Positions 1 through 33,007 of a DNA stretch of 33,007 nucleotides are shown in pieces. The notes under the pieces were generated by a model, which saw nothing but the letters and a program-made list of their open reading frames with translations, searched no databases and was not told the DNA's origin. This DNA comes from Clostridia bacterium (GTDB taxonomy: Bacteria; Bacillota; Clostridia; Oscillospirales; RGIG5299). The first letter of the stretch is position 1; each line of letters begins with the position of its first letter. The stretch covers positions 1 through 33,007 of the forward strand of contig JAFVQJ010000011.1 in NCBI GenBank assembly GCA_017504945.1, written 5' to 3'. A program made the position numbers and the translations under genes.

Positions 1-21
1 CTATGCAGCATGGATATACCA

Positions 22-137
22 GTCGGTGCCTATGACGATGAGGTCCCACCCGTTCCCATCCCGAACACGGTAGTTAAGCTCATCAGTGCCCACGATACTC
101 GGATGGCAACGTCCCGGAAAAATAGGTCGGCGCCGGC
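22..137 (+). rRNA. rrf: 5S ribosomal RNA
   Basis: This is the 5S rRNA of the large ribosomal subunit. The conserved core with CCCGTTCCCATCCCGAAC is at about positions 49-66. The two ends pair as helix I: GTCGGTGCC at 22-30 against GGCGCCGGC at 129-137, allowing G-U pairs. The length of about 116 nt is normal. A strong terminator follows at once, so this is probably the last gene of an rRNA operon that enters from the left edge. The ends are set by the pairing and could be off by one or two bases. Confidence 0.95.
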
Positions 138-140
138 TAC

Positions 141-172
141 AAAAACACACAACTTATGTTGTGTGTTTTTTA
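141..172 (+). terminator. Terminator of the rRNA operon
   Basis: A perfect 13-bp stem (141-153 with 158-170) closes a TTAT loop, and the 3' arm ends in a run of T. It starts three bases after the 5S rRNA. Confidence 0.9.
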
Positions 173-180
173 TTTTGCAA

Positions 181-215
181 TATAAAAGAGTAGCTTTTTA
201 GGCTACTCTTTTATA
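181..215. terminator. Terminator hairpin between 5S rRNA and the lipoprotein gene
   Basis: A 14-bp perfect stem (181-194 with 202-215) has a 7-nt loop and AT-rich arms. It lies ten bases beyond the stop of the minus-strand lipoprotein gene. It probably ends that transcript and backs up the rRNA terminator from the other side. Confidence 0.7.
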
Positions 216-224
216 TTAGGTTTT

Positions 225-1562
225 TCAGTTTTTCGGAACATAAATTCTGATTCCGCCCTCATTCATATAGCTTAAATTCAGCTCATCGGAGTAATGCGAA
301 ATGTTAAATGTAACGAATTTGTTGTTGTTCCAAAACGCCTCGTCGACTATAATTATCTTCTCTGCGGAAAGATGGCAGTCGTAGCGAGCCGCGTTTTGAT
401 CGGGATCGAGGGTATCGGTGTCCTTAAACTTAACGGGCATAACGCTGTAAAGATCGTCAACGACGATTATACTGCCCACGGGAAGCGTTTCGGGAGTATA
501 AAGCTGGGTGCAATAATAGAAATTTGAGGTTGAGGGAGTGGATTTATCTCTCTTATAGTTATACCATTTTCCCTTCATCCACTCGATCTCTGCCGTTTTA
601 TAAGCCGAGAAATCCTTGCCGATGGCGTTTATAATAACGGAATCCTTTGTAAAATCAAGACCGTCGCTCTCGGTGTACTGCGAATTCGTTATCTCAAACG
701 GCTTGTTAAGCGCGTTTTTAACACACTCTTTTATAACGTTAAGACGTGCCTTTACCTCAGGCTGATCATCGGGAGTCCACTGCATATTGTCGGTGTTATA
801 GCCGGTAATTGCGCCGAGCCAAGCAAGTCCTACCGAATAGGAGGCGATGCCAAGCTCGAGATGCGAACCGTCACGGTTTAAGGTGTTGCCGATATAGGAG
901 CTTCGTAAGTCCTGTATTACCGTGCCTGAGGGAATAACTGCGGCAATGTCCCCCATAGGAGCAATAGTATTCTTTATGTTATTAAAGACGTTTGTCATAA
1001 ACGACGTTTGCGAGCCGCCGTATTCGGCACCTACGGTTTGATAGCACCACGTCATATTCCAGCAGATCTTGACGTCGGGATTTGTTGCAAGCTCCTTGAA
1101 TTTGTCAAGAAGAGGCTGTGCGTTTGAAAAGCTGTTGGAATCGTAGGTCTTTGCGCTCGCCTGAGCGGTAACGATAATATCCCAATCCTGTGAAGCAATT
1201 GCCTCGTTTGAACTTACGTTGGCACGCCAACTGTAATCGCCGCTGTCGTTATAGTAGTAGCGGTAGCCCTTGGTGCCTTTGGTAATATAATCGTAGTGAG
1301 TATCAATGTCGCAACCGCCTCTGTAAAGATGACCGACGATTATCTCATCGTATCTTCCCGTAGCCTTTAAAAGACTCCAAAGGTACTTAACGCTGTCGTC
1401 TCCGTAGCTGTTTGAGATGGAAAGAATTTTTATCGAGCCCTTTTTAGTGTAGGGTGCATTCGGATTATCGCCGTTTCCTGCGGGAGTGCAGGCGGCAAAA
1501 AGCCCGAAGGTGAGAATCGAAGTGATCATAATGGAAAAAATTCTGCGAAATGTTTTACTCAT
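225..1562 (-). CDS. DUF4886-type SGNH hydrolase-like lipoprotein
   Basis: A secreted lipoprotein of about 445 residues. The start at 1562 is chosen because AGAGGT lies seven bases upstream; the open frame runs on to 1622 without a ribosome site. The N-terminus is a lipoprotein signal (basic, hydrophobic, then LFAAC), so it should be anchored outside the membrane. The mature part opens with ILSISNSYGDD, which matches the GNSFS-type first block of DUF4886 proteins. It later has WDIIVTAQAS and DGSHLELG, the last with the Asp and His expected of an SGNH catalytic pair. DUF4886 proteins of gut bacteria are thought to act on carbohydrate esters, but no substrate is proven here. The last 170 residues are a separate domain I do not recognise. 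Its promoter overlaps the end of the upstream YlbJ-like gene. Confidence 0.75.
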   Translation of the reverse strand: MSKTFRRIFSIMITSILTFGLFAACTPAGNGDNPNAPYTKKGSIKILSISNSYGDDSVKYLWSLLKATGRYDEIIVGHLYRGGCDIDTHYDYITKGTKGYRYYYNDSGDYSWRANVSSNEAIASQDWDIIVTAQASAKTYDSNSFSNAQPLLDKFKELATNPDVKICWNMTWCYQTVGAEYGGSQTSFMTNVFNNIKNTIAPMGDIAAVIPSGTVIQDLRSSYIGNTLNRDGSHLELGIASYSVGLAWLGAITGYNTDNMQWTPDDQPEVKARLNVIKECVKNALNKPFEITNSQYTESDGLDFTKDSVIINAIGKDFSAYKTAEIEWMKGKWYNYKRDKSTPSTSNFYYCTQLYTPETLPVGSIIVVDDLYSVMPVKFKDTDTLDPDQNAARYDCHLSAEKIIIVDEAFWNNNKFVTFNISHYSDELNLSYMNEGGIRIYVPKN

Positions 1563-1593
1563 AACAATACCTCTTTCAATCCTGTTTTTAATT

Positions 1594-1622
1594 ATAATAG
1601 CATTTAAAAAATTAAAAGTCAA
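1594..1622 (-). promoter_or_regulatory. Promoter of the DUF4886 lipoprotein gene
   Basis: On the minus strand TTGACT (1617-1622) and TATTAT (1594-1599) are 17 bases apart. A second -10 candidate, TATAAT, is at 1591-1596. The -35 box lies just before the stop of the YlbJ-like gene, so the lipoprotein gene can be expressed alone. Confidence 0.6.
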
Positions 1623-2559
1623 GAGGCATTAAAAAATAAAATATACTATATGTAATTATAAAAGCCAAAACGGCGGAGATTATTTTACCGATGAGATATT
1701 TTTTCATATCAAGTCTTGAGTCCAAAATCGCCGATGCCGTTTGCATAAAAACGCACAGACCTGAAAAGGAAAGAATAGCGGCGGCAGAGGCAAGAGAAAA
1801 GGGTGAAGCGTCGGAAATATGGCGAAGTCCGTAGGTGAGCTCAAAAAATCCGCTTAACAGTGGCAAAAAACGGCTCGGAATTAGCGAAAACAGACCGATA
1901 TTTTCAATTATCGAGATAATGACCGCAAAAAAGACGATAAACGCCGAAATAACCGCCATTGACGAGGCGGCGTTTTTGACGGAATTAGTAAAAAGCGAAA
2001 TGCCGCTTTGCTTTGCGTTAAATGAACGGGTGCAATTGAGCGGCAGGGAGTCTTTTTTTAAAAACCTCATAATAAAGCCTGTCAAAAGTCCGGCTATGAT
2101 TACCGAAAAATAGAGAATTGCACCTGTTTTTACAGATCCGAAGATACCCACGCCCACTCCCGAAATGACGAATGCGGGCCCGGGAAAATTGCAAAAGGAT
2201 ATGAGCTGCTCGGCGTCGTCCTTTGAAATTTTCCCAAAGAGGTAAAGAGATGCGGCAGACGTCGCACCGACGGGAAAGCCCGAAACGGCACCGAGCAAAA
2301 GTGCCTCGGCGGCGTAAGGAGGAAGCGAGAAGATTCTCATAAGTTTGCCGAAACGGCGCGATATTGGAGATAAAAAGCCTCCGTTAATTGCCAAATTCGA
2401 GAGGACGAGAAAGGGGAATATTGACGGAACAAATACCTTAACGAGTGAAATAATTGCGTTATAAGCGGCATTTTGCACGGAGCCTCCGAACAAAACGGTC
2501 AGACTCATAGCGGTAAAAAGCAATAAAGGTAAAAGAATTCTCACAGCTTTTAATTTCAA
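1612..2559 (-). CDS. ylbJ: YlbJ-like sporulation integral membrane protein
   Basis: A polytopic membrane protein of 315 residues with about eight hydrophobic segments. Family blocks are SGFPVGATSAASLYLFG (about residues 94-110) followed by ISFCNFPGPAFVISGVG, as in YlbJ and related nucleoside-recognition/gate-fold proteins. In Bacillus, YlbJ is made in the mother cell under SigmaE and is needed for normal spores; its transported substrate is unclear. The frame opens with TTG at 2557-2559 with only a weak ribosome site; a GTG at 2544 is an alternative, so the start is uncertain. It is divergent from yqfC, another SigmaE-type gene, which fits shared sporulation control from the 92-bp gap. Confidence 0.8.
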   Translation of the reverse strand: MKLKAVRILLPLLLFTAMSLTVLFGGSVQNAAYNAIISLVKVFVPSIFPFLVLSNLAINGGFLSPISRRFGKLMRIFSLPPYAAEALLLGAVSGFPVGATSAASLYLFGKISKDDAEQLISFCNFPGPAFVISGVGVGIFGSVKTGAILYFSVIIAGLLTGFIMRFLKKDSLPLNCTRSFNAKQSGISLFTNSVKNAASSMAVISAFIVFFAVIISIIENIGLFSLIPSRFLPLLSGFFELTYGLRHISDASPFSLASAAAILSFSGLCVFMQTASAILDSRLDMKKYLIGKIISAVLAFIITYSIFYFLMPLDF

Positions 2560-2604
2560 ATAGACCAGTCCGTTTCAATGTGCTTGGTAAAAGATATGCA
2601 AAAG

Positions 2605-2633
2605 GTCATTTATTTAAGAACGCCGCAATATAA
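2605..2633 (+). promoter_or_regulatory. Possible SigmaE-type promoter for yqfC
   Basis: GTCATTTA at 2605-2612 and CAATATAA at 2626-2633 resemble, imperfectly, the -35 and -10 boxes of mother-cell SigmaE promoters, with a 13-base gap. I propose it because yqfC and yqfD are SigmaE genes in Bacillus; the match itself is weak. Confidence 0.3.
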
Positions 2634-2651
2634 ATTTATCGGTGATTTATT

Positions 2652-2930
2652 ATGAACAAAGACAGATTTTCCAAAAACTTTTTTACCAAAGCCTTCGAGA
2701 TAAGAGAGGACGTTGCCGATTGCAGCATACCGAGAACAGAGCTTATAGGAAACACCGAGCTCACGGTAAGCGGAGTGCAGGGGATAGTTGAGTACGGCTC
2801 CGAAAGGATAAGGCTTAACACCGGAAAGCTGCCGATTACGGTGGTCGGGCGCGATATGATAATAAAAAGCTACAACACCGAGGAGCTTTGCATAAACGGC
2901 TTTATTGAAAGGCTGGAGTTCGCGCTATGA
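2652..2930 (+). CDS. yqfC: Sporulation protein YqfC
   Basis: A 92-residue protein of the YabP/YqfC family. Family features are the central run ELTVSGVQGIVEYGSERIRL and the end GRDMIIKSYNTEELCINGFIERLEF. YqfC-family proteins are made in the mother cell under SigmaE and are needed for spore formation; their biochemical role is unknown. The ATG at 2652 follows a GGTGAT ribosome site. Its stop overlaps the start of yqfD by four bases (ATGA), so the two are translationally coupled. Confidence 0.9.
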   Translation: MNKDRFSKNFFTKAFEIREDVADCSIPRTELIGNTELTVSGVQGIVEYGSERIRLNTGKLPITVVGRDMIIKSYNTEELCINGFIERLEFAL

Positions 2931-4138
2931 GGCTTTATCGCTGGTTTTCGCTTATAAAGGGATATTTTGTGATTGAAGCAAGAGGACGCTGTGAAAGGGC
3001 TTTAAACGCCGCAAAAGCAAGGAATATCAGAGTGTGGGACGCGGTCAAAACGGGCAGCGATACCGTCGTGTTCAGGACAGACTTATCGGGCTTTAAAAAG
3101 CTTCGTCAGCTGTCGCTTCCCGTCGAAATAACTGCATCGGAGCGCAGAGGCTTGCCGTTTTTTCTCGAAAAGCACCGAAAAAGAGTGGGATTTTTAATAG
3201 GAACTGCGCTGTTTTTCGCCCTTATTGCCTTTTGCTCGTCGTTCGTGTGGGATATAAACATCTACGGACTTGAAACGATATCGGAGAGCGAGCTTTCGGC
3301 GGCGCTTGCAAAGGAGGGCGTTGAAATAGGTGCTCCTCTTTCAAAAATAAATAAGCCCTACGCCGAGCTTGCAATGCATATAGCCTGCCCCAAAATAAAA
3401 TGGATACAGATCGAAACGGTCGGCACCACGGTAAACGTCTATTTAAAGGAGAGCACGGCGCCGCCCGAAACGGCTCTCAAGGAGGACGAGATAACCGACG
3501 TGGTCGCCGCAAAGGACGGTGTTATAATACTTGCCGTGCCGCATTGCGGAATTCCCTGTGTAAAGGCAGGACAGACAGTGCAAAAGGGCGACCTTCTTAT
3601 AGCGGGCAGATATATGAGCTATCAGAACGAGGAGCTCAATGTCCATGCCTACGGGAGAGTTATGGCAAAAACGGTAAACGTAATAGAAACGCAGGTGCCG
3701 CTAAAGGAAGAGGTGCTTGAAAAAACGGGGGAGGTTATGCGAAAAAACTCAATTCGAATCTTTTCGTGGGAAATAAGGTTTTACTCCGACACCGAGGAGA
3801 TCCCCTTTAAAAGCTACCTCTGCGAGAAGGAGAAAAAGCAGCTTGAGCTTTTCGGAATAAAGCTACCCGTTTTCCTCTATTCAACGGCATTTTACGAAAC
3901 GGCGCCGCAGACAGTGGAGATAAGTGAAGAAATTGCGCTTTTAAGGGCGGAAAATGTTGCAAATAAATTGCAATTTTCGCAATTTGGCGGTATAATAGTA
4001 AATGATATTGAAACAAGCTATAAAATATCAAACGGTGTGCTTTATTACGAGTGCTATCTCTACTGTACCGAGGATATAGCAAAACTCGTGCCCGCCGATA
4101 TGGAAAGACCTTTAAAGGAACACGATTTTTGGAGTTAA
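2927..4138 (+). CDS. yqfD: Sporulation protein YqfD
   Basis: A 403-residue protein with the YqfD layout: a cytoplasmic N-terminal part, one membrane segment near residues 87-110 (GFLIGTALFFALIAFC), and a long outer domain with a POTRA-like start (WDINIYGLETISESELSAAL). In Bacillus it is a SigmaE-dependent stage IV protein needed for spore maturation, usually beside yqfC, as here. In many Firmicutes phoH lies between yqfD and ybeY; here only 12 bases separate yqfD from ybeY, so phoH has been lost or moved. Confidence 0.9.
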   Translation: MRLYRWFSLIKGYFVIEARGRCERALNAAKARNIRVWDAVKTGSDTVVFRTDLSGFKKLRQLSLPVEITASERRGLPFFLEKHRKRVGFLIGTALFFALIAFCSSFVWDINIYGLETISESELSAALAKEGVEIGAPLSKINKPYAELAMHIACPKIKWIQIETVGTTVNVYLKESTAPPETALKEDEITDVVAAKDGVIILAVPHCGIPCVKAGQTVQKGDLLIAGRYMSYQNEELNVHAYGRVMAKTVNVIETQVPLKEEVLEKTGEVMRKNSIRIFSWEIRFYSDTEEIPFKSYLCEKEKKQLELFGIKLPVFLYSTAFYETAPQTVEISEEIALLRAENVANKLQFSQFGGIIVNDIETSYKISNGVLYYECYLYCTEDIAKLVPADMERPLKEHDFWS

Positions 4139-4150
4139 AAGGGTGGTATT

Positions 4151-4615
4151 ATGATCTGCTTCGGCTTTAGCGATCAGACCGAGCTTAAAAACGGTAAGGA
4201 ATTTAAAAAGGCAATAAAAAAGGCGGCGGAGACCGCTTTGAAATTTGAAAACGAAACGAGAAAGGCAGAGCTTTCGGTAACCGTCTGTAACGACGGGTAT
4301 ATCAGAGAGCTAAACCGCGATTACAGAGGAAAGGATAAGGCTACCGACGTTCTCTCCTTTCCCGCATCGGACGACCTTGACGAGATAAACTACGATACCG
4401 GCGCCGTAATACTCGGTGATATCGTAATATCAATAGACACTGCCGAGCGTCAGGCAAAGGAATACGGAAACACTCTCGAGCGCGAGATAAGCTTTCTCAC
4501 CGTTCACGGAATGCTTCATCTTCTCGGCTTTGACCACGAGATATCGGAGGACGAGGAAAAGATAATGTTTTCCGAGCAGAAGGCAATAATTAAGGAATTA
4601 TACGGAGAAGAATAA
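4151..4615 (+). CDS. ybeY: Endoribonuclease YbeY (16S rRNA maturation)
   Basis: A 154-residue metal-dependent endoribonuclease that takes part in 16S rRNA 3'-end maturation and ribosome quality control. The zinc motif H-x3-H-x5-H is intact as HGMLHLLGFDH (about residues 118-128). Upstream, YRGKDKATDVLSFP is the other family signature. The start follows a good AAGGGTGG site. The stop is two bases before era, with the ribosome site of era inside the end of ybeY, so the pair is coupled, as in most Firmicutes. Confidence 0.95.
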   Translation: MICFGFSDQTELKNGKEFKKAIKKAAETALKFENETRKAELSVTVCNDGYIRELNRDYRGKDKATDVLSFPASDDLDEINYDTGAVILGDIVISIDTAERQAKEYGNTLEREISFLTVHGMLHLLGFDHEISEDEEKIMFSEQKAIIKELYGEE

Positions 4616-4617
4616 CT

Positions 4618-5511
4618 ATGTTTAAAAGCGGAACCGTTGCCGTTACAGGCAGAGCAAATGCAGGAAAATCAACACTTATAAATGCGCTTATAGGCGAAAA
4701 GGTGTCTATCGTATCACCAAAGCCACAGACCACGCGCACCGCGGTAAGAGGCATATATAACGATGAGGGCTGTCAGATAGTCTTTGCCGACGTGCCCGGT
4801 CTTCACAATGCAAAAACGGGGCTTGGCAGAGAGATGACGAGGGCTATAAACAGCGAGGCCTTCTCGGCAGACTGCGTGCTTTTTCTTTTGGAGGCAAACA
4901 GTCGCGGACTTTTGGAATCGGAGAAAAAGCTTCTTGCATCGCTCAACCGCGAGGAGATTCCCGTAATTTTGGTAATCACCAAGATAGACCTATTTGAAAA
5001 GAAAAAAATGCTTCCCGTAATTGCCGATGCCACCTCGCAGTTTGAATTCAAAACGGTAATTCCCATTTCGTCGCGCAAAAAGGACGGGCTTGACATAGTA
5101 ATAGAGGAAATTTGCAAATTTATACCCGAGGGCGAGGCTATTTACCCCGAGGACGAATACACCGATATGACTATGAAGGAGATGCTCTCCGAAACGATAA
5201 GAGAAAAGGCACTTTTGCAGCTTGGCGACGAGGTTCCCCACGGAATTGCGGTTGAAATAACCAAATTCGAGGAGGGCGATGATATTATAAAAGCCACCGC
5301 CGAGATATATTGCGAGAGAAAGAGCCACAAGGGCATAATTATCGGTAAGGGCGGCGCAATGCTCAAAAAAATTGCCGAAAGCGCAAGGATTGACGCCGAA
5401 AAGGCGTTTGGCACGAGGATATTCCTCGAATGCTGGGTAAAGGTAAGAGAGGACTGGAGAAATTCGGAAAGCTCTCTTTCGGAATTCGGCTTCAGAAAAA
5501 AGAGCGAATAA
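4618..5511 (+). CDS. era: GTPase Era
   Basis: A 297-residue GTPase that binds 16S rRNA and helps assemble the 30S subunit. The GTPase domain shows G1 GRANAGKST (residues 7-15), G3 DVPG, G4 TKID and G5 SSRKKDG. The C-terminal KH domain has the RNA-binding IIGKGG loop, followed by the typical end with VKVREDWR. Length is normal for Era (about 300). It lies between ybeY and the YqzL-like gene, the usual order. Confidence 0.97.
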   Translation: MFKSGTVAVTGRANAGKSTLINALIGEKVSIVSPKPQTTRTAVRGIYNDEGCQIVFADVPGLHNAKTGLGREMTRAINSEAFSADCVLFLLEANSRGLLESEKKLLASLNREEIPVILVITKIDLFEKKKMLPVIADATSQFEFKTVIPISSRKKDGLDIVIEEICKFIPEGEAIYPEDEYTDMTMKEMLSETIREKALLQLGDEVPHGIAVEITKFEEGDDIIKATAEIYCERKSHKGIIIGKGGAMLKKIAESARIDAEKAFGTRIFLECWVKVREDWRNSESSLSEFGFRKKSE

Positions 5512-5553
5512 AAGCAATACACCGAAGCCAAAATAAAGGCAGAGGTGTTTTGT

Positions 5554-5745
5554 ATGAATAAAAGTAAAAAAATGCTGTGGTCAAGCTTTGAAAAGAGCGG
5601 AAAGATAAAGGATTACCTCGCCTATCTGGAGGCGGATCCCGACTTTTACGAGCTTGAAGCGGCAGACGAATACGGTGCTGAAAATGGAAACGAAGATAGT
5701 AAAGGGAATAGTGCTGAGGGAGGCGGAATATCGCGAGAGCGATAA
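5554..5745 (+). CDS. yqzL: YqzL-like small protein
   Basis: A 63-residue protein between era and recO. The first 30 residues (MLWSSFEKSGKIKDYLAYLEAD) match the YqzL pattern of W..F..SG.I..YL.Y.E, and YqzL has this place in Bacillus. The function is unknown. The ATG at 5554 is chosen because AGAGGTG lies six bases upstream. The C-terminal tail is acidic and low in complexity, and its last 62 bases overlap the start of recO in another frame. Assignment rests on a short motif and on position. Confidence 0.6.
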   Translation: MNKSKKMLWSSFEKSGKIKDYLAYLEADPDFYELEAADEYGAENGNEDSKGNSAEGGGISRER

Positions 5746-6424
5746 GATACTCACCGTCCTCACCGAAAGCGGCAAGATAATCGTAACGGCGCGAGGAGTA
5801 AAAAAGCCAACCGGCAAAAACCTCTCGCTCTCATCGCTTTTCGTCTATTCGGAAATGACGCTTAACCTTCAAAACGGAAAATATTATCTTGCGGGCGGCA
5901 GCCTTATAGAGAGCTTTTATCCTCTTCGCGAGGACCTTGAGCGGCTCTCGCTTGCCACTGCGTTTACAGAGATAACCTCCTACCTCTCCGAAAACGGAGA
6001 GGATGCGGCGTTTATGCAAAAGCTGCTTTTGAACTGCCTTTATTTTCTTTGCAAGAAAGAGATAAATATTGATCTCGTAAAAGCCGTTTTTGAAGCAAAA
6101 TGTGCCGAATATTCGGGCTTTTTTCCCGAATTCGAGGGCTGTGATCTATGCGGTGAGATGACCGAAAAAATGTATTTCGAGCCCGAGGCGTGCGAGCTTA
6201 CCTGCCGCCGATGTGCAGAGGATACAAACGCCTTTTTGCAGGTGAATATGAACGTGCTTGCGGCGCTTCGCTATATCGGTGCAAACGGTTTACTTAAAGC
6301 AGTTAAATTCACAATGAACGAGAGAGATCTCCGCACCCTCTCAAACGTTACCGAAAGCATTCTGTGCGCTCAGCTCGGCAGACGCTTCGAGAGTCTTGAT
6401 TATTTCAAAAAACTGAGAATATAA
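5684..6424 (+). CDS. recO: DNA repair protein RecO
   Basis: A 246-residue recombination mediator that helps load RecA on single-stranded DNA together with RecF and RecR. The N-terminal OB-fold opens with KIVKGIVLREAEYRESDKI, the usual RecO start, which fixes the ATG at 5684. A four-cysteine zinc site is present as CDLCGE and CRRC (about residues 157-160 and 175-178). The gene starts inside the YqzL-like frame (62-nt overlap), so its translation is probably coupled to that gene; no strong ribosome site is seen. Confidence 0.92.
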   Translation: METKIVKGIVLREAEYRESDKILTVLTESGKIIVTARGVKKPTGKNLSLSSLFVYSEMTLNLQNGKYYLAGGSLIESFYPLREDLERLSLATAFTEITSYLSENGEDAAFMQKLLLNCLYFLCKKEINIDLVKAVFEAKCAEYSGFFPEFEGCDLCGEMTEKMYFEPEACELTCRRCAEDTNAFLQVNMNVLAALRYIGANGLLKAVKFTMNERDLRTLSNVTESILCAQLGRRFESLDYFKKLRI

Positions 6425-6442
6425 CATCCGAAAGGAAAAAAT

Positions 6443-8818
6443 ATGAGCGATATAAAACTCACATCAAACACGGCGCGTTCGCTTGAATACGGAAAAATAC
6501 TTGAAATACTCACTACATACGCTGTTTCCGATATGGCAAAGGAAATGTGCAAAAGCCTTTTGCCCTCCGATAAGATTGAGGACGTTTACAAGTGGCAGTA
6601 TGAGACCGACGCCGCCCGCGTTATGACCGCAAAAAGAAAAAGCCCGGGCTTTTCGGGCGTTTATTATATGACCGATATAGTAGCCCGTGCAAACGTAGGC
6701 TCTATGCTTTTGCCCGAGGAGCTGCTTCGCGTCTCGGCGCTTCTTCGCAACGCGCGATTCGTAAACGAATATTACGAAAACGTAAGGGGAAGCGTTATCG
6801 ATTATATTTTTGATGAGGTTACCCCAAATCCTTACCTCGAGGAAAAGATAGACAGCTCGATAATCTCTGCCGACAAGATCGCCGATAACGCATCGGGCGA
6901 GCTTTTTGCAATAAGAAGAAGGATATCGGCAGAGGAGCTTAAAATAAGAGAGAGCTTAAATAACCTTATCCGCTCAAAAAGCTTCGCACAGTATCTTCAG
7001 GAGCCGATCATTACCGTTAAGAACGGACGCTACGCCGTTCCCGTAAAGAGCGAGCATCGCCGCGAGATAGCGGGCATGGTGCTTGAAAGCTCCTCAAGCG
7101 GCTCCACGGTATTTATTGAGCCTGCAAGCGTTATTGAGGCAAACAACAATATAAAGGTGCTGCTTGGCAAGGAAAAGGCTGAGATCGAGCGTATTTTATA
7201 CGCGCTTTCGGCGGAGGTGTCAAGCTTCGGCGACGCTATTGATAAGACCTCCAAAGCCCTTGCAAAGCTCGACTTTATCTTTGCAAAAGCGGCTTATGCC
7301 GACGAAATAAACGCCGTAATGCCCGTTTTAAAGACGGAGATCGGCTTCGATTTCAAAAAGGCGCGCCACCCGCTTATCCCCAAGGATAAGGTCGTTCCCA
7401 CAGATATTGCAATCGGAAAGGATTGTAAAATGCTCGTAATCACAGGCCCCAATACGGGCGGCAAGACCGTTTCAATGAAAACGGCGGGACTTTTATGCCT
7501 TATGCTCCAGTCGGGACTTCACATTCCCGCCGCCGAGGGCAGCTTTGCAAGCGTTTTCAATAACGTCTATACCGATATAGGCGACGAGCAGTCTATCGAG
7601 CAGTCGCTTTCCACCTTCTCGGCGCATATGACCAATATCGTAAAAATACTCGACGTGGCAGACGAAAACAGCCTGCTCTTTTTCGACGAGCTCGGCGCGG
7701 GAACCGACCCCGTTGAGGGCGCGGCTCTTGCCGTTTCGATATTGAAATATCTGCTTGAGAGAAATATAACCACCGCAGCGTCGACGCACTATCCCGAATT
7801 GAAGCTGTTTGCACTCGAAACGAAGGGCGTGCAAAACGCCTCGCTTGAGTTCGACGTTGAAACGCTTCGCCCCACCTACCGCCTTATTACAGGTATGCCG
7901 GGCCGCTCGAACGCCTTTGCGATAGCATCACGACTCGGCATAAGAGAGGATATAATCGAAAACTCCAAAAAGGAGCTTTCCGAGTCGAGCGTAAAGCTTG
8001 AGAGTATAATCGCAAAGCTCGATGAAAAAAGAAAAAAGCTCGAAACCGAGCTTATTGAAGCCGAAAGGGCAAATATTGAGGCGCAGAAAATAAAGAAGCA
8101 ATGCGAAACGTTACGTGCCGACATCGAGCAAAACACCGATAAAGAGATGAAAAAGGCGCTCGAAAAGGCAAGAAAGGTAGCCGACGACGTAAAATATATG
8201 TCCGATAAGCTTATCGACGAGCTTATCGAAATAAAGAAGCAAAAGGATAAGGAGGAGTTTGCCGCCCGTCTTGAAAAGGCGAGAATGTCTCTTAAAGGCA
8301 AGCTCGACGAGATAGATAACGTCGCCACTCCCGATAAGGAGGAGATAGACGACGGCTACGTGCTTACCCGTCCCTTAAAGGTCGGCGACACGGTAAAAAT
8401 TAAAGGCCTCGACGGCATATTTACCGTAAAAGGCCTTAAAGACTCCAAGGGACTCGTTACCGTTCTTTCGGGAAATATTCTCACGAAGGTCGCAGAAAGC
8501 CGCTTAAGGCTTACCGAGCAGCCCAAAAAGGAAAAGAAAGTAATGTCGGCTTCCATAAAGCGCGACTCGGGCAAGGGTAAAATGGAGCTTGATATAAGAG
8601 GAATGACGGTGCTTGAAGCCGAAGCGGAGGTCGACAGATTTATCGACAGTGCCGTTGCGGGCAACTTAAACGTCGTTTCCATAATTCACGGCAAGGGCAC
8701 GGGAGCGCTTCGAAAGGGCGTTCACGAGATGCTTCGCTCAAACCCCTCGGTCCGCACCTTCAGGCTCGGCACCTTCGGCGAAGGCGAGGACGGAGTTACC
8801 CTCGTTGAGATCAAGTAA
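6443..8818 (+). CDS. mutS2: Endonuclease MutS2
   Basis: A 791-residue MutS2 protein. It lacks the mismatch-recognition domain of MutS. The family acts against homologous recombination and, in Bacillus, on collided ribosomes. Visible parts: core domain, Walker A GPNTGGKT (residues 335-342), Walker B region LLFFDELGAGTDP, a long charged coiled coil (about 520-640), and a C-terminal Smr nuclease domain with LDIRG (about 714) and HGKGTGALR. Length is normal (about 785). The start follows AAAGGA. Its last 81 bases overlap a convergent pseudouridine synthase gene, and its terminator lies inside that gene. Confidence 0.95.
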   Translation: MSDIKLTSNTARSLEYGKILEILTTYAVSDMAKEMCKSLLPSDKIEDVYKWQYETDAARVMTAKRKSPGFSGVYYMTDIVARANVGSMLLPEELLRVSALLRNARFVNEYYENVRGSVIDYIFDEVTPNPYLEEKIDSSIISADKIADNASGELFAIRRRISAEELKIRESLNNLIRSKSFAQYLQEPIITVKNGRYAVPVKSEHRREIAGMVLESSSSGSTVFIEPASVIEANNNIKVLLGKEKAEIERILYALSAEVSSFGDAIDKTSKALAKLDFIFAKAAYADEINAVMPVLKTEIGFDFKKARHPLIPKDKVVPTDIAIGKDCKMLVITGPNTGGKTVSMKTAGLLCLMLQSGLHIPAAEGSFASVFNNVYTDIGDEQSIEQSLSTFSAHMTNIVKILDVADENSLLFFDELGAGTDPVEGAALAVSILKYLLERNITTAASTHYPELKLFALETKGVQNASLEFDVETLRPTYRLITGMPGRSNAFAIASRLGIREDIIENSKKELSESSVKLESIIAKLDEKRKKLETELIEAERANIEAQKIKKQCETLRADIEQNTDKEMKKALEKARKVADDVKYMSDKLIDELIEIKKQKDKEEFAARLEKARMSLKGKLDEIDNVATPDKEEIDDGYVLTRPLKVGDTVKIKGLDGIFTVKGLKDSKGLVTVLSGNILTKVAESRLRLTEQPKKEKKVMSASIKRDSGKGKMELDIRGMTVLEAEAEVDRFIDSAVAGNLNVVSIIHGKGTGALRKGVHEMLRSNPSVRTFRLGTFGEGEDGVTLVEIK

Positions 8819-9634
8819 AAAATCAATATCACCGAAAATTTCTTTAAAGGCTTCCGGAAAGGGAGCCTTTAATTTTATTTTTTCGCCGCCTGGTAAGCAA
8901 AACTCCAAATATCCCATAAATAAAAGCTGATGCGGATATTTTTCCGATAAGCTGCCGTAAACCGAATCTCCGAGCAAGGCGTGGCCCATATGCGCCGTGT
9001 GAAGCCTTATCTGGTGAGTTCTTCCCGTTTCGAGATAAAAGCAAAGAAGCGAATATCCGTCTTTATATAAAAGCCGCCTGTATCTCGTAACGGCGCGCTT
9101 TCCCATATCGGAGATAACGCGCTTTACCGAACCGTCGTCGTATATCGGCGCGTCGATAACGCCATACTGATCGGTAACTCCCTCGCAAACACCGAAATAG
9201 AGCTTTTTCATGGTCTTTTTTACAGAAACGGCGTGGCTGTTTTTGGCAATTAAAACTATTCCCTCGGTATCCTTGTCGAGCCGATAAAGCGGACGGTAAA
9301 CGCCTGCTGAAAACTCGTCGCCGAGAGTTCCGCCGTCGCGATGCCCCTTTGATGAGTGAGTGGGCATATTCGAGGGCTTTAAAACGGCAATAACGTCCTC
9401 GTTTTCGAAAACGAGGGGGAGTAAGCCCGAAAATACGGGAGAGGGCTTTGCAAGAGTAACGGTAAAGGGCGCGCCATTTTTTACCGTATCGACGGTCCTT
9501 ACCGCTCTTCCCGATGCCACCATAGAAAAGGGATAACCTTTAAGCTCGGTTATTACCGAGCGTGAAAAGCCTTTGGAGAGAAGCAGCTTCTCAACCTTAA
9601 TATCCTCTTTTGCAATAAAAGTTAACTTTCTCAT
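8738..9634 (-). CDS. RluA-family pseudouridine synthase
   Basis: A 298-residue protein that isomerises uridine to pseudouridine in rRNA or tRNA. The catalytic block is YRLDKDTEGIVLIAK, with the Asp of the RLD motif as nucleophile. A second block, GRTHQIRLHTAHMGHALLGDSVYG, is also typical. The N-terminal 60 residues look like a degenerate S4-type RNA-binding region. The exact target (RluD-like or other) cannot be told. After IDFLLDLN there is a 25-residue tail encoded opposite the end of mutS2. A TATAAT box ends only six bases before the ATG, so the message may be leaderless; otherwise GAGGG 12 bases upstream is the ribosome site. Confidence 0.88.
   Translation of the reverse strand: MRKLTFIAKEDIKVEKLLLSKGFSRSVITELKGYPFSMVASGRAVRTVDTVKNGAPFTVTLAKPSPVFSGLLPLVFENEDVIAVLKPSNMPTHSSKGHRDGGTLGDEFSAGVYRPLYRLDKDTEGIVLIAKNSHAVSVKKTMKKLYFGVCEGVTDQYGVIDAPIYDDGSVKRVISDMGKRAVTRYRRLLYKDGYSLLCFYLETGRTHQIRLHTAHMGHALLGDSVYGSLSEKYPHQLLFMGYLEFCLPGGEKIKLKAPFPEAFKEIFGDIDFLLDLNEGNSVLAFAEGAEPEGADRGV
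8844..8883 (+). terminator. mutS2 terminator inside the convergent coding region
   Basis: A 9-bp stem (8844-8852 with 8864-8872) has an 11-nt loop and is followed by a T-rich tract. It lies 25 bases after the mutS2 stop. The same bases encode part of the pseudouridine synthase C-terminus on the other strand, so the stretch has two roles. Confidence 0.75.
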
Positions 9635-9640
9635 ACCATA

Positions 9641-9669
9641 ATTATACCCTCAAACAGAGAAAAAGACAA
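9641..9669 (-). promoter_or_regulatory. Promoter of the pseudouridine synthase gene
   Basis: On the minus strand TTGTCT (9664-9669) and TATAAT (9641-9646) are 17 bases apart. The expected transcription start falls on or next to the ATG at 9634. Confidence 0.6.
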
Positions 9670-9677
9670 TAAATTTA

Positions 9678-9706
9678 TTGCAATTTCGCCACTAAAGTGA
9701 TAAAAT
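9678..9706 (+). promoter_or_regulatory. Promoter of the O-acetylhomoserine sulfhydrylase gene
   Basis: TTGCAA (9678-9683) and TAAAAT (9701-9706) are 17 bases apart, and AAAGGAG and the ATG at 9737 follow. The leader is about 25 nt, too short for a SAM or T-box riboswitch. Confidence 0.6.
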
Positions 9707-9736
9707 ATAAAATAGCAATAATAAAGGAGTATTAAA

Positions 9737-11005
9737 ATGAGAATTGAAACGAAATGCATTCAGTCGGGCTATAAGCCTAAAAACGGCGAGCCGAGAATGC
9801 TTCCCATAACGCAGAGCACCACCTTTAAATACGACTCTACCGAGCATATGGGCAAGCTCTTTGCCCTTGAGGAGTCGGGCTATTTCTATACACGCCTTGC
9901 AAATCCCACCAACGACAGCGTCGCCGCCAAGATATGCGACCTTGAGGGCGGTTATGCGGCAATGCTCACCTCGTCGGGGCAGTCGGCAATGTTTTATTCG
10001 ATAATCAACATCTGCTCGGCGGGCGACCATTTCGTCTGCTCGGCAGAGATATACGGCGGAAGCCACAATCTTTTCGGCGTATCGCTTAAAAAGCTCGGAA
10101 TCGACGTTACCTTCATAAGCCCCGATTCCACCGAGGAGGAAATTGAGGCGGCAATAAAGGAAAACACCAAATGCCTCTACGGCGAAACGGTTGCAAATCC
10201 CGCCCTTTCGGTATTCGATATTGAAAAATGGGCGCGTGTTGCACACAGAAACGGTATTCCGCTTCTTGTGGATAACACCTTCCCCACACCCGTAAACTGC
10301 CGTCCTATCGAGTGGGGCGCCGATATAGTTATCCACTCCACCACCAAATATCTTGACGGACACGATATGGGCGTCGGCGGCTGTATAGTCGACAGCGGCA
10401 ACTTCGATTGGGAGGCTTCTGGCAAATTCCCCGGTCTTTGCACTCCCGATGCAAGCTATCACGGCGTGGTCTATACCAAGGATTTCGGCAAGGCAGCCTT
10501 TATCACCAAGGCAACGGCGCAGGTCATGAGAGATTTCGGCGCTATCCAGTCGCCCATGAACGCCTTTTTGTTAAATATCGGCATTGAAACGCTTGCACTG
10601 CGTATGGAGCGCCACTGCTTTAACGCGCAGAAGATTGCCGAATATCTTGAAAGCCATCCCAAGATAGCAAAGGTCACCTATCCCGGCTTAAAGAGCAATA
10701 AATACTACGACCTTGCACAGAAGTATATGCCGGGTGGCAGCTGCGGTGTCCTCACCTTCGAGGTAAAGGGCGATATGGCGGCAACCGTTAAGTTTATGGA
10801 TAGCTTAAAGCTTGCCATGATAGCCACTCACGTTGCTGACGCTCGCACCTGCGTGCTTCATCCCGCAAGCCACACTCACCGTCAGCTCTCTCCCTCCGAG
10901 AGAATAGCGGCAGGCGTTACCGACGGACTCATTCGCTTCTCGGTAGGTATTGAGAATTATCTCGATATCATCGAGGATCTGAAGCAGGCGCTTGAAAAGG
11001 TATAA
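9737..11005 (+). CDS. metY: O-acetylhomoserine sulfhydrylase / Cys-Met metabolism PLP enzyme
   Basis: A 422-residue PLP enzyme of the Cys/Met metabolism family. The length and the start RIETKCIQSGYKPKNGEPR fit O-acetylhomoserine sulfhydrylase, which makes homocysteine from O-acetylhomoserine and sulfide. The PLP lysine is K204 in HSTTKYLDGH. The blocks YTRLANPTN and TSSGQSA bind cofactor and substrate. The C-terminus has the ARTCVLHPASHTHRQ block and ends in RFSVGIE. Methionine gamma-lyase and cystathionine-type enzymes share the fold, so the specific reaction is less sure than the family. The gene is single, with its own promoter; its 3' end leads into hairpin array A. Confidence 0.85.
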   Translation: MRIETKCIQSGYKPKNGEPRMLPITQSTTFKYDSTEHMGKLFALEESGYFYTRLANPTNDSVAAKICDLEGGYAAMLTSSGQSAMFYSIINICSAGDHFVCSAEIYGGSHNLFGVSLKKLGIDVTFISPDSTEEEIEAAIKENTKCLYGETVANPALSVFDIEKWARVAHRNGIPLLVDNTFPTPVNCRPIEWGADIVIHSTTKYLDGHDMGVGGCIVDSGNFDWEASGKFPGLCTPDASYHGVVYTKDFGKAAFITKATAQVMRDFGAIQSPMNAFLLNIGIETLALRMERHCFNAQKIAEYLESHPKIAKVTYPGLKSNKYYDLAQKYMPGGSCGVLTFEVKGDMAATVKFMDSLKLAMIATHVADARTCVLHPASHTHRQLSPSERIAAGVTDGLIRFSVGIENYLDIIEDLKQALEKV

Positions 11006-11110
11006 AACAAAACCCCCGAAGAATGTGTGATGTTCTTAGCGGAGAAATAAGATAGGGGTATGGGCGCAGCCCGATGCATTTGTAAAACAAATGCGAAACT
11101 GGCAATAAAT

Positions 11111-11166
11111 ACAGAAAGAGAGAGTCATTCGGAAGCAAAATTCCGTAAGACTCTCTCTTTTTCTGT
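11111..11166. terminator. Terminator-like hairpin beside array A
   Basis: A 16-bp stem (11111-11126 with 11149-11166, two bases bulged) continues into an inner 5-bp stem (11130-11134 with 11141-11145). The 3' arm holds CTCTCTTTTT. It may be the working terminator of the plus-strand metabolic gene. A smaller hairpin lies at 11076-11094. Confidence 0.5.
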
Positions 11167-11174
11167 TGTCTATG

Positions 11175-11343
11175 AGTGATATTCTTTGCTTTCGCAAAGA
11201 GTGATATTGCCCTTGCGGACAGTGATATTGTTCGGCTACGCCTCACAGTGATATTCTATTCGCCCAGAAACTCGCGAAGCGAATACCACTCGGCGTAAGC
11301 CGAATATCACTGCGTAGCAATATCACTCGCCGTAGGCGAATAG
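11175..11343. repeat. Hairpin array A (AGTGATATT units)
   Basis: The 9-mer AGTGATATT occurs at 11175, 11200, 11221 and 11247, and its inverse AATATCACT at 11303 and 11319, with a variant AATACCACT at 11282. Between the units lie seven small palindromes with different stems, for example CTTTGC..GCAAAG and TCGCC..GGCGA. Read on the strand where the unit is AATATCACT, all seven loops are GNA or GNRA: GAAA, GCAA, GTA, GAA, GTAA, GTA, GTA. CTATTCGCC (11256-11264) pairs over a distance with 11335-11343. No gene is seen in 11006-11397. It is not a CRISPR: units are too short and the inserts are palindromes. Confidence 0.85.
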
Positions 11344-11397
11344 AACCGGCGTGATACTCCGATAAGAGTATCACGCCAACTCTTCGGGGGTTTATTT

Positions 11398-12975
11398 TTA
11401 TAATGTATTTACCGAAACGGTGTGATGCCAAGCGATAGGGTAGCTCTTTTTATCCAATATCTCGTCATCAAGCTCCTCAATATTTGTTATTTCGCCGTTT
11501 GAAAGCGAAATAAGCCTTTCCTTGCAGCTTTTTACCCTCTGCAACAGACCGCCCAGGCGAATATCCTGAACCTCAAAGCCGTGCGGCTTGTTTTCAAAAA
11601 ACCAAAGCTTCTTAAATGCGGCGTGAAAATCGGAAATGAGCTTTTCAAGCTTCTCGTAGTCGCAAATTACCGCTTTCAGAGCCGCTGCGTCCTTATTTGA
11701 ATAGGCGGCTCGCGTTTTTATTCCTATTCCCGCCTTTAAGGCAAGAAGCCTTGCAAGAGCGGCGTAGCTTTCAAAAAGATAAGAAAACCTTGTGTTTCTC
11801 TTTGCGGCGCCGTCAAGAGATGCGGCAAGCTCGCCGTAATAGCTCTCCTCGTCGCCGACACAGAGCTTATCGAGGAATCCGCTGAAGGGATCGTTGTATA
11901 AAAAGCGCTTGCTTGAATGCTTGTAGCTACCGTCAGACATGGGCTTGTCTATTCTGTCAAGCAGCATAAAATCGTCGTAATCACAGCCGACGGCATTTTT
12001 AAAGAGAAGCCTTGCCGACTCTTCGTTTCCGCCGCTTGCCATCTCGCCGACGGCAAAAAGTGAGGGGAGAATACAAAGCTTCGAGCACTCGGCGCCGTCG
12101 TCGCCCCAAACGGTGAAGAAGGTGTCTAAAACACCGTTGTCGTTGCAGGCACTTATTGCAACCTCCGAGTTCTTTATACTGTAAGCGTTATCGGGCGCAA
12201 ATGAGCCCCAGGTCCAAAGACCGCCCGCAAAAAGCACCCTTCTGTCAAAAGCCTGATTTGCCTTTATAAGACTGTCGTAGCGGTTGTAATCGGAGGAATA
12301 ATAGTCCCAATAGACGAGCGAAACGCTTTCGGGAACCGACGCCTTTTTTGCAATATCGGAAAAATTATCGAGCTTAAACTGGTTGTCTGCGTTGAGGGCG
12401 AGCTTGCAGAACATATCGCTCCATATCATCGGCTCAAAGCCGTATTTCTTGCAGATATCGCAGACCTTGTGAAGATGACCGTTAATAACGTCAAACCGGT
12501 CCTTAATGCCGTGGAGCTTTTGATATTTACCCGTGCCGACTCTGTAAGCCTCGTCCATACCGATGTGGATCTTGCGGGTGGTATAGCACTCTGCAAGCGT
12601 TGATATCATATCCTCGATAAGACGGTAGGTCTTTTCATCGTCGATAAGCAAAATATCGTCGCAATCTATAATGTCGCCGTAGGCCTCTATGTGACGGAGC
12701 AGATTTTCAAGGTGAGCAAGAGTCTGAATGCAGGGGATAAGCTCAATACCTGCTTCGGCACAGTAGCGGTCAAGCTCCTTTATCTCCTCTTTCGAATATC
12801 TGCCTCTCAAATAGCCGAAATAGGGTTGATTGTTTACCTCGTAGGTATCCTCGGTGTAAAGCATAAGAGCGTTGTAGCCCGCCGCTTTCATAACATCTGC
12901 AAATTCCTTTACGGCTGAAACCTTCATAACTGCATTTCGTGAGCAGTCGAGCATAATTCCAAGCATATTTTTCAT
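11398..12975 (-). CDS. GH20-like beta-N-acetylhexosaminidase
   Basis: A 525-residue cytoplasmic protein with no signal peptide. The N-terminal half is a TIM barrel like family 20 glycoside hydrolases: GIMLDCSRNAVMKV at the start, LMLYTEDTYEV near residue 38, and the catalytic Asp-Glu pair D141-E142 in IHIGMDEAYRVG. Family 20 enzymes remove terminal GlcNAc or GalNAc with help from the substrate's acetamido group. The absence of a signal suggests it acts on imported sugars. The C-terminal 200 residues are mostly helical and not recognised. The ATG at 12975 follows GGAGG at seven bases. It faces the PLP-enzyme gene across array A. Confidence 0.75.
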   Translation of the reverse strand: MKNMLGIMLDCSRNAVMKVSAVKEFADVMKAAGYNALMLYTEDTYEVNNQPYFGYLRGRYSKEEIKELDRYCAEAGIELIPCIQTLAHLENLLRHIEAYGDIIDCDDILLIDDEKTYRLIEDMISTLAECYTTRKIHIGMDEAYRVGTGKYQKLHGIKDRFDVINGHLHKVCDICKKYGFEPMIWSDMFCKLALNADNQFKLDNFSDIAKKASVPESVSLVYWDYYSSDYNRYDSLIKANQAFDRRVLFAGGLWTWGSFAPDNAYSIKNSEVAISACNDNGVLDTFFTVWGDDGAECSKLCILPSLFAVGEMASGGNEESARLLFKNAVGCDYDDFMLLDRIDKPMSDGSYKHSSKRFLYNDPFSGFLDKLCVGDEESYYGELAASLDGAAKRNTRFSYLFESYAALARLLALKAGIGIKTRAAYSNKDAAALKAVICDYEKLEKLISDFHAAFKKLWFFENKPHGFEVQDIRLGGLLQRVKSCKERLISLSNGEITNIEELDDEILDKKSYPIAWHHTVSVNTL

Positions 12976-13001
12976 AACAGTCCTCCAAAGGTCTTTTTTA
13001 A

Positions 13002-13030
13002 ATCATATATCATATAATAATAAAAATCAA
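13002..13030 (-). promoter_or_regulatory. Promoter of the GH20-like gene
   Basis: On the minus strand TTGATT (13025-13030) and TATGAT (13002-13007) are 17 bases apart, in a very AT-rich stretch just after the ABC operon terminator. Confidence 0.5.
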
Positions 13031-13042
13031 GAAGAAAACAAA

Positions 13043-13072
13043 AAAACAGCAGGTCTTTTGACCTGCTGTTTT
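13043..13072 (-). terminator. Terminator of the amino-acid ABC operon
   Basis: A perfect 13-bp stem (13043-13055 with 13060-13072) has a 4-nt loop. On the minus strand the stem runs into a T tract. It follows the binding-protein gene by nine bases. Confidence 0.9.
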
Positions 13073-13081
13073 AAGCTTTGA

Positions 13082-13852
13082 TTATTCCTCTTCGGCATAC
13101 TGTGCTGCAAGACGGTCGATGGTGCCGTCATCGAGCATCTTCTGGAGAGAAGCGTTGATCTTGTTAAGAAGCTCGGTGTTGCCCTCTTTAACTGCAATAC
13201 CGTACTGCTCGCCCTCGAAGGCGTTGTTGTCAACAACGATCTTAAGACCGTCGGTCTCAGCAACGTATTTGTAAGCGGTGATAGAGTCGATAACAACGAC
13301 GTCGCACTTGTTGTTCTTGAGCTCGAGCATTGCATCGGGACCGTTTTTGAAAGCTTCGTAGCTGTATCCCTCGCCGAGCTTATCAACGGCAGTCTGACCG
13401 GTGTAGCCCTGGATAACTGCGATTCGCTGACCCTTCATATCCTCAGCCTTGGCGATGGTGGAATCTTCTCTTACTATCATAACCTGAGTGGCGTTGAAAT
13501 AGGGAATAGAGAAGTCGACCTCTTCCTCTTTTTCGGGGGTGATAGTCATACCTGCGATAACTGCATCGACCTGACCGTTTTCAAGAGCGAGAATAAGGGA
13601 GTCAAACCCCATGTTTACTATCTCTGCCTTGTAGCCGTTTTCGTCGCCTATCTGCTTTGCGATAGCGATGTCGATGCCGTCGAACTCGCCAATAACGCCC
13701 TTGCCGCCGGGAACGAACTCGAAGGGAGCGAATTCAGCGTTGGTGCCGAATTTGAGGGTAGGTCTGTTGTCAGGTGCGGTGCAGGCTGCAAATGCCGAAA
13801 CAAGAAGCATAGCAGCAACTGCGAGAAGAAGGATTCTTGCAAGCTTTTTCAT
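13082..13852 (-). CDS. Amino-acid ABC transporter, substrate-binding lipoprotein
   Basis: A 256-residue solute-binding protein of the polar amino-acid family (SBP_bac_3). The signal ends in the lipobox AFAAC (Cys24), so it is anchored on the outer face. The fold starts LKFGTNAEFAPFEF, and the ligand segment FDGIDIAIAKQIG with VIAGMTITPEKEEEVDFSIPYF is typical. The ligand is probably a polar amino acid such as arginine, glutamine or cystine, which sequence cannot settle. It is the third gene of the operon, 29 bases after the ATPase gene, with its own AAGGAG site. Confidence 0.92.
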   Translation of the reverse strand: MKKLARILLLAVAAMLLVSAFAACTAPDNRPTLKFGTNAEFAPFEFVPGGKGVIGEFDGIDIAIAKQIGDENGYKAEIVNMGFDSLILALENGQVDAVIAGMTITPEKEEEVDFSIPYFNATQVMIVREDSTIAKAEDMKGQRIAVIQGYTGQTAVDKLGEGYSYEAFKNGPDAMLELKNNKCDVVVIDSITAYKYVAETDGLKIVVDNNAFEGEQYGIAVKEGNTELLNKINASLQKMLDDGTIDRLAAQYAEEE

Positions 13853-13881
13853 AATTTTTTCTCCTTAAAAATATTTTTTTA

Positions 13882-14604
13882 TTATAAAACTTTGCTTAAG
13901 AAAAGTTTTGTGCGCTCGTTTTTGGGATCTCCGAATACCTCGTCGGGCGTGCCCTTTTCGACAATAACGCCGCCGTCCATAAACAAGATTCGGGTGCCGA
14001 CCTCTTTTGCAAAGCCCATTTCGTGAGTTACCACGACCATGGTCATACCGCTTTTCGCAAGGTTCTTCATAACCTCCAAGACCTCGCCTACCATTTCGGG
14101 ATCAAGCGCAGAGGTGGGCTCGTCGAAAAGAAGTATCTCGGGGTTCATTGCAAGCGCTCTCGCGATCGCGATACGCTGCTTCTGACCGCCCGAAAGCTGT
14201 GCGGGATAGGAGTCTGCCTTCTCGGCAAGTCCTACGACCTTTAAAAGCTCCATAGCTTTTTCTGCCGCCTGCTCCTTGGTCATAAGCTTAAGCTTGACGG
14301 GTGCAAGGGTGATGTTCTGCATTACGGTAAGATGGGGAAAAAGGTTGAAATGCTGGAAAACCATTCCCATCTTCTGACGCATTTTGTTAACGTCCACCTT
14401 CGGCTTGTTTATCTGCTCGCCGTCGATGAAGACCTCGCCCTTGTCGGGCTTTTCAAGAAGATTCAAACAGCGAAGGAAGGTGCTTTTTCCGCTTCCGGAG
14501 GGACCGATAACAACAACTACCTCGCCGTCGTTAATCTGCTCGTCGATACCGCGTAAAACCGCGTTATCGCCAAATTGCTTATAAAGACCTGTAACCTGTA
14601 TCAT
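13882..14604 (-). CDS. Amino-acid ABC transporter, ATP-binding protein
   Basis: A 240-residue ATPase of the polar amino-acid uptake type (GlnQ/ArtP-like). Walker A is GPSGSGKST (residues 34-42), the signature is LSGGQKQR, and Walker B runs [14 protein letters not shown]. The switch His is in [10 protein letters not shown]. Length is normal. It sits 15 bases after the permease gene with a GGGAGGA ribosome site and powers the same importer. Confidence 0.95.
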
Positions 14605-14619
14605 ATCACGATCCTCCCT

Positions 14620-15351
14620 TTACCGTTGATCCGATTTCCTGAGCTTCTTTTCAATAAGCCCAAGCAAAAGTGTGAGGACCTTGATAATTACGAAGTAGAT
14701 TATCGCGGTGCCGATAAGCGGCATAAAGGCCTCAAGGGTAGCGGTCTTGATAAAATCGCCCGCCTTCTGAATATCAACGAGGCCGATATAACCAACGATA
14801 GCCGTTTCTTTAAGAAGGGTGATAAACTCGTTGCAAAGCGCGGGGAAGATATTTTTAATTGCCTGCGGGGCAACGATGCTCATCATAGTCTGTCTGGCGG
14901 AAAGACCGAGAGAGCGGCCCGCCTCCGTCTGACCCTTGTCAATAGAGAGGATGCCGCCTCTTATCGTTTCCGAAACGTATGCGCCGGAGTTTATTGCAAA
15001 TGCAATAGCGGCGATTATCCATTTCGCCCAATGGATATTTGCAAAAACGACGAAATAGATTATCATAAGCTGGGTAACCGAGGGGGTACCTCTGATAATG
15101 TCGGTGTAGATCTTGCCGAACAAGCGAAGCGGCTTGCTTTTTGAAAGATTGCAAAGAGCAATAAGGAAACCTATAATAACACCGAGTATGGCGGCAAAAA
15201 GAGTTATTTCCAGCGTTACGCCGATACCCTCGAGAAGCATAGTCCAACGGTCATTTCTGATAAAGCATTTTTCAAAGGTCTCGGCAACGTCGATGCCCCA
15301 CGCGACGATAGAAGCCCAAACGCCCTCGAACCATTTAATGATCTGCTCCAC
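14620..15351 (-). CDS. Amino-acid ABC transporter, permease
   Basis: A 243-residue membrane permease of the His/Glu/Gln/Arg class. It has the GVTLEITLFAAILGVIIG opening and the EAA-loop GRSLGLSARQTMMSIVAPQAI that docks the ATPase. The frame extends upstream to 15375, but the GTG at 15351 has AAAGGAGG seven bases before it and is the better start. A single permease gene suggests a homodimer. It is the first gene of the operon, under the promoter at 15404-15432. Confidence 0.92.
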   Translation of the reverse strand: MEQIIKWFEGVWASIVAWGIDVAETFEKCFIRNDRWTMLLEGIGVTLEITLFAAILGVIIGFLIALCNLSKSKPLRLFGKIYTDIIRGTPSVTQLMIIYFVVFANIHWAKWIIAAIAFAINSGAYVSETIRGGILSIDKGQTEAGRSLGLSARQTMMSIVAPQAIKNIFPALCNEFITLLKETAIVGYIGLVDIQKAGDFIKTATLEAFMPLIGTAIIYFVIIKVLTLLLGLIEKKLRKSDQR

Positions 15352-15403
15352 CTTACGACCTCCTTTTAAGTACAAAATGAAATGTATAATTATGTAATTA
15401 CAT

Positions 15404-15432
15404 ATTATATATTAAATTTATAAAAATGTCAA
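15404..15432 (-). promoter_or_regulatory. Consensus promoter of the amino-acid ABC operon
   Basis: On the minus strand a perfect TTGACA (15427-15432) and a perfect TATAAT (15404-15409) are 17 bases apart. Transcription should start near 15397, giving a leader of about 45 nt. A promoter this strong is usually held down by a repressor or feedback. Confidence 0.9.
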
Positions 15433-15475
15433 TAAATAATTTATTTTGACACCTTTTTGTGCCAAAATCAGCAGT

Positions 15476-15517
15476 TTTATGCATAAATTTATGCATATTT
15501 GGGATTTTATGCATAAA
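15476..15517. promoter_or_regulatory. Palindromic operator candidate, TTTATGCATAAA repeats
   Basis: TTTATGCATAAA occurs at 15476-15487 and 15506-15517, and a 10/12 match follows the first copy at 15488-15499. The first two form a 20-bp perfect palindrome (15478-15497). They lie 44-90 bases upstream of the -35 box of the ABC operon. Size and spacing recall ArgR/AhrC boxes (ATGAAT....ATTCAT), with one base changed per half, so an arginine-type regulator is possible but not shown. Confidence 0.55.
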
Positions 15518-15525
15518 GGAGGAGG

Positions 15526-15732
15526 GATGATATATCTATTCCCCAAACAAATCAAGGCATCAGCCTTGTATTTCATCCGCAACTTGTTGCGGTATATCAT
15601 CAATGCGAAGCATTGTATATCATCAAGCCGCAGGAGGATGCACGCTGGCGCGTGATGAGATACAAGGGCGGCTCGCCGCCCTTGATGATATCCACGACTG
15701 CGTCGTGATGATATGCCAAGCCTGCGGCTTGG
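15526..15732. repeat. Hairpin array B (GATGATAT units)
   Basis: The unit GATGATAT occurs at 15526, 15684 and 15707 and its inverse ATATCATC at 15594 and 15617, with worn copies near 15570 and 15654. Seven palindromes with unrelated stems separate them, at 15553-15568, 15577-15592, 15601-15615, 15641-15654, 15663-15684, 15693-15707 and 15716-15732. An 11-bp long-range pair (15624-15634 with 15721-15731) closes the right half. On the unit-oriented strand three loops are GNA (GAA, GCA, GCA); the other four are not. The unit order is mixed, so this copy looks rearranged compared with arrays A and C. Confidence 0.8.
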
Positions 15733-15735
15733 ATA

Positions 15736-15778
15736 AACAAAAAGAGAACTTTTGGTAGACAAAAGTTCTCTTTTTGTT
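15736..15778 (-). terminator. Terminator hairpin after the tRNA-like remnant
   Basis: A perfect 19-bp stem (15736-15754 with 15760-15778) has a 5-nt loop and A/T-rich arms. On the minus strand it directly follows the CCA-like end of the remnant, just as the hairpin at 15924-15957 follows tRNA-Ala. Confidence 0.8.
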
Positions 15779-15908
15779 GGTGGAGCCGGTGGGGATCGCA
15801 GTCCGCTTCGCGTACTAACGGCTCGGCTGAAAAGCCTCGCCAATTTCGTCTAAAAACGCGCACCCCGGCGCGTTTTTTACGCCGAAACCCTCTCGGGTTC
15901 GATCCCCA
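15778..15908 (-). other. tRNA-Ala-like 3'-end remnant with structured insert
   Basis: On the plus strand 15777-15798 matches 21 of 22 bases of the tRNA-Ala 3' end at 15959-15980 (T-arm half, acceptor strand, CCA). The 5' part of a tRNA is missing. In its place are several hairpins, including a 10-bp stem at 15852-15877 and a 5-bp stem at 15886-15899. TGGGGATCG (15790-15798) recurs inverted at 15900-15908, beside a GGTTCGATCCC T-loop sequence. It cannot be charged as a tRNA. It could be a tRNA-derived repeat, a worn second tRNA-Ala, or an integration scar. Confidence 0.6.
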
Positions 15909-15923
15909 AATTATCAAAAAAAT

Positions 15924-15957
15924 AAAAAACACAAAACCAAAAGGTTTTGTGTTTTTT
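15924..15957 (-). terminator. tRNA-Ala terminator
   Basis: A perfect 15-bp stem (15924-15938 with 15943-15957) has an AAAA loop on the plus strand. Read on the minus strand it ends in T residues. It starts three bases after the tRNA CCA. Confidence 0.9.
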
Positions 15958-15959
15958 AT

Positions 15960-16035
<76 letters not shown>

Positions 16036-16053
16036 AAATTATTTAGCATAATA

Positions 16054-16081
16054 ATTATATACCGAAATTTGAATTTGTCAA
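16054..16081 (-). promoter_or_regulatory. tRNA-Ala promoter
   Basis: On the minus strand perfect TTGACA (16076-16081) and perfect TATAAT (16054-16059) are 16 bases apart, 18 bases before the tRNA 5' end. Confidence 0.85.
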
Positions 16082-16110
16082 GAGTTTTGAACTAAAAATA
16101 GCGAAAAAAT

Positions 16111-16140
16111 AAAAACGGTCTGCATTTACAGACCGTTTTT
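16111..16140 (-). terminator. Terminator of the Cys-rich mini-gene
   Basis: A perfect 12-bp stem (16111-16122 with 16129-16140) has a 6-nt loop and ends in T on the minus strand, 14 bases beyond the stop. Confidence 0.9.
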
Positions 16141-16154
16141 ACTATGTTTTACAA

Positions 16155-16316
16155 TCAGAAGCTTCCGCCCGAGCAGTTACAGCCGTTGCCGAGAGAATTG
16201 TTTGAGCATCCGCATCCGCAGTTTTTGTCGCCCGTGAAGAAAAGGAGCACGATGATAGCGGCAATGAAGATCCAGAAGAGAGTGCTGTTGCTTAAGCAGC
16301 TGTTATCAGAACACAT
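16155..16316 (-). CDS. Cys/Gly-rich single-pass mini-membrane protein
   Basis: A 53-residue protein. The ATG at 16316 is chosen because a full AAAGGAGG site lies eight bases upstream; the longer frame to 16385 has none. It starts MCSDNSCLSNS, crosses the membrane once (LFWIFIAAIIVLLFFTG, residues 13-29), and ends in a Cys/Gly/Asn tail with NCGCGC and NGCNC. Seven cysteines in 53 residues suggest metal binding, disulfides or modification, but no modifying enzyme is nearby. It is flanked by its own terminator. A weak promoter (TTGCCC at 16359, TATAAA at 16335, 18 bases apart) lies upstream. I do not recognise the family; a small spore-coat-type protein is one option. Confidence 0.75.
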   Translation of the reverse strand: MCSDNSCLSNSTLFWIFIAAIIVLLFFTGDKNCGCGCSNNSLGNGCNCSGGSF

Positions 16317-16391
16317 TCTGTTTACCTCCTTTCGTTTATAGTTTATCTTATGAAAGAAGGGCAAAATGTGTGAAGGATTAAACATAAAAAA

Positions 16392-16412
16392 GAAGCGGCG
16401 TAAAGCCGCTTC
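16392..16412 (-). terminator. Terminator of the HEW-repeat lipoprotein gene
   Basis: An 8-bp GC-rich stem (16392-16399 with 16405-16412) has a 5-nt loop. On the minus strand it is followed by TTTTTT, nine bases after the stop. Confidence 0.9.
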
Positions 16413-16420
16413 GGATTATT

Positions 16421-17263
16421 TTAAAATTTAAAGAAGATGGCAGGAACGTTTTTCATTTCGAAAATGTCCTCTCCGCTGTATTCCGAATGGATAAAGAAGA
16501 TAACTATGCCGTCAAAGCCGACGGGAACCTGCCACGCATAGCTTCCGGTGTAGGTGCAGGAGCCGTTTTTCCAAGCAGACAGAGTGCCGTTCGGCGCCTT
16601 CATAATGCATTCATGATCAACTCCGTTGTAGTTTACCGTAAATGTCTCGGGAGTGTCGTCGGAAAGACCTGAGGTATCGCCGCTGTAATAGTTGTCGATA
16701 GCGGGAGCTATTACAAAGCCGTAGGTCTGGGCATTGTCGTCGTTAAAGCGGATCTTAACGGTAACGGTGTGCCACTCGTAGCCGTCCTTTTCGGCGTAGC
16801 CCTCCTTCGAGGCAAACACCTCGTGATCCTCCCACCAAAGCTTACCCACGGTGTTTTTAGAGCCGTTTGTGTTTCCGCCCGTCTTGTAGTTATATTCCTT
16901 TCCCATCTCGGCAGATATAAGGCTTACGTTTTTATCGGCGTAGAAGGGAGAAAGCTTTTCGCCCTCGGTATGACCGCAAACGGTGCAGACGGAAGGGGAC
17001 TGATAATTTGCCGCCGACATATCGTGAGGAGCAAGCTCGCCCTCTGTTTCGGCACAGCGGTTGCAGGTCTTGACCGAAGTGCAGGTAGCCTCCTGCCAAT
17101 CGTGACCCAAAGCATCACCCTCCGTTTTTTCGCAAAGAGAGCAGGTCTTGGGAGCAATACAGGTGGCGTCCAGCCACTCGTGCTCGCATTTTGGCGCACA
17201 GCCCGAAAACGAAACGGTGAAAAGTAAAACGAATATAAAAGCAATAGCAGTAACTTTTTTCAT
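16421..17263 (-). CDS. Lipoprotein with HEW..ATC..C..C repeats
   Basis: A 280-residue secreted lipoprotein. The signal ends in VSFSGC (Cys22). Residues 25-95 hold two full and one degenerate copy of a small Cys repeat: H-E/D-W-x-x-ATC-x-x-x-KTC-x-x-C-x-x-TEG, then a shorter SVCTVCGHTEG copy. Such repeats are common in surface proteins of gut Firmicutes and look like mini zinc ribbons. The remaining 180 residues form a beta-rich domain with many Trp and Asn that I do not recognise; a carbohydrate-binding fold would fit. It has its own promoter and terminator, so it is one transcription unit. Confidence 0.75.
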   Translation of the reverse strand: MKKVTAIAFIFVLLFTVSFSGCAPKCEHEWLDATCIAPKTCSLCEKTEGDALGHDWQEATCTSVKTCNRCAETEGELAPHDMSAANYQSPSVCTVCGHTEGEKLSPFYADKNVSLISAEMGKEYNYKTGGNTNGSKNTVGKLWWEDHEVFASKEGYAEKDGYEWHTVTVKIRFNDDNAQTYGFVIAPAIDNYYSGDTSGLSDDTPETFTVNYNGVDHECIMKAPNGTLSAWKNGSCTYTGSYAWQVPVGFDGIVIFFIHSEYSGEDIFEMKNVPAIFFKF

Positions 17264-17291
17264 TTTTATCTCCTTAACGGTTAATATAATT

Positions 17292-17319
17292 ATTATATAC
17301 CTAAAAAAATAAAAGTCAA
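17292..17319 (-). promoter_or_regulatory. Promoter of the HEW-repeat lipoprotein gene
   Basis: On the minus strand TTGACT (17314-17319) and TATAAT (17292-17297) are 16 bases apart. It begins just after the upstream terminator. Confidence 0.65.
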
Positions 17320-17322
17320 GAA

Positions 17323-17352
17323 AAAAGAGGCGGCAAATTTGCCGCCTCTTTT
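17323..17352 (-). terminator. Terminator of the beta-helix lipoprotein pair
   Basis: A perfect 12-bp stem (17323-17334 with 17341-17352; the AAATTT loop can extend it) runs into A/T on the minus strand, ten bases after the stop. Confidence 0.9.
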
Positions 17353-17362
17353 AAAATTTAGG

Positions 17363-19054
17363 TTACGTGCTTACTTTAAAGAGATTGTGCTCGCACTTAA
17401 AGCTGTCGGTAAGACCTATTTGCGAAACAAGATCGTAATCGCTGTTTCCGAGTGAGTTGCCGATAACCTCAATGTTTTTAAGATTGCCGCCGCCCGAGAT
17501 CTCGTGGGGAATGCCTCTCCACTTGTAGGAGTAGCAGAAGTTGTAGTTTAATTTTACTCCGTTTGAGTTTGCAAGGTAAAAGTCGTGCTGGAAGTTGCCC
17601 TCGCCCTTGTTACCTACTATTTCAATATTTGCATTTACGTCGGTGCCGTTGTCAACGTTAACGCCTATTCTGTTGTTAACGATGGAGTTACCGCGAATGC
17701 CGATATTCTCACAGCCGTTTATGATAAGGATACCGTCACGGAATTCCTTGGCGGAGTAGGGAGCATCGGGGCAGGTTGCTATCCAGTTGCCGTCGAACGA
17801 GGCGTTCTTTACACCGTCGAAAACGATTGCGGCGCGGTTGTCGGTTCCGGGATACTGGTTGCAGCCGAGGTCATAGCCGCCCTGCTTGATGGAGATATCG
17901 GAATAGTTCTTGATGATTATATCACTTGCGTAAGCCCAGACGCTACAGCTGTTAAGAAGGGTGATGCCTTTCGACTTGCCGTCGTTCTCCTCACCGCCGT
18001 CGGCAACTATAAAGGAGCCGCCCGAAAGAGAGAGGAAGGAGCCGAAGGTGGTATCGTTGCACTGCTTGCCGAGAACGAAGCTGTATTTGGTAATAACACC
18101 TCTCGAATCGGCAAATTCACAGCCGGTTACGTAGGAGATGCTTACGAGGGTGTGCATTCTGTCGTAAACGAAGTTGGTTATTTTGAGCGAACTGTCGGTT
18201 GCACCCTCGATTCCGTGGAAAGAAACTGCGGTGTTGGCGTTATCGCTTTTGAACAAAACGCCGGTGATGTAGAGGTCGGTCTTTTCACTTCCTGCCTCGC
18301 GCTGATAGCTGAATGCAATGGGAGCAGTGATATAGAGGTAAGAAAGGCTGTACTGACCCTGACCGATTATCGAGATGTTTCTGCCCTGCGGTATAACGAC
18401 AGTCTTTTCAAGATCGTATCTGCCGGAGATGAGATAGATGGTATCAACGGCATTGATTATCTTCTGGAAGGCATCGGAATCGCCGTTTTCATCGCCGATT
18501 ATTGCGCCGAACCACTGGGGATAACCGAACTCGATATTCTTCATTCTGGCAACGGTGCCCTCGCCCTCGAAGATCTTTGCAATGGGAGCGTATATCTTCT
18601 TTGAATCAATGGTGAGGGTTACGCCTGCGTCAACCGAGATAACTGCACCGGGTGCAAAGGAAACGGTTACGTTCTCGGGAACGGTTATAGCGGAAGAAAG
18701 CTTATAAAGACCGGTTACGAGATGAATGTAGCCTTCCTCTGAGCCGATAGCGGTAATTGCCTCGTTGAGAGCTGAGGAAATATCCTCGCTGCCGTCGTTT
18801 TTGGCGGCAAAATCAACGGTGAGATTTTTGAGGTTCTTCTCGGTTCCGTCGAGGGTGGCATTTAGGGGAACCTCGTTATACTGTGCGTTGGCAGAAAGCC
18901 AGATGTTCTGGATATTTGCATAGATGTTTGATGAAGCGTAGTCGGTAAGCTTGGGGACGTAGTAGGAATACTCGCTCTGAGGTGCGCAGCCTGCAAAAAG
19001 ACAGAAAACAAGAGCAAAAGAAAGTATAACGGAAATTATCTTTTTAGTATTCAC
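17363..19054 (-). CDS. Right-handed beta-helix lipoprotein (pectate-lyase-3-like), paralogue 1
   Basis: A 563-residue secreted lipoprotein (lipobox LFAGC, Cys23). After an N-terminal beta-sandwich-like part comes GYPQWFGAIIGDENGDSDAF (from residue 178), the block that opens pectate-lyase-3 and phage tailspike-like beta-helix domains. Long runs of beta-helix coils follow, for example IVNNRIGVNVDNGTDVNANI. Family members bind or cut polysaccharides. I see no clear catalytic set, so the activity is open. It starts with GTG at 19054 after GGAGAG. It is 17 bases downstream of a paralogue with the same layout, so the pair is an operon born by duplication. Confidence 0.8.
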   Translation of the reverse strand: MNTKKIISVILSFALVFCLFAGCAPQSEYSYYVPKLTDYASSNIYANIQNIWLSANAQYNEVPLNATLDGTEKNLKNLTVDFAAKNDGSEDISSALNEAITAIGSEEGYIHLVTGLYKLSSAITVPENVTVSFAPGAVISVDAGVTLTIDSKKIYAPIAKIFEGEGTVARMKNIEFGYPQWFGAIIGDENGDSDAFQKIINAVDTIYLISGRYDLEKTVVIPQGRNISIIGQGQYSLSYLYITAPIAFSYQREAGSEKTDLYITGVLFKSDNANTAVSFHGIEGATDSSLKITNFVYDRMHTLVSISYVTGCEFADSRGVITKYSFVLGKQCNDTTFGSFLSLSGGSFIVADGGEENDGKSKGITLLNSCSVWAYASDIIIKNYSDISIKQGGYDLGCNQYPGTDNRAAIVFDGVKNASFDGNWIATCPDAPYSAKEFRDGILIINGCENIGIRGNSIVNNRIGVNVDNGTDVNANIEIVGNKGEGNFQHDFYLANSNGVKLNYNFCYSYKWRGIPHEISGGGNLKNIEVIGNSLGNSDYDLVSQIGLTDSFKCEHNLFKVST

Positions 19055-19071
19055 AGTCGTTCTCTCCTTTC

Positions 19072-20631
19072 TTAACCGTTAAATACGTTGCCGTATTCAA
19101 CGTTTGTTGAATTGCCCGTTTCTTTTCCGAATTCGATTGCCTTTGAAACAAAGGTGTTTTCTGCAATAAGGATGTTTTTAACTCTTGCGTCGCTGAATCT
19201 TATTTCAACGTCGCTGTTGCTGCTGTGAGCAAAGGCGGTTTTAAACTGATTTCCTACTATCTTGGCGTCGCTCGTTCCTTTGAAGATAATATCATTGTCC
19301 CTGTTTTCAAAGGTGCAGGCGTTTACGTAGGTCATACATCTCCAGCTTCTGGGACCGTCGAAGAATAAGCCGGTGCCGTTGTTTTTGATATCGCAGTTAT
19401 AAATATAGCCCGAGTGGGAGTTTTTGTTGTAGTATGCGACTCTTTCGGGAGCCTCGGGGCTTGAGGTGATAACGGTGTCGGTTATTCTGAAATCGGATAC
19501 GTTTGAAAGGAAAATAGAGGCATCGCCGAAGCCGCCCTCGAATTTGCATTTATCAATAAAGACCGCCTGATTGTCTTTAATATATACGTCGTATTTTTCC
19601 GATTTTGAAACGTTGTTTTCAACGATATCGATACCGTTTGAATAGCCGCCGTTCGGGGGGATATCGCAACGGATAAAATATCCGTTTGAAACAGCGGTGT
19701 TGTATTTGTAGAAAAGGAACATCGAGCCGCCGCCGATCTCACAAACGACCTCGTTATTTTCTGCGTAGTTTCTGTTGAAATGAACGAAGCCGGAGTTTCC
19801 GGTGTCAAAAGCGGTATTAAAGCCCTTGAAGGAGCAATCGGTGATAACTGCCTTGGGTGAAGCGTTGGGAGTTGAACCGCGAACGGATATTGCCATACCT
19901 GTTCTGCCGCCGCCGACCTCCTCAAAGCCGATGTTTCTTATTTCGATAAGATAATAGAACACCTTGGAGCCGTCAAAGAAGAAGCATTTAACGTTGGGAG
20001 AAACCTTTAAAACGGTTTTATCCTTGCCGGCACCGTTAAGGATAAGAGAGGTGTGGGTCTTGGATTCGGTGTTGAGATCGACGTTTTTATCAACGTTATA
20101 GGTGCCTTCTGAAAACTCAACGGTTGCAAAGCAGCCTACTGCGTAGTTTATAGCCTTGGAATCGTCGATATCGTCGTTGACCTTTGCGCCGAACCATTCG
20201 GGACAACCGACACTTGCAGAGAAGAATCCGCTTCCCATTATTTTGGCACCGTCGGCCACGTCGAATATCTGAGTTTTGGGAGCGATTATATTTCTGCCGT
20301 TCATATTGAAGGTGGCTTCTGCGCCGAGCTTGAAGATTGCGCCCTCCTCAAATATGAGGTTTACTCCGACGGGGATCTGGAGCATACCGTTTATTTCATA
20401 AACACCCTTGGGAATATAGAGATTTGAATTTCCCGTAGTGGAGCTTGCCTTTACCGCATCAGCCGCTGCTCTTATGGATTTTGCCCAGTCGGACTTGTCG
20501 TTTTCAAAATCAGTAAGGCAGCTGTAATAGTCGTTTAACGAAATTTTCTTATTTCCGCCGCAAGAGGAAAGCCCCAAAAGAGCGGAGAGAAGAAGTAATA
20601 CCGCAAGCGAGATTGCCGTGATTCTTTTCAT
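19072..20631 (-). CDS. Right-handed beta-helix lipoprotein (pectate-lyase-3-like), paralogue 2
   Basis: A 519-residue secreted lipoprotein (lipobox LSSC, Cys24). The ATG at 20631 is preferred because GGGAGG lies upstream; the open frame reaches 20691. The opening block is GCPEWFGAKVNDDIDDSKAI (from residue 142), with the same spacing after a beta-rich leader as in the next gene. The rest is beta-helix with repeated NN/DN turns such as IVENNVSKSEKYDVYIKDN. It probably faces outward and binds glycans. It is the first gene of the pair and has a promoter at 20662-20691. Confidence 0.8.
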   Translation of the reverse strand: MKRITAISLAVLLLLSALLGLSSCGGNKKISLNDYYSCLTDFENDKSDWAKSIRAAADAVKASSTTGNSNLYIPKGVYEINGMLQIPVGVNLIFEEGAIFKLGAEATFNMNGRNIIAPKTQIFDVADGAKIMGSGFFSASVGCPEWFGAKVNDDIDDSKAINYAVGCFATVEFSEGTYNVDKNVDLNTESKTHTSLILNGAGKDKTVLKVSPNVKCFFFDGSKVFYYLIEIRNIGFEEVGGGRTGMAISVRGSTPNASPKAVITDCSFKGFNTAFDTGNSGFVHFNRNYAENNEVVCEIGGGSMFLFYKYNTAVSNGYFIRCDIPPNGGYSNGIDIVENNVSKSEKYDVYIKDNQAVFIDKCKFEGGFGDASIFLSNVSDFRITDTVITSSPEAPERVAYYNKNSHSGYIYNCDIKNNGTGLFFDGPRSWRCMTYVNACTFENRDNDIIFKGTSDAKIVGNQFKTAFAHSSNSDVEIRFSDARVKNILIAENTFVSKAIEFGKETGNSTNVEYGNVFNG

Positions 20632-20661
20632 TTGTTTGCCTCCCATAATATTATTATAGAT

Positions 20662-20691
20662 ATTATAACAAATATATATTAGCCAAGTCAA
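20662..20691 (-). promoter_or_regulatory. Promoter of the beta-helix lipoprotein operon
   Basis: On the minus strand TTGACT (20686-20691) and TATAAT (20662-20667) are 18 bases apart. It points away from the phage module; I see no comparable promoter for that module in 20692-20799. Confidence 0.6.
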
Positions 20692-20799
20692 TGAAAAAAG
20701 GGTGAAAAAGCTTCTTTTATTGCAGTTTGTTGCAGAAAACGGACGTTAAAATAATGCCATAGACCGAAAAGAAAAAAATAAGGAAAAAGGAGAAAAAAG

Positions 20800-21135
20800 A
20801 TGAGTGAAAGAATAATGGTAAAAAGGCTTAACCGCTATCTCTCGACCTTTGACGAAAAGGAGAGAGAAATGCCAACGGCAGCAGGGCTTGCAAACTATCT
20901 CGAAATAACCAAGGAAGAGCTTTTTGCCCTTGCGAAAAGCGAAAACGAGGAGCTTCGCCGAGCCTACGTAAGAGCCATGAACGAGATGGAGCATCAGCTT
21001 CTTTCGGGAGCGGCGTTCAAGCGCTTTAATCCCACCGTGGTAAATATCTGTCTGCAAAACGTCTTCGGCTACGGCAAGGACGAGCAGGACGAGGATATCG
21101 ACCTCACCCTCACCGTGACGGGCGATATGAAATGA
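20800..21135 (+). CDS. Terminase small subunit-like DNA-packaging protein
   Basis: A 111-residue helical protein, first of the phage module. The N-terminal part (AAGLANYLEITKEELFALAK) reads as a DNA-binding helix-turn-helix, and the region RYVRAMNEMEHQLLSGAAFKRFNPTVV resembles the oligomerisation part of small terminases. The acidic tail DEQDEDIDLTLTVTGDMK is typical for contact with the large subunit. Small terminases pick the phage DNA to be packaged. The ATG follows AAAGGAG. It overlaps the large terminase start by four bases. Identification rests on its place and general pattern. Confidence 0.7.
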   Translation: MSERIMVKRLNRYLSTFDEKEREMPTAAGLANYLEITKEELFALAKSENEELRRAYVRAMNEMEHQLLSGAAFKRFNPTVVNICLQNVFGYGKDEQDEDIDLTLTVTGDMK

Positions 21136-22469
21136 AAAAAGAGATATCCGTAACGGCAAAGCAGGCTGAGTTTATAAATTCCGATGCCGACGAAACCTTT
21201 TTCGGCGGTGCGGCAGGCGGCGGAAAAAGCTGCGCGCAGGTAATAGACGCTCTCTTCTTTTCGGTCAGATACCCCGGCTCGCGTCAGCTCATACTGCGCC
21301 GCACCTTTCCCGAGCTTGAGAGAAGCATAGTGCCGCTCACTAAAAGATTTTTTCCGAAAAGCGCGGCGAAATACATAAGCTCAAAGCACCTATGGCAGTT
21401 TAAAAACGGCTCGGCGATAGAGCTTGGCTATCTCGAATCGGACGGCGACACCTCGCGCTATCAGTCGGCGGAATACGACGTTATCCGCTTTGATGAGCTG
21501 ACACATTTTACCGAGTCGCAATATCTTTATATGCTCTCAAGGCTTCGCGGCGCAAACGGATATCCCAAAAGGGTAAAGTCTACGGGAAACCCCGGCGGAG
21601 TGGGACACGAGTTTGTAAAAAGGCGCTTTATCGACAAGGGCGAATACCGAAAAAACGGTCGAAAATTCAAGTTTATTCAGTCCTTCGTTTCAGATAACGA
21701 CTTTTTGATGAGATCCGACCCAAATTATTTGAAACGGCTTTCCGAGCTTCCCGAAAAGGAGCGAAGACGTCTTTTGGAGGGCGATTGGAGCTTTTTCGAC
21801 GGCGCCTATTTTTCCGAATTCAAAACAGCCGTTCACGTTATAAAGCCCTTTTCGGTAAAGAATATGACGCTTTTCCGCTCGCTTGACTACGGTCTTGATA
21901 TGACGGCGTGTCTTTGGTGGGCGGTCGACAAGGGCGGAAATATGTATATCTACCGTGAGCTTTATCAGTCGGGACTTACCCTTTCCGACGCGGCAAGGCT
22001 CATCGTTGAGGCAACGCCTTATGACGAGCGTATCGAATACACCGTTGCATCGCCCGATCTGTGGAACAGAAGACAGGAAAGCGGCGTTTCGGGAGTTGAG
22101 ATAATGAACGGCGCGGGGCTTACAGGGCTTATTGCCGCCGATAACGGCAGAGTGCGCGGACTCCGTCTTTTGCGAGAGCTTTTGAAGCACTCGGAGGGAG
22201 CGCCGCCGCGGCTTCGATTTTTCGAGGGCTGCTGCAGAAATCTCGTAAGATGCCTGCCGCTTCTTACCCACTCCTCAAGAGATCCCGAGGACGTTTCGGG
22301 AACTCCCCACGAAATAACCCACGCACCTGAGGCGCTTCGCTACGGAGCGATGTCAAGACCGACCTTTTTCGAAAGAAAAAGTGAGCCTTCGCGCGAGAGA
22401 AGCTTCGGCGATCCGTTTGAGAGAAAAAACGAGGAATGCACCCCCACATACGAATATCTTTTTGAATAA
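21132..22469 (+). CDS. Phage terminase large subunit
   Basis: A 445-residue packaging motor and headful nuclease. The ATPase has the Walker A-like GGAAGGGKS (residues 25-33), Walker B VIRFDE (117-122) and the coupling motif TGNPGG (151-156). The RNase H-like nuclease domain starts at FRSLDYGLD with Asp252. All of these are intact and the length is normal, so the protein looks functional. It packages DNA through the portal encoded downstream. Confidence 0.95.
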   Translation: MKKEISVTAKQAEFINSDADETFFGGAAGGGKSCAQVIDALFFSVRYPGSRQLILRRTFPELERSIVPLTKRFFPKSAAKYISSKHLWQFKNGSAIELGYLESDGDTSRYQSAEYDVIRFDELTHFTESQYLYMLSRLRGANGYPKRVKSTGNPGGVGHEFVKRRFIDKGEYRKNGRKFKFIQSFVSDNDFLMRSDPNYLKRLSELPEKERRRLLEGDWSFFDGAYFSEFKTAVHVIKPFSVKNMTLFRSLDYGLDMTACLWWAVDKGGNMYIYRELYQSGLTLSDAARLIVEATPYDERIEYTVASPDLWNRRQESGVSGVEIMNGAGLTGLIAADNGRVRGLRLLRELLKHSEGAPPRLRFFEGCCRNLVRCLPLLTHSSRDPEDVSGTPHEITHAPEALRYGAMSRPTFFERKSEPSRERSFGDPFERKNEECTPTYEYLFE

Positions 22470-22481
22470 AAGGAGGAAATT

Positions 22482-22649
22482 ATGCAGGTTTTATCAATCT
22501 TTTTGTCGGTTGCGGCGGCGGTAATGTCGCTTGCGGCACTTTGCATAGCAACGGTGCCCGCCGAGGAAAAGGAAAAAGACGAAAGCTTTGAATTCGAGCT
22601 TGAAAAGGAATTTGACGAAATAATGAACTATACGGGAGATGAAAAGTAA
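22482..22649 (+). CDS. Small membrane/acidic protein between terminase and portal
   Basis: A 55-residue protein that begins MQVLSIFLSV after a perfect AGGAGG (22471-22476). Residues 4-25 form one hydrophobic helix; the rest is strongly acidic with Glu/Lys heptad-like pattern (EEKEKDESFEFELEKEF). Its stop overlaps the portal start by 11 bases. Its ribosome site and overlap argue it is real. I do not recognise it; a membrane-linked assembly factor or spanin-like helper is possible. Confidence 0.65.
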   Translation: MQVLSIFLSVAAAVMSLAALCIATVPAEEKEKDESFEFELEKEFDEIMNYTGDEK

Positions 22650-24159
22650 ATTGAAAAACAAAAACAGAGAGGGCGAAATAACGAGAGATTGGCTGCTTTA
22701 CACCAAGGGCGTTGATTTCGCCTCACAAACGGGCTTTAAAAGCACCGTTTCCAAAAACGAGAGATTTTACCGAGGCGACCAATGGCACGGAGTAAAGGCA
22801 AACAATCTGCCCACTCCGGTATTCAATATCTTTAAGAGGATAATCGACTACGTTATCGCCTACATCTGCTCCTCGCCCATCAAGATAAGCTACCGCGCCG
22901 ACGACGAGCGCGCTTGCGAGATACTCAACAATGAGGCGGAGCATATCTGGGAAGAGAACAAGATGGAGGTAAAGCTCAAAAAGGCGCTTTTAAACGCCGC
23001 CGTTTCGGGCGATATGTGCGCCCACGTCTATTGGGATAAAAACGCCGTGCGTTCAAACGGAATAAGAGGCGATTTCAAGACCGAGATACTCGACTCGGAA
23101 AACGTCTATTTCGGCGACGTTACCCGAAACGACGTTTCCAAGCAGCCCTATATAATAATTGCGGGGCGCACCTTCACCTCGGAGCTTATCGCCGAAGCAA
23201 AGGCAATGGGAGTTAAAAAGGAAGAAATAGAAAAGATCACGCCCGACAGCGACCCCAATATGATAGACGGCATAGAGGACGGCTCCTTACGAACCACCTA
23301 CCTCGTGCGCTATTTCTTCGGCTCGGACGGCAAGGTGCATTATTCGAAATCCACCCGATGCGCCGTTATCAAGAGCGACGTAAACACCGGTCTTTCACGT
23401 TACCCCATAGCCTTTGCAAACTGGACGGAAAAGAAGGGAAGCTACCACGGCGAGAGCTTTGCGGGAGGAATAATCCCCAATCAGATATTCATAAACAAAA
23501 TGTTTGCAATGGCAATGAAAAGTCTTATGGACACCGCCTTCCCCAAGGCGATATACGATAAGACAAAGGTCGCAAGCTGGTCAAACGCCGTAGGCGCCGC
23601 GCTTGCCGTAAACGGCGACGTAAGCGGCGTTGCGAGATATCTTGAGGGCGCGGGAATAGACCCCAACGCCATGATGCTTATCGACCGCGCCGTAAAATAT
23701 ACCGAGGAATGTCTTGGCGCAACCGACGTTCTGCTCGGTCAGAGCATACGTCCCGACAACGCCGCCGCAATTACCGCACTCGGACAGAACGCGGCTATTC
23801 CCATGGAGATAATAAAGCAAAATCTCTATAATTTCACCGAGGACATCGCGCTTATATGGCTTGATTTTCTCAAAACCAAGTTTATCGCGAAAAAACGACT
23901 TTTGCTTGAGCGAAACGGCAGTCTTGCCGATTTCGAATACAGCCCCTCCGAAATCAAAAAGGCAGCTGTAAGAGTAAAGGTAGATATCGGCCCCTCGAGC
24001 TTTATTTCCGAGATGTCGTCGGTAAATACCCTTGCAAGCCTCTTCAATTCCGGCGCGATAGACGCGGTGCAGTATTTAAAAAGGCTTCCCAAGGGCTACG
24101 TGCCTGCGGTAAACGAGCTTATAGCAGAGCTTTCCTCAAACCGTGAGGAATTGCAATAA
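22639..24159 (+). CDS. Phage portal protein (P22 type)
   Basis: A 506-residue protein that forms the dodecameric DNA gate in one capsid vertex. The N-terminus with ERFYRGDQWHG and PTPVFNIFKRIIDYVIAYI is typical of portals, and the later QSIRPDNAAAITALGQNA helix lines the tunnel. The C-terminus is short compared with P22 (725 residues), with no long barrel. The ATG at 22639 has GGGAG directly before it, at poor spacing; a TTG at 22651 is an alternative start with better spacing. It is coupled to the small upstream gene. Confidence 0.9.
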   Translation: MKSKLKNKNREGEITRDWLLYTKGVDFASQTGFKSTVSKNERFYRGDQWHGVKANNLPTPVFNIFKRIIDYVIAYICSSPIKISYRADDERACEILNNEAEHIWEENKMEVKLKKALLNAAVSGDMCAHVYWDKNAVRSNGIRGDFKTEILDSENVYFGDVTRNDVSKQPYIIIAGRTFTSELIAEAKAMGVKKEEIEKITPDSDPNMIDGIEDGSLRTTYLVRYFFGSDGKVHYSKSTRCAVIKSDVNTGLSRYPIAFANWTEKKGSYHGESFAGGIIPNQIFINKMFAMAMKSLMDTAFPKAIYDKTKVASWSNAVGAALAVNGDVSGVARYLEGAGIDPNAMMLIDRAVKYTEECLGATDVLLGQSIRPDNAAAITALGQNAAIPMEIIKQNLYNFTEDIALIWLDFLKTKFIAKKRLLLERNGSLADFEYSPSEIKKAAVRVKVDIGPSSFISEMSSVNTLASLFNSGAIDAVQYLKRLPKGYVPAVNELIAELSSNREELQ

Positions 24160-24195
24160 ATTTATATCCACCACGATATGAAAGGAAAAACAAAA

Positions 24196-24843
24196 ATGGA
24201 ACAAAACGAAATGCGAGCAAATACCGCCGAAAACGGTGCAACGGAAAACGAGCCGTTTAGGCTGAAGGTCAAGTATAACCACGAGGAGCTGTTAATACCC
24301 GAGGATGAGGCGGTAGTGCTTGCACAAAAGGGTCTTAATTACGATAAGGTGCTTTGCAGCTTAAACGAGCTTAAGGAGGATAAAAGTCTTGCTCTTCTTG
24401 ATAAGCTTTCAAAAGAGTGCGGCTACTCCGACAGGCTTTCCTTTTTAAACGGAATAACCGAGCTTGAAAGGGAAGAAAAGCACGGCGAGCTTGCCCGATT
24501 CTTAAAAGAGAACCCTTCGGTAAACGTAAAGGAGATACCCGACTCTGTAATTTCCGATTACCTTTCGGGAAAGAGCATATCGGAGAGCTTCTTACGTTAT
24601 CACTCGGCAAGAGAAAAAGAAGGCCTGCTTGCCGAGATAGAAAGACTTAACGGCTTGCTCGAGATAAAAACGGAGGAAAGGGAGAATAACGAGTCGGCAA
24701 ACGAGTCGCTCGGTTACGCCGTCGGAGCAACGGGCGAGTATTACAGCGACGAGGAGCTCGACGCCCTCTCCGACAGCGACCTTTCGCAAAATCTCGAGAG
24801 AGCAATAAAGTCTATGAGCAGGCTTTCAAGAAAAAACAAATAA
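24196..24843 (+). CDS. Capsid scaffolding-like protein
   Basis: A 215-residue acidic, mainly helical protein between portal and coat genes, where scaffolds are encoded. The start at 24196 is chosen because AAAGGA precedes it by nine bases; an ATG at 24178 is in frame. The C-terminal EELDALSDSDLSQNLERAIKSMSRLSRKN resembles the coat-binding helix-turn-helix of scaffolds, acidic then strongly basic. It would fill the procapsid and leave before DNA entry. Confidence 0.75.
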   Translation: MEQNEMRANTAENGATENEPFRLKVKYNHEELLIPEDEAVVLAQKGLNYDKVLCSLNELKEDKSLALLDKLSKECGYSDRLSFLNGITELEREEKHGELARFLKENPSVNVKEIPDSVISDYLSGKSISESFLRYHSAREKEGLLAEIERLNGLLEIKTEERENNESANESLGYAVGATGEYYSDEELDALSDSDLSQNLERAIKSMSRLSRKNK

Positions 24844-24865
24844 AAAAACAAAAGGAGAAAACAAA

Positions 24866-25699
24866 ATGGCATATACCAATTTCAAACCTAACGTATGGGC
24901 AAAGGCAATAGAGAGAGAAAGAGATACCCTCTCGGTAGGCGCAGCCCTCTGTAACAGAAGCTACGAGAAGGACGTAGCAAATATGGGAAGCTCTATTCAG
25001 ATAAACTGGACAAAGCGTCCCACCGTAAACACCTACACCGTAGGCACCGATATCCTCGCTCCCGAAACTCTCGAGGGCGCAGGCTCCACCACCCTCAACA
25101 TCGACCAGCTCAAATACGTAAACTTTATGGTCGATGACGTCGACGAGCTTCAGTCGGCACCCGACATAATGGAGAGCTGTATGCACGAAGCGGCAGCCGC
25201 TATTGCGGCAGACGCCGATAAGTACGTTTACAACCTCTACGGCGAGGCGGGCCATACCATTTCAAGCCTCGGTCCCACTCCCGACAACATAACAGCCATA
25301 ATCGCACAGGCGGCAAAGAAGCTTTATGAAAGCAACGTACCGCAGAACGAGGAGCTTTTCCTCGAGGTATCTCCCGCCATCTACCAGATACTCTGGCAGG
25401 CAAAGGTGCTTCGCGAGGCTCCCAACTCCGACACTCTCGGAACCGGCTTCGTGGGAATGTTCGATAACTTCAAGGTATATATGAGCAACTGCATAGTAAA
25501 GGATGCCGCAAACTACCATTTCTGCTATGCAAGAACGAGAAAGGCTATTGCCTTCGTAGGACAGATGAAGAAGATGGAGGCTTATCGCCCCGAGGGTCTT
25601 TTTGCCGACGCGGTAAAGGGACTTCACGTTTACGGCGCGAAGGTGGTACGTCCCTCCGAGCTCGTTGTTCTTAAGCTCTGCACCGGCCCCGAGGCTTAA
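24866..25699 (+). CDS. Phage major capsid protein
   Basis: A 277-residue coat protein, most likely of the HK97 fold and close to the P22 coat group: MAYTNFKPNVWAKAIERERD at the start, a conserved GSSIQINWTKRPTVNTYTVG strand, and the A-domain end AYRPEGLFADAVKGLHVYGAKVV. P22 coat is about 430 residues, so the extra inserted domain seems to be absent. It has a strong AAGGAG site. A stable hairpin follows at 25715-25745, as is common after highly expressed coat genes. No frame damage is seen. Confidence 0.9.
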   Translation: MAYTNFKPNVWAKAIERERDTLSVGAALCNRSYEKDVANMGSSIQINWTKRPTVNTYTVGTDILAPETLEGAGSTTLNIDQLKYVNFMVDDVDELQSAPDIMESCMHEAAAAIAADADKYVYNLYGEAGHTISSLGPTPDNITAIIAQAAKKLYESNVPQNEELFLEVSPAIYQILWQAKVLREAPNSDTLGTGFVGMFDNFKVYMSNCIVKDAANYHFCYARTRKAIAFVGQMKKMEAYRPEGLFADAVKGLHVYGAKVVRPSELVVLKLCTGPEA

Positions 25700-25714
25700 A
25701 ATACGGTTAAAAAA

Positions 25715-25745
25715 TTGCTTGCCCGAATTAAATTCGGGCAAGCAA
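25715..25745 (+). other. Intercistronic hairpin after the coat gene
   Basis: A perfect 13-bp stem (25715-25727 with 25733-25745) with a 5-nt loop lies between coat and adaptor genes. It has no T tract, so it more likely protects the coat message or lowers read-through than terminates fully. Confidence 0.75.
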
Positions 25746-25763
25746 TAAAGAAAGGAGAACAAT

Positions 25764-26336
25764 ATGAGTATAACGGTAAAAGACGTTTTTGAGAAGGCAA
25801 TGGCGCTGTGCGACTATATCGGCTCCGACGGCAAGGTGCTCGAGGCGGATTTTATAACGGTATTTCGCAAAAGAGCGCCCGCCCTGTGCGATATTGCCCA
25901 GCGTGAGCTCATCTGCTACGTAAAATACCAAAGGGATGCCGAGCTCGACTTTGCAAATTCGAAAAGCCTTCCGCTTCCGGAGGATTTTCTGTCGGTCGTT
26001 TCCTTAGAGCCTGCCGCAAAAAGTGTTATCGTGGGTAAGAAGATAGAAGCGGTAAACGGATTTTCGGGAAAGCAGCGTCTTGTCTACTTGGCGTCGCCTG
26101 CGGCGGTAACCGACGAGAACGGCACCTTTTCCTTTTCCGATAACGAAATTATATCGACTCTTCCTTACTATCTCGCCGCCGTTTATATGAAGGATGAAAA
26201 CGCCTCGCTCTCGGGCGAGCTGTTCTCAAGCTACGAAACGGCAAAGAGCCGCTTAAGATTGGCACAGTCGCAGGGCTTTTTTGAGGATATTGCCGATACC
26301 GTCGGAACGGAGTGTGGATGCTGTGGCACGTTCTGA
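25764..26336 (+). CDS. Head-tail adaptor protein (gp4/gp6-like)
   Basis: A 190-residue helical protein after the coat gene, where the ring that extends the portal is encoded. The pattern of an N-terminal helix pair (KDVFEKAMALCDYIG), a loop with LPLPEDFLSVVSLE, and a later helical end SSYETAKSRLRLAQSQG fits head-completion adaptors. It ends in CGCCGTF. The next gene starts 14 bases before its stop. It would sit between the portal and the hub protein. Confidence 0.75.
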   Translation: MSITVKDVFEKAMALCDYIGSDGKVLEADFITVFRKRAPALCDIAQRELICYVKYQRDAELDFANSKSLPLPEDFLSVVSLEPAAKSVIVGKKIEAVNGFSGKQRLVYLASPAAVTDENGTFSFSDNEIISTLPYYLAAVYMKDENASLSGELFSSYETAKSRLRLAQSQGFFEDIADTVGTECGCCGTF

Positions 26337-26895
26337 TTCGGTTCTTTCGATAAAGACCTTTTTCGGAATAAACGATAACGTCTTTGCGAAAAAAACGCGC
26401 GTCGGCGAGGCACGAAGCCTTTGCAACTTCGTGATAACCGACGACGGAAAATTAAAAAAGCGAAAGGGCTTTAAAGTTGTTTCAACAAACGCCGTAACGG
26501 GAAAAATACTTCAGGTAATAGATTTTTGGACTACTACGATGCGAAACTATTCCTTTCTGGTCCTTACCGACGGCGCGCTGTGGGGATACCGATTTCAAAC
26601 GCGCACCTTCGAAACCGTTTACGAGCGCGCCTTAGCAGGCGAGGGCAGATGCTTCGAATACGGCGATAAGCTCTATCTTATCGGCGGCGAGTTCGTCTGC
26701 TTCGACAGAACGCTTGCGGTTAGCGAGCCGGAGCCCTATATCCCCACTCTTTATTTGAATAAATCGCCGTCGGGAAACACTTTCGAAACGTTTGAAAAGG
26801 AAAATATGCTCACCGACCTTGTCCGTGAAGAATTTCTCACAGATGCAACCTCGAAATTCTACTTGAAATATAAGAATATTTCCGATCTCAGGTAA
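26323..26895 (+). pseudogene. gp10-like packaged-DNA stabilisation protein, N-terminal part (frameshifted)
   Basis: The first 190 residues of a beta-propeller-type phage hub protein. The likely start is GTG at 26323, overlapping the adaptor gene, after GGAG. RVGEARSLCNFVITDDGKLKKRKGF is the usual opening of such proteins (list of constants, then a baseline strand). The frame ends at TAA 26893-26895, but the coding sense continues one frame back as QVNVGELSVTVSPDNVNG from about 26889. The shift must lie in 26874-26892, because the second frame has its own stop at 26871-26873. I see no classic slippery heptamer. A one-base deletion or a sequencing error is the simplest cause. Confidence 0.75.
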
Positions 26896-28004
26896 ATGTC
26901 GGCGAGCTGTCCGTAACGGTTTCACCCGATAACGTAAACGGCACCTTCACCGTTTCGCCGCCGTTACCCACAGGTATGAAGGCGGTTGCGACCTACCGCG
27001 CCGCCGAGCTTTCCTCAAACAGAGAGGAGCTTTTGAAATGCAGAAGGTCGGTATTTTACGGCGGCGTGGGAGAAAGCGATCTCTTCCTCTGGAGCGGAGA
27101 CTCCAATAAGCGCTACTACTCAAACGGCGGAAATATAACCTATTTTCCGATAGATAACTGCGATACGGTGGGCGAAAACGGATATATCGGCGATATCGTC
27201 TGCTACTACGACAGAATGGTGATATTCACCTCGAGCGGAATATACTCAAGCGAGCTTCACCTCTCGGAAAACGGCGACGTTTCCTATCCCGTAACGCTGC
27301 TCAATTCAAGCTGTAAAAATATAGTCGGAAATGCGGCGGTCGTTGATAATTCTCCCGTTTTTATAAACTCAAACAGCATAAAGCGCATAGAATCCACCGC
27401 CGTGCGAAGCGAAAAGAATCTTTCGGTAATAAGCGACAGAATATCGGGATTGCTCAGACAGCACACCTTCAATGCCCTTTACGACGTAGAGAGCAGAAAC
27501 GAGCTGTGGATGACCGCTGATAACACCGTCGTGATTTGGAACTACAAAAACGACGTCTTTTACACCTTCGAGGGCATAAGGGTAGGATATCTTTGCGATA
27601 GACCTCTTACACTTACCTTTTTCGATACCGACGGCTACTATTGCGAATTTACAGAGGACGGTTTCGATCAAAAAAGCGACGGCACCACGTCGGCGATATC
27701 GGCATATTGCTATCTTGAGGGTCTTGACTTCGGCTCTGCCTTCAGAAAAAAGCAGTTAAACGATATTTTCGTCAAAACGGAAAAGTCGGAAAATGTCGGC
27801 GGCGAGATAGCGGTAATAGGCGATATAAGCGAGGAAAGCTCAAAAAGCCTTGCAATAAAGGGAGGGCTTAACCGACTTCACTTAAGGAACGAGCGCTTTT
27901 ATACCCTCGATCTGCTGATCCGCTCGCAAAATGTAAACGAGGCGCTTGAGATCGACGAGATAGCGGTTGCCGTGACCGATATAAGCACGGTAAACAGAAA
28001 ATAA
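26889..28004 (+). pseudogene. gp10-like packaged-DNA stabilisation protein, C-terminal part
   Basis: This is the rest of the hub protein, open from 26874 to 28004 in the second frame; the first ATG is at 26976. It shows the propeller strands of gp10-like proteins, such as CRRSVFYGGVGESDLFLWSGDSN and YYDRMVIFTSSGIYS, and ends in a C-terminal sandwich. Together with the first part it makes about 560 residues, near the 472 of P22 gp10. In P22 this protein closes the portal after packaging. If the 26874-26892 shift is real, this half would need separate initiation, and no good ribosome site is seen. Confidence 0.7.
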
Positions 28005-28017
28005 AGGAGATGAAGAA

Positions 28018-28806
28018 ATGAAGGAAACGAACAAGCTTTTGAAGGATATAAACGGACTTATGAAGGGCATCGGTGAAAGCAAGACGGTGTCGGAGAAGGC
28101 GGCGGCAAATCGTGCAGTTGCATCGCTTGCGTCGGCGGTGAAGAAGCTTAAGGCAGAGTCGGACTTAAAAAGAGCAAGGCTTGACGCAAAAAGCGAGGCC
28201 GATAAAGAGCTGCTTCGCCAAAACGTCGGAAGCGCGGTAAAGCAAAACGCCGAAAATAAGGCTGATATCGACGCATCTGCACGAAAAACGGCAAGAATAA
28301 CGAGTCTTAAAAATGTCTATAACGGCATAACCGGCAAGGAGGCCGAAGATGACGGACTTGATATTCTTGAAAGAGCTCTTAACGAAAAGGGAATAAAGGA
28401 TAAGGAGCTTAAGGAAACGGTGTGGTCGCTCGAGCAGAAGGCGGCAGCCGAGGAAAAGGCAAGAGCCGAGGAGAGAAAGCGAATAGACGAGGAGGAAAAG
28501 GCCTCCGAGCGAAAGCTTATCGACGATACCAAGGTAAAGCTCGAGGAGATAAAGACGAAGCTCTCTGCAGAGCAGCTTGACAAGGATATAAGCAATAAGC
28601 TCGAGCAGGGAGGCTCGCTTACCGATAAAGAGATAGAAACGCTCTGCAACAACCTCATCAAAAACTCCACCTATCGCGGTACGGCGTATAAAAGTCTGTT
28701 AAAGCGCGAGTTTCTCATAATGAAGGAGAGCGGAATGTTTACCGACTACGATATCGAAAGGGTAAGAAAGCTGCTCTACCTTGAAAACGAGGAGGATCTC
28801 TATTGA
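28018..28806 (+). CDS. Long coiled-coil protein at the needle position
   Basis: A 262-residue soluble protein, very rich in Lys, Glu and Ala. Residues 20-90 and 135-200 are strong coiled coil, with EERKRIDEEEKASERK as the most repetitive part. The C-terminal 60 residues (STYRGTAYKSLLKREFL) look globular. It follows the hub gene by 13 bases, where P22 encodes its trimeric needle gp26, also a coiled coil of similar length. I do not recognise the family and offer this only from place and shape; an ejection or scaffold-like protein is another reading. It overlaps the holin start by four bases. Confidence 0.7.
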   Translation: MKETNKLLKDINGLMKGIGESKTVSEKAAANRAVASLASAVKKLKAESDLKRARLDAKSEADKELLRQNVGSAVKQNAENKADIDASARKTARITSLKNVYNGITGKEAEDDGLDILERALNEKGIKDKELKETVWSLEQKAAAEEKARAEERKRIDEEEKASERKLIDDTKVKLEEIKTKLSAEQLDKDISNKLEQGGSLTDKEIETLCNNLIKNSTYRGTAYKSLLKREFLIMKESGMFTDYDIERVRKLLYLENEEDLY

Positions 28807-29192
28807 ACACGGTAACTTTTGCGTTAAAGGGGGCTTTTGCGGCGGTGTTCACCTTTATAACCTATCTTTTCGGCGGATTTGATATCCCCGTCATCACTCT
28901 TCTCGTTTTTATAATACTCGACTATATAACGGGTGTTATATCGGCGGTATTTACAAAAACGCTCTCAAGCAGCTACGGACTTTTGGGAATACTCAAAAAG
29001 ATAGCTATACTCTGTTGCGTAGTGGTGGCGGTAATGCTTGACCGCCTGCTTGAGACCGATTTTATATTCAAAACGGCGTTTTGCTATTTTATGATAGCCA
29101 ACGAAGGCATTTCGGTGCTGGAAAACGCGGGCAAGATGGGAATACCTCTTCCGCAAAAGCTGCTTGATGCCTTAAAGCAGTTAAAGGAATAA
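28803..29192 (+). CDS. Phage holin (Phage_holin_4/toxin secretion family)
   Basis: A 129-residue membrane protein with three to four hydrophobic segments. The signature LLVFIILDYITGVISAVFTKTLSS, followed by GLLGILKKIAILCCVVVAVMLD, is typical of the Cph1-type holin family. The end AGKMGIPLPQKLLDALKQLKE is also typical. Holins open the membrane so that an endolysin can reach the wall; no endolysin gene is seen here. It starts inside the upstream gene (ATG overlap) and is the last gene of the module. Confidence 0.9.
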   Translation: MNTVTFALKGAFAAVFTFITYLFGGFDIPVITLLVFIILDYITGVISAVFTKTLSSSYGLLGILKKIAILCCVVVAVMLDRLLETDFIFKTAFCYFMIANEGISVLENAGKMGIPLPQKLLDALKQLKE

Positions 29193-29231
29193 ATTTTAAA
29201 ACATACCTCGTCCTTCGCGAGAAAAAAGAAA

Positions 29232-29255
29232 GCCCCGTTTCAGAAGAAACGGGGC
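29232..29255 (-). terminator. Terminator of the antiporter operon
   Basis: A perfect 10-bp GC-rich stem (29232-29241 with 29246-29255) and AGAA loop. On the minus strand it runs into TTTCTTTTTTC. No terminator of its own is seen for the phage module in the 72-bp gap. Confidence 0.85.
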
Positions 29256-29264
29256 AAACGTTAT

Positions 29265-30497
29265 TTAAGCGGCTTTCTTTTTCTTTTCGGGCTTTGCTAT
29301 TTCTCCCGCCTTCTGAAGAGCGATCTTCGTGAGAACGGGGCCGAAAAGCTCGTAAATGAGGGTTGCACAGAGAACTACCGTGGTAACCGTTCCCGCAATA
29401 TCGGGGAAGGTGGCGGCAACTATCTGCGACATACCTATCGCAACACCCGCCTGCGGCAGAAGTGCAACGCCGAGGTATTTTCTTATGTTCGGGTCTGCCT
29501 TGGTAATGGTTGCACCGAGGAATGCGCCGAACCACTTGCCTGCCGAACGTGTTACGAGATAAACTACGCCCACGACACCTACCGAAACGACGGTGGCGAG
29601 GTTAAGCTCTGCGCCCGAAATTGCAAAGAAGAGCAAGAAGAGCGGGGGAGTCCATCTTTCAGAGCCCTCCATAATGGAAACGGCGTCGTCCTTGAGGTTG
29701 CAAAATGCCGCGCCTATCATCATACATACGAGAAGCGAGGAAAGCGGAATTCCGAGTAACTCGTCAAATGCAATGGAAGCACCAACGCCGGCAAAAACGG
29801 AAACTATCATAAGACAGAGCTTGTTGCTCCTGGAGTGGAAGAAACGAACGACCACCGCAAGCAAAACGCCGATAACACAGCCTACTGCGAGTGAGATCAC
29901 TATTTCCAAAAGGGGATCTATAAGTATAGTCTTAACGCTTATTCCGGCATCGGAATGTATTGCCATTGCAATGGAATTGGAAATTGCAAAGACCATAAGA
30001 CCGATAGCGTCGTCAAGTGCAACGACGGGTAAGAGCGCCTCGGTAACGGGACCCTTTGCCTTATACTGCTTAACGACCATAAGAGTCGCCGCAGGAGCGG
30101 TGGCGGTGGCTATAGCGCCGAGAACGATCGCCTCTGCGGGAGTGGTAAGACCGAACACCGCAAGTAACAAAAGACCTGCATCAACGAAGAAAACGGTGGT
30201 AAGAGCCTGAAAAAAGGTTATGGTTATTACCTTTCCGCCTATTCTCTTTATGTTCTGTATCTTAAATTCGCCGCCGATGGAAAATGCGATAAATCCGAGT
30301 GCAATGGTGGTGATTATCGAGAAGCTTTCGATAGTCTCGTGGCTTAATAATCTGAGACAGCTCGGTCCGATAAGCAGACCTGCAACGAGGTAGGCGGTAA
30401 CGTTGGGAAGATGGATGAGCTTTGCAAGACGTCCCACCGCCAGAGAAACGGCAATAAGAACGGTTATGCCTAAAATAATTTCAAGTGTCGTGCTCAT
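29265..30497 (-). CDS. Cation/proton antiporter (CPA2, Kef-type)
   Basis: A 410-residue membrane protein with about 12 hydrophobic segments. The start at 30497 (MSTTLEIILG) is one base after the PII-like stop, so the two are coupled; GGAGGG lies 15 bases upstream. Family blocks are LPNVTAYLVAGLLIGPS, the AIATATAPAATLMV segment and VALDDAIGLMVFAI with the Asp pair used in CPA exchangers. No RCK/TrkA-N domain is attached. The cation (Na+ or K+) cannot be told. The terminal KPEKKKKAA tail is cytoplasmic. Confidence 0.9.
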   Translation of the reverse strand: MSTTLEIILGITVLIAVSLAVGRLAKLIHLPNVTAYLVAGLLIGPSCLRLLSHETIESFSIITTIALGFIAFSIGGEFKIQNIKRIGGKVITITFFQALTTVFFVDAGLLLLAVFGLTTPAEAIVLGAIATATAPAATLMVVKQYKAKGPVTEALLPVVALDDAIGLMVFAISNSIAMAIHSDAGISVKTILIDPLLEIVISLAVGCVIGVLLAVVVRFFHSRSNKLCLMIVSVFAGVGASIAFDELLGIPLSSLLVCMMIGAAFCNLKDDAVSIMEGSERWTPPLFLLFFAISGAELNLATVVSVGVVGVVYLVTRSAGKWFGAFLGATITKADPNIRKYLGVALLPQAGVAIGMSQIVAATFPDIAGTVTTVVLCATLIYELFGPVLTKIALQKAGEIAKPEKKKKAA

Positions 30498-30498
30498 T

Positions 30499-30837
30499 TT
30501 AGAATTTAAGACCCTCCACATAGCTTACGGGTACTGCGAACATAATACCCGTGTCGGGCTTGTCAAGACCGCCCGTAACGTCGTTTACTACCTTCGAGAT
30601 AGCGGGAATTCTGTCCTCGTCGGTAACGAGGAAGATTATCTTGCTCTTCTCTCTCTCGGGATTTAAGAACATACGGAACGCGGTGGTGAAGCTGATCTCA
30701 TCCTCCTGATAAAGAGCGTGAGCCATACCGGTGGACTCGAAAATGGTCGCACCGTAAATATTGTGCTGTGTAAACTCGTGTAAAAGAGTGTCGAAGCAGC
30801 TGGTTTTGTTAAGAACGATGGTAAGCATTACTTTCAT
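30499..30837 (-). CDS. PII-like signalling protein
   Basis: A 112-residue protein with the PII-type beta-alpha-beta fold: MKVMLTIVLNKTSCFDTLLHEF, GATIFESTGMAHAL and the end VVNDVTGGLDKPDTGIMFAVPVSYVEGL. The uridylylation site of GlnB is absent. PII-like proteins are often encoded beside transporters and sense nucleotides to gate them; here the partner is probably the antiporter next to it. A perfect AAGGAGG lies upstream, overlapping the end of typA. Confidence 0.75.
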   Translation of the reverse strand: MKVMLTIVLNKTSCFDTLLHEFTQHNIYGATIFESTGMAHALYQEDEISFTTAFRMFLNPEREKSKIIFLVTDEDRIPAISKVVNDVTGGLDKPDTGIMFAVPVSYVEGLKF

Positions 30838-30851
30838 TTTTGTTTTCCTCC

Positions 30852-32672
30852 TTATTTGTTGTGTGCCGCTATGCGCATTCTCTGCGCGTGGTCGAGTATT
30901 TTCTTTCTTATTCTTATGTTTTTGGGAGTTACCTCCAAAAGCTCGTCGGAGCTCATAAACTCAAGGCTTTCCTCGAGGCTGAGCTTTGTGTGGGGGACGA
31001 GGCGAAGCGCATCGTCCTTGCCTGCGGCACGCATATTCGTCTGTTGCTTTTTCTTGCAGACGTTTACCGCGATATCGTCACCCTTGGGAGAGGAGCCTAC
31101 GACCATTCCCGCATAAACGGGAACGCCTGCGCCGATAAACAGCCTTCCTCTTTCCTGAGCGTTGAAAAGTCCGTAGGTTATGGATTCGCCCGATTCAAAT
31201 GCAATAAGCGCACCTGCCGAGCGGGTGGGTATCTCACCCTTATAGGGCTCGTAGCTGTGGAAAATGGTGTTTAAAATACCTTTTCCTCGGGTATCGGTGA
31301 GAAATTCGTTTCTGTATCCGAAAAGACCGCGTGAGGGAACGTAGAAGGTGAGCCTCGTTCTGCCGCCCATCGGCACGGAGGCGACCATCTCGCCCTTTCT
31401 TCTTCCGAGCTTCTCAATAACAGAGCCGACGTATTCGTCGGGCGCGTCGACCGAGACCTCTTCAATAGGCTCGCATTTAACACCGTCTATCTCTCTCATA
31501 ATAACGGTGGGGCTTGAAACCTGAAATTCATAGCCCTCGCGGCGCATCGTTTCAATGAGTATCGAAAGGTGCATCTCGCCTCTGCCCATTACCTTGAAGC
31601 ACTCGGTTGAATCGGTATCGAAGACCTTGAGCGAAACGTCCTTCAAAAGCTCCTTGTAAAGTCTTTCGCGAAGATGCCTTGAGGTTACGAACTTGCCCTC
31701 TCTGCCTGCAAATGGGCTGTCGTTTACCATAAAGTTCATTTCAACGGTGGGCTCCGATATTTTAACGAATGGAATGGGGGTAACGTCTGCGGGTTCGCAA
31801 ACGGTGTCGCCTATCGTAAGCTCCTCTATTCCCGAAAGGGAAACGATATCGCCGACGGTTGCCGAATCAACGCCCGTCTTTCCAAGACCCGAGAAGGTTG
31901 AAACGGTGTTTACCCTTGCTTTGTAGGGAGCGGAATTTCCGTGGTAGTTGCAGACCACTACGTCGCTGTTTGCCTTCAAAACGCCGCGCTCTATTCTTCC
32001 AACGCCTATTCTGCCTATATAATCGGAGTAGTCGAGCGAGGAGATGAGCATTTGAAGGGGAGCGCTCTCGTCGCCCTCGGGGGGATCTATGTAGTTTATG
32101 ATAGTGTCGAAAAGGGGAGTCATATCCTCCGTCTGCTTATCGGGGAGATAAGAGGCGGTGCCGCTTCTGCCCGAACAGAAGATAAAAGGACTGTCAAGCT
32201 GTTCGACGGTGGCGTTAAGCTCTAAAAACAGCTCCAGGACCTCGTCGTGCACCTCGGCGATTCTCGCGTCGGGCTTATCTACCTTGTTGATAACGACGAT
32301 TACCTTAAGACCGAGATCAAGTGCCTTCTGAAGCACGAATCTGGTCTGCGGCATGGGACCCTCAGCTGCGTCAACGAGCAGCAAAACGCCGCTTACCATT
32401 TTAAGCACGCGCTCTACCTCGCCGCCGAAATCGGCGTGTCCGGGAGTGTCAATGATGTTTATCTTTATGTCCTTATAGATTACCGAGGTGTTTTTCGAAA
32501 GAATTGTTATGCCTCTCTCTTTTTCAAGATCGTTTGAGTCCATAACTCTTTCGGCAACCACCTGATTGTCACGGAAAACGCCCGATTGCTTCAAAAGCAC
32601 GTCTACAAGCGTGGTTTTGCCGTGGTCAACGTGGGCGATTATCGCAACGTTTCTGATGTCGTTTCTTATCAA
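30852..32672 (-). CDS. typA: Translational GTPase TypA/BipA
   Basis: A 606-residue ribosome-binding GTPase involved in 50S assembly and stress adaptation. G1 is HVDHGKTT (residues 14-21), G3 [13 protein letters not shown]4 NKVD. The C-terminal TypA domain is complete ([44 protein letters not shown]). Translation starts at a TTG (32670-32672), with AAGGAAG about eight bases upstream. It leads an operon with the PII-like and antiporter genes and has a near-consensus promoter. Confidence 0.97.
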
Positions 32673-32722
32673 AATAACTACTTCCTTTTCAAAGAAGATT
32701 TTATATATTTTACCAAATATAT

Positions 32723-32751
32723 ATTATACTACTTTTTTAAACTGATTTCAA
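32723..32751 (-). promoter_or_regulatory. typA operon promoter
   Basis: On the minus strand TTGAAA (32746-32751) and perfect TATAAT (32723-32728) are 17 bases apart. The leader is about 45 nt. Array C begins about 75 bases further upstream. Confidence 0.75.
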
Positions 32752-32825
32752 TGTAATTTTGCCAAAAGAAAGATAGATTTCAGCCAAAACAGACCGCATT
32801 TTGAACAAAAAAGAGGCAACAGGGC

Positions 32826-33007
32826 GACCTGCAATAAAGCAGGTCTGCCGAACGATGTTTGCCCTCACGGGCAAGTGATGTCGGCTTCGCCTAATGATGT
32901 AGCCTACGGCAATGATGTTGTGCCTTCGGCACAGTGGGCAAACATCACATCATTGCGACCATCGGGAGCAACATCATTACGAACGAAGTGAGTAACATCA
33001 CTTTTGC
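32826..33007. repeat. Hairpin array C (AATGATGT units), runs off the window
   Basis: A first 7-bp hairpin (32826-32832 with 32839-32845) precedes the array. Units run direct at 32874, 32893 and 32911 (AATGATGT/AGTGATGT, a partial one at 32854) and inverted at 32947, 32971 and 32995 (ACATCATT/ACATCACT). GATGTTTGCCC (32854-32864) pairs with 32936-32946 over a distance. Palindromes between units differ in stem. On the unit-oriented strand loops are GTGA, GAA, GTA, GAA, ATC and GAA. The last two palindromes carry tandem G.A mismatches at the same place. No gene is seen in 32673-33007. Confidence 0.85.

Follow-up and report, generated by a model that had tools for sequence, protein, structure and literature searches.

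Background

In Gut-1 (Rfam RF01706), three hairpins with c(UNNC)g or c(UNC)g loops are joined by TGA-type linkers. Weinberg et al. 2010 (PMC2864571) listed the motif as certainly RNA, as found in the human gut only and as most likely noncoding. Among hairpin repeats of a different kind, every REPIN family includes a cluster next to the RAYT gene that belongs to it (PMC3116915). The available part of the account of intervening sequences (IVSs) in 23S rRNA genes describes segments with an S23p/IVP open reading frame that replaced the tetraloops of rRNA helices, and in that part hairpin arrays on IVSs are not mentioned (PMC4990558). PF05635, the family of the IVP proteins, resembles Avd of the diversity-generating retroelements (PMC10053308). 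To extrude and be stable, the triloop hairpins in phage N4 promoters require a C-G closing pair and a loop that has G at its 5' and A at its 3' end (PMC4496689).

Here, we examined a window of 33,007 nt, the whole stretch of DNA that was analysed, from the genome of a Clostridia bacterium. The hairpin cluster at 11175-11343, here named array A, is one copy of a small mobile-DNA-like element that is common in gut Clostridia. Nearly all of the genomes used are metagenome-assembled genomes, and the one that includes the window is 86% complete.

Arrays in the window

Array A is made up of two half-arrays in opposite orientation. The left half (11175-11255, + strand) includes four copies of the word AGTGATATT, starting at 11175, 11200, 11221 and 11247, with hairpins between them at 11184-11199, 11209-11220 and 11230-11246 whose loops are TN(N)C on the + strand and GN(N)A on the - strand. 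In the right half (11272-11343, - strand), the words are AATACCACT (11282-11290) and two copies of AATATCACT (11303-11311 and 11319-11327), and the hairpins at 11272-11282, 11291-11302, 11312-11318 and 11328-11338 have GN(N)A loops on the + strand. Comparison of copies identified CTATTCGCC (11256-11264) as the long-range partner of 11335-11343, and the outer pair of this stem is found in C-G, A-T and T-A versions.

The array is enclosed by the two arms of a host terminator. The 5' arm, AAAACCCCCGAAGA (11009-11022, + strand), lies directly 3' of the stop codon of the gene at 9737-11005 and pairs with the 3' arm, TCTTCGGGGGTTTA (11381-11394, + strand). Between the 5' arm and the array are a leader segment (11023-11110) that blastn between copies and alignment by eye found to be common to several family-A copies, and an internal terminator-like hairpin with a T-run (11111-11166, + strand). 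An outer hairpin, GGCGTGATACTC..GAGTATCACGCC (11348-11377), lies on the other side; its stem, like that of the internal hairpin, varies among copies.

On the strand that bears the AATATCACT-type word, the seven loops of array A are GAAA, GCAA, GTA, GAA, GTAA, GTA and GTA, and all seven are closed by a C-G pair. The loop list and strand-linked rule of an earlier, sequence-only reading of this DNA were thus confirmed for array A. Its description of the hairpins as perfect palindromes holds for five of the seven stems; the stem at 11209-11220 has one mismatch and that at 11230-11246 has a core of only 3 bp. Word matches in the window number 16, against 1.4 expected, and 122 word pairs were found genome-wide compared with 5 for the reversed pattern.

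Two further arrays are present in the window. Array B (15526-15732) includes GATGATAT words with its halves in divergent order, and a terminator (15736-15778) lies beyond it on the - strand side. Array C (32850-33000), with AATGATGT words, is cut near the contig end. Many contig ends in this genome fall inside arrays, namely the window itself (32850-33007) and contigs C8, C12, C14, C16, C18, C19, C20, C21, C22, C23, C24 and C29. As so many contigs begin or end inside an array, the repeats appear to break short-read assemblies.

Relationship to Gut-1

The sequence-only reading was aware of no described family of this kind, but RF01706 represents the same motif. At the Rfam gathering threshold nothing was detected at the arrays, and Gut-1 was seen only in E-value mode. 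The two halves of array A match the model on opposite strands, at 11133-11233 (+ strand, 37.4 bits) and 11278-11348 (- strand, 47.9 bits), and array C has a weak match (28.6 bits). The window copies score just under the 50 bit cut-off, which many other copies in the same genome exceed, with scores of up to 89.4 bits. The alignment spanned the whole model (positions 1-77), with its three hairpins and conserved TGA-type linkers present.

There are 48 Gut-1 matches in this genome. Across the order, 31 of the 59 genomes, counting this one, have matches, and in 25 of the 59 they exceed the cut-off. In several places, the matches form head-to-head pairs on both strands. The catalogued motif thus differs from the element described here in being one half of an inverted structure that is multi-copy, dispersed and linked to PF05635 genes, and the loop and wobble evidence presented below favours DNA.

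The loop rule

Hairpins located between consecutive words on the same strand were collected from this genome and from contigs that contain a related array family, here called family D. When unique array hairpins with loops of 3-4 nt were read on the strand of the ATATCA/ACATCA word, 126 of 186 loops were GN(N)A and only one was TN(N)C. A C-G pair closes 189 of all 204 unique array hairpins, and the combination of closing pair and loop bases described for the N4 hairpins is therefore also characteristic of the arrays. In the same contigs, GN(N)A loops made up 8.0% of control hairpins outside the arrays, and TN(N)C loops 6.5%. The Fisher p of about 1e-72 conveys effect size only, as related hairpins are not independent.

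The same bias was seen at held-out loci on contigs not used previously (69 GN(N)A and 1 TN(N)C), including hairpins with stems not seen before (8 and 1, respectively). Where the words were different (TGAAAT, AATGAAG, GTGAAGT, TGAATT, GTTATGA, GCTAAAT, TGATGT and AGTGATATT types), the arrays gave 35 GN(N)A and 2 TN(N)C loops, with about half of the loops of neither kind. Overall, about a third of array hairpins break the rule. Random loops in other arrays of the genome, which the sequence-only reading had named as grounds for refuting its strand-linked rule, were checked for, and the rule withstood the check.

The part of the rule that specified GNRA tetraloops did not hold. The third base of the tetraloops shows no purine preference, with 36 GNYA and 28 GNRA loops (15 and 18 in the held-out set), whereas the control hairpins lean towards GNRA (37:19; p = 0.017). 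As the third base is unbiased, the corrected rule is c(GNA)g or c(GNNA)g on the word strand, not the GNRA typical of RNA. Both d(cGNAg) and d(cGNNAg) are classical stable DNA loops. The strands are not distinguished by nearest-neighbour energies, whether for RNA or for DNA; the difference between them is zero for GNA triloops and is identical for GNRA and GNYA tetraloops.

Which strand folds

An alignment of 29 complete family-D arrays was used to examine covariation and wobble pairs. The words are 99% identical across the alignment and across species, and the stems covary, with 15 pairs changed on both sides (covariation 0.300, compared with 0.129 when shuffled and 0.024-0.045 when slid). Non-Watson-Crick pairs read on the + strand were A.C in the left half (8 A.C, 1 G.T) and G.T in the right half (36 G.T, 1 A.C). 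Hence, on the GNNA strand they are G.T in both halves. It is the direction of this bias rather than a p-value that is the evidence, as the cells are related by descent.

A first wobble count that took in all spacers (60 A.C, 27 G.T) was confounded by stem-base junctions. Counted within spacers, with the search-pattern hairpin excluded, unique stems across families had 12 G.T and 2 A.C pairs, a result that weighs less than the alignment count because the recount was chosen after the first result had been seen. Pairing of left with right words as a backbone was also considered; the words are nearly invariant.

In arrays with a divergent layout the loop rule still tracks the word, in 16 of 20 hairpins with none showing the opposite. 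A switch of strand in mid-array, which the sequence-only reading had taken to suggest oriented single-stranded structures, is predicted by DNA hairpins on opposite strands and not by a single RNA spanning both halves. These findings bear out that suggestion and point to hairpins that behave as oriented single-strand DNA, on opposite strands in the two halves, rather than as one RNA. The option of RNA, also raised in that reading, is disfavoured, as the strand annotated as Gut-1 has UN(N)C loops and a GNRA preference is absent.

Dispersed copies and their insertion sites

Full family-A copies are approximately 390 bp and share 91-96% identity; by blastn, the closest of them (92-96%) are at unrelated sites. 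Their half-arrays are convergent, so that each copy is an inverted palindrome doublet that, like a REPIN, is dispersed. Array A is one of several family-A copies located inside terminator hairpins. In all eight such copies, one of which was joined from two contig ends, the terminator arm on one side paired best with its own partner on the other (scores 11-17), and mismatched combinations of arms scored at most 10.4.

In the congener (G001), both of the orthologous gene ends that were found have intact short terminators with 4 nt loops and no element. The site orthologous to that of array A is AAACGCCCGC-GAAA-GCGGGCGTTT, and the second empty site is AAAATCCCCCGC-TCAC-GCGGGGGATTTT. Short-tract exchange of hairpins between near-identical copies was seen in C14 versus C16 and in C17a versus C17b.

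Family-D arrays lie directly behind terminators. They were found behind a tRNA gene 56 times (39 of 80 copies and 17 of 39 held-out copies), in every case on the strand of the tRNA, though this strict orientation could also reflect selection on the surviving copies. The locations of the element are thus terminator loops or positions behind tRNA terminators, not the helix loops of 23S rRNA.

At the centre of five family-D arrays (L101, L109, L122, L152 and L155) there is the same extra segment, TTATTATGAGCG..GCGAATAACAAGGTTC..GGTTCTTATATCAT, which appears to have been inserted where the two halves meet. The right end of family D, TATATCATTGA, shares bases with the -35 box of the promoter that comes next (e.g. 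L038:1207, L108, L121 and L133), and TTG-N18-26-TANNNT was found downstream of 18 of 51 right ends.

Linkage to PF05635 genes

When proteins encoded near family-D arrays were clustered, one clearly recurrent family was found, at 9 of 77 loci. It is PF05635 (TIGR02436), the 23S rRNA intervening-sequence protein, a four-helix bundle (PDB 2rld). This genome includes three PF05635 genes, each of which starts directly downstream of an array: an A array in C24, a B array in C14 and a canonical TGAAAT Gut-1 array in C16. Inspection by eye of PF05635 loci in relatives and in this genome revealed upstream arrays with family-specific words at 21 of 32, and about a third of the genes inspected have no such array.

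A k-mer array detector independent of the units proved too noisy, with hits in 21% of control windows, and loop-ruled hairpins were counted instead. At least three such hairpins were present upstream of 14 of 32 PF05635 genes, compared with 48 of 535 control windows. Mapped onto the PF05635 protein tree, the words required 11 changes, where the minimum is 10 and the shuffled mean is 26.4. Thus, word and protein are inherited together.

Most arrays have no gene nearby. Those in the window are themselves without a PF05635 gene, which is found in the complete, gene-bearing copies, and the remains of a broken PF05635 gene were seen behind several family-D arrays. In the open literature consulted, we found no description of a link between arrays and IVP genes.

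Discussion

We favour, with moderate confidence, the interpretation that the arrays are the cis-arrays of a small IVP-linked mobile element, with an organisation like that of REPINs and RAYTs but without a Y1 transposase. The complete element would consist of an inverted hairpin array, a promoter and a gene for a PF05635 four-helix bundle (IVP/S23, Avd-like), and array A would be a gene-less copy. The c(GN(N)A)g loop would make each hairpin unusually stable on one strand and probably able to extrude in vivo, and the flanking TGATAT-type word would confer family identity. As the two halves are oppositely oriented, like transposon ends, the arrays may be recognition ends. A cognate IVP pentamer is predicted to recognise word and hairpin, copies would enter or replace terminator loops or the stretch just behind tRNA terminators, and gene-less copies would be mobilised in trans. 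For strand transfer, the element would have to rely on a nuclease, recombinase or reverse transcriptase of the host. Against a mobile element, neither transposition nor excision was seen, and no strand-cutting enzyme is encoded. The hairpins and PF05635 genes that do not fit the pattern, the lack of a gene near most arrays and the failure of the energies to separate the strands also count against it.

Were Gut-1 instead a genuine structured noncoding RNA made from the TGATAT strand, the hairpins and linkers would be its fold and the copies paralogous RNA genes. The strong stem covariation, the Rfam entry with its authors' verdict (PMC2864571), and the occurrence of arrays after terminators and in a fixed orientation relative to tRNA genes all fit such an RNA, but we regard it as unlikely. 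The TGATAT-strand loops are UN(N)C, neither strand shows a GNRA bias, the loop rule and the wobble strand switch in mid-array and track the word rather than the direction of transcription, the matches lie head to head on both strands, and the arrays are directly behind terminators. Somewhat less likely again is a regulatory leader, in which the array would control the PF05635 gene and its neighbours as an operator or attenuator and solitary arrays would be remnants left by decayed genes. The position of an array between a terminator and the promoter of a PF05635 gene, and the gene remains behind family-D arrays, would be expected, but family-A copies are within the terminator loops of convergent or unrelated genes, and these highly similar copies far outnumber the genes.

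The proposal in the sequence-only reading of a REP/Y1-type transposase was not supported. PF01797 (Y1_Tnp) was found neither in this genome, at its 86% completeness, nor in the congener, and it is absent from the array-rich genomes G029, G004 and G058, which have about 90-120 array pairs each. Arrays are somewhat more numerous in Y1-positive genomes (medians 36 versus 17; p = 0.016), an excess that probably reflects general mobile-element load. This excess and the inverted hairpin organisation are what would be expected if the repeats were REP/REPIN-like and a Y1 (RAYT) transposase, its gene located elsewhere or absent from the assembly, moved them; with Y1 lacking from these genomes, and with PF05635 as both the linked gene and the one that the words track, we consider this very improbable. 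We give slightly less credence still to an origin without function, in which template switching perfects the palindromes and ordinary recombination spreads the repeats. Perfect stems of unrelated sequence and the short-tract exchange between near-identical copies are compatible with it, but instant correction would not give G.T intermediates biased to one strand, and the near-invariance of the words across species and the tight PF05635 linkage also speak against it.

The IVP-linked element resembles REPINs and RAYTs (PMC3116915) in its inverted hairpin repeats in extragenic DNA, its compensatory stem changes and the pairing of each family with a single gene copy, as in the three array families beside the three PF05635 genes of this genome. 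It differs in that a PF05635 gene takes the place of the Y1 tyrosine transposase, and in that an array has 6-8 hairpins, the stems of which vary whereas the linkers are fixed. With the 23S rRNA IVSs, as described in the available part of PMC4990558, it shares the protein family and an insertion that replaces a hairpin loop and has complementary arms at its borders, but the targets here are DNA transcription terminators rather than rRNA helices. The hairpins of the N4 vRNAP promoters (PMC4496689) are also stable on one strand only, through a C-G closed loop with 5'G and 3'A, and have variable stem positions; here, there is no promoter or vRNAP context, the arrays are chromosomal with multiple hairpins, and tetraloops occur besides triloops. 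Unlike in diversity-generating retroelements, no template and variable repeat arrangement was seen at the array loci inspected.

A broader reading, which we offer tentatively and think rather doubtful, is that these arrays belong to a new class of bacterial mobile element in which IVP pentamers recognise family-specific words and extruded c(GN(N)A)g hairpins and drive insertion into hairpin loops via host strand-transfer enzymes. The targets would be terminators and, by extension, rRNA helices; Gut-1 would be a DNA end-array and the 23S rRNA IVSs products of the same process.

If the IVP-linked interpretation is correct, a catalogued RNA family would become a DNA structure, by a test of loop chemistry and wobble strand that could be used on other candidate RNAs. 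PF05635/IVP/S23, the function of which has been unknown since the 23S rRNA IVSs were described, would gain a cognate nucleic-acid target open to assay, and the location of IVSs in hairpin loops would be easier to explain. The linkage suggests a REPIN-like partnership of gene and array that is built on a different protein.

Other contexts of PF05635 genes

A phage origin was considered and rejected, as family D is absent from IMG/VR and PF05635 relatives were found in only three viral contigs. Two records from human faeces labelled 'Bacteriophage sp.', L253 (MT835815.1) and L254 (MT835590.1), include an array and a PF05635 gene, in one case behind a tRNA gene, and may be bacterial contigs.

In other phyla and in some relatives, PF05635 genes are flanked by short tandem-repeat arrays, mostly of 7 bp units and often inverted between the two sides, such as (AATTCGT)n..(ACGAATT)n in Nostoc and (TTAGTGA)n..(TCACTAA) in Bernardetia. 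Loci of this type are L246 and L247, together with L250, L251, L252 and L256 in plasmid records. It may be that the hairpin arrays are a variant of a more widespread arrangement of repeats with an IVP gene. PF05635 genes were also found amid defence genes, as if inserted into operons: between cas2 and cas1 at L255 (Anabaena pANACY.01), between drmD and a MmeI-type enzyme gene at L256 (Planktothrix p1), and between hsdS and hsdR at L249 (a Monoglobus plasmid).
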